This document shows, one piece after another, positions 1 to 36,790 of a DNA stretch of 36,790 nt (positions within the stretch are counted from its first letter, which is position 1; each line of letters starts with the position of its first letter). The position numbers and the translations under genes are program-made. The notes beneath the pieces were generated by a model, which saw only the letters and a program-made list of their open reading frames with translations, did no database searches and was not told the origin of the DNA. This DNA comes from Rhodospirillaceae bacterium (GTDB taxonomy: Bacteria; Pseudomonadota; Alphaproteobacteria; JAEULC01). The DNA lies in the NCBI GenBank assembly GCA_023266845.1, contig JAHFPH010000019.1, positions 1 to 36,790 on the forward strand, written 5' to 3'.

Positions 1-787
1 ATGTCACAAGACCACCAGCGTCCGCGAATTCCCTTAAATGAAATATCGACGGCAGGCGGTTCTTTGCCGCAAGCTCCGCGAGCCGATTTAGATTCGTCAC
101 GAATACCGGGTCTGGCATGATGGCAAGAGCGCCGGCGCGCGCCTTGGTCGCTTCTTCGAACGCTTTGTCGAAATCGTCGGGACTCCGTATCTCCAGCGAA
201 TGAAGCTGGACTCCCAACTGCCGTGCCGGGAGCTGAATTTCTCTCCAACTGACTGTGGAGCTTCCGTCCTGCGGATTCCAGAGCACAGCCACACGGGAGA
301 GTTGGGGATCAATTTCTCTGAGCAGACCCAACCGTTTTCCAGCCAGCTCCGGGGCTATTTGGGACAACCCCGTGATGTTGCCGCCGGGCCGCGCCAAATT
401 CTCAACCAGCCCGGTTGCAACAGGATCACCCGCAGACGCCATAACGATAGGGATGTCCTTAGTCGCGTGTTTGGCAGCCAGAGCATCGGCAGTAACGGCA
501 GTGACGATGATGTCTACCTTGAGACGGACGAGATCGGCTGCGAGGTCAGGGAGGCGATCGTGTCGACCCTCCGCATATCGGTACTCGATGCCGATGGTCT
601 TTCCCTCAATCCATCCGAGGTCGCGGAGACCTTGCAGGAATGCCTGGTGCCAGAGCGCGGTGGCGGAAGGAGAAAACGGCGATAGAAGTCCTATCTGGGG
701 AATTTTCACCGGCTGCTGCGCGCCGAGCGGCGCCGGCCAAGCCGCCGCCGCGCCGCCGAACAGCGTGAGGAACTCGCGCCGTCTCAT
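1..787 (-). CDS. ABC transporter substrate-binding protein (ABC_sub_bind family), N-terminal part; 3' end off the window
   Basis: This open frame is absent from the ORF track because it leaves the left edge. Translating the complement from ATG at 787 gives MRRREFLTLFGGAAAAWP, a secretion signal, followed by mature sequence starting near QQPVKIPQIG. Later segments such as GYxEGKTIGIEYR-like 'LGWIEGKTIGIEYRYAEG', 'DIIVTAVTADAL' and 'LARPGGNITGLSQ' are typical of the ABC_sub_bind (PF04392) periplasmic binding proteins that abound in Bradyrhizobium-like genomes. About 262 of an expected ~320-330 residues are present. Start 787 is chosen because AAGGGGAAGGG lies just upstream; an in-frame ATG at 811 has no ribosome site. 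The substrate is not known for most of the family. No permease or ATPase gene is visible. By eye its base composition is less GC-rich than the neighbours, which may indicate transfer. Confidence 0.85.
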   Translation of the reverse strand, partial: MRRREFLTLFGGAAAAWPAPLGAQQPVKIPQIGLLSPFSPSATALWHQAFLQGLRDLGWIEGKTIGIEYRYAEGRHDRLPDLAADLVRLKVDIIVTAVTADALAAKHATKDIPIVMASAGDPVATGLVENLARPGGNITGLSQIAPELAGKRLGLLREIDPQLSRVAVLWNPQDGSSTVSWREIQLPARQLGVQLHSLEIRSPDDFDKAFEEATKARAGALAIMPDPVFVTNLNRLAELAAKNRLPSIFHLREFADAGGLVT

Positions 788-1066
788 CCCTTCCCCTTGG
801 CCAAGGGCCATGCCAAACGATGGCGCAAAATCTAGCAGATCGCTTCTTCCCCCGTCTGTGCAGAAACGCACTGCCGGGCAGACCGGCCGCCACGGGCCTA
901 TCGCCACTTGTGGCACATTTCGGTTCTGGTGTTTGGCTCCGTGTAAGGGCCGCTTGCCACCCTAAATGCGGAAGCCCGCGGGCTGCGGGCGCAGCGGCTT
1001 ATGAGTTCACGCCCTGGCCGGCGCAGCCGCTGCGTCGCACAAGGATTCGCTTGGCTCTGGCCCGCC
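788..1066. other. intergenic region with two hairpins downstream of the aminotransferase
   Basis: About 280 bases without a convincing gene. Two GC-rich inverted repeats lie here: GCCCGC/GCGGGC at about 974-990, and a perfect 9-bp pair CGCAGCGGC/GCCGCTGCG at 990-998 and 1026-1034. They follow the stop of the minus-strand aminotransferase, so they could help terminate its transcript. No T-run follows either stem, so I do not call an intrinsic terminator. The part near 812-900 should contain the promoter of the leftmost gene, but no clear boxes were seen. Confidence 0.35.
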
Positions 1067-2284
1067 TCAGCGCAGCTCCGGCCCGATCCGCCGCATGGCC
1101 TCCGACAGGAGCTCGGGCGCGTTGGCGAAGCACAGGCGCACACAGCCCTCGCCGCCCGGGCCGAATGCCGCGCCCGGCGCCAGGCCCACGTCGGTCTTGA
1201 GCAACAGTTCCTTGCAGAACTGCACCGTGTCCGTCACGCCGTCGACCTTGAAGAACGCGTAGAACGCGGCCTCGGGCCGGGTCATGGTGACGCGCGGCGC
1301 GGCCGAGAGCGCCTGGAACACCAGCTCGCGGCCGACGCGGCAGCGCTCGACCATCTGTTTCACGAAATCCTCGCCCTGTTCGATCGCCGCCAGCGCGCCG
1401 TATTGCAGGAACGGCGTGGTGCCGCTGGTGTTGAATTCGACCACTTTGCTGAGCGCGTCCATCAGGCGCTGCGGCACGGTCAGCCAGCCGAGGCGCCAGC
1501 CGGTCATCGCCCAGGGCTTGGAGAAGCTGTTGACCACCACCAGGTCGTCGGCTGGCTCGGCGAGGCTCAGGAACGACGGCGCGGCCGGTCGGCCGTCGTA
1601 CATGAAGCGCGCGTAAACCTCGTCGGCGATCAGCCAGATGCCGCGCTTGCGGCAGAATTCGAGCACGCGGCGCTGCTGGTCTTGGCTCATCACCCATCCG
1701 GTCGGATTGCCCGGGCTGTTGACGAATAGCGCCCGGGTGCGCGGGCCGCAGGCGGCGAACAGCCTATCCAGGTCCAGCCGCCAGCCATGCTCGTCCATCG
1801 CCAGCGCCACCGGTCTGGGCACCGCGCCCATGATGCGCGCCGCGGCGAAGATGTTGGGCCAGACCGGCGTCACCGTCACGATCTCGTCGCCCGCGTCCAG
1901 CAGGCACTCCATCACCATCATCAGGCCGTTCATGCCGGCCGAGGTGACCATGATGCGGTCCACCGTCACGGGCTCGGGCCGGTCGGGGGTGGCGTAAAGC
2001 CGGTTGGTGTAACGCGCCAGCGCCTCGCGCAGCTTCGGCTCGCCGCGCTTGTGCGAGTAGAAGGTATGGCCTTCCTCGAGCGCCCGCGTGGCCGCGTCGC
2101 GGACCACCTTGGGCGTCGCCATATCCGATTCGCCCACCCACAGCGGAATCAGGTTCTTGCGGCCGAAGCCGAGCTGCCAAACCTCGACGATCTTGGATTC
2201 TTCCAGATCGCCGATTGGGCCGCGTATCTTGGCGGAAACGCGTATCTTGTCGGAAACGCGGGGCGCTGACGGCGCGATTGTCAC
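1067..2284 (-). CDS. pyridoxal-phosphate-dependent aminotransferase (class I/II, fold type I)
   Basis: A PLP-dependent transaminase of the aspartate aminotransferase superfamily. Visible landmarks, numbered on the 414-aa track ORF, are NSPGNPTGW (~198-206), the Asp of IADEVY (~230) that contacts the pyridine nitrogen, the Schiff-base Lys in NSFSKPWAMTGWRLGW (Lys265), and a C-terminal Arg in GCVRLCFAN that should bind the substrate carboxylate. The track starts at a GTG at 2311. I prefer the in-frame GTG at 2284 because AAGGA sits nine bases upstream of it, whereas 2311 has no clear ribosome site. This gives about 405 residues, normal for the family. The amino-acid substrate cannot be read from the sequence, and nearby genes do not point to a pathway. 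The gene stands alone, divergent from the secreted protein at 2611. Confidence 0.9.
   Translation of the reverse strand: MTIAPSAPRVSDKIRVSAKIRGPIGDLEESKIVEVWQLGFGRKNLIPLWVGESDMATPKVVRDAATRALEEGHTFYSHKRGEPKLREALARYTNRLYATPDRPEPVTVDRIMVTSAGMNGLMMVMECLLDAGDEIVTVTPVWPNIFAAARIMGAVPRPVALAMDEHGWRLDLDRLFAACGPRTRALFVNSPGNPTGWVMSQDQQRRVLEFCRKRGIWLIADEVYARFMYDGRPAAPSFLSLAEPADDLVVVNSFSKPWAMTGWRLGWLTVPQRLMDALSKVVEFNTSGTTPFLQYGALAAIEQGEDFVKQMVERCRVGRELVFQALSAAPRVTMTRPEAAFYAFFKVDGVTDTVQFCKELLLKTDVGLAPGAAFGPGGEGCVRLCFANAPELLSEAMRRIGPELR
2223..2258. repeat. 18-bp tandem repeat in the 5' coding region of the aminotransferase
   Basis: Two adjacent 18-bp units, 2223-2240 and 2241-2258, differ at one base (CGTATCTTGGCGGAAACG and CGTATCTTGTCGGAAACG). 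On the minus strand they encode VSDKIR followed by VSAKIR, in frame, so the enzyme has a duplicated six-residue segment before its conserved core. Confidence 0.8.
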
Positions 2285-2476
2285 GGGAATCGTTCCTTTG
2301 TCCGGGGGCACAGTCGGGCGGCCAAAATGGCAAGAGGCCGTAGCCGTATCAAGGCGGGACTTCCCGGGTCAACCCACACATGCGTTCGGCGCACGGCAGC
2401 CGGTACCAGCCCGGCCACAGGGCCGCCGAGCCGCGAGGACGTTTTGCGGGCGCTTGAGAACACGACTCCGATATTC

Positions 2477-2507
2477 TTGGCATAAATCTCTTTTAAGCGT
2501 TATTTAA
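2477..2507 (+). promoter_or_regulatory. candidate sigma-70-type promoter upstream of the secreted protein gene
   Basis: TTGGCA at 2477-2482 is followed after 17 bases by TTATTT, or after 18 by TATTTA, within an unusually AT-rich patch (about 2470-2515) of an otherwise GC-rich region. It lies about 100 bases upstream of the ATG at 2611. The -10 match is weak. Confidence 0.3.
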
Positions 2508-2610
2508 CAACAGGTTACGACTTAGCGCGGGGTGATGGGCGTCACAGCGCCATAAATTCGACTGGCTTATGCTGTCGACTATGGAATGCGGCGAACGCCA
2601 GGAGGCGGCT

Positions 2611-3114
2611 ATGGAACGGATGCAAGGAAACGGCATCATCGGCGCGATAACGGCGGGGTTTATGGCCCTGGCGGTCGTGATCGTTCTATTGCCGGCTTCG
2701 GCCGACGCCCAGACGGTTAACACCCCGGGCGGCACGGTCGTGACGCCGCCAAAGCCGCCGGCGCCGCAGCCCGATTTCAACCGGCTGACCGGCTACCCGA
2801 ACTATCTCGGCATCTACAATCCCGACGATGAATTCCCGGGCAGTGGCGACAAGGAACCGCGAACGCGCGACAAGCATCCCAAGCCGCTCGGCCATACCGA
2901 TCTGACCCATCTCGAGGCCGTGCCAACGCTGGGCGCGCTGATGGCGCCCAACGGCATCCCCGCGGTCACGCCCGAGCCCAAGAAGCTGTCGGTGCTGCAT
3001 AAGCTCGAGAATCGCCTGCCGCTGATGGCCGCGACCGGCCCGGCCGAGACGCCGGCCGCCGACGGGCGCAGCGCCGCCCTGGCGGCGCTCGACAACGCCC
3101 ACCCGATCTTCTAA
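2611..3114 (+). CDS. secreted or periplasmic protein of unknown function
   Basis: I do not recognise this protein. The start ATG at 2611 is preferred over the track start at 2569 because AGGAGG lies five bases before it (2600-2605). The 167-residue product begins MERMQGNGIIGAI, has a hydrophobic stretch to about residue 29 and a likely signal-peptidase site at ASADA|Q, so it should be exported. The mature part opens with a proline-rich linker (VTPPKPPAPQPD, about 43-54), followed by a polar region with YPNYLGIYNPDDEFPG and a charged segment. The C-terminus is low-complexity and Ala-rich, ending NAHPIF. It has no cysteines and no repeats. It sits alone between the divergent aminotransferase and the SH3b protein. 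The stop codon lies inside a 23-bp tandem duplication. Confidence 0.65.
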   Translation: MERMQGNGIIGAITAGFMALAVVIVLLPASADAQTVNTPGGTVVTPPKPPAPQPDFNRLTGYPNYLGIYNPDDEFPGSGDKEPRTRDKHPKPLGHTDLTHLEAVPTLGALMAPNGIPAVTPEPKKLSVLHKLENRLPLMAATGPAETPAADGRSAALAALDNAHPIF

Positions 3115-3153
3115 GCGGCCGCCCCGCCGCCTTCTAAGCGGCCGCCCCGCCGC
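3108..3153. repeat. 23-bp perfect tandem duplication spanning a stop codon
   Basis: The unit CTTCTAAGCGGCCGCCCCGC plus CGC occurs twice without mismatch at 3108-3130 and 3131-3153. The first copy carries the last codons and TAA stop of the secreted protein gene; the second copy lies in the untranslated 3' flank. It looks like a recent slippage or duplication event. Confidence 0.9.
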
Positions 3154-3518
3154 CGATTCGCAAGCGCCCGGCGCGGTTTTCCTCGACAGCGCCACGGCGC
3201 GGCCCCGCGATTGCCACAAATCCGCCGCTGAATCGAATCGTCCGGCTTGGCTTTGGGCGCGCGGGGCGGAGGGGCATCGCCGCGCCCGCTTGCGGCGCGC
3301 CCGGGGCTTGGCTAGAAAGGGCCGCCCGAGATTTAGAGAGGGACTGCCCGAGAATAAACGGCATCGGCGTCGGTCGAGTTTCGTGCGATGCCATGCTGCA
3401 ACCCGTGCCCGGGGCGATGCTCGTCGGCGCTCATGGCAACCGCCCAGCGGCACATGCTTAACCCTTAACCCGCGTCCCGCATCGGCGCGGGCCACATCCA
3501 GGAAACGGAGTATCGCCA
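3154..3518. other. intergenic region upstream of the SH3b protein gene; no gene seen
   Basis: About 365 bases of GC-rich sequence with only short, low-quality ORFs. It holds a short CTTAACCCTTAACCC direct repeat near 3458-3472, a CCCGC/GCGGG inverted repeat near 3476-3491, and the ribosome site GGAAACGGAG before the gene at 3519. No confident promoter or RNA gene was found. Confidence 0.4.
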
Positions 3519-3833
3519 ATGAAGTTCGTTCGCGTTTTCGCCCCGGTCGCGCTGGCGGCCGTGCTCGCCTACGGCGTTCCGGCCTCCGCCGTGACGCTGC
3601 AACGCAGCCTCGACGTCCAGGTGGCCGAGATCGTCGCCGCCAAGGCCGGCGACACGGTGACCGTGACGTCCAAGACCGCCAATCTGCGCAGCGGGCCCAG
3701 CACCAAGACCAAGAAGATCGCCGCGATGGCGCAGGGCACCAAGCTGCAGGTCAGCGAAGTGACCAAGGACGGCTGGCTCAAGGTCAAGGGCCCGGCCGGC
3801 GACGGCTATGTCTATGCCAAGCTGGTGAAGTAA
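3519..3833 (+). CDS. small exported bacterial SH3-domain (SH3b) protein
   Basis: A 104-residue protein with a signal peptide (MKFVRVFAPVALAAVLAYG, predicted cleavage after PASA at residue 24) and one bacterial SH3 domain over about residues 45-104. The family pattern is clear: TANLRSGPSTKTKKIAAMAQGTKL, then DGWLKVKG, then GYVYAKLVK. SH3b domains usually bind peptidoglycan or act as adaptors in the periplasm. With no attached enzyme domain, this is probably a cell-wall-binding or scaffolding protein. GGAAACGGAG upstream supports the ATG at 3519. Its relation to the next gene, pgi, 100 bases downstream, is unclear. Confidence 0.8.
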   Translation: MKFVRVFAPVALAAVLAYGVPASAVTLQRSLDVQVAEIVAAKAGDTVTVTSKTANLRSGPSTKTKKIAAMAQGTKLQVSEVTKDGWLKVKGPAGDGYVYAKLVK

Positions 3834-3934
3834 CCGGCCGCGCGAGGATGACCGAAGCCGCGTCCGAAGCGATGCGGCCGGATTTCGTGGTCGGCGGCCG
3901 GTGACGGCCGCCGATTGCATTTCGGGGGGATGGC

Positions 3935-5602
3935 TTGCCGGTCAAGCGTAGAGCGGCGAAACCCGTATCCGCCGGCGCGGACGCGGCCTGGGCCGCGCTC
4001 GAAAAGCATCGCGCGCGGATGGCGAACCGGCACATGCGCGCGCTGTTCGCCGGCGATCCCGGCCGCGCCGGGCGGTTCACGCTTAGGCTCGGCGATCTGC
4101 TGCTCGACTATTCCAAGAACCGCGTCACGCCCGAAACCATGGAGCTGCTGCTGGCGCTGGCCCGGGCGGCGGATGTCGCTGTTTGGCGCAAGCGTATGTT
4201 TGCCGGCGAAAGGATCAACACCACCGAGAACCGCGCCGTGCTGCACGTGGCGCTGCGCAACCGCGCGAGCACGCCGATCCGCGTGGACGGTAAAGATGTG
4301 ATGCCGGCGGTCAACGCCGTGCTGAAGCGCATGGGCGATTTCGTAGGGTCCGTGCGCGGCGGCGACTGGAAGGGCGCCACCGGCCAGCGCATCGCCGACA
4401 TCGTGAATATCGGCATTGGTGGATCGGATCTCGGCCCCGCGATGGCGGTCGAGGCCTTGCCTTCCTACCGCCAAAAGGGCCTGCGCGCGCATTTCGTCTC
4501 GAACGTCGACGGGGCCGAGATCGCGCGCACCCTCCAGCGCCTCGATCCGGCGCGCGCGCTATTCATCGTCGCCTCCAAGACCTTCACCACGCAAGAGACG
4601 ATGACCAACGCCGCCACGGCCCGCGCTTGGCTAGTGGAAAGCTTAGGTGAAAACTCGGTGGCCAAGCATTTCGTCGCGGTTTCGACCAACGTCAGGGCGG
4701 TGAAGGAATTCGGCATCGACCCCGCCGCCATGTTCGAGTTCTGGGACTGGGTCGGCGGGCGATACTCGATGTGGTCCGCGGTGGGCCTGTCGATCGCGCT
4801 GGCCCTGGGCATGGACCGGTTCAAGGAGATGCTCGACGGCGCGCACGCGATGGACCTGCATTTCCGCGACGCGCCCCTGGAAAAGAACCTACCCGTGGCG
4901 CTGGCCCTGGTCGGCATCTGGAACGCGAATTTCTTGGGCGCCGAGGCGCTCGCCATCCTGCCCTACGACCAGGGGCTGTGGCGCCTGCCTTCTTATCTGC
5001 AACAGGCCGACATGGAGAGCAACGGCAAGTCGGCGACGCGCAACGGCAAGCCGGTCGCGCACGGCACCGGCCCGGTGGTGTTCGGCCAGCCCGGCACCAA
5101 CGGCCAGCACGCCTTCTATCAGTTGCTGCACCAGGGCACGCGGCTGGTGGCGTGCGATTTCATCGCGCCCGCCGAAAGCCAATACCCAACAGGCCGGCAC
5201 CACGCCCTGCTGCTCGCCAATTTCCTGGCGCAGAGCGAGGCGTTGATGCTCGGCAAAACCGAGAAAGAGGCGCGTGTGGAGCTGTCGAAAGCGGGCATGA
5301 AGGGCCCAGCGCTGGAAGCGCTTCTTCCACACAAAGTGTTCCCCGGCAACCGGCCGTCCAACACGATCCTGATCAAGCGCTTGGACCCGCGCGCGCTCGG
5401 CATGCTGATAGCGCTCTACGAGCACAAGATTTTCGTGCAAGGCGTAGTCTGGGGCGTGAACTCGTTCGATCAGTGGGGCGTCGAGCTGGGTAAGGAATTG
5501 GCCGGCAAAATCCTGCCCGCGCTCGAAGGCGCCAAGCCCGGCAAGCACGATTCATCGACCCTGCAACTGCTCAAGCAGGCGCGGGAGTGGATGAAGGGGT
5601 AG
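3935..5602 (+). CDS. pgi: glucose-6-phosphate isomerase
   Basis: Interconverts glucose 6-phosphate and fructose 6-phosphate in the cytoplasm. The 555-residue length matches the bacterial family. Both PGI signature regions are present: [14 protein letters not shown] (~271-284) and [14 protein letters not shown] (~511-524). Substrate-phosphate contacts appear in [11 protein letters not shown] (~158-168) and [11 protein letters not shown] (~212-222). Likely catalytic residues, by analogy with the E. coli enzyme, are Glu361 in [10 protein letters not shown], His392 in [13 protein letters not shown] and Lys520. The start is a TTG at 3935 preceded by GGGGGGA (3924-3930); no better ATG lies nearby. 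The gene converges with eda, separated only by a palindromic repeat. Pairing with the KDG enzymes fits Entner-Doudoroff-type sugar metabolism, though zwf, pgl and edd are not in the window. Confidence 0.97.
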
Positions 5603-5612
5603 GGCCTCTCAA

Positions 5613-5730
5613 GAAAAGTAACCACAGAGACACAGAGACACAGGGAGAAACGTGGATATGCGCGGCCCGGGGGCCGCGCGTGAGAACCGTCTTCTCGGCG
5701 CCTCTGTGTCTCTGTGGTGAATCTTTTCTA
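5613..5730 (-). repeat. composite palindromic intergenic element, copy A (CACAGAG arms)
   Basis: Between convergent pgi and eda. The left arm AAAAGTAACCACAGAGACAC and the right arm, whose complement reads AAAAGATTCACCACAGAGAC, pair over about 25-30 bases. Both arms consist of repeated CACAGAGA units. A second, inner GC hairpin, GCGCGGCC-CGGG-GGCCGCGC, occupies 5660-5679. The right end coincides with the TAG stop of eda (5728-5730). Compared with copies B and C this copy is inverted. It could act as a bidirectional terminator and RNA end for both genes, but lacks a canonical T-run. Confidence 0.85.
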
Positions 5731-6369
5731 TTGCCCCACCAACGCCCGCATTTTTCGCGCGCGTTCGGCGATCCTGTCCCATTGGCCGGCGTTCATTTCG
5801 GCCGGCGGCGTCACCATCGAGCTGCCGATCGCCACCACGTTGGGCTGCGAAAGGTAGTCGCGCGCGTTTCCCTCGGTGATGCCGCCCGTGGGACAGAACA
5901 GAAGGTCGGGCAGGGGGCCGTACAGCGCCTTCAGGGCGGGAATCCCGCCGCTTTGTTCCGCGGGAAAGAATTTCAGCACGTGGAACCCCGCGGCGCGGGC
6001 CTGCATCGCCTCGGCGGCGGTCCCGACGCCGGGAATGAAGGGCAGGGCGCCCGGGGTGGATGCCGCTTTCAGCAGATCGGGAGTGAAGCCGGGCGAAAAA
6101 GCGAAGCGCGCGCCGGCTTTATGCGCGCGGGCAAGATCGCCGGGCTCCAGCACCGTGCCGACGCCGGGAAGCGCGTCCGGCACGTCGCGCGCGATGGCTT
6201 CGATCGCGCCCAGCGCCGCTTTGGTTCTGAGCGTGATCTCGATCGCCGGCAACCCGCCCCGGACCAGCGCGCGCGCCAGTTTTGGCCCGTCCTCCGCTCG
6301 TTCGATAGTCACGACCGGCACGAAGCGCGCGCGGCGCAGAACGGCTGCGATATCGGATTTTTTGTCCAT
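5728..6369 (-). CDS. eda: 2-dehydro-3-deoxy-phosphogluconate (KDPG) aldolase
   Basis: Cleaves KDPG to pyruvate and glyceraldehyde 3-phosphate, the last step of the Entner-Doudoroff pathway and of uronate breakdown. The 213-residue length is typical. Motifs seen are the catalytic Glu in PAIEITLRT (Glu44), PGVGTVLEP, FSPGFTPDLL, the Schiff-base Lys in HVLKFFPAE (Lys133) and the phosphate-binding FCPTGGI. It follows kdgK by 12 bases and is the last gene of the terC-usp-kdgK-eda operon. Its TAG stop is the first base triplet of palindromic element A. Confidence 0.96.
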   Translation of the reverse strand: MDKKSDIAAVLRRARFVPVVTIERAEDGPKLARALVRGGLPAIEITLRTKAALGAIEAIARDVPDALPGVGTVLEPGDLARAHKAGARFAFSPGFTPDLLKAASTPGALPFIPGVGTAAEAMQARAAGFHVLKFFPAEQSGGIPALKALYGPLPDLLFCPTGGITEGNARDYLSQPNVVAIGSSMVTPPAEMNAGQWDRIAERARKMRALVGQ

Positions 6370-6381
6370 CGGTCTTTCCCT

Positions 6382-7314
6382 TCAGATCGCCGCCGGCATG
6401 GCATGGCGCGGGATGATCGCGCCGGGATGCTGGATCACCGCGGCGGCGAGGCGATGCCCGGCGCGCGCCGCGTCGGCGGGCGAGGCGCCGGCCTGGCGCG
6501 CCGCCAGATACGCGGCATTGAAGGAATCGCCCGCCGCCGTGGTGTCGCGCGGCCGGGGTTGCGCCTCGGGCGCGATCGTCATGGGCTTCGCGCCCGCGAC
6601 GATCAGCACGACCGGCTCCGGCCCGTTCTTCACCACCACCTCCGCCGGGCCAAGTGCCGCGACGCGCTTGGCGGTATCGCTCGGCGAGCCATCGCTCCAT
6701 AGCGCGCGCTCGTCGTCGAAGCTCAGCAGCGCGATGTCGGCGCGTTTCATCAGCTCGCCCATCGCCGTGCGCGCGGCGCCGGCATCGGGCCAGTTGCGCG
6801 GGCGGTAATTGCTGTCGAAGGCCACGCGCCCGCCGCGCCTGCGCACTTCATCCAGCGCGCCGATCAACGCCGCGCGGCCATCGTCGCCGTAAAGCGACAG
6901 GCTGATGCCCGACAGGTAGACCAGCGCGTAGCCCGCGATATCCGCCAGCAGCCCGGCCGTGTCGTCCAGCTTGAACAGCTCGCGCGCCGGCGCGCGGTCG
7001 CGCCAGTAATGGAAGCAGCGCTCGCCCCTGGCGTCGGTCTCGATCAGATGCAACCCAGGCAGGCGGCCGGGCAGGCGGCGCACCTTGTCCACGCCCACGC
7101 CCTCTTCGGCCCAGGCGGCGATCATGCGCTGGCTATAGGGATCGTCCCCCATGGCGGTCAGGTAATCGACCTTCATGCCCAGGCGCGCCATGTAGACGGC
7201 GGTGTTCAGCGTGTCGCCGCCCATGCCCAGCGCGTACAAGCCCTCTTCGCGCGGCGCGAGCTCGATCATGCATTCGCCGATCGACGCGGCGCGCGCCAGG
7301 TCGGTCAACGGCAT
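6382..7314 (-). CDS. kdgK: 2-keto-3-deoxygluconate kinase (PfkB family)
   Basis: Phosphorylates KDG to KDPG, the substrate of the adjacent eda product. The 310-residue protein has the ribokinase/PfkB fold signatures: an N-terminal GECMIEL and MGGDTLNTAVYMARLG (~31-46) that bind the sugar, FDSNYRPRNW (~166-175), and the C-terminal DTTAAGDSFNAAYLA (257-271), where Asp263 is the likely catalytic base. The sugar specificity is inferred mainly from its pairing with eda. Four bases separate it from the upstream usp gene and twelve from eda, so cotranscription is likely. A related sugar kinase specificity cannot be fully excluded. Confidence 0.9.
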   Translation of the reverse strand: MPLTDLARAASIGECMIELAPREEGLYALGMGGDTLNTAVYMARLGMKVDYLTAMGDDPYSQRMIAAWAEEGVGVDKVRRLPGRLPGLHLIETDARGERCFHYWRDRAPARELFKLDDTAGLLADIAGYALVYLSGISLSLYGDDGRAALIGALDEVRRRGGRVAFDSNYRPRNWPDAGAARTAMGELMKRADIALLSFDDERALWSDGSPSDTAKRVAALGPAEVVVKNGPEPVVLIVAGAKPMTIAPEAQPRPRDTTAAGDSFNAAYLAARQAGASPADAARAGHRLAAAVIQHPGAIIPRHAMPAAI

Positions 7315-7318
7315 CGGG

Positions 7319-7753
7319 CTATTTCACCAGCGTCACCGGCACCGGGGCGTGGCGGATCACCGCGTTGGCGACCGAGCCCAGCAACAGGCCCAGCGCCGAT
7401 CCCAGGCCGCGCGTGCCCATGACGATCTGGCCGCAGCCCAGTTGCTTGGCGAAGGCGGCGATCACCTCGGCCGGGTTGCCGACGCCGATATGGTGGGCGT
7501 ATGGCACGCCAGCCTTCTTGGCCGCCTCGATCGCCGCGCCCAGCACCTTCATGCCTTCGGCGCGGTGGAAATCCTTGATCTCGGCCTTGTTGACGAAGGC
7601 CGATACCGCGCCGCCGACGCCGGGCTGTGCGTTGACCAGCTCTAGCCGCGCGCCGGGCGCGGCCTTGGCGAGGTTGAGCGCGAAGTCCAGCGCGCGAGCC
7701 GCGTTCGCCGACCCGTCGATCGGAACCAGAATGCAAATCGGCTGCCCGGTCAT
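7319..7753 (-). CDS. universal stress protein, UspA family
   Basis: A 144-residue single-domain Usp. The track shows this frame only inside a longer 506-aa ORF, but the natural start is MTGQPICILVPIDGS at 7753, whose ATG overlaps the terC stop (ATGA). Features are the N-terminal beta strand ending in VPIDGSANAARALDFA and the nucleotide-binding signature G-T-R-G-L-G-x8-G-S-V, here MGTRGLGSALGLLLGSVANAV, followed by the C-terminal strand VPVTLVK. This places it in the ATP-binding Usp subgroup. Location in one operon with a TerC protein and the KDG genes suggests a role under metal or nutrient stress; that is inference. Confidence 0.92.
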   Translation of the reverse strand: MTGQPICILVPIDGSANAARALDFALNLAKAAPGARLELVNAQPGVGGAVSAFVNKAEIKDFHRAEGMKVLGAAIEAAKKAGVPYAHHIGVGNPAEVIAAFAKQLGCGQIVMGTRGLGSALGLLLGSVANAVIRHAPVPVTLVK

Positions 7754-8475
7754 TTCTTGTCCCCTTCGCTCAAATCCTCGATCGGCTTTTCCCCGGCCGC
7801 GGCGCGGCGTTTCAGCGCCATGCCCACCGCCACCACGATGACGGCGCCAACGACGGCGGCGATATGGTCGCTCCACGAGCCCAGCGCCTGCTCGACCCAA
7901 TGATGCACCAGCTTGTCTTCCGCCATGATGCCGCCGGCCAGCCAGCCCAACAGCGCCGCCCCCGCGATCACCAGGATCGGATAGCGGTTCAGTATTCGCA
8001 TCAGCACTTGGCTGCCGACCACGATCAACGGCACCGACAGGATCAGGCCGAGCACGATCAGCAGCATTTCGCCCTTGGCCGCGGCGACGATGGCGATGAC
8101 GTTGTCCAGGCTCATCACCACGTCGGCGACGACGATGGTCTGGATCGCGCCCCACAGGCCGGCCGAGCCCTTCACGCCGTCCTCGCCGCCGCCATCCTCG
8201 GGCACCATCAGCTTGACGCCGATCCACAGCAGCAACAGGCCGCCGATCAGCTTCAAGGCCGGGATCACCAGCAGCCACGAGATGATCAGGCAGAAGACCA
8301 CGCGCACGGCCACCGCGCCCGCGCTGCCCGCGACCACGGCGGTGTTGCGATAGCGGTCCGGCAGGTTGCGGCAGGCCAGCGCGATGACCACCGCGTTGTC
8401 GCCCGACAAAAGAATGTTGACCAGGATGATCTGCCACAGCCCCAGCCAGAAATGGGACTCGAACAACATGTCCAT
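7750..8475 (-). CDS. TerC family integral membrane protein, YjbE-like
   Basis: A 241-residue polytopic inner-membrane protein with about seven hydrophobic segments. Conserved acidic motifs of the TerC/Alx/YjbE family are present in helices 1 and 4: NILLSGDNAVVIALACRNLP (~20-39) and VVMSLDNVIAIVAA (~120-133). Members export Mn2+ or accompany secreted metalloprotein loading; those of the YjbE type are often controlled by the yybP-ykoY manganese riboswitch. I looked for that leader in 8476-8600 and could not recognise it. A charged linker (PEDGGGEDGVKG) separates helices 3 and 4. The gene is first in the minus-strand operon, overlapping usp by four bases. Confidence 0.92.
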   Translation of the reverse strand: MDMLFESHFWLGLWQIILVNILLSGDNAVVIALACRNLPDRYRNTAVVAGSAGAVAVRVVFCLIISWLLVIPALKLIGGLLLLWIGVKLMVPEDGGGEDGVKGSAGLWGAIQTIVVADVVMSLDNVIAIVAAAKGEMLLIVLGLILSVPLIVVGSQVLMRILNRYPILVIAGAALLGWLAGGIMAEDKLVHHWVEQALGSWSDHIAAVVGAVIVVAVGMALKRRAAAGEKPIEDLSEGDKK

Positions 8476-8600
8476 AAGCGCTGCGGTATCCCCCTTGCGG
8501 TCCTAGCGGCGCGGCGGCTGTTGGGCCGGCCGGGCGCGGGCGACAAATTAGCGGTTTTGCGCGCGGATGGCGATTGCGGATTTCGCCGCGCGGCGGACGG

Positions 8601-8888
8601 TCAGCGGGAATCCTTCTTGTCGCGCAGGCGGCGGTCGGCGTCGTCGTAGCACTGTCCCAGGAAGCGGCCGAACCTGTCGTTGTAATCGCGCCGATTGCGT
8701 TCAAGCTGCACCAGGTCGTCGCCGGGCCTGGGCTCGGTGCGCGGCGGCGGGCCGAAACGGCGCGCGGCGTCGCGCTGGCATTGGTTATAGGCCTTGTCGC
8801 GCTCGAAAAAAATCGATTGCGCGGCGGCCGGCGCCACACAGGCGGCGGTCAGCGTCGTCGCCAGCAGGATCAGGGCGCGCGCGTGCAC
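8601..8888 (-). CDS. small periplasmic protein of unknown function
   Basis: The 95-residue product has a clear signal peptide (MHARALILLATTLTAACVAPAAAQ, cleavage near residue 23-24). The mature part of about 72 residues is charged and probably helical. Two cysteines in the mature chain, in NQCQRDAARRFG and GQCYDDADRRLRD, could form a disulfide bridging two helices. The Cys at residue 17 is inside the signal sequence and does not fit a good lipobox. I know no family name for it. It lies about 125 bases upstream of terC on the same strand and may precede that operon. Confidence 0.65.
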   Translation of the reverse strand: MHARALILLATTLTAACVAPAAAQSIFFERDKAYNQCQRDAARRFGPPPRTEPRPGDDLVQLERNRRDYNDRFGRFLGQCYDDADRRLRDKKDSR

Positions 8889-8938
8889 GGCCGAAGCCTA
8901 TCATGCCGGCACGCGCGGCCGAAACGGCCGGCCGCGGA

Positions 8939-9134
8939 TCAGCTGATGGTGGTGAGCGTGCCGACGCGCGGGCGGAAGAAGGCCGGTGATACAGCGTCCG
9001 GTTGGACAGCACGTTGCTAACAGCACGTTGCTATAGGTGATCGGCGTCCAGATCGTAGTGTAGGCGTAATAGATCTCGACGACGATCAGCGTGTCGCCCG
9101 CGGCCACGGTCATGCCGGCGGGCAGGGTGGCGGC
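8939..9134 (-). pseudogene. TadE-like pilus protein, 5'-truncated and frameshifted remnant
   Basis: Read on the minus strand from about 9134, the remnant gives GSAATLPAGMTVAAGDTLIV then VEIYYAYTTIWTPITYSNVL, the C-terminal beta-rich part of a TadE/TadG-type pseudopilin. A 14-bp tandem duplication (9006-9033) then shifts the frame. Without it the frame continues LSNRTLYHR, and after loss of one further base it ends AFFRPRVGTLTTIS and TGA at 8939-8941. No N-terminal transmembrane segment is present; the sequence stops at the junction with an oppositely oriented tadG-like remnant. Family assignment rests on recognising the TadE C-terminal pattern by eye. Confidence 0.6.
9006..9033. repeat. 14-bp tandem duplication disrupting the tadE-like remnant
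   Basis: ACAGCACGTTGCTA occurs twice in direct succession, at 9006-9019 and 9020-9033, without mismatch. Fourteen bases is not a multiple of three, so the duplication breaks the minus-strand reading frame. Confidence 0.9.
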
Positions 9135-9659
9135 ACTGCCGTGCTCGCGGGCCTGGCTTGGGGCTGGCGGGCGCCAAGCCCTAACTATCACGGCCTGTGG
9201 GGCAGCCCCACGCCCTCGACCCTGCCGTTGGACTACAACACCGACAAGATGAACAAGGTCATCGTGCTCTTGACCGACGGCGTGAACGAGGTGGCGCAGG
9301 GCAACATGCCGGGCTGCAGCGGTTCGATCTCCGCCTATCAAACCTACAAATGCCCGGCCGATTCCGACTACAGCTCCTATGGGCGCATGTCGGAGCGGCA
9401 TTTCGGCAGCAGCATCGACACGGTGTCCGAGTTCACCACCGAGCTCAACACCCTCGTCTCTACCTTGTGCACCGCAATCAAGGCCAAGGGCATCATCATT
9501 TACTCGATTCTATTGCAGGTGAACGATTCGACGACCAACCAGCTGTATTCGGACTGCGCCACGCCGGGCAATTACCACAACTCGCCCAGCTCCTCGAACC
9601 TGGCCGGCATCTTCAACACGATCGCCCAACAGCTCAGCAAGCTGCGCGTGTCGAGATAG
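9129..9659 (+). pseudogene. TadG-like von Willebrand factor A domain protein, 5'-truncated C-terminal fragment
   Basis: The plus-strand frame from about 9129 reads GTAVLAGLAWGWRAPSPNYH and then LPLDYNTDKMNKVIVLLTDG, the pattern at the C-terminal half of TadG/vWA pilus-assembly proteins. The KVIVLLTDG strand carries the T and D of the third MIDAS motif. The rest ends AQQLSKLRVSR and TAG at 9657-9659. A complete protein would have an N-terminal membrane helix and the DxSxS MIDAS motif, both missing here. The frame is intact from 9141 (GTG), so a 172-aa peptide is possible, but there is no ribosome site and no export signal. It starts back to back with the tadE-like remnant. Confidence 0.65.
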
Positions 9660-9689
9660 CTCCCCGCTGGCGGTGGAGGGTTCGCCGGG

Positions 9690-10397
9690 TCAGTGGTACT
9701 GCTCGACCTCGGCGAAGACTTTCCTGAGCGCGTCCGCGTTGAAGCCGGGCCTGCGCGCCGCGGCCATGATCGCCGCCTCACGTTTGCCGATCAGTTGCGC
9801 GGCCTTGATGATCGCGCCGATCTTGTCCTTGAGCACCACCACCGCCCCGTGCCGGTCGGCATGCACCAGATCGCCCGAGCGCACCACCATGCCCGACACG
9901 TTGATCTCGCCGCCGAAATCCACGATATCGGCATAGGCATGCGACGGCGTTACGCGCGCCGCCAGGAATTGGAACCCCGGCGCCACCGCGTGCAGGTCGC
10001 GCACCGATCCGCTGGTCACCACGCCCAGGCACCCTAGGCCCTTGTGGATCGTGCTGTTGACCTCGCCCCAGAAGGCGCCGAACCCGGCGCGCGCGCCGTC
10101 CAGGTCCTGGATCAGCACCACGCGCGGGCCGGGCACCTTGCTCAGATAGTCGAAATAGGCCAGGCGCTTTTCGCGCCCCGGCGATCCCGGCTGGGTCGAG
10201 CGCAGCGTGGCCGTGACCGCGTAACCCACCATCGACGGCAGCTCGGGGAACGCGCAGAGCAGCGGCTCCTGGGTCCAGAACTGCGTGCGATATTTCGGGT
10301 CGATCATCTCCAGCGCGTTGCAGATGCTGGGCGTGTCCCACTTCGCCAGCGCGGCGAGGTCTTCCGGCGTCGGCGCGATCGACTGGGCGGCGGTCAT
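9690..10397 (-). CDS. RraA family protein (HMG/CHA aldolase-like)
   Basis: A 235-residue member of the RraA / 4-hydroxy-4-methyl-2-oxoglutarate aldolase-like fold. Recognisable segments are KWDTPSICNALE near the N-terminus, DLDGARAGFGAFWGEV, GCLGVVTSGSVRDL, where GxxxxxxxRD is the substrate and metal-binding loop, and GDLVHADRHGAVVV. Such proteins are divalent-metal lyases for oxaloacetate or aldol substrates, or act as RNase E regulators; the true substrate is unknown here. The track ORF begins at 10520, but MTAAQSIAPTPEDLAAL at 10397 is preferred because GGAGAAAACCGCC precedes it. It is divergent from the TPR-glycosyltransferase gene. Confidence 0.88.
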   Translation of the reverse strand: MTAAQSIAPTPEDLAALAKWDTPSICNALEMIDPKYRTQFWTQEPLLCAFPELPSMVGYAVTATLRSTQPGSPGREKRLAYFDYLSKVPGPRVVLIQDLDGARAGFGAFWGEVNSTIHKGLGCLGVVTSGSVRDLHAVAPGFQFLAARVTPSHAYADIVDFGGEINVSGMVVRSGDLVHADRHGAVVVLKDKIGAIIKAAQLIGKREAAIMAAARRPGFNADALRKVFAEVEQYH

Positions 10398-10508
10398 GGC
10401 GGTTTTCTCCGGGGCGTTTGAACGGGGCGGGAACTCTAGCAACCCGCGCGCGCAATGGACAGACGGCGGATAGACAGACGCGCCATGCGGCTTTAGCTTG
10501 CCGCGCGC

Positions 10509-12884
10509 ATGGCGGAACAACCCGACTCAAAGGACGGCCCGGCTCAGGACATCGCGCGTGGCGAAAGGCTGCTCGCCGCCGGACAAGCCGAGGCCGCGCT
10601 GGCGGCGCTGCGCCCCGCCGCCGAAAGCGCCGATCCGGCCGCCCGCGCCCAGGCGCTGGACGCTATGGGCCGCGCCTTTCTGGCGCTGGAGAATCCGGGC
10701 GAGGCGCTGAAGCACGCGGAGCGCGCGCTGGCCGCGCATCGCGCGGCGGCGATTTCCGCCAATCGTGCGCGCGCGTTGTTGCGCCTGGGGCGCGGCGACG
10801 AGGCGACCCAGGCCGCCGACGCGGCGCTGGCGCTGCATCCAACCGAGGCGCGCGCGCTGGCGGTGCGCGCGGAAGTCGCGGCGTCGCGCGGCGACAAGCC
10901 GGCGATATTCGCGCCCGCGCCGGAAAAGCTCGACCTGCCGGAACCGATCGCCGACGCGCTGGCCTCGGCCGGCGACGCCATGACGGTCGGCGTGGCCTGG
11001 GACAGCGACCGGAAATCCGATTCCGCGCTCGACGATCCGCTGGGCACGCCGGGCGCCGGACGGTTTTCCGCGTCGCTCGATCTCGCGCTGAGATTCTTCG
11101 CCCAGCCCGGCGCGCGGCTGGTGCTGCTGCGCAGCCGCGCCGCCGACGCCCAGGCCCGCCGCGCCGCCCAGGTCGGCATCGTGATCGACCCGTTCGCGGC
11201 GCTGCACGACTCCACAATCGACGACGCGCTTCTGGCCGGCGTGATTTCGCGCCTGGACGCGGTCGTCGCGGTCGACTCGCGCGCGGCCGAACTGGCCGGG
11301 CTTCTGGGCAAACACGGATTCGTGCTGCTGCCCACGGGCATCGTCGGACGCTGGCCCGAGGCGGGGCCGCCCGACGCGATGAAGTCGCTGACCATCCACC
11401 GCCAGCCCGCGCCGCGGGATTGGGAAACGCCGTTCCGCGCCGTGGCCGAGGCGCTGACCATCATGCTGCGGGCGCGCAAGCCCGCGCCGGCCAAGCCGCC
11501 ACCCCCCGACATCGCCAAGCAGGCGCAAGCCCTGCTGGTCCAGGGCAACGAGCTGCACGCCAAGGGCGATATCGCCGGCGCGGCGCGCGCCTGGCGCCAG
11601 GCCCTGGCGCTGAACCCGCGCCTGCCCGCGGCCTGGGGCAATCTGGGCGTGATGCTGCGCGTGGAGGACCATCCCGAGGCCGCGATCGCGTGCTACCGCG
11701 AAGCGCTGGGCGTGGGCGGCGGCGAGACGGCCAGCACCACCGGCAACATGGGCAACGCCACCAAGGACGCCGACCGGCTGGAAGAGGCGATCGCGCTTCA
11801 CCGCAAGACGGTCGAGATGGACCCCGGCAAGGCCAGCAACCACCACAATTTCGGCATCTCGCTGCGCCAGGCCGGGCGCTACCGCGAGGCGATCCGCTGC
11901 TTCGAGCGCGCGCTGCAGCTGAAACCCAGCTGGGTTTCGGCGCAATGGGACCTGGCGCTGGCGCGGCTGCATGTCGGTGACTTCGCCAAGGGCTGGCCGC
12001 TGTACGAGGCGCGCTGGAACCTGCCCGAAATGTCGATGCCCAAGCTCAGCAAGCCGTTGTGGAACGGCGAGGCGCTGAACGGCCAGACCATCCTGCTGCA
12101 CAGCGAACAGGGCTTCGGCGACGCAATCCAATGCGTGCGCTACGTTCCGGCCTTGAAGGCGCGCGGCGCGGCACGCGTGGTGCTGGATTGCAAGCCGCAG
12201 CTCTCCCGGCTGTTCGCGGCGGTCGAAGGCCTCGACGCCATCGCGCCGCGCGGCAGCGGCCTGCCGCCGTTCGATCTGCATTGCCCGCTCAACAGCCTGC
12301 CGGGGCGGTTCGGGACCGACACGTCCTCGATTCCCGGCAAGACGCCGTTCATCCGCGCGCCCGCGGGCGGGGCGGCGAAATTCGCGCGCGCCTTGACGCT
12401 GGCGGGCAAGCGGCTGAAAGTCGGCATCGTGTGGTCGGGCAGCGTGACGTTCAAGGACAACCATCACCGCGCCACGACACTGGCGCGCTTCCTCAAGCAT
12501 TTCGGCCTGCCCGAGATCTGTCTTTTCAGCCTACAGAAGGGCCCGCCCGAGGCTGAGATCAAGGCGCTGGGCGCCGACGCGCCTGTTGTAGACTTAGCCC
12601 CTCTCATCGAGGATTTCGCCGACACTGCGGCGGTGATCGACGAGCTCGATCTGGTGCTGATGACCGACAGTTCGGTCTCGCACCTGGCCGGTGCCATGAA
12701 CCGGCCGGTATGGCAGCTGCTGCCCTATCACGCGCACTGGCTGTGGCTGGAGAACGAGCACCTGACCACGCCGTGGTATCCCTCGATGCGCTTCTTCCGC
12801 CAGCCGGCCATCAACGACTGGGACACGCCGTTCGGGCGCGCGGCCGACGCCCTCATCGATTTGGCGCGGCAGAAGCAAACCTAA
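10509..12884 (+). CDS. TPR-repeat glycosyltransferase with a duplicated, degenerate GT half-domain
   Basis: A 791-residue cytoplasmic protein. Residues ~10-130 form Ala-rich TPR-like helices. Residues ~157-322 resemble the C-terminal half of a GT-B glycosyltransferase: VGVAWDSDRK, LDAVVAVDSRAAELAGLLGK, RDWETPFRAVAEAL. Residues ~335-500 hold standard TPRs (AARAWRQALALNPRLPAAWG, EAIRCFERALQLKP). Residues ~525-788 carry a full GT9/heptosyltransferase-like domain: ILLHSEQGFGDAIQCVRYVP, VGIVWSGSVTFKDN, LDLVLMTDSSVSHLAGAMNR, WYPSMRFFRQP, NDWDTPFGRAADAL. The two halves match segment by segment, so the N-terminal one appears to be an internal duplicate that lost several residues. Substrate unknown; TPR-GT proteins of this kind often modify flagellin or surface glycans. 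ATG at 10509; the next gene follows after 18 bases. Confidence 0.88.
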   Translation: MAEQPDSKDGPAQDIARGERLLAAGQAEAALAALRPAAESADPAARAQALDAMGRAFLALENPGEALKHAERALAAHRAAAISANRARALLRLGRGDEATQAADAALALHPTEARALAVRAEVAASRGDKPAIFAPAPEKLDLPEPIADALASAGDAMTVGVAWDSDRKSDSALDDPLGTPGAGRFSASLDLALRFFAQPGARLVLLRSRAADAQARRAAQVGIVIDPFAALHDSTIDDALLAGVISRLDAVVAVDSRAAELAGLLGKHGFVLLPTGIVGRWPEAGPPDAMKSLTIHRQPAPRDWETPFRAVAEALTIMLRARKPAPAKPPPPDIAKQAQALLVQGNELHAKGDIAGAARAWRQALALNPRLPAAWGNLGVMLRVEDHPEAAIACYREALGVGGGETASTTGNMGNATKDADRLEEAIALHRKTVEMDPGKASNHHNFGISLRQAGRYREAIRCFERALQLKPSWVSAQWDLALARLHVGDFAKGWPLYEARWNLPEMSMPKLSKPLWNGEALNGQTILLHSEQGFGDAIQCVRYVPALKARGAARVVLDCKPQLSRLFAAVEGLDAIAPRGSGLPPFDLHCPLNSLPGRFGTDTSSIPGKTPFIRAPAGGAAKFARALTLAGKRLKVGIVWSGSVTFKDNHHRATTLARFLKHFGLPEICLFSLQKGPPEAEIKALGADAPVVDLAPLIEDFADTAAVIDELDLVLMTDSSVSHLAGAMNRPVWQLLPYHAHWLWLENEHLTTPWYPSMRFFRQPAINDWDTPFGRAADALIDLARQKQT

Positions 12885-12902
12885 CCCGGGAAAGGCGACC
12901 GA

Positions 12903-13313
12903 ATGCGGGCCAAGACGGAAAAGCTGATCCGCGAGTATTACCGCCGTTTCAACGCCCGGGACGTCGACGGGTTCCTCGACCTGCTGACCGATGACGTGGC
13001 GCACGATATCAGCCAGGGCAAGCGGGAAAGGGGCAAGCGCGCCTTCCACCAGTTCCTCGATCACATGAACGCGCGCTACCGCGAAACCGTGCACGATCTC
13101 GCCGTCATGTCCTCGCCCGACGGCAGGCGCGCGGCGGCCGAATTCAAGCTCAGCGGGCAATATCTGAAGACCGACGGCACGCTGCCCAAGGCGTGCGGCC
13201 AACGCTATCGCCTGGTGGTCGGCGCATTTTTCGCGATACGCGGCGGCAGGATCGCGCGCATTTCCAACCACTACAACATGAAGGACTGGCTCAAGCAGAT
13301 CGGCGGGAAATAA
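12903..13313 (+). CDS. SnoaL/NTF2-like protein, ketosteroid isomerase-related
   Basis: A 136-residue single-domain protein of the NTF2-like superfamily. The usual helix start LIREYYRRFNARDVDGFLDL leads to LLTDDVAHDISQGKRERGKR, and the final strands GAFFAIRGGRIARISNHYN close the cone-shaped fold. Family members can be isomerases, dehydratases or ligand-binding proteins; the active pocket cannot be assigned from sequence alone. The GGGAAAGGCGACC upstream supports the ATG at 12903. Its stop TAA is directly followed by the ATG of the GNAT gene (TAAATGATG), so the two are translationally coupled and probably act on related substrates. Confidence 0.85.
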   Translation: MRAKTEKLIREYYRRFNARDVDGFLDLLTDDVAHDISQGKRERGKRAFHQFLDHMNARYRETVHDLAVMSSPDGRRAAAEFKLSGQYLKTDGTLPKACGQRYRLVVGAFFAIRGGRIARISNHYNMKDWLKQIGGK

Positions 13314-13913
13314 ATGATGAAACCCGCGCTCAGGATCGAGCGGCTGAAGGGCCGCGCCATTCTGGACCGGCTGGACGATCTCGCGCGCCTCAGGATCGCG
13401 GTGTTCCGCGACTTTCCCTATCTCTACGACGGCGGCATGGAATACGAGACCGGCTACATGCGCACCTATGCCGAGTCGGCCGACGCGGTGCTGATCGCGG
13501 CGTTCGACGGCGACAAGACGGTCGGCGCTTCCACCGCCGTGCCGCTGAAAGACGCGTCCGAGGAATGCATCAAGCCCTTCGCCGCGCAGGGCCATGACAT
13601 CGGCTCGATCTTCTATTTCGGCGAATCGGTGCTGCTGCGCCCGTATCGCGGCCGGGGCGTGGGCCTACGCTTTTTCGAGGAGCGCGAAGCCGCCGCGAAA
13701 GCTCATGGCGGAATCGAAATCGCCACGTTCTGCGCCGTTGAGCGCCCCGACGATCATCCGCTGCGGCCCAAGGATTACATGCCGCTGGATCGCTTTTGGG
13801 AAAAGCGCGGCTATGCCAGGCATCCTGAGCTGGTGGCGAAATTCCACTGGCGCGACCTGACGGACGGCATGGACTCGGAAAAGTCGCTGGTGTTCTGGCT
13901 GAAGCGCGTTTAG
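13314..13913 (+). CDS. GNAT family N-acetyltransferase
   Basis: A 199-residue acetyltransferase. The acetyl-CoA pyrophosphate loop is visible as YRGRGVGLRFFEERE (~118-132), after the beta-4 strand IFYFGESVLLRP. The C-terminal part FWEKRGYARHPELVAKFHWRD is the usual final helix and beta strand. The N-terminus (LARLRIAVFRDFPYLYDG) resembles a known alphaproteobacterial subgroup with Y-D-G loop. It starts immediately after the NTF2-like gene, and its TAG stop overlaps tail to tail with the stop of the TPP enzyme on the other strand (13910-13913). Acceptor substrate unknown. Confidence 0.88.
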   Translation: MMKPALRIERLKGRAILDRLDDLARLRIAVFRDFPYLYDGGMEYETGYMRTYAESADAVLIAAFDGDKTVGASTAVPLKDASEECIKPFAAQGHDIGSIFYFGESVLLRPYRGRGVGLRFFEEREAAAKAHGGIEIATFCAVERPDDHPLRPKDYMPLDRFWEKRGYARHPELVAKFHWRDLTDGMDSEKSLVFWLKRV

Positions 13914-15637
13914 CGCGCCAGGATCGGCCTGCCGGCGCGCGTCGCCGCGGCAAGCTCGCTCAGCGTCACGCGGCTCGACACCGCCTCGGGGTCGAGCTTC
14001 AGTTCCACCACCGCGGGCTTGCCCGCGTTCAGCGCGCGCTCCAGCGCGGGCAGGAAATCGACGGTGCGCTCCACCGTCTCGCCATGCGCCCCGAACGAGC
14101 GTGCATAGGCGGCGAAATCGGGATTGCTGAGCTCCGTCGCCGGATAGCGCCCGGGATAGGCGCGCGCCTGGTGCATGCGGATCGTGCCGTATGCGTCGTT
14201 CGTCACCAGCAGAACCACGATGTTCGCGCGGTACTGCATGGCGGTCGCCAGCTCATGCGCGCTCATCAGGAAACCGCCGTCGCCGACCCAGGCGACGACC
14301 GGGCGCTCAGGCTCGGCCAGCTTCACCGCCAGGGCCGCGGGGATCGCATAGCCCATCGTGCCGTTGGCCGGGCCGATGAAACCGCGGAAGCGCCGCGCGC
14401 GGTGGAAGCGCTGCACCCAGCCGCCGAAATTGCCCGAGTCGATCGTGACGACCGCGTCGCGCGGCAGCGCCGCGGTGAACTGCTTCATCGCCTGGCCCAG
14501 GTCGAACGCGCCGGGGCTGGGGCCGGGCTGCTGGTTCTGCTCGTAGTCGGCGCGCGCCGCGCGGGTCCAGTCGTCCCAGGGCCGGCGCTCGATCGCGGAC
14601 AGGGCGCGCGCGGCGGAAGCGAATTCCTCCATGCCCGAGGCGATCGACAACTCGCCCTGATAGACGCGCCCCAGCTCGTCGGGATCGGCATACACATGGA
14701 CCAGGCGCTGGCGCGGCCTGGGCGGCACCACCAGCGTGTAGCCGTGGGTCGAGAATTCGCCCAGGCGCGCGCCCACCACCAGCAGCACGTCGCAGTCCTC
14801 GCGGATGCGCTTGGGCAGCGGCGGCGGCGCGCCACCCGCGCTGGTCTCGCCGATATAGTTCGGGTGGTCGTTGTCCAGCAGATCGACTGAGCGGAACGAG
14901 GCGCAAACCGGCAGGTTGTTGGCCTCGACGAAGGCGCGGATATCGTCGACCGCCTTTTGCGTCCAGCCGCCGCCGCCCAGCATGGCGATCGGGCGCTTTG
15001 CGCCGGCGAGAATCGCATGCAGCATCTGCATCTGTCGTGGGGCTGCCGCCGGACGCACGACGCGATAGCGCGCCGCGTCGCCGGCTTCGCTGCGCTCCAC
15101 CAGCATGTCCTCGGGCAGGCCCAGCACCACCGGTCCCGGCCGGCCCGAACAGGCGATGTGGAACGCGTGGCTGATCATCTCGGGAATTCGCGCCGCGTCG
15201 TCGATCTCGGCGGCGAACTTGGCGGTGTGGCCGAACATCGCCTTGATGTCGATTTCCTGGAACGCCTCGCGCTCGCGCGTGGCGCGCTCGATCTGGCCCA
15301 CGAACAGGATCAACGGCGTCGAATCCTGGAACGCGGTGTGGACGCCGATCATGGCGTGCGACGCGCCGGGGCCGCGCGTCACGAAACACAAGCCCGGCCG
15401 TCCAGTCAGTTTCCCGTGCGCTTCGGCCATGTGGCAGGCCGTGGCCTCGTGCCGGCAGGTAATCAGTTTCAACCTGCCGCCGACGTCGTGCATCGCATCC
15501 AGCGCGTCGAGGAAGCTTTCGCCCGGCACGCAGAACGCCATGTCCGCGCCGTGGATCAGCAACTGGTCCACCAACAGGCGGCCGCCGCTGCGCCGGTTGG
15601 CGGGCGCTGGCGAGGATGGGGGCTGGGCTGGGGTCAT
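13910..15637 (-). CDS. thiamine-pyrophosphate-dependent enzyme, acetolactate-synthase-like large subunit
   Basis: A 575-residue protein with the three-domain order of the POX/AHAS family: N-terminal Pyr domain with the catalytic Glu in TCRHEATACHMAEAHGKLTG (~Glu64), central domain, and C-terminal PP domain with the TPP-binding motif VGDGGFLMSAHELATAM and NDAYG (~440-475). Start 15637 (MTPAQPPSSPAPANRRSGGR) is chosen over the track start at 15730 because GAGAAAACG precedes it and the extra N-terminus lacks homologous character. No regulatory small subunit (ilvN) is adjacent, so it is probably not the biosynthetic AHAS. Alternatives are oxalyl-CoA-decarboxylase-like, benzoylformate-decarboxylase-like or sulfopyruvate-type activity. 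It is divergent from thrC. Confidence 0.88.
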   Translation of the reverse strand: MTPAQPPSSPAPANRRSGGRLLVDQLLIHGADMAFCVPGESFLDALDAMHDVGGRLKLITCRHEATACHMAEAHGKLTGRPGLCFVTRGPGASHAMIGVHTAFQDSTPLILFVGQIERATREREAFQEIDIKAMFGHTAKFAAEIDDAARIPEMISHAFHIACSGRPGPVVLGLPEDMLVERSEAGDAARYRVVRPAAAPRQMQMLHAILAGAKRPIAMLGGGGWTQKAVDDIRAFVEANNLPVCASFRSVDLLDNDHPNYIGETSAGGAPPPLPKRIREDCDVLLVVGARLGEFSTHGYTLVVPPRPRQRLVHVYADPDELGRVYQGELSIASGMEEFASAARALSAIERRPWDDWTRAARADYEQNQQPGPSPGAFDLGQAMKQFTAALPRDAVVTIDSGNFGGWVQRFHRARRFRGFIGPANGTMGYAIPAALAVKLAEPERPVVAWVGDGGFLMSAHELATAMQYRANIVVLLVTNDAYGTIRMHQARAYPGRYPATELSNPDFAAYARSFGAHGETVERTVDFLPALERALNAGKPAVVELKLDPEAVSSRVTLSELAAATRAGRPILAR

Positions 15638-15750
15638 CGGGCGTTTTCTCGACGGGTTGTGCAAGCTTAGCGCGCGGGCTTGCCATGCGGCCAGGGGCAG
15701 TTGCGGCGGGGCGGGTTGCGCCGTAAACAAGGCCCGAAAGGACGCGTTTC

Positions 15751-17169
15751 TTGCGCTACATCAGCACCAGGGGCGAGGCCCCGGAATTGGAATTCGACGA
15801 CGTGCTGCTGGCCGGGCTGGCGCGCGACGGGGGGCTTTATGTGCCCGACTCCTGGCCGCGCCTGGGGCCGGAGGACTGGCGCGCGCTCCGCGGCCTGCCT
15901 TACGCGGAGCTCGCCGCCAAGGTGATGGCGCCGTTCCTTGGCGGGCGCGTGGCCGAGGCCGATTTCGCGCGCATGACCGCCGAGGCCTATGCCGGGTTCG
16001 GCCACAAGGCGGTGGCGCCCCTGAAGCAGATCGACGCCGCGCTGTGGCTGATGGAGCTGTTCCACGGTCCAACGCTGGCGTTCAAGGATTTCGCGCTGCA
16101 GATCGTCGGCCGCTTGTTCGATCATGTGCTCGCCAAGCGCGAGGCGCGCGTCACCATCGTCGGCGCCACCTCGGGCGACACCGGTTCGGCCGCGATCGAA
16201 GCCTGCCGCGACCGCGCGCGCATCGACATCTTCATGCTGCATCCCCACGGCCGCGTGTCCGACGTGCAGCGCCGGCAGATGACCACGGTGCTGTCGGCCA
16301 ACGTGCACAACATCGCCATCGACGGCAGCTTCGACGATTGCCAGGACCTGGTGAAGGGCCTATTCAACGATCTGGCGTTCCGCGACCGCGTCGGGCTGTC
16401 GGCCGTCAACTCGATCAACTGGGCGCGGATCGCCGCGCAGATCGTCTATTACGTCCATGCCGCGCTGGCCTTGGGCGCGCCCGACCGCAAGGTGGCGTTC
16501 AGCGTGCCCACAGGCAATTTCGGCAATATCTACGCCGGCTATGCCGCGCGCGCGATGGGCCTGCCGATCGACTTTTTGATCTGCGCGTCGAACCGCAACG
16601 ACATCCTCACGCGCTTCTTCCAGACCGGTGAAATGCGGATCGGCAAGGTCGAGCCGTCTTTGAGCCCTAGCATGGATATCCAGGTATCCAGCAACGCCGA
16701 ACGTCTGCTGTTCGATCTCTACGACCGCGACGGGCGGGCGTTGGCCGCCGCCATGCGCGAGTTCCGCTCGAGCGGCTTGCTCGCGCTCGGCCCCAACCTG
16801 ATGCAGCGCGCCCGCGACGTGTTTGTCGCGCGGCACTTCGACGACGCCGAGACCGTAGCCACGATGCGCGACGAATATAGGCTGAGCGGCGAGGTGCTGG
16901 ACCCGCACAGCGCCGTCGGTGTGGCCGCCGCGCGCGCGGTCGCGCACACCAGCGGCGTGCCGGTGGTGGCCCTGGGCGCGGCGCACCCCGCCAAGTTTCC
17001 CGACGCGGTGGAGAAAGCCATCGGCAAGCGACCCGAGCTGCCCGCGCGCCTCGCCGACCTTTACCAGCGCGAGGAGCGCTGCATGCGCCTGCCCAACGAC
17101 CTGGCGGCGCTCGGCGAATTCATCCTGGCGCGCGCCCGCGCGCGCGGCGGCAAGAAGACCGCGGCATGA
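15751..17169 (+). CDS. thrC: threonine synthase
   Basis: Converts O-phospho-L-homoserine to threonine; PLP enzyme of fold type II. The 472-residue protein starts with the characteristic MRYISTRGEAPELEFDDVLL and carries the Schiff-base Lys in FHGPTLAFKDFALQ (Lys112), the phosphate-cradle VGATSGDTGSAAIE (~134-147) and FSVPTGNFGNIYAGYAARAMG. Length and N-terminal domain match the long proteobacterial/yeast class. The start is TTG at 15751, with GAAAGGA eight bases upstream; no ATG fits better. The stop overlaps the ATG of the M16 peptidase. The order thrC, M16 peptidase, GNAT is recurrent in Alphaproteobacteria. Confidence 0.97.
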   Translation: MRYISTRGEAPELEFDDVLLAGLARDGGLYVPDSWPRLGPEDWRALRGLPYAELAAKVMAPFLGGRVAEADFARMTAEAYAGFGHKAVAPLKQIDAALWLMELFHGPTLAFKDFALQIVGRLFDHVLAKREARVTIVGATSGDTGSAAIEACRDRARIDIFMLHPHGRVSDVQRRQMTTVLSANVHNIAIDGSFDDCQDLVKGLFNDLAFRDRVGLSAVNSINWARIAAQIVYYVHAALALGAPDRKVAFSVPTGNFGNIYAGYAARAMGLPIDFLICASNRNDILTRFFQTGEMRIGKVEPSLSPSMDIQVSSNAERLLFDLYDRDGRALAAAMREFRSSGLLALGPNLMQRARDVFVARHFDDAETVATMRDEYRLSGEVLDPHSAVGVAAARAVAHTSGVPVVALGAAHPAKFPDAVEKAIGKRPELPARLADLYQREERCMRLPNDLAALGEFILARARARGGKKTAA

Positions 17170-18422
17170 GCGTGCGCGTCGCCACCCTCAACAACGGCAT
17201 GCGCGTCGCCACCGACCGCATCGAAACGGTGGAATCCGCCACGGTGGGCGTGTGGTGCGACGTGGGCACGCGCGACGAGCAGGCCAAGTTCAACGGCGTG
17301 GCGCATCTGCTCGAGCACATGGTGTTCAAGGGCACGCGGCGGCGCACGGCCGCTTCCATCGCCCGGGAGATCGAGGCCGTGGGCGGGCACATGAACGCCT
17401 ATACCGCGCGCGAGCAGACCGCCTATTACGCCCGGGTGCTGAAGGGCGACCTGGCGCTGGCGATCGATATGATCGCCGACATATTGCAGCACTCGACCTT
17501 CGACGCGGAGGAGCTGAAGCGCGAACGCGCGGTGATCCTGCAAGAAATCGGCCAGTCGCGCGACACGCCCGACGATATCGTGTTCGACCATTTCCAGGCC
17601 GCCGCCTACCCGAACCAGGGCGTGGGCCGCCCGGTGCTGGGCCGCGCCGAGGTGGTAAAGCGCATGAAACGCGATGCGGTGGCGGGCTTCCTTGCGCGCC
17701 ACTACGCGCCGTCGCGCCTGGTGCTGGCCGCCGCCGGCAATTTGGACCACGACCACGTGGTGCAGCTCGCCTCGGAAAAATTCGACGCGCTGCCGGGACC
17801 GGTCGAGCACGCGCGCGACCGGGCGCGCTACAAGGGCGGCGAGCACCGCGAGAAGCGCAAACTGGACCAGGTGCATATCGTGATCGGGTTCGAGGGCATC
17901 GGCCACCACGATCCCGACTATTACACGCTCCAGGTCATGTCGACGCTGTTGGGCGGCGGCATGTCCTCGCGCCTGTTCCAGGAGGTGCGCGAGAAGCGCG
18001 GCCTGGTCTACAGCGTCTATTCCTTCGCAAGCCCGATGCGCGACGGCGGGTTGTTCGGAATCTACGTCGGCACCGGCGACACCAAGGTGCGCGAATTAAT
18101 GCCCGTGGTGGCCGACGAGCTGAACAAGCTGGCGCAAAGCGCGACCGAGGAAGAAACCGCCCGCGCCCGCGCGCAATTGAAGGCCGGCACGCTGATGGCG
18201 CTAGAAAGCACGTCGTCGCGCTGCGAGCAGCTGGCGCAGCAGATGCTGGTGTTCGGCCGGCCGATTCCGGTCGGCGAGATCGTGGCCAAGATCGACGCCG
18301 TGGACGCCGCCGCTGTGGCGCGCGTGACGCGCCGCCTGCTCGATTCGCCGCCTACGCTCGCGGCACTGGGTCCGATCGGCAAGCTCGAAAGCCGCGCCGC
18401 GTTCAAGGCGCGGCTGAACTGA
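17166..18422 (+). CDS. M16 family zinc peptidase (mitochondrial-processing-peptidase-like)
   Basis: A 418-residue metalloprotease of the pitrilysin family. The inverted zinc motif HxxEH is present as HLLEHMVFKG (His47, Glu50, His51), and a distal Glu lies in RERAVILQEIGQSRD about 75 residues later. The C-terminal half has the GGGMSSRLFQEVREKRGLVYSV signature, completing a two-domain unit typical of the processing-peptidase beta-like subgroup found in Alphaproteobacteria. It probably degrades peptides; no signal peptide is seen, so a cytoplasmic location is likely. ATG overlaps the thrC stop by four bases, and its own TGA overlaps the next ATG (TGATG). Confidence 0.95.
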   Translation: MSVRVATLNNGMRVATDRIETVESATVGVWCDVGTRDEQAKFNGVAHLLEHMVFKGTRRRTAASIAREIEAVGGHMNAYTAREQTAYYARVLKGDLALAIDMIADILQHSTFDAEELKRERAVILQEIGQSRDTPDDIVFDHFQAAAYPNQGVGRPVLGRAEVVKRMKRDAVAGFLARHYAPSRLVLAAAGNLDHDHVVQLASEKFDALPGPVEHARDRARYKGGEHREKRKLDQVHIVIGFEGIGHHDPDYYTLQVMSTLLGGGMSSRLFQEVREKRGLVYSVYSFASPMRDGGLFGIYVGTGDTKVRELMPVVADELNKLAQSATEEETARARAQLKAGTLMALESTSSRCEQLAQQMLVFGRPIPVGEIVAKIDAVDAAAVARVTRRLLDSPPTLAALGPIGKLESRAAFKARLN

Positions 18423-19039
18423 TGGCCGGATCAGTCGTCTTCGGTACGTTCTGGGCGCGGGCCTTCGGCCAGACGCCGGCCGGGGCCGTCGTCGTCGGCA
18501 AGCGCATTTATCTGCGCCGGCCGCGCATGGGCGATTTCAGCGAATGGGTCGACTTGCGCGAGCAAAGCCGCATGTTCCTGACGCCGTGGGAACCGAGCTG
18601 GCCGAACGACGCGTTGACGCGCGACGCCTTCCGTCGGCGGATCAAGCGCGGCCAGCAGGAATGGCGCGAGGAGTCGGGCTACAGCTTCTTCCTGGTTCGC
18701 CAGACCGACGACGCCTTGCTCGGCGGCGTAACCCTGGGCGCGATCAAGCGCGGCGTGGCGGACTCGGGCGTGCTGGGCTATTGGCTCGGCGCACCTTACG
18801 TCCGTCAGGGGCTGATGACCGAGGCGGTGCATTGCGCGCTCGATTTCGCGTTCGACCGTCTGGGCCTGCACCGGGTCGAGGCAGCCTGCGTGCCGGACAA
18901 CGCGGCCAGCTGCGGCCTGCTGCGGAAATGCGGCTTCCGCGAGGAAGGCCGCGCGCGCGACTATCTGCGCATCAACGGCGTGTGGACCGACCATCTGCTG
19001 TTCGCGATCCTCGCCAGCGACCACCGGCCGCGCGGATAG
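18422..19039 (+). CDS. GNAT family N-acetyltransferase, RimJ/RimL type
   Basis: A 205-residue acetyltransferase related to ribosomal-protein N-acetyltransferases. The track lists it only as the end of a longer shadow ORF. Residues 28-40 have RIYLRRPRMGDFSEW, the usual opening of this group; YWLGAPYVRQGLMTEAV (~120-136) holds the acetyl-CoA loop, and the following HRVEAACVPDNAASCGLLRKCGF plus EEGRARDYLRINGVWTDHLLF form the signature C-terminus. ATG at 18422 overlaps the M16 stop. It is probably the RimJ-like partner seen after thrC-M16 in other Alphaproteobacteria, acetylating an N-terminal amine. Confidence 0.9.
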   Translation: MAGSVVFGTFWARAFGQTPAGAVVVGKRIYLRRPRMGDFSEWVDLREQSRMFLTPWEPSWPNDALTRDAFRRRIKRGQQEWREESGYSFFLVRQTDDALLGGVTLGAIKRGVADSGVLGYWLGAPYVRQGLMTEAVHCALDFAFDRLGLHRVEAACVPDNAASCGLLRKCGFREEGRARDYLRINGVWTDHLLFAILASDHRPRG

Positions 19040-19041
19040 GG

Positions 19042-20007
19042 ATGCGGGGCCGCCGGCCTGCCACGCCCATCGCGCTGCCGAACGCGGCGGAAGCCTTTCT
19101 TGAAATGATGGCGGCGGAGCGCGGCGCGGCCGACAACACGCTCGCCGCCTATCGCCGCGATCTGGCCGACATCGAGGCGTTCCTGAAACGGCGCGGGCAA
19201 ACATTGGCCGCGGCCGGCTCGGCCGATCTGCGGCAGTATCTGAAAGCGCTCGCCGGGCAGGGCTGGACCGCGCGCACCTCGGCGCGGCGGCTCTCCGCGT
19301 TGCGCCAGTTCTATCGCTTCCAGTTGGGCGAGGGGCGCCGCGCCGACGATCCGACCGCCGCGCTGGATTCGCCGCGTCTCGGCCGGCCGCTGCCCAAGCC
19401 GCTCGCCGAGGGGCAGGTGACGGCGCTGATCGACGCGGCGGCGAAACGCGGCGGCGCCGAGGGATTGCGCCTCATAGCGCTGCTGGAACTGCTCTACGCC
19501 TCGGGCATGCGCGTCAGCGAGCTGGTGGCGCTGCCTTTGTCGACCGTACTCCGAGACACGCGCGCGATCATGGTGCGCGGCAAGGGCGGCAAGGAGCGGC
19601 TGGTGCCCCTGGGCGCGCCGGCGCTGAAAGCGCTTGCCGCGTATCGCGCGGCGCGCGGCGAATTCCTGCCGAAGCCGAAAAAGAACGCGCGCAAAACGGA
19701 CTCGCCCTTCCTGTTCCCTTCGCGCGGCCGATCGGGGCATCTGACGCGCCATCGCCTGGGACAGCTGTTGAAGGAGCTGGCGCGGCAAGCGGGGCTCGAT
19801 CCGGGCATCGTCAGCCCGCATGTGCTGCGCCATGCCTTCGCCACGCATCTCTTGGATCACGGCGCCGATCTGCGCAGCGTGCAGAAAATGCTGGGCCATG
19901 CCGATATCGCCACCACCCAAATCTACACGCATGTGGTGAAAGAGCGCCTGAAGCGCACAGTCGGCGAGCATCACCCCTTGGCGAAACGCGCCGCGAAGCT
20001 CCGCTAA
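19042..20007 (+). CDS. xerD: site-specific tyrosine recombinase XerD
   Basis: A 321-residue chromosomal recombinase acting at dif to resolve chromosome dimers. Residues ~15-105 are the SAM-like N-terminal core-binding domain (FLEMMAAERGAADNTLAAYR). The catalytic domain carries Arg in YASGMRVSELVALPL, Lys in VRGKGGKERLVPLG, HxxR in SPHVLRHAFATHLLDHG, the second His in MLGHADIATT, and the nucleophile Tyr in TQIYTHV. All key residues are present. The ATG at 19042 follows the GNAT stop by two bases. XerD is preferred to XerC because xerD-accA proximity is common in Alphaproteobacteria. Confidence 0.92.
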   Translation: MRGRRPATPIALPNAAEAFLEMMAAERGAADNTLAAYRRDLADIEAFLKRRGQTLAAAGSADLRQYLKALAGQGWTARTSARRLSALRQFYRFQLGEGRRADDPTAALDSPRLGRPLPKPLAEGQVTALIDAAAKRGGAEGLRLIALLELLYASGMRVSELVALPLSTVLRDTRAIMVRGKGGKERLVPLGAPALKALAAYRAARGEFLPKPKKNARKTDSPFLFPSRGRSGHLTRHRLGQLLKELARQAGLDPGIVSPHVLRHAFATHLLDHGADLRSVQKMLGHADIATTQIYTHVVKERLKRTVGEHHPLAKRAAKLR

Positions 20008-20047
20008 CCGCCTTGTAAGATTGGCATTTCCGGCCCAAGCAGGGCGG

Positions 20048-20075
20048 TTGACTTCGCCACCCCAGCGGCTAGTGT
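20048..20075 (+). promoter_or_regulatory. candidate promoter for the CitE/malyl-CoA lyase gene
   Basis: TTGACT at 20048-20053 and TAGTGT at 20070-20075, spaced by 16 bases, lie about 45 bases before the ATG at 20121. An AACCGCC/GGCGGTT inverted repeat spans the end of xerD and the start of this region. The -10 match is modest. Confidence 0.35.
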
Positions 20076-20120
20076 CGGCCCCTTGAATCACCGACATTTC
20101 GAACTTCGCCGAGTGGCCCG

Positions 20121-21131
20121 ATGAGTTTTACCGCCGTTCCGCAGGCGCGCTTGCGCCTGAACCGCAGCACCCTGGCCGTGCCGGGCAGCCGCGCCGAGTT
20201 TTTCGAGAAAGCGGCGCGCTCGGTGGCCGACGTGGTGTTCATCGACCTTGAGGATTCGGTCGCGCCCGACGAAAAGGACAAGGCGCGCAAGAACGCCGTC
20301 GCCGCGCTGAACGAGATCGACTGGGGCCGCAAGACCGTTGCGGTGCGCATCAACGGCCTGGACACGCCCTATATGTACCGCGACCTGGTGGACGTGGTGG
20401 AGCAGGGCGGCGGGCGGCTCGATATGATCATGATGCCCAAGGTTGGCACGGCCGCCGACGTCTACGCGGTCGACATGCTGGTGACGCAGATCGAGCAGGC
20501 CAAGGGTTGGACGCGGTGCATCGGGTTGGAGCTCATCATCGAAAGCGCGCTGGGCCTTGCGAATATCGAATCGGTCGCGGCCGCCAGCAAACGCACCGAA
20601 GTGCTGCATCTGGGCGTGGCTGATCTTGCGGCCAGTTTGCGCGCGCGCACCACCGGCATGGGCGGCGCCAATCCAGGCTATACGGTGCTGACCGACAAGC
20701 GCGCGGACGGCAGGCGCGATACGCATTGGGCCGATCCTTGGCACTACGCCTTGGCGCGGCTGGTCGTCGCGGCCAGGGCGAACGGCTTGCGCCCCATCGA
20801 CGGGCCGTTCGGCGATTTTACGGACGCGGACGGCTATCGCGCGGCGGCGTCGCGCGCGGCGGCGCTGGGTTGCGACGGCAAATGGGCGATCCACCCGAGC
20901 CAGATCGAGATGGCGAACGCCGAATTCACCCCGCCCAAGGCCGACGTGGATCAGGCTCGCCGCATCCTCGACGCCATGGCGAAAGCGCAGAAGGAAGGCA
21001 AGGGCGCGGTGTCGCTGGACGGCAAGATGATCGACGCGGCTTCGATCCGTCAAGCCGAAGCCGTGGTGAAAAAATCGGAGCTGATCGAGGCGGGGGGGGC
21101 GTCCGCGTCCGGCATGCGCCATGCCGGTTGA
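20121..21131 (+). CDS. HpcH/HpaI/CitE-type lyase, L-malyl-CoA / beta-methylmalyl-CoA lyase-like
   Basis: A 336-residue cytoplasmic TIM-barrel enzyme of the CitE/malyl-CoA lyase family, expected to cleave or form malyl-CoA or beta-methylmalyl-CoA (acetyl- or propionyl-CoA plus glyoxylate). Seen are [12 protein letters not shown] at the N-terminus with the CoA-binding Arg, the metal-binding [13 protein letters not shown] (~40-52), [13 protein letters not shown] with a metal-ligand Glu, and [20 protein letters not shown] followed by GPFGDF, which resembles the Mcl1 subgroup more than citrate lyase beta. Downstream [16 protein letters not shown] is the usual family lid. It starts in its own small intergenic gap and overlaps accA by 11 bases. 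Confidence 0.88.
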
Positions 21132-22113
21132 CATCGACAACAACACTAGGCGGCACAGCCGTCATTTCCTCGACTTCGAAAAGCCGATCGCCGAGCTCGA
21201 AGGCAAGATCGAAGAGTTGCGCCACCAGGCGCGCACCGGCGACAGCTCGATCGCCGATGAGGTGGCGAAGCTGCAGGGGCGGGTCGAGCGCCTGTTGCGC
21301 CAGACCTACGCCAAGCTGACAGCCTGGCAGAAGGTCCAGGTCGCGCGCCATCCCGACCGGCCGCACGCGGCGGATTACGTCGCCGGGCTGGTCGAGGATT
21401 TCACGCCGCTCGCGGGCGACCGCGCGTTCGGCGAGGACCATGCGATCCTGGGTGGCATCGGGCGATTCCGCGGCCGCGCCGTCATGGTGATCGGCCATGA
21501 AAAAGGCGCCAACACCGAGGACCGCGTACGGCACAATTTCGGCATGGCGCGGCCCGAGGGCTATCGCAAGGCGCGGCGCCTCATGGGGCTGGCCGAGCGC
21601 TTCAAGCTGCCGATCGTCACGCTTGTCGATACGCCGGGGGCGTATCCCGGGGTGGACGCCGAAGCACGCGGCCAGGCCGAGGCGATCGCGCGCTCGATCG
21701 AGGCGTGCCTGGACGCGCGTGTGCCGTTGCTGAGCGTGGTGATCGGCGAGGGCGGATCGGGCGGCGCCATCGCGCTGGCGGCCGGCGACCGCGTGCTGAT
21801 GCTGGAGCACGCGATTTATTCGGTGATCTCGCCCGAGGGCTGCGCCTCGATCCTGTGGCGCAGCGCCGACCAGGCCAAGGACGCGGCCGAGGCGTTGCGG
21901 CTCACCGCCCAGGACCTGCTGAAGCTGGGCGTGATCGACGCCATCGTGCGCGAGCCGCTGGGTGCCGCGCACCGCGACCGCCAGGCCATGATCGCCGAAG
22001 TGGGCGAGGCGGTGGACCTGGGATTGCGCGAGCTCGTGACGCTGGACGGCGGCACGTTGCGCCAGCGCCGCCGCCAGCGGTTCCTCGCCATGGGCAAGGG
22101 CGGCTTGAACTGA
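21121..22113 (+). CDS. accA: acetyl-CoA carboxylase carboxyltransferase subunit alpha
   Basis: The alpha half of the ACC carboxyltransferase, which with AccD transfers CO2 from carboxybiotin to acetyl-CoA for fatty acid synthesis. The 330-residue product has the helical N-terminus [19 protein letters not shown], then crotonase-fold motifs: [15 protein letters not shown]-like '[20 protein letters not shown]', [36 protein letters not shown] and [20 protein letters not shown]. Length is typical. Its ATG lies inside the 3' end of the lyase gene, so it is likely translated by coupling. It converges with the TPR-methyltransferase, eight bases apart. Confidence 0.97.
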
Positions 22114-22121
22114 GGCGTGTG

Positions 22122-24395
22122 TCAGCCCTTGCGCGCCCAGAACTGGTACATGTGGATGAACGCGGCGGGGTTGTCCGCTTCGAACGCTTCCCAATTGTCG
22201 AGCGAGAGCAGGGCCTGATCGTCTGGGAACCGCGCGCGATAGGCCGCCTCGGTCGCCGGATTCCACAGCTCGAATCCCAGGAAACGAAGGCCCAGCCGGT
22301 CGAGGCAGGATTTTATTTCCAGTGGCGTGAAGACGTGTTCCTGCACGTGGAACAGCAGGTCGCGGCATGTGCTGAGATTGTAGAAATCGGCCGCCGTCAC
22401 GCCGGTGAGCGCCGCGCCCGCTTCGCCCGCCATGATCGCTTGGCGCGCTTGCCGGATGCACTTTGGCGTGGCGGGAATGCCGCGTTCCCTGATGAATTGC
22501 TGGACGCGCGTGATGTCGCGCCGGGCGCGCCGGCTGTAAAGGCCCAGGATCATGTGCCCGCCGGGCCGCAGCAGGTCCGTGAGCACCCGCCAGCCCGCGA
22601 GCGGATCGCGCAAGTGATGCAGCACGCCAGAGCATTCGATGAGGTCGAACCGCCGTCCCAGCGCGCTTAAAGCCAGAATATCGGCCTGGGCGTAGTCGAT
22701 ATCGGCGATACCCGCTTCGGCCGCGGTGCGCTTGGCATAGGCAAGGCTGGACAGGCTCAGGTCGACCGCCAGGATGCGCGAATTCTGGAAGCGGCGCAGC
22801 GTCTGGATCGACACGGCGCCCGTGCCGCAGCCCGCCACCAGGATCTCCGGACGTTCCGGCGACGCGGCGGGGGCGGGCGCATGCGGGAACAACTCGCGCA
22901 GCACCGCGTGGATCGGCTTGCCGTCGGCCGGGGCGGATTTGCGCCGCCAGCGCGGATAGGGGTTTTCCTCGTATTGCGCCCGGACATCCTGCGAAACCTT
23001 GTCGCCGATCCTGGTCAGGCGCTGAATTTCTTTTTTCAGCTCCGCTTCTTTTTTCGGTTCCGCGACCTGGCGCTCGATCAGCGCTCTGAGCTCCGCATCC
23101 GTCGGCGGAGCGAAATCGAATCGATGCAACGGCTCATAGGCGCCGATCACCGCAATGGAGGCTGGCGACGCCGATGCGCTGCGCCGCGCCAATTCGTCCA
23201 CCTGCCGTCGTTCCTCGTCGGTTTCGGTCCAGACGTAGTCGTTGGCGAAGCATTGCAGGGCGAGAGCGCCGGCGAAACGAAGCATGGGCTTTTCTTCCAG
23301 CGCCCGGTGCGCCCGCGACGCCAGCGACAGCAGCACGCGCCGCAAGACCGTCAGCAGTTTTTCAAGCCGGTAATCCGTGACGATGGTTTCTTCCAAGACC
23401 GCGAGAAGCAGCGGTGCTTCGGTCAGCGGCTTCAGCCCGCCGTTTTCGATCAACTCTTCCAGCCGCCGCGCGCATGAATCGGGATCGTCCGCCAGCGCCA
23501 AAAGCTCGCCCGCCAGCGGTTCGCGGCGGATCGCCCGGACGGCGACGCGTTCGGCGTTCTGCGGGTCGAGATTTCCCCGCGTCAGCGCGGTCGGCAGCAG
23601 CGGCAGGTACCGTTCGTCCAGCGCGTCGGCGTCGCGCAAATACTCCGAGAACGCGACCCAGGCCGCGTCATGGGACGGCATTAGCCCGATCGCGCGGGCA
23701 TGGCAGGCCGCGGCCGCGTGCGGCCTGCCCAGCTTCTTCAACGTGTTGCCCAGGTTGAAATGCGCGTCGGCGAAGCCGGGCGCAAGCTCGATCGCGCGGC
23801 GATGGCTGTCCGCCGCCTCCGCGTAGCGACGCAGATCGTGCAGCACGGCGCCCCGGTTGCTCAGCGCCTCGACCGAATCGGGCTTGATCGACAGTGCGCG
23901 GTCGTAACTCGCCAGCGCCTCGTCGCGGCGCCCCAGCTCGTTTAGCGCGTTGCCGCGGTTGCTCCAGGCCTCGGCGTAGCCCGGCTTGGCCGCCAGCGCC
24001 CGGTCGAAGCTTTCCAGCGCCTCGTCCCGGCGTTTCATTTCCTGCAGGGTCACGCCGCGGCTGATCCAGGCGTCGGCCGCGTCGTCGCCCAACGCCAGCG
24101 CCCGGTCGAACGCGGCCAACGCCTCGCCGCCGCGCTTCAGTTCCCGCAACACGTTGCCGTGGTTCAGATGCGCCGCGCCGGATTTCGGGTCGATGGTGAC
24201 CGCCCGGCCCAGAAACAAGGCGGCCGCAGCGAAATTGCGGCGCTGCGCTTCCAGCACACCCAAGAGGTGCAGCGCGTGGAAATTCGCCGCGCTGGCCGCG
24301 AGAACCTGCCGGTAGAGAGCCTCGGCCCGGGCAAGATCGCCCTGGCGATGCGCCGCGACCGCCTCGGCGAGGATTTTATCGAGCGCGCTGGTCAC
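22122..24395 (-). CDS. TPR-repeat protein with C-terminal SAM-dependent methyltransferase domain
   Basis: A 757-residue fusion. Residues 1-245 are about seven TPR units, seen in repeats such as ALAAFDRALALGDDAADAW, ALESFDRALAAKPGYAEAW and ALASYDRALSIKPDSVEAL. Residues ~250-470 are a helical linker with a charged coiled section PKKEAELKKEIQ. The recognisable VRAQYEENPYPRWRR (~471-485) precedes a class I methyltransferase: ILVAGCGTGAVSIQ (~518-531) binds SAM, AVDLSLSSLAYAKRTAAEAG is the acidic second strand, and LIECSGVLHHLRDP (~585-598) is motif IV-like. This TPR-methyltransferase architecture, with QYEENPYPRW, is widespread in Alphaproteobacteria. Substrate unknown; probably protein or glycan related. 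Fifteen bases separate it from secA upstream. Confidence 0.9.
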   Translation of the reverse strand: MTSALDKILAEAVAAHRQGDLARAEALYRQVLAASAANFHALHLLGVLEAQRRNFAAAALFLGRAVTIDPKSGAAHLNHGNVLRELKRGGEALAAFDRALALGDDAADAWISRGVTLQEMKRRDEALESFDRALAAKPGYAEAWSNRGNALNELGRRDEALASYDRALSIKPDSVEALSNRGAVLHDLRRYAEAADSHRRAIELAPGFADAHFNLGNTLKKLGRPHAAAACHARAIGLMPSHDAAWVAFSEYLRDADALDERYLPLLPTALTRGNLDPQNAERVAVRAIRREPLAGELLALADDPDSCARRLEELIENGGLKPLTEAPLLLAVLEETIVTDYRLEKLLTVLRRVLLSLASRAHRALEEKPMLRFAGALALQCFANDYVWTETDEERRQVDELARRSASASPASIAVIGAYEPLHRFDFAPPTDAELRALIERQVAEPKKEAELKKEIQRLTRIGDKVSQDVRAQYEENPYPRWRRKSAPADGKPIHAVLRELFPHAPAPAASPERPEILVAGCGTGAVSIQTLRRFQNSRILAVDLSLSSLAYAKRTAAEAGIADIDYAQADILALSALGRRFDLIECSGVLHHLRDPLAGWRVLTDLLRPGGHMILGLYSRRARRDITRVQQFIRERGIPATPKCIRQARQAIMAGEAGAALTGVTAADFYNLSTCRDLLFHVQEHVFTPLEIKSCLDRLGLRFLGFELWNPATEAAYRARFPDDQALLSLDNWEAFEADNPAAFIHMYQFWARKG

Positions 24396-24410
24396 GGCCC
24401 GGGCGGGCCG

Positions 24411-27173
24411 TCAGTTCGCCGCGGCCTTCACGGCCCCGTGGCAATGCTTGAACTTCTTGCCCGAGCCGCACGGGCAGGGGGCGTTGCGCGACACGCGGCC
24501 CCAGCTCGCCGGGTCGCCAGGCAGCTGGCCGTTGCCCGCGGCCTTGCGGCTTTGCACCGGGCGGGCGCGCGGCGCGTCGCTATCGCCGTCGCCCGCAGCC
24601 GCGGCCTCGCCGGAATGCCCGACCAGGGGTTCGGCCTGCGGGTGCAGGGCCTGCACGTTGCGCGGCCCCTGGGGCTGCAACGCCTCTTCCGGCATGTTGA
24701 CGCGCAATTGCAGGTGCATCAGCACGCCGGTGACGGTCTCGCGCAGCCGCACCAGCATGTCCTCGAACATGCCGAAGGCCTCGCGCTTGTATTCGTTCAA
24801 GGGATCGCGCTGGCCGTAGGCGCGCAGATTGATGCCCTGGCGCAGATGGTCCAGGTGCAGCAGATGCTCCTTCCACTGCTGGTCCAGGATCTGCAGCAGC
24901 AGGCTTTTTTCGGCCATGCGCATGATGTCCGGGCCGTAATTCGCGGCCTTCTCGGCCATTTTGCGGTCGGCGGCCTCCGCCATGCGCTGGCGGATCTCGG
25001 CGTCGGCAATACCCTCTTCCTTCGCCCAGTCCTTGACCGGCAGGTCCAGGTTCAGCACGCGCGCGCATTCCGCGTGCAGCGAGTCCACGTCCCACTGCTC
25101 GGCATAGGCGTTCTCGGGGATCGCGCGCGCCACCAGGTTGACGACCGTCTCGTGCCGCATGTCGGCGATGGTCTGCGCCACGTCGGGCGCGTCCATGATC
25201 TCGCGGCGCTGCTCGTAGATGACCTTGCGCTGGTCGTTCATCACGTCGTCGAATTTCAGCAGCTGCTTGCGAATCTCGAAGTTGCGCGCCTCGACCTTCT
25301 GCTGCGCCTTTTCCAGCGCCTTGTTGATCCAGGGATGGACGATCGCCTCGCCCTCCTTCAGGCCGAGGCGCCGCAGCATCGTGTCCATGCGCTCGGACCC
25401 GAAGATGCGCATCAGGTCGTCTTCCAGCGACACGAAGAACTTGCTGGCGCCAGGATCGCCCTGGCGGCCCGAGCGGCCGCGCAACTGGTTGTCGATGCGC
25501 CGGCTTTCGTGCCGCTCGGTGCCCAGCACGAACAGGCCGCTGGCGGCGCGCACCGCGTCCTTTTCCGCCGCCACCTCGGCGCGGATCGCCGCCGCGCGTT
25601 CCTTGAGCGCGGCTTCGTCCACGTTGGCGGGCATTTCCAGCTTCAGGCGCATTTCCACGTTGCCGCCCAGCTGGATGTCGGTGCCGCGGCCTGCCATGTT
25701 GGTGGCGATGGTGACGCCCGCGGCGCGGCCGGCCTGGGAGATAATCAGCGCTTCCTGCTCGTGAAAGCGCGCGTTCAGCACCTGATGCTTGATCTTTTTC
25801 TTCTTCAGCAGCTCGGCCAGCTCTTCCGATTTCTCGATGCTCACCGTGCCCACCAGCACCGGCTGCTTTTTCGCGTGGCACTCCTCGATCTGCTGGACGA
25901 TCGCGTCGTATTTCTCGCGCTTGGAGCGGTACACCTCGTCGTCGCTGTCGCCGCGCACGCAGGGCAGGTTGGTGGGAATCTCGATCACCTCGAGGCGATA
26001 GATGTCGGCGAACTCCCCGGCCTCGGTCATCGCGGTGCCGGTCATGCCCGCCAGTTTCGGGTAAAGCCGGAAATAGTTCTGGAAGGTGATCGAGGCGAGC
26101 GTCTGGTTCTCGTTCTGAACCGTCACACCTTCCTTGGCTTCCAGCGCCTGGTGCAGCCCCTCGGAGTAACGCCTTCCTTCCATCATGCGGCCGGTGAACT
26201 CGTCGATGATGATGATCTTGTCGTCCTTGACGATGTAGTCCACGTCGCGTGCGAACAGCTTGTGCGCGCGCAGCGCCTGCGTGGAGTGATGCACCAGCGA
26301 GACGTTCTCGATGTCGTACAGATTGTCGCCTTTCAGCATTCCCTTCTCGCGCAGCATGGTCTCCATCTTCACCACGCCCGCCTCGGTCAGCGACACGGTG
26401 CGCTGCTTTTCGTCCTTCTCGAAGTCTCCGGCTTCTAGTTTCGGGATCAGCACGTTGACGCTGCGGTAAAGCTCGGAGCTGTCCTCGGCGGGACCCGAGA
26501 TGATCAGCGGCGTGCGCGCCTCGTCGATCAAAATCGAGTCGACCTCGTCCACGATCGCGTAGTTGAAGCTCCGGTGCACCATTTCCTGCAGCCGGAATTT
26601 CATGTTGTCGCGCAGATAGTCGAAGCCGAGCTCGTTGTTGGTGCCGTAGGTCACGTCGGCGGCATAGGCGGCGCGGCGCTGCTCGTCGTCGAGCCCGTGC
26701 ACGATGCAGCCCACGGTCAGGCCCAGGCGCGTGTAAACGCGGCCCATCCATTCCGAGTCGCGCTTGGCTAGGTAGTCGTTCACGGTGACGACGTGCACGC
26801 CCTTGCTTTCCAGCGCGTTGAGGTAGACCGGCAGCGTGGCGACCAAAGTCTTGCCTTCGCCGGTCTTCATTTCCGAGATCATGCCCCGGTGCAGCACGAT
26901 GCCGCCCATCAGCTGCACGTCGAAATGCCGCTGGCCGAGGGCGCGCTTGGCCGCCTCGCGCACCGTGGCGAAGGCGTCGGGCAGGATGTCGTCCAGCGTC
27001 TCGCCGTCTTCCAGGCGCTTGCGCAGGGCGGGCGTGCGCGCCTTGAGCTCTTCGTCGCTCAGTTTTTCCAGCGACGGCTCGAGCGCGTTGACCGCCGCCA
27101 CCAGCGGATCCAGCCCCTTGATGTAGCGGTCGTTGGCGGTGCCGAAAAGCCGCTTGGCGATGGCGGCGAACAT
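24411..27173 (-). CDS. secA: preprotein translocase ATPase SecA
   Basis: Motor ATPase that pushes unfolded preproteins through SecYEG. The 920-residue protein has the N-terminal [20 protein letters not shown], Walker [14 protein letters not shown] (~102-114), [20 protein letters not shown] (~209-228; DEVD at 209-212), [13 protein letters not shown] and [18 protein letters not shown] of NBD2, and the zinc-binding tail [15 protein letters not shown] (~900-914), which also contacts SecB. All domains are present. The ribosome site AGAGG is six bases upstream of the ATG. A good promoter lies at 27224-27252. SecA adjacent to a divergent PpiC-family chaperone is a recurrent alphaproteobacterial arrangement. 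Confidence 0.99.
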
Positions 27174-27223
27174 GCAAACCTCTAGGATTGCGCGGGGGAA
27201 AAAGGGGCTTTAGGCCCCACTGG

Positions 27224-27252
27224 TAGATAGGGGTTCACCCCTTACCTGTCAA
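27224..27252 (-). promoter_or_regulatory. sigma-70-type promoter of secA with a palindrome in the spacer
   Basis: On the minus strand TTGACA (27252-27247) is followed after exactly 17 bases by TATCTA (27229-27224), about 50 bases before the secA ATG. A 14-base inverted repeat with 6-bp arms, AGGGGT/ACCCCT (27229-27242), fills most of the spacer and could serve as an operator or form a 5' hairpin if transcription starts upstream of it. Confidence 0.55.
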
Positions 27253-27282
27253 CGACTTGGACCCCGCCCGCCGGCCAAGTCT

Positions 27283-27311
27283 TTGGGATGGCTTATACCT
27301 TCCGGTATGCT
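27283..27311 (+). promoter_or_regulatory. candidate promoter of the PpiC-argJ operon with a palindrome at the -10 region
   Basis: TTGGGA (27283-27288) and TATGCT (27306-27311) are separated by 17 bases. A short inverted repeat ATACC-N4-GGTAT (27296-27309) overlaps the -10 box and may be a binding site for a regulator. It lies about 85 bases before the chosen ATG at 27397. Confidence 0.4.
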
Positions 27312-27396
27312 ATGGATTCGCCCGAACGGCGGCCGGAACGATCCTGCCCATAGTCCGGCCAGCGGCATGGAAAACATGGAAAAAGGGAGCGCCTCG

Positions 27397-28356
27397 ATGC
27401 GCAAGACGGCAACCGCGGCGGCCGGATACGGCTTGGTCGCGATCTTGGGCGTGGCGCTCACGGGTTTGGCGCTGATAGGCGTTCCGGGTGCGGCCCAGGC
27501 GCAATCCGGCCAACCGGCGAAACCGGCGCCGGCTCCCGCCAAGCCGGCCGACGCCAAGCCCGCCGACAATCCCGTGCTGGCCACGGTCAACGGCGATCCG
27601 ATCCGCATGTCCGACGTGCAGGAGGCGGCCGACAACCTGCCCGAGCAATACCGCAACATCCCGGTCGAGCGCATCATGGCGGTGCTGGTGGGCCAGCTCA
27701 TCAACAACCGCCTGCTGCTGGCCGAAGGCAAGCGCCAGAACCTGGGCGCTGCCCCCGAGGTGCAGAAGCGCGTGGATGGCTTCCGCGACCGCGCCATCCA
27801 GCAGGTGCTGCTGGAAAACGTGGTCACCAAGTCGGTGACCGACGACGCGCTGCAGACTCTTTACAAGAAATACCTGGCCGAAAATCCGCCGAAGGAAGAG
27901 GTCAGCGCCCGGCACATCCTGGTCGAAAACGAAGCCGACGCGAAGGCGATCATCGCGCAGTTGAAGGGCGGCGCCGATTTCGCCGCGCTGGCCAAGCAGA
28001 AATCGAAGGACCCAGCGGCGCAGAATGGCGGCGATCTGGGTTTCTTCGGCAGGGACGAGATGGTGAAGGAATTCGCCGACGCCGCCTTCGCCATGAAGAC
28101 CGGCGAGATTACCCCGGCGCCGGTCAAAACCCAGTTCGGCTGGCACGTCATCAAGGTCGAGGACCGCCGCTCCGCCAACCCGGTGACGTTCGACGAGGCG
28201 CGCCAGGACCTGTTCAACCAGCTTTCGCAGCAATCCGTCAGCCAATACATCGAGACGCTGCGCACCAACGCGAAGATCGAGCGCTTCGGCCCCGACGGCA
28301 AGCCGCTGCCGGTCGAATCCGCGAAGCCCGCCGAACCCACGAAGAAGTTGAACTGA
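27397..28356 (+). CDS. exported peptidyl-prolyl cis-trans isomerase, PpiC/SurA-like (parvulin)
   Basis: A 319-residue periplasmic folding factor. The ATG at 27397 is chosen because GGGAG lies seven bases upstream; the track's start at 27283 is inside the promoter. The N-terminus MRKTATAAAGYGLVAILGVA ends in a cleavage site near GAAQAQS. A Pro/Ala-rich linker (PAKPAPAPAKPADAKP) follows. Residues ~60-165 form a SurA-N-like helical chaperone region (NGDPIRMSDVQEAADNLPEQ), and ~175-275 the parvulin domain with SARHILVENEADAKAI, GGDLGFFGRDEMV and FGWHVIKVEDRR. It is first in the run with argJ and the GNAT-MutT fusion; link to the divergent secA suggests co-involvement in secretion. Confidence 0.93.
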   Translation: MRKTATAAAGYGLVAILGVALTGLALIGVPGAAQAQSGQPAKPAPAPAKPADAKPADNPVLATVNGDPIRMSDVQEAADNLPEQYRNIPVERIMAVLVGQLINNRLLLAEGKRQNLGAAPEVQKRVDGFRDRAIQQVLLENVVTKSVTDDALQTLYKKYLAENPPKEEVSARHILVENEADAKAIIAQLKGGADFAALAKQKSKDPAAQNGGDLGFFGRDEMVKEFADAAFAMKTGEITPAPVKTQFGWHVIKVEDRRSANPVTFDEARQDLFNQLSQQSVSQYIETLRTNAKIERFGPDGKPLPVESAKPAEPTKKLN

Positions 28357-28378
28357 CCGGAGTTTCCGCGCCGCCGCC

Positions 28379-29611
28379 ATGGCCCTCGCCCGTTCGCCGC
28401 TCGCGCCCCTAGCGATCCAGATCCTGCCGCCGCTGGCCGGCGCCAGGCTCGCCGCCGCCAATTCCGGCATCCGCTACAAGGGTCGCGACGACTTGCTGCT
28501 GATCGAGCTTGCGCCCGGCAGCGCGATCGCCGGTGTGTTCACCCGCTCGCTGACCCGCTCGGCGCCGGTCGATTGGTGCCGCGCGTCGCTCAAGGGCGGC
28601 AAGGCGCGCGCGATCCTGGTCAACGCCGGCAACGCCAACGCCTTCACCGGCAAGGCGGGGATGGAGGCGGTGCGCCGCTCCGCCGGCGCTACCGCGGCGA
28701 TCCTCGAATGCAAGCCGCAAGAGGTGTTCGTCGCCTCGACCGGGGTGATCGGCCAGCCGCTCGACTGGGGCAAGATCGCGGATTGCCTGCCCGCGCTGGT
28801 GCGCGGCCTTAACGGCGATGGCTGGGACCAGGCGGCCGCCGCCATCATGACGACCGACACCTTCGCCAAAATCGCCACGCGCACCGCGCGCATCGGCAGC
28901 GCCACGGTCAGGCTCAACGGCATCGCCAAGGGCTCGGGCATGATCGCGCCCGACATGGCGACCATGCTCGCCTTCATCGTCACCGACGCCGATCTGCCCG
29001 CTGCGGTGCTGCAAAAGCTGCTGCGCGCGGCCGCGGTGCAATCCTTCAACTGCGCCACGGTCGACGGCGACACCTCGACCAGCGACACGCTGCTGCTCGC
29101 CGCGACGCGCCGGGCGAAAAACCCGCGCGTCGCCTCGGCCACGGACAAAAGGCTCGCCGAATTCGCCGTGGTCTTGAACGAACTTGCGCGCGATCTGGCG
29201 GTCCAGGTGGTGAAGGACGGCGAGGGGGCGGAGAAATTCGTCACCATCGCCGTCGCCGGCGCGGCCAGCGACGCGGCGGCCCGGCGCATCGCGCTTGCCA
29301 TCGCCAATTCGCCCCTGGTCAAGACCGCGATCGCCGGCCAGGACGCCAATTGGGGCCGCATCGTCATGGCCGTCGGCAAGTCGGGCGAACGCGCGGACCG
29401 CGACAAGCTCAAGATCGCCATCGGCGGCGTGACCGTGGCGTTGAAAGGCGCCGTCGCGCCGGGCTACGACGAAACGCCGGTCAGCAAGCACATGAAGGGA
29501 CGCGAGATCGACATCAAGGTCGATGTGGGCATCGGCCGGGGCAAGGCCACGGTGTGGACCTGCGACCTGACGCACGGCTATATCAGCATCAATGGCGACT
29601 ATCGCAGTTGA
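28379..29611 (+). CDS. argJ: bifunctional ornithine acetyltransferase / N-acetylglutamate synthase
   Basis: Recycles acetyl groups from N-acetylornithine to glutamate in arginine synthesis. The 410-residue precursor self-cleaves into alpha and beta chains: the site is in KGSGMIAPDMATMLAF, between Ala194 and the new N-terminal nucleophile Thr195. Other family motifs are SGIRYKGRDDLLLIELAPG near the start, ILVNAGNANAFTGKAGM (~79-95), VFVASTGVIGQPL, and the terminal FTINSxxS-like region replaced here by YISINGDYRS, as usual in alphaproteobacterial ArgJ. It follows the PpiC gene by 22 bases and overlaps the next gene by 20. Confidence 0.97.
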   Translation: MALARSPLAPLAIQILPPLAGARLAAANSGIRYKGRDDLLLIELAPGSAIAGVFTRSLTRSAPVDWCRASLKGGKARAILVNAGNANAFTGKAGMEAVRRSAGATAAILECKPQEVFVASTGVIGQPLDWGKIADCLPALVRGLNGDGWDQAAAAIMTTDTFAKIATRTARIGSATVRLNGIAKGSGMIAPDMATMLAFIVTDADLPAAVLQKLLRAAAVQSFNCATVDGDTSTSDTLLLAATRRAKNPRVASATDKRLAEFAVVLNELARDLAVQVVKDGEGAEKFVTIAVAGAASDAAARRIALAIANSPLVKTAIAGQDANWGRIVMAVGKSGERADRDKLKIAIGGVTVALKGAVAPGYDETPVSKHMKGREIDIKVDVGIGRGKATVWTCDLTHGYISINGDYRS

Positions 29612-30608
29612 TCCGGCCGAGGACGGCTTCACCCCGCTCGACTCCGAGCGGCTGATCCTGCGCCGCCTCAAGCCCGCCGACGCCGACACGATCGCGCGGC
29701 TGGTGGGCGAGTGGGACATCGTCAAGAACTTGTCCGACGCACCCTATCCCTATCCGCCGGGCCTGGCCCAGCGCTGGATCGCGTCCACCAAGCGCGGCAT
29801 CGACGAGCGCCTGGATTTCGCGCTCGCCGTCGTGCCGAGGGCATCGAAAACGCCGATCGGCGCGATCCTGCTGCGCCAAAGCCAGCGCGAGCCCGCGGTC
29901 CACGGCGCGCCCGCGAAGCTGCCGCGCGGGCGGTCGGCCGAGATCGGCTATTGGATCGGGCGCGATTTCTGGCGCCGCGGCTACGCCAGCGAGGCGGTCA
30001 AGCGCATGCTGCGCTTCGCTTTCGACGAGCTGGGCGTCGACCGCGTCTGGGGCGCGGTGCTGATCGAGAACGCCGCCTCGTGCCGCGTGTTGGAAAGCGC
30101 GGGTTTCGCGCGCATCGGCGAGGCGGAATACGATTTTCCGGCGCGCGGCGGCATGAAGCGCGTGTTCATCCACGCCTTCGATCGCGCCAACCTGTCGTTG
30201 CAGCCGCCCAAGCGCTCGCTTCTGGTCTCAGCCGTGGCGCTGGTCGACGCCGACGGGCGCGTGCTGCTGGCGCGCCGTCCGCCCGGCAAGCCGATGGCGG
30301 GCCTATGGGAATTTCCCGGCGGCAAGGTCGATGCAGGCGAAACGCCCGAGCGCGCGCTGATTCGCGAGCTGAGCGAAGAGCTGGGCATCGACGTGTCGGA
30401 AAGCTGCCTGGCGCCCTTCACCTTCGCGTCGCACCGCTATACCGATTTCCACCTGTTGATGCCGCTTTACGTCTGCCGCGTATGGAAGGGGACCGTGACC
30501 GCGCGCGAAGGGCAGGAGCTCACCTGGGTCGAGCCCGCGCGCCTCGCCGGCTACCCCATGCCGCCCGCCGACAAGCCCCTGGTCGCGATGCTCAGGGATT
30601 TTCTTTAG
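29592..30608 (+). CDS. fusion of GNAT acetyltransferase and MutT/NUDIX hydrolase
   Basis: One uninterrupted 338-residue frame combines two enzymes. Residues 1-~195 are a RimJ-type GNAT: SERLILRRLKPADADTIARL at the start, IGYWIGRDFWRRGYASEAVK (~118-137) with the acetyl-CoA loop, and NAASCRVLESAGFARIGEAE. Residues ~208-338 are an 8-oxo-dGTP-diphosphatase-like NUDIX domain: LLVSAVALVDADGRVLLARR, and a perfect Nudix box GKVDAGETPERALIRELSEE followed by LGI (Gx5Ex7REUxEExGU). A short Leu/Pro linker (NLSLQPPKRS) joins them. In related genomes argJ is followed by separate GNAT and mutT genes, so this appears to be a gene fusion of neighbours. Starts 20 bases inside argJ; its TAG stop begins element B. 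Confidence 0.93.
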   Translation: MATIAVDPAEDGFTPLDSERLILRRLKPADADTIARLVGEWDIVKNLSDAPYPYPPGLAQRWIASTKRGIDERLDFALAVVPRASKTPIGAILLRQSQREPAVHGAPAKLPRGRSAEIGYWIGRDFWRRGYASEAVKRMLRFAFDELGVDRVWGAVLIENAASCRVLESAGFARIGEAEYDFPARGGMKRVFIHAFDRANLSLQPPKRSLLVSAVALVDADGRVLLARRPPGKPMAGLWEFPGGKVDAGETPERALIRELSEELGIDVSESCLAPFTFASHRYTDFHLLMPLYVCRVWKGTVTAREGQELTWVEPARLAGYPMPPADKPLVAMLRDFL

Positions 30609-30718
30609 AAAATTCACCACAGAGACACAGAGATGCCGAGAGAAAATGATTTTCGCGGCCCTAGGCCGCAACCAATTTCCTCTGTGCCTCAGTGTCTCTG
30701 TGGTTGCTTACTTTTTCA
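30606..30718 (+). repeat. composite palindromic intergenic element, copy B (CACAGAG arms)
   Basis: Between the convergent GNAT-MutT gene and the cytochrome c gene. The left end reads TAGAAAATTCACCACAGAGA and the right end, on the complement, AAAAAGTAAGCAACCACAGA. The arms pair over ~25 bases around an inner GCGGCC-CTA-GGCCGC hairpin at 30655-30669. The left end supplies the TAG stop of the fusion gene, and the right end contains the TAA stop and last Lys codons of the cytochrome gene. Copy A, read on its complement, matches this order including GCCGAGA inside the left arm. Confidence 0.85.
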
Positions 30719-31016
30719 AACCGCCGATGAACGCGGCCAGATCGTCGATGTCCTTCGGCGTCAGGCGGAACTGCGGCTGCGGCGGATGCGGCTTGGCGAG
30801 GAACGCGCGGACCACCTCTTGCGTGCGCCGATTGGCGATATCGGCGAACGAGGGCGTGTCGATAAGCCCGGCCTTCTTGTCGTCCTCGTCGGTCTGGTGG
30901 CAGCCCGCGCACCACGTATCGACGTTGCGCTTGCCGGCGGCCGCGTCGCCCGCGGCCGGCGCCGGAGAACCGGCCAAAACTCCAAGCGCCGCGATCGCGA
31001 TCGCCGGACGGTTCAT
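30708..31016 (-). CDS. small exported cytochrome c-type protein lacking the usual axial methionine
   Basis: A 102-residue protein. MNRPAIAIAALGVLAGSPAP is a signal peptide (cleavage after PAPAAG or nearby). The heme-attachment motif is CAGCH (TWCAGCHQTDEDD), and the C-terminal helix LTPKDIDDLAAFIGGLKK is typical of small class I cytochromes c. In relatives the segment between reads like FLxxPHPPMP with Met as sixth heme ligand; here it is FLAKPHPPQPQ, and the mature chain has no methionine at all. It may be high-spin or bis-His/open-site. ATG at 31016 (not the track start 31130) overlaps the upstream methyltransferase stop (ATGA). The stop lies in palindromic element B. Confidence 0.85.
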   Translation of the reverse strand: MNRPAIAIAALGVLAGSPAPAAGDAAAGKRNVDTWCAGCHQTDEDDKKAGLIDTPSFADIANRRTQEVVRAFLAKPHPPQPQFRLTPKDIDDLAAFIGGLKK

Positions 31017-31915
31017 TTCCGCCCAGCCTTGTCGCCGGCGGAATGTTCCTCGGTGCCCAGCGCCTGGGCCAGGCGATGCTGCGCGCTGCCCGGCTTCAGC
31101 GCCTTGGGCTGGTCTTCGTGCGGCGCCCATCCGGTCAAATAGTTGATCTGGAACCGCGCGCGCACGCGCCCGTCTTTTTGCGCGAAGCGGCGGTGATAAA
31201 GCTCGGTGGCGCGGAACAGCGTGTCGCGCGACAGGGGCCGGCGCGGCCGCGCCGTCGCCGCGTTGCTTTCGCCCATGCCGCGCAAATCGCGCATCAGCGC
31301 CAGCGCGTTGTCGTAGGAAACGACGATCGGGTCGGTGTCGGCAACGGGAAGCGCGAAGCCGGCGCGCTGCAACAGCGCCGCCCCGTCGCGCAGATCCGCG
31401 AAGGGCGAAATGCGCGGCCCCGCGCCGCCCGTGACCTCGGCCTCAGCCGCCAGAAAAACCTCGCGCAGCTCGGCCAATGTGCCCAGGCCGAACAGCGCCG
31501 CCAGGAACAATCCGTCGGGCTTCAGGCAGCGCCGGATCTGCGCCAGCGCGCCGGGCAGGTCGTTGACCCAATGCAGGCCCATGCAGCTAAGCACCAGGTC
31601 GAACGATGCGTCGGCGAATGGCAGGGTCTCCTCGTCGGCCACCACCACGCGGCCGTGCTTCAGCGCCGCCAGCGCCAGGCGCGGCGACAGCTCGGCCTGC
31701 ACCAGCGTTTCGATGCCGCCGCGGCCCTTCAAGGCCGGGGCCATCAAGCCGGCGCGCGCGCCCAGGTCCAGCGCCAGCGGAAACTTGCGCTTCACGTCGT
31801 CCAGGCGGTCGGCCAGGCGCTCCGCCACCTCGCGGAACAGGAAATCGTGCCGCGCGAATTCATGCGCGCGCCGGTCGCGTCGCGCGCGCACCAGGGCCCG
31901 GTCGAACACTCGCAT
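31013..31915 (-). CDS. class I SAM-dependent methyltransferase, NDUFAF5/BioC-like
   Basis: A ~300-residue methyltransferase. I start it at ATG 31915 (MRVFDRALVRARRDRRAHEF), since F-D-R-x-L-x-R-x-R-x-R-A is the usual N-terminus of this group. An in-frame ATG at 31987 would overlap the comF start. Motifs are LALDLGARAGLMAPAL (SAM-binding region, with Ala in place of the second Gly of the usual GxGxG), VVVADEETLPFADASFDLVLSC and MGLHWVNDLPGALAQIRRC. This pattern matches proteins related to human NDUFAF5, which hydroxylate or methylate complex I arginine, and to BioC. Function in this organism is inferred only. It is divergent from comF and upstream of the cytochrome gene, with ATGA overlap. Confidence 0.85.
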   Translation of the reverse strand: MRVFDRALVRARRDRRAHEFARHDFLFREVAERLADRLDDVKRKFPLALDLGARAGLMAPALKGRGGIETLVQAELSPRLALAALKHGRVVVADEETLPFADASFDLVLSCMGLHWVNDLPGALAQIRRCLKPDGLFLAALFGLGTLAELREVFLAAEAEVTGGAGPRISPFADLRDGAALLQRAGFALPVADTDPIVVSYDNALALMRDLRGMGESNAATARPRRPLSRDTLFRATELYHRRFAQKDGRVRARFQINYLTGWAPHEDQPKALKPGSAQHRLAQALGTEEHSAGDKAGRK

Positions 31916-31985
31916 CGTTTCCGGCGAAACCGTCACGACCGGATAATAACGCTTCGCATCCGGCAAGGCTGCTAGAATTGCGCGC

Positions 31986-32750
31986 ATGGACGCGGCGGCC
32001 ACATTCCTGTCATTGGCGCGCGGCGCCGGACGGCGGGTGCTGGACGTGCTGCTGCCGCCGCGCTGCCTTTCCTGCGGCGCGGTGGTGGAAGAACCGGGCG
32101 CGCTGTGCGCTCCGTGCTGGGGGCGGCTCGGATTCATCGCGCCGCCGATCTGCGCGCGCTGCGGCCTGGCCTTCGAGCTGCCCCCGCAAGAGGGGGAGCT
32201 GGAATGCGCGCCCTGCATGGCCGCGCCGCCGCGCTACGATCGCGCCCGCGCGGCGCTGGCCTATGACGAGAACGTCAAATCGCTGGTGCTGCGCTTCAAG
32301 CATGCCGACGCCACCCATTCGGCACCCGGTTTCGCGCGCTGGATGGCGCGCGCGGGCGGCGACATGGCGGCTGAATGTGACCTGATCGCGCCGGTGCCGC
32401 TGCATCGCTGGCGCCTGCTGTGGCGGCGCTACAACCAGGCGGCGCTGCTGGCCCTGGCACTCGGGCGGCACGCGGACAAGCCGGTTGTGCCCGACCTTCT
32501 GGTGCGCAAGCGCGCGACGCCGTCGCAAGGGCGCCTGGGTCCCGCGCAGCGCCGTGCCAACGTCGCCGGCGCTTTTGCGTTGCGGCCGCGCCATGCCGGG
32601 CGGGTCGAGGGTTTTCGCGTGCTGCTGATCGACGATGTTTTGACCACGGGTGCCACGGCCGAGGAATGCGCCAAAGCGCTGAAGCGCGCCGGGGCCAAGG
32701 CGGTCGACGTGCTGACCCTGGCGCGGGTCAACCGTCCGCGCGCCGCTTAG
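31986..32750 (+). CDS. comF: ComF family phosphoribosyltransferase-like protein
   Basis: A 254-residue protein with an N-terminal zinc-ribbon region of cysteine pairs (RCLSCGAVVEEPGALCAPCW, then ICARCGLAF and ECAPCMA) and a C-terminal PRTase fold with the PRPP loop VLLIDDVLTTGATAEECAKA. The middle segment RWRLLWRRYNQAALLALALG is typical of the family. In transformable bacteria ComF aids DNA uptake; in Alphaproteobacteria the role is less certain. It starts at 31986 with 70 bases between its ATG and the divergent methyltransferase, and ends at a TAG that is the edge of palindromic element C. grxC follows, a common alphaproteobacterial pair. Confidence 0.9.
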   Translation: MDAAATFLSLARGAGRRVLDVLLPPRCLSCGAVVEEPGALCAPCWGRLGFIAPPICARCGLAFELPPQEGELECAPCMAAPPRYDRARAALAYDENVKSLVLRFKHADATHSAPGFARWMARAGGDMAAECDLIAPVPLHRWRLLWRRYNQAALLALALGRHADKPVVPDLLVRKRATPSQGRLGPAQRRANVAGAFALRPRHAGRVEGFRVLLIDDVLTTGATAEECAKALKRAGAKAVDVLTLARVNRPRAA

Positions 32751-32856
32751 ATTCAAGATTCGACCACCAAGTCACTAAGACGCCAAGGTCTGAAAATTCG
32801 CGGTCACCGGCCGCATCGAAATCTTCTTGGTGCCTTGGTGTCTTGGTGGTTTCTTC
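32748..32856 (+). repeat. composite palindromic intergenic element, copy C (CCAAG arms)
   Basis: Between comF and grxC. The left arm GATTCGACCACCAAGTCACT and the right arm, on the complement AAGAAACCACCAAGACACCA, pair over about 30 bases. Each arm is a 9-base-period series of CACCAAG/GCCAAGG-like units. The inner hairpin GCGGTC-ACC-GGCCGC (one G-T pair) occupies 32800-32814. The core and end layout match copies A and B, but the arm unit is CCAAG-type. The left end begins at the comF TAG stop (32748-32750). Because comF and grxC share orientation, the element would be transcribed between them. Confidence 0.8.
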
Positions 32857-32898
32857 CGGCCCCTGGAATTGCAGGTGCGGCTGAGGCAAGATGCCCGC

Positions 32899-33162
32899 AT
32901 GGCCAAGGTCGAGATCTACACCTCGTGCTTTTGCGGCTTCTGCGCGCGCGCCAAGGCGCTTCTGAACCGCAAGGGCGTGAAATACGAAGAGATCGACGTC
33001 ATGGAGCATCCCGGCAAGCGCGAGGAGATGCGTCGGCGCGCGGGCGGGCGCAACACCGTGCCGCAGATCTTCATCGACGGCGTGCCTGTCGGCGGCAGCG
33101 ACGACCTTCAGGCGCTGGAATCCGCGGGCAAGCTCGATCCGATGCTGGCCGGGAAGACTTAA
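32899..33162 (+). CDS. grxC: glutaredoxin 3 with CGFC active site
   Basis: An 87-residue glutathione-dependent thiol-disulfide oxidoreductase of the GrxC type. The start MAKVEIYTS at 32899 is preferred over the track start at 32827, which lies inside repeat C. Family motifs are intact: the cis-Pro loop NTVPQIFIDGVPVGGSDDLQ and the N-terminal strand VEIYT. The active site reads SCFCGFCARAK, so the usual CPYC is replaced by CGFC and an extra Cys lies two residues before. CGFS is typical of monothiol, iron-sulfur-binding glutaredoxins. GAGG upstream is the likely ribosome site, spaced rather far (12 bases). Glutathione-binding residues downstream look normal. Confidence 0.92.
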   Translation: MAKVEIYTSCFCGFCARAKALLNRKGVKYEEIDVMEHPGKREEMRRRAGGRNTVPQIFIDGVPVGGSDDLQALESAGKLDPMLAGKT

Positions 33163-33182
33163 TCGCCGCTTTTTTGCAGTTC

Positions 33183-33860
33183 CTAGCGAACGCCGCGCCG
33201 AAAGGCGCGCATGTGGAACTGCGCCTGCGCGGGTTCGTGGACGCGGTCCGCACCCACGGGGCAGGCGCGGCGCGCGCGGCAGCCCCGCTCCATGCAATCC
33301 GCGCCGCTAGGCGTGTCGAGGAACGCGACGCAGCGCGGCACGTCGTAGCCCGATCCAGTGAATGCGCCGACCGGGCAGGCGGCAAGACACGGTTTCGCCG
33401 CGCAGGTTTCGCAAGGCGACGCAACTTGCGCACACGGCGGCAAGGGCAGTTTCTCGGCGAAGCCCAGCGCCGCGCGATAGGCGTGCCAAAGTCCGTAGTC
33501 GGGATGAATCAGCAGGCCGAGCGGCGAGGGAAACACCCGATCGGCGCGCATTGCCCAGCGTTGGAACGGCAGCGGCGGTTTCGCGCCGAACGGAAACAGC
33601 GCCGCCGCGCCAAGCCGGCGCGCGATCGGCTCAACCACAGAGCGCGCCCACTCGTTCAGCGACTCGCTGCCCGGGAAACGCCCGCGCGCCGTGTTGAACG
33701 CGCGCCACGTCGCATCGCCCTCCGGCCGCCCCACGTTGCCGATCATCGCCAGGGTCGAGACGGGTTGCGGCACGTCGTCGTCCGGCGCAGGGTGGAACGC
33801 GCCGCGCAGGATCAGCCCGTAGGGCGACAGTAACCCGGACAAACGATCAAGGACGCTCAT
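33183..33860 (-). CDS. 4Fe-4S ferredoxin-like protein
   Basis: A ~225-residue cytoplasmic protein beginning MSVLDRLSGLLSPYGLILRG (ATG at 33860; the track start 34019 would read through the intergenic gap). The N-terminal ~140 residues (FHPAPDDDVP, LAMIGNVGRPEG, FPSPLGLLIHPDYGLWHAYR) form a domain common to this alphaproteobacterial family. The C-terminus has two cysteine clusters: CETCAAKPCLAACPVGAF and DCMERGCRARRACPVG, suggesting two [4Fe-4S] sites related to those of epoxyqueuosine reductase, though the spacing differs and no cobalamin motif is seen. It probably transfers electrons; partner unknown. Divergent from the transglutaminase gene. Confidence 0.85.
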   Translation of the reverse strand: MSVLDRLSGLLSPYGLILRGAFHPAPDDDVPQPVSTLAMIGNVGRPEGDATWRAFNTARGRFPGSESLNEWARSVVEPIARRLGAAALFPFGAKPPLPFQRWAMRADRVFPSPLGLLIHPDYGLWHAYRAALGFAEKLPLPPCAQVASPCETCAAKPCLAACPVGAFTGSGYDVPRCVAFLDTPSGADCMERGCRARRACPVGADRVHEPAQAQFHMRAFRRGVR

Positions 33861-34005
33861 CGGCCGCGATGATACCGTATCGTGCGGGCTTCGTGCTGCC
33901 GCCCAAAGGATGGGCAATCCCGCGTTTGACATTCGCCCTCCGGTCGGCGTGAATCGCGCCACAAACGCGCGCCGGGCAGGGCCGCGTTCGGCCTGCGATA
34001 GCGCG

Positions 34006-34821
34006 ATGATACGAATCAAAATCGGTTGCGAGCTGATCTACGAATCGCCGGGCCCCACCCCCATGATCCTGATGCTGCGCGTGCATTCCTCGCGCGGCGG
34101 CGATCTGGCGGCGCCTGATCTGATCGAAACCGATCCCCCGGCGCCGGTTTCCTATTACCAGGACGGCTTCGGCAATATCTGCACGCGCATCGTGGCGCCC
34201 ACCGGACGCGTTCGCCTTTCGACCGACGCGGTGGTGCGGGATACGGGCGCGCCCGACGCCGTATTGCCCAACGCGCAGCAAAGCACGATCGCGAACCTGC
34301 CGAACGAAAGTCTGGTCTATCTGCTGGGCAGCCGGTATTGCGAGACCGACCGGCTTACCGACTTCGCGTGGTCGGCGTTCGGGCACACGCCGCTCGGCTG
34401 GGCGCGGGTGCAGGCGATCTGCGATTTCGTACACGGCCATCTGACATTCGGCTACCAGCATGCGCGTAGCACCCGCACCGCGATGGAAGCATACAACGAA
34501 CGCCTAGCGGTATGCCGCGATTTCGCGCATCTCGCCGTCGCGTTGTGCCGTTGCATGAGCATCCCGGCGCGCTACTGCACCGGCTACTTGGGCGAAATCG
34601 GCGTGCCGCCGGTGCCGAACGAGCCGATGGATTTCAGCGCCTGGTTCGAGGCCTATCTCGACGGCCAATGGCGCAGCTTCGACGCGCGCCACAACGCGCC
34701 GCGCATCGGGCGCATCCTGATGGCGCGCGGGCGCGACGCGGCCGATGTCGCGCTGGTGACCAGCTTCGGCCCCACAAGATTGACCGGCTTCAAGGTCTGG
34801 ACGGATCTGCTGCCGGAATAG
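34006..34821 (+). CDS. transglutaminase-like cysteine peptidase family protein
   Basis: A 271-residue protein of the transglutaminase-like superfamily, from ATG at 34006 (MIRIKIGCELIYESPGPTPM); the track ORF start 33910 lies further upstream without support. An N-terminal beta domain (to ~130) is followed by the catalytic core: the Cys in ERLAVCRDFAHLAVALCRCM is the probable nucleophile. The usual catalytic His segment (HAWxE) here reads DFSAWFEAYLDGQWRSFDAR, with Ser at the His position; the following Asp remains. Some close relatives may also lack His, which I could not verify. No signal peptide. Such proteins may be cytoplasmic peptidases; activity is uncertain. Confidence 0.85.
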   Translation: MIRIKIGCELIYESPGPTPMILMLRVHSSRGGDLAAPDLIETDPPAPVSYYQDGFGNICTRIVAPTGRVRLSTDAVVRDTGAPDAVLPNAQQSTIANLPNESLVYLLGSRYCETDRLTDFAWSAFGHTPLGWARVQAICDFVHGHLTFGYQHARSTRTAMEAYNERLAVCRDFAHLAVALCRCMSIPARYCTGYLGEIGVPPVPNEPMDFSAWFEAYLDGQWRSFDARHNAPRIGRILMARGRDAADVALVTSFGPTRLTGFKVWTDLLPE

Positions 34822-34824
34822 GCG

Positions 34825-36237
34825 CTATTGCGCCGCCGCCAGCGCGCCGGCGGAGCGTTGCGCGGGCGCTGCCGTCTCCGGCAGCTCGATGCGAAATTCG
34901 GCGCCGCCGCCCGCGCGCGCCAGCGCCTGCACCCTGCCGCCATGGGCCTCGGCGATCTCGGCGACGATCGCCAGGCCCAGCCCCGACCCCGGGCCGCGCG
35001 CGTCGCGTCCGCGCCAGAACGGCTCGAACATCCGCGCGCGTTCGTGTTCCGGCACGCCCGGCCCGCGGTCGAGCACCGACAGGCTCGCGCCGGGGCGTAC
35101 GGCGATCTCGACCGTGCCGCCGGCGGGGCTGAAACGGAGCGCGTTATCGATCAGGTTGCCCAGCGCCTCGCGCAACGCCGCGCTATTGCCGCGCGCGGCC
35201 ACCGGTGCCGCGCCGCAATCCAGCGCCAGCACGCGCCCGTCGCGGATCGCCAGCGGCGCCATGTCGGCCACGGTTTCGCGCGCCAGCACGCACAAATCCA
35301 CGGTTTCGCCGATCTCGATCTGGTGCGCGTCCAGCCGCGCGATGGACAAGAGCTGCGAGACCACCCGCGCGATGCGGTCGCAATCGCGCTTCAGCGTAGC
35401 GGTCTCGGTTCCGTCGCCCATGCCGTCGAGACGCGCGCGCAGAATCGCCAGCGGCGTGCGCAGCTGGTGCGCGGCGTTGGCGGTGAAGCGGCGCTGAATC
35501 ATGAAGCCCTGGTCCAGCCGGTCCAGCGCGGCGTTGAACGCGGTCACCAGCGGCAGCACCTCGGCCGGCACCTTCGCCGCGTCGAGCCTTAGCCCGATCG
35601 TGCGCGGGGTGATCGCCTCGGCCTGGCGCGACAGCTTCGCCACGGGCTTGAGCGTGCGCCGGATGGTCATCGCGGTCACCAGAAGCGTGACGATCGCCAG
35701 CGGCACGCCGATCGGCACCACGTCTTCCTTCAATTCGTCGACCGCCCAGGCGACGGACTGCCACAGGGTCACGTGCTCTTGCGCCACGGCGGTCAGCACC
35801 GGGCCCGCCGATGTGTCGCGTATCGCCACGAACCCATCGAGCCGCGACGTGGCCTCGGTGGTCGGCCTTGAAACGGAAAACGCCATGCGCCGGGACGCGC
35901 CCTGCGGCGGCATGGGGATGAGCTCGGTGATCGAGGGTTGGGACTGGCCCAGCACGCGGCCGGTCGAGCGATCGATCACGACATAGCGCATGCCCGGCTC
36001 GACGAGGCGCTTGGCGAGTTTGGCGTCGAGATTGAGCGAAGGCTTGCCGTCGGCGCCGGGCGACACGCGCGCCGCCAGGCGATCCGCCAGATCGCCCAGG
36101 CCAAGATCGACCTCCACGCTGGGATGCCGCCAGGCCAGCACCAGGTACAACGCGCAGGAAGCAACGAAGGCCAGCGCGAACACGCCCACCAGCCGCAGCA
36201 GCAGCTTGCGGCCGAGGCTCGGCACGCCCAGCGTCAT
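34825..36237 (-). CDS. two-component sensor histidine kinase
   Basis: A 470-residue inner-membrane kinase from ATG 36237 (MTLGVPSLGRKLLLR), which overlaps the response-regulator stop (ATGA); the track's longer ORF reads into that gene. Transmembrane segments are at ~13-36 and ~173-193, enclosing a ~135-residue periplasmic sensor. A HAMP-like linker (RRTLKPVAKLSRQAEAI) precedes the DHp helix FTANAAHQLRTPLAILRARL with phospho-acceptor His257. The ATPase domain shows NLIDNALRFSPAGG (N box), SVLDRGPGVPEHE (G1), FEPFWRG (F box) and GPGSGLGLAIVAEIAEAHGG (G2). The signal is unknown; the combination with an OmpR-type regulator resembles TctE/QseC-like systems. Confidence 0.93.
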   Translation of the reverse strand: MTLGVPSLGRKLLLRLVGVFALAFVASCALYLVLAWRHPSVEVDLGLGDLADRLAARVSPGADGKPSLNLDAKLAKRLVEPGMRYVVIDRSTGRVLGQSQPSITELIPMPPQGASRRMAFSVSRPTTEATSRLDGFVAIRDTSAGPVLTAVAQEHVTLWQSVAWAVDELKEDVVPIGVPLAIVTLLVTAMTIRRTLKPVAKLSRQAEAITPRTIGLRLDAAKVPAEVLPLVTAFNAALDRLDQGFMIQRRFTANAAHQLRTPLAILRARLDGMGDGTETATLKRDCDRIARVVSQLLSIARLDAHQIEIGETVDLCVLARETVADMAPLAIRDGRVLALDCGAAPVAARGNSAALREALGNLIDNALRFSPAGGTVEIAVRPGASLSVLDRGPGVPEHERARMFEPFWRGRDARGPGSGLGLAIVAEIAEAHGGRVQALARAGGGAEFRIELPETAAPAQRSAGALAAAQ

Positions 36238-36790
36238 GCGACGCGGCCGTCGGGCGCGCCGATCATGTAACCCACGCCGCGCACCGCGTGGACCGTGGCG
36301 TCGGCTCCGGCGTCGCCCAAGCGGCGGCGCAGTCGCGAGATGTTCGCGTCCATCGCGTTCGACCCGATCTCCTCGCCTAGGGAATACACGCTCTGCTCCA
36401 GCGCGCTGCGCGCCACCACGCGGCCGGCGCGGCGCATCAGCATTTCCAGCACCGCCAGCTCCTTGCGCGGCACGACCACCGCGCGCCCATCCACCGCCAC
36501 CGACCCCGAGGCGGGATCGAGCTCGATATTGCCGCAAGCCAGGCGCAGGCCCAGCGTCTCGGCCGGGCGGCGCAGCACCGCGCGCATGCGCGCGACCAGC
36601 TCTTCGGTGGCGAACGGCTTCACCACGTAATCGTCGGCGCCCAGGTTGAGCCCGGCCACCCGGTCGTCGACCCCGTCGCGCACCGTGACGGCGATCACCG
36701 GCACGGGATTGCGCGCCTGGCGTATCTTCTTCAACAACTCGACGCCGTCGCCGTCGGGCAGCGACAGGTCCAGCAGCACCGCGTCGAACG
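36234..36790 (-). CDS. OmpR-family response regulator, C-terminal part; 5' end off the window
   Basis: Partner of the downstream histidine kinase. About 185 codons are present. The frame entering from the right edge reads FDAVLLDLSLPDGDGVELLK, with the phospho-acceptor Asp in LLDLSLPD, the switch Thr in VIAVTVRDGVDDRVAGLNLG, and the conserved Lys in DDYVVKPFATEELVARM. The C-terminal winged-helix DNA-binding domain spans LRLACGNIELDPASGSVAVD to the end, with RKELAVLEMLMRRAGRVVAR and the recognition-helix MDANISRLRRRL. The first ~35-40 residues are missing. The track's start at 36779 is an internal ATG, not the true start. Target genes unknown. Confidence 0.95.
   Translation of the reverse strand, partial: FDAVLLDLSLPDGDGVELLKKIRQARNPVPVIAVTVRDGVDDRVAGLNLGADDYVVKPFATEELVARMRAVLRRPAETLGLRLACGNIELDPASGSVAVDGRAVVVPRKELAVLEMLMRRAGRVVARSALEQSVYSLGEEIGSNAMDANISRLRRRLGDAGADATVHAVRGVGYMIGAPDGRVA

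Follow-up and report, generated by a model that had tools for sequence, protein, structure and literature searches.

What kind of element is the short palindrome that separates comF and grxC, and is it unique to this locus? In the window, that is, the whole stretch of 36,790 nucleotides analysed, three related palindromes (elements A, B and C) are found, and element C, an 88-bp non-coding palindrome at 32763-32850, is the one located between these two genes. The comF-like gene (31986-32750, plus strand; Pfam DZR_2 and Pribosyltran) and the grxC-like glutaredoxin gene (32899-33162, plus strand; Pfam Glutaredoxin, 1.3e-22) are co-directional. The Pfam matches of the flanking ORFs agree with the placement proposed from the letters alone. 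The left arm of element C is separated from the comF stop codon by 12 nt, and 48 nt lie between the element and grxC. The sequence-only reading had assigned 32748-32856 to the element, which is real, although the interval was slightly too wide, 32748-32750 being the comF stop codon; the R1 covariance model matched 32762-32851.

Architecture of element C and its sister copies

The letters and an inverted-repeat scan revealed a left arm at 32763-32787 (ACCACCAAG-T-CACTAAG-A-CGCCAAG, with the units CACCAAG, CACTAAG and CGCCAAG) and a right arm at 32826-32850 (CTTGGTG-C-CTTGGTG-T-CTTGGTGGT, three units in inverse orientation), which are complementary at 21 of 25 positions. Each arm thus consists of three C-R-C-N-R-A-G units with one-base spacing, and between the arms lies a GC core hairpin (GCGGTC-ACC-GGCCGC, 32800-32814) with one T.G pair. 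Folded as DNA, element C gave a z score of -3.9, and none of 200 dinucleotide shuffles was equally good; with the same number of shuffles, elements A and B reached -7.9 and -6.8, respectively. Element A (5620-5719) is located between the convergent pgi and KDPG aldolase genes, while element B (30615-30705) has a GNAT/NUDIX gene on one side and a convergent cytochrome c gene on the other. In both, CACAGAG arms enclose the GC core seen in element C, and the earlier claim that element C keeps this core with a different arm family was borne out by direct reading and by the inverted-repeat scan.

No Rfam family matched at gathering score anywhere in the window. A search for an intrinsic terminator at element C found a GC hairpin but no U-tract and no terminator-like site; the readings of the element as a terminator or as a sigma-70 promoter were both rejected, neither signal being found, and any effect of element C on grxC is putative. 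Elsewhere in the window, the minus strand of 23683-24148 contains direct repeats spaced 102 nt (34 codons) apart and probably encodes a tetratricopeptide-type repeat protein.

The source genome (G000) holds about 16 related hairpins in total, about 10 of them CCAAG-armed and about 6 CACAGAG-armed, and most share the GC core of elements A, B and C. The sequence-only reading had made its case depend on CCAAG copies existing elsewhere, and about 10 more matches were indeed recovered in G000, along with about 4 further CACAGAG copies. The covariance model placed about 16 sites in G000; the congeners G001 and G003 had about 30 and about 19, respectively, G002 had one, and most of the other families tested gave few sites or none. 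In G000 itself (94.7% complete), neither a GxxExxY gene (no TIGR04256 match) nor a four-helix-bundle gene was detected.

GxxExxY genes inside inverted arms

Examination of the congeners showed where such genes occur (neighbour names were read from translations). In G001, one GxxExxY gene is enclosed by CACAGAG arms and adjoins carA, another is enclosed by CGCGGAG arms, and a further one stands directly beside a CACGAAG hairpin in the trpF-trpB interval. In G003, CCAAG arms flank a GxxExxY gene on both sides, and therefore element C has gene-bearing kin of the same arm type in its genus. Both congeners also hold many non-coding hairpins with the arm types of the gene-bearing elements, and comparison of these sequences establishes that arm types are common to coding and non-coding copies within the genus.

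A scan of the genome collection provided at least 80 GxxExxY loci, 77 of which had usable flanks. When inverted arms were required to score above 99% of dinucleotide shuffles, 61 of the 77 genes were bracketed, as compared to 1 of 137 control placements in which this geometry was moved by 1.2 kb; among the matches listed, the arms bracketing these genes came from at least about 18 phyla, archaea included, and the median element span was about 496 bp. Each arm is an array of about three units, which follow the tandem pattern CRCNRA[G/T] with a spacing of 8, 9 or 10; of 97 arm pairs, 84 have units that read outside-in and 2 the reverse. On this sequence evidence the arm-gene-arm architecture is established. 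Element C likewise has a pair of inverted arms built from tandem CRCNRA[G/T] units that read outside-in, and is classed solely as a non-coding derivative of the GxxExxY-arm elements, having no such gene between its arms. The kinship with CACAGAG and CCAAG repeats near GxxExxY and four-helix-bundle genes of other phyla, which the sequence-only reading had suggested, was confirmed, and in a stronger form than first put, since these genes are enclosed by the arms.

In a survey of 299 genomes of the phylum with a motif for non-coding hairpins, these were found in 35 of the 56 genomes that have GxxExxY and in 15 of the 243 that lack it, a contrast inflated by relatedness; within the richest family the corresponding numbers were 33 of 45 and 12 of 29 (p 0.006). 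A control motif with the pattern reversed was found in 0 of the 299 genomes. Plasmid or phage cargo was rejected as a reading of the elements, with 7 plasmid matches and no phage match. The open literature searched, which covers a minority of preprints and no subscription journals, contained no published description of these elements, which is weak evidence; there, GxxExxY appeared in unrelated contexts, and queries with PF13366, the family accessions and the arm strings returned nothing relevant.

The GxxExxY protein (TIGR04256) corresponds to PF13366 (PDDEXK_3), of the PD-(D/E)XK nuclease family. Its invariant residues are E29, D69, E79-x-K81 and Q93xxxY97, which form the residue set of RecB/Cas4-type nucleases, and the presence of the D, E-x-K and QxxxY motifs in the fold places it in the RecB/Cas4-like part of the PD-(D/E)XK group. 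The AlphaFold model (pLDDT 94.8) had its best PDB match in SSO0001, of the Cas4 family (prob 1.0, E 1.4e-3), followed by lambda exonuclease and the homing endonuclease I-Bth0305I (E-values 1e-3 to 3e-2 overall). A defence-system reading was rejected, PADLOC giving only weak Cas4 similarity.

The arm units were further compared with the proteins of 89 elements (116 columns), in whose tree many forks are not resolved, so that the counts of changes are approximate. Unit position 5 required 12 changes on the tree against 29.8 in shuffles, and position 7 required 2 against 7.8 (0/300 in each case). Between phyla, elements sharing the letter at position 5 or 7 had more similar proteins (within-phylum permutation p <= 0.0005), while the letter at position 2 (A/G) did not track protein likeness between phyla. 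Arm-protein co-variation is therefore present in these alignments; it is consistent with a GxxExxY protein that recognises the arms, and it could instead reflect co-inheritance of the unit.

The same plan was found for four-helix-bundle genes (PF05635, 23S rRNA IVS protein), 27 of 34 of which lie between inverted arrays of 7-bp units (control 2 of 65). The heptamers around these genes (L058-L061 and L271-L300) include GTGAGTA, GGCAGTA, GCGAATG and GAGGGAT.

Arm pairing, site occupancy and nesting

The sequence-only reading held that the two arms had changed in a concerted way, as expected if they must pair. The first part stands between the subfamilies of G000, where C-G/A-T and A-T/G-C columns covary; the need for pairing is not supported. 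In these subfamilies, 28 cells were altered on both sides versus 15.9 in shuffles, an excess that is largely one subfamily split counted repeatedly, and the compensatory-change test that had been proposed yielded few clearly independent cases, namely column pair 6-99 in one copy and pair 47-57, in the core, in another. Unit-by-unit concordance of the arms in G000 was 0.50 versus 0.375, which is not significant (p 0.16). In miniatures of other genomes, picked by a motif that does not require matching arms, left and right units matched at 0.41, versus 0.43 between arms taken from separate copies of one genome; as the agreement is no better, hybrid ends exist. Strict arm pairing was rejected, hybrid-arm copies being common in other genomes, and selection for RNA pairing was rejected by the comparison of G.U with A.C, the arm differences of gene-bearing elements showing no G.U preference in the gene-sense strand (100 G.U versus 127 A.C). 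Given the hybrid ends, we think that each arm is maintained as a recognition array, with pairing at most secondary.

These results bear on a reading at the RNA level, in which the transcribed arms would pair and be cut by RNase III or another nuclease, element C would process or attenuate the comF-grxC transcript, and the encoded proteins would bind the RNA hairpin. The strong folding of the palindromes and the position of element C within a co-directional gene pair are in its favor, as are the 23S rRNA intervening sequences, which RNase III cleaves at their terminal 28-bp stems, which carry S23p and in which tandem heptamers precede the ORF (PMC4990558), and the S23p-family genes with the same arm architecture. 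The missing G.U preference, the frequency of hybrid arms, the location of A and B between convergent genes and the absence of a U-tract terminator all speak against it, and we consider it improbable.

Comparison of orthologous sites revealed presence/absence differences. The comF-grxC site lacks element C in G001 and G003, and the element A site is empty in G001, leaving only a few bases between two convergent stop codons; in these comparisons the species are about 75-90% identical, and loss may account for some sites. At the pyrB-pyrC junction of another genus (the gene names are our reading), the site is empty in four genomes, two have a CGCARAG hairpin there, and three have a CACGAAG element that includes a GxxExxY gene. 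In one genome (L083:1206-1910 of G223), the pyrB-pyrC GxxExxY element is present as a tandem duplicate, with scraps of the pyrC start and the pyrB end between the copies. No clear target-site duplication was seen at any site inspected, the relatives being too diverged; a 6-base BLAST overlap at pyrB-pyrC was rejected as one because ATGA repeats in the stop and start codons.

One orthologous intergenic site carries different elements in two genomes, CCAAG-armed in G000 and CACAGAG-armed in G001 (L005 versus L232), and the element A junction is occupied in G002 (L266) by a CCAAG element. Different elements at the same site would point either to re-used insertion sites or to arm exchange. The shared occupancy of pyrB-pyrC and of L005/L232, together with the I-Bth0305I and Cas4 fold matches, would also suit a homing or gene-drive-like process, in which a selfish nuclease would cleave alleles that lack the element or bear other arms, recombination would copy it, and the arms would mark self. 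Elements dispersed over so many unrelated sites are not expected from pure homing, which makes this account decidedly improbable.

Nesting was observed in G000, where contig C150 holds a CCAAG palindrome within the core of a CACAGAG element, and in G003, where CACGACG elements lie within CCAAG elements. The nested composites of G003 occur as dispersed copies with 91-94% identity that differ by whole right-arm units. Four-level nests in this genome (L255, L261 and L252) place, from outside inwards, a CCACGGCTGTCC palindrome, a CCCTCCCC palindrome, CCAAG and CACGACG. CCAAG elements also lie in the loops of unrelated palindromes, of the types CCGTCACGG...CATCCACG and CCCTCCCC, in G000 (L009; C127:2384-2548) and in G002 (L266), which suggests loop-targeted insertion.

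Several copies, element C included, start about 8-13 bases past a stop codon by a crude ORF test. Such positions would agree with arms kept as host or regulatory sites (protein binding, nucleoid or mRNA-end hairpins) on which GxxExxY genes merely landed. Bracketing in at least about 18 phyla, together with the arm-protein co-variation, is hard to obtain by chance landing, and the copies are not conserved among congeners, which leaves this reading very improbable.

Proposed origin and comparison with known systems

Element C is best explained, in our view with a fair degree of probability, as a non-coding, MITE-like and non-autonomous member of a class of arm-GxxExxY-arm palindromes, for which nuclease-driven mobility is proposed. 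We infer that the GxxExxY nuclease is the mobilising enzyme, and its chemistry likewise; the protein might be a passenger or a regulator instead. Under the proposed mechanism, the element-borne nuclease would recognise the units of each arm as element ends and would cut or nick there once the palindrome becomes single-stranded or extruded, which would drive copying or movement of the element. Intergenic points just past stop codons and the loops of other palindromes would be the preferred targets. Miniature members lack the gene and retain the arms, in many cases around a GC-rich core; the gene-less copies would have been moved in trans or be relics.

A wider reading, which we put forward tentatively and hold to be somewhat short of probable, is that GxxExxY proteins mobilise an undescribed pan-prokaryotic class of chromosomal transposable palindromes, which would rely on a PD-(D/E)XK nuclease and on ends made of tandem units, and that the four-helix-bundle/IVS proteins form a sister class. 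As that class has the same architecture, the 23S rRNA IVSs would be its rRNA-landed members. Both protein groups are common annotations of 'unknown function', to which the arm-element context gives a testable role, and inverted-arm elements would explain the dispersed CACAGAG/CCAAG-type intergenic repeats of many phyla.

REP sequences are small palindromes scattered over the chromosome and linked to an enzyme of their own (RAYT), and their gene-less copies outnumber the gene-bearing ones. The class of element C resembles REPs and REPINs in being short, dispersed palindromes tied to an enzyme, whereas no GTAG motif is found at element C (32748-32860), the enzyme is a PD-(D/E)XK nuclease rather than a Y1 HUH transposase, and the gene sits inside the palindrome. 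As in MITEs, element C is short and multi-copy and shares its terminal inverted repeats with gene-bearing elements of the genus; unlike MITEs, no target-site duplication was seen, the ends are tandem arrays and hybrid ends occur. To our knowledge, the gene-bearing form has no DDE transposase. The multicopy palindromes of Geobacter are likewise dispersed intergenic families as presented in the main texts (PMC2700814; PMC2996986), and the few sequences printed there do not match the class of element C.

The 23S rRNA IVS is also a small element with terminal inverted repeats that can pair into a long stem enclosing a single small ORF, and that of Coxiella carries tandem heptamers (PMC4990558). 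In contrast, element C is intergenic (comF-grxC), contains no ORF and does not lie in a 23S rRNA helix, and it has 8-bp CRCNRAG units and coding kin that carry a PD-(D/E)XK nuclease. The inverted-arm context of the two protein groups may also be relevant to the long-standing question of how 23S rRNA intervening sequences arose.
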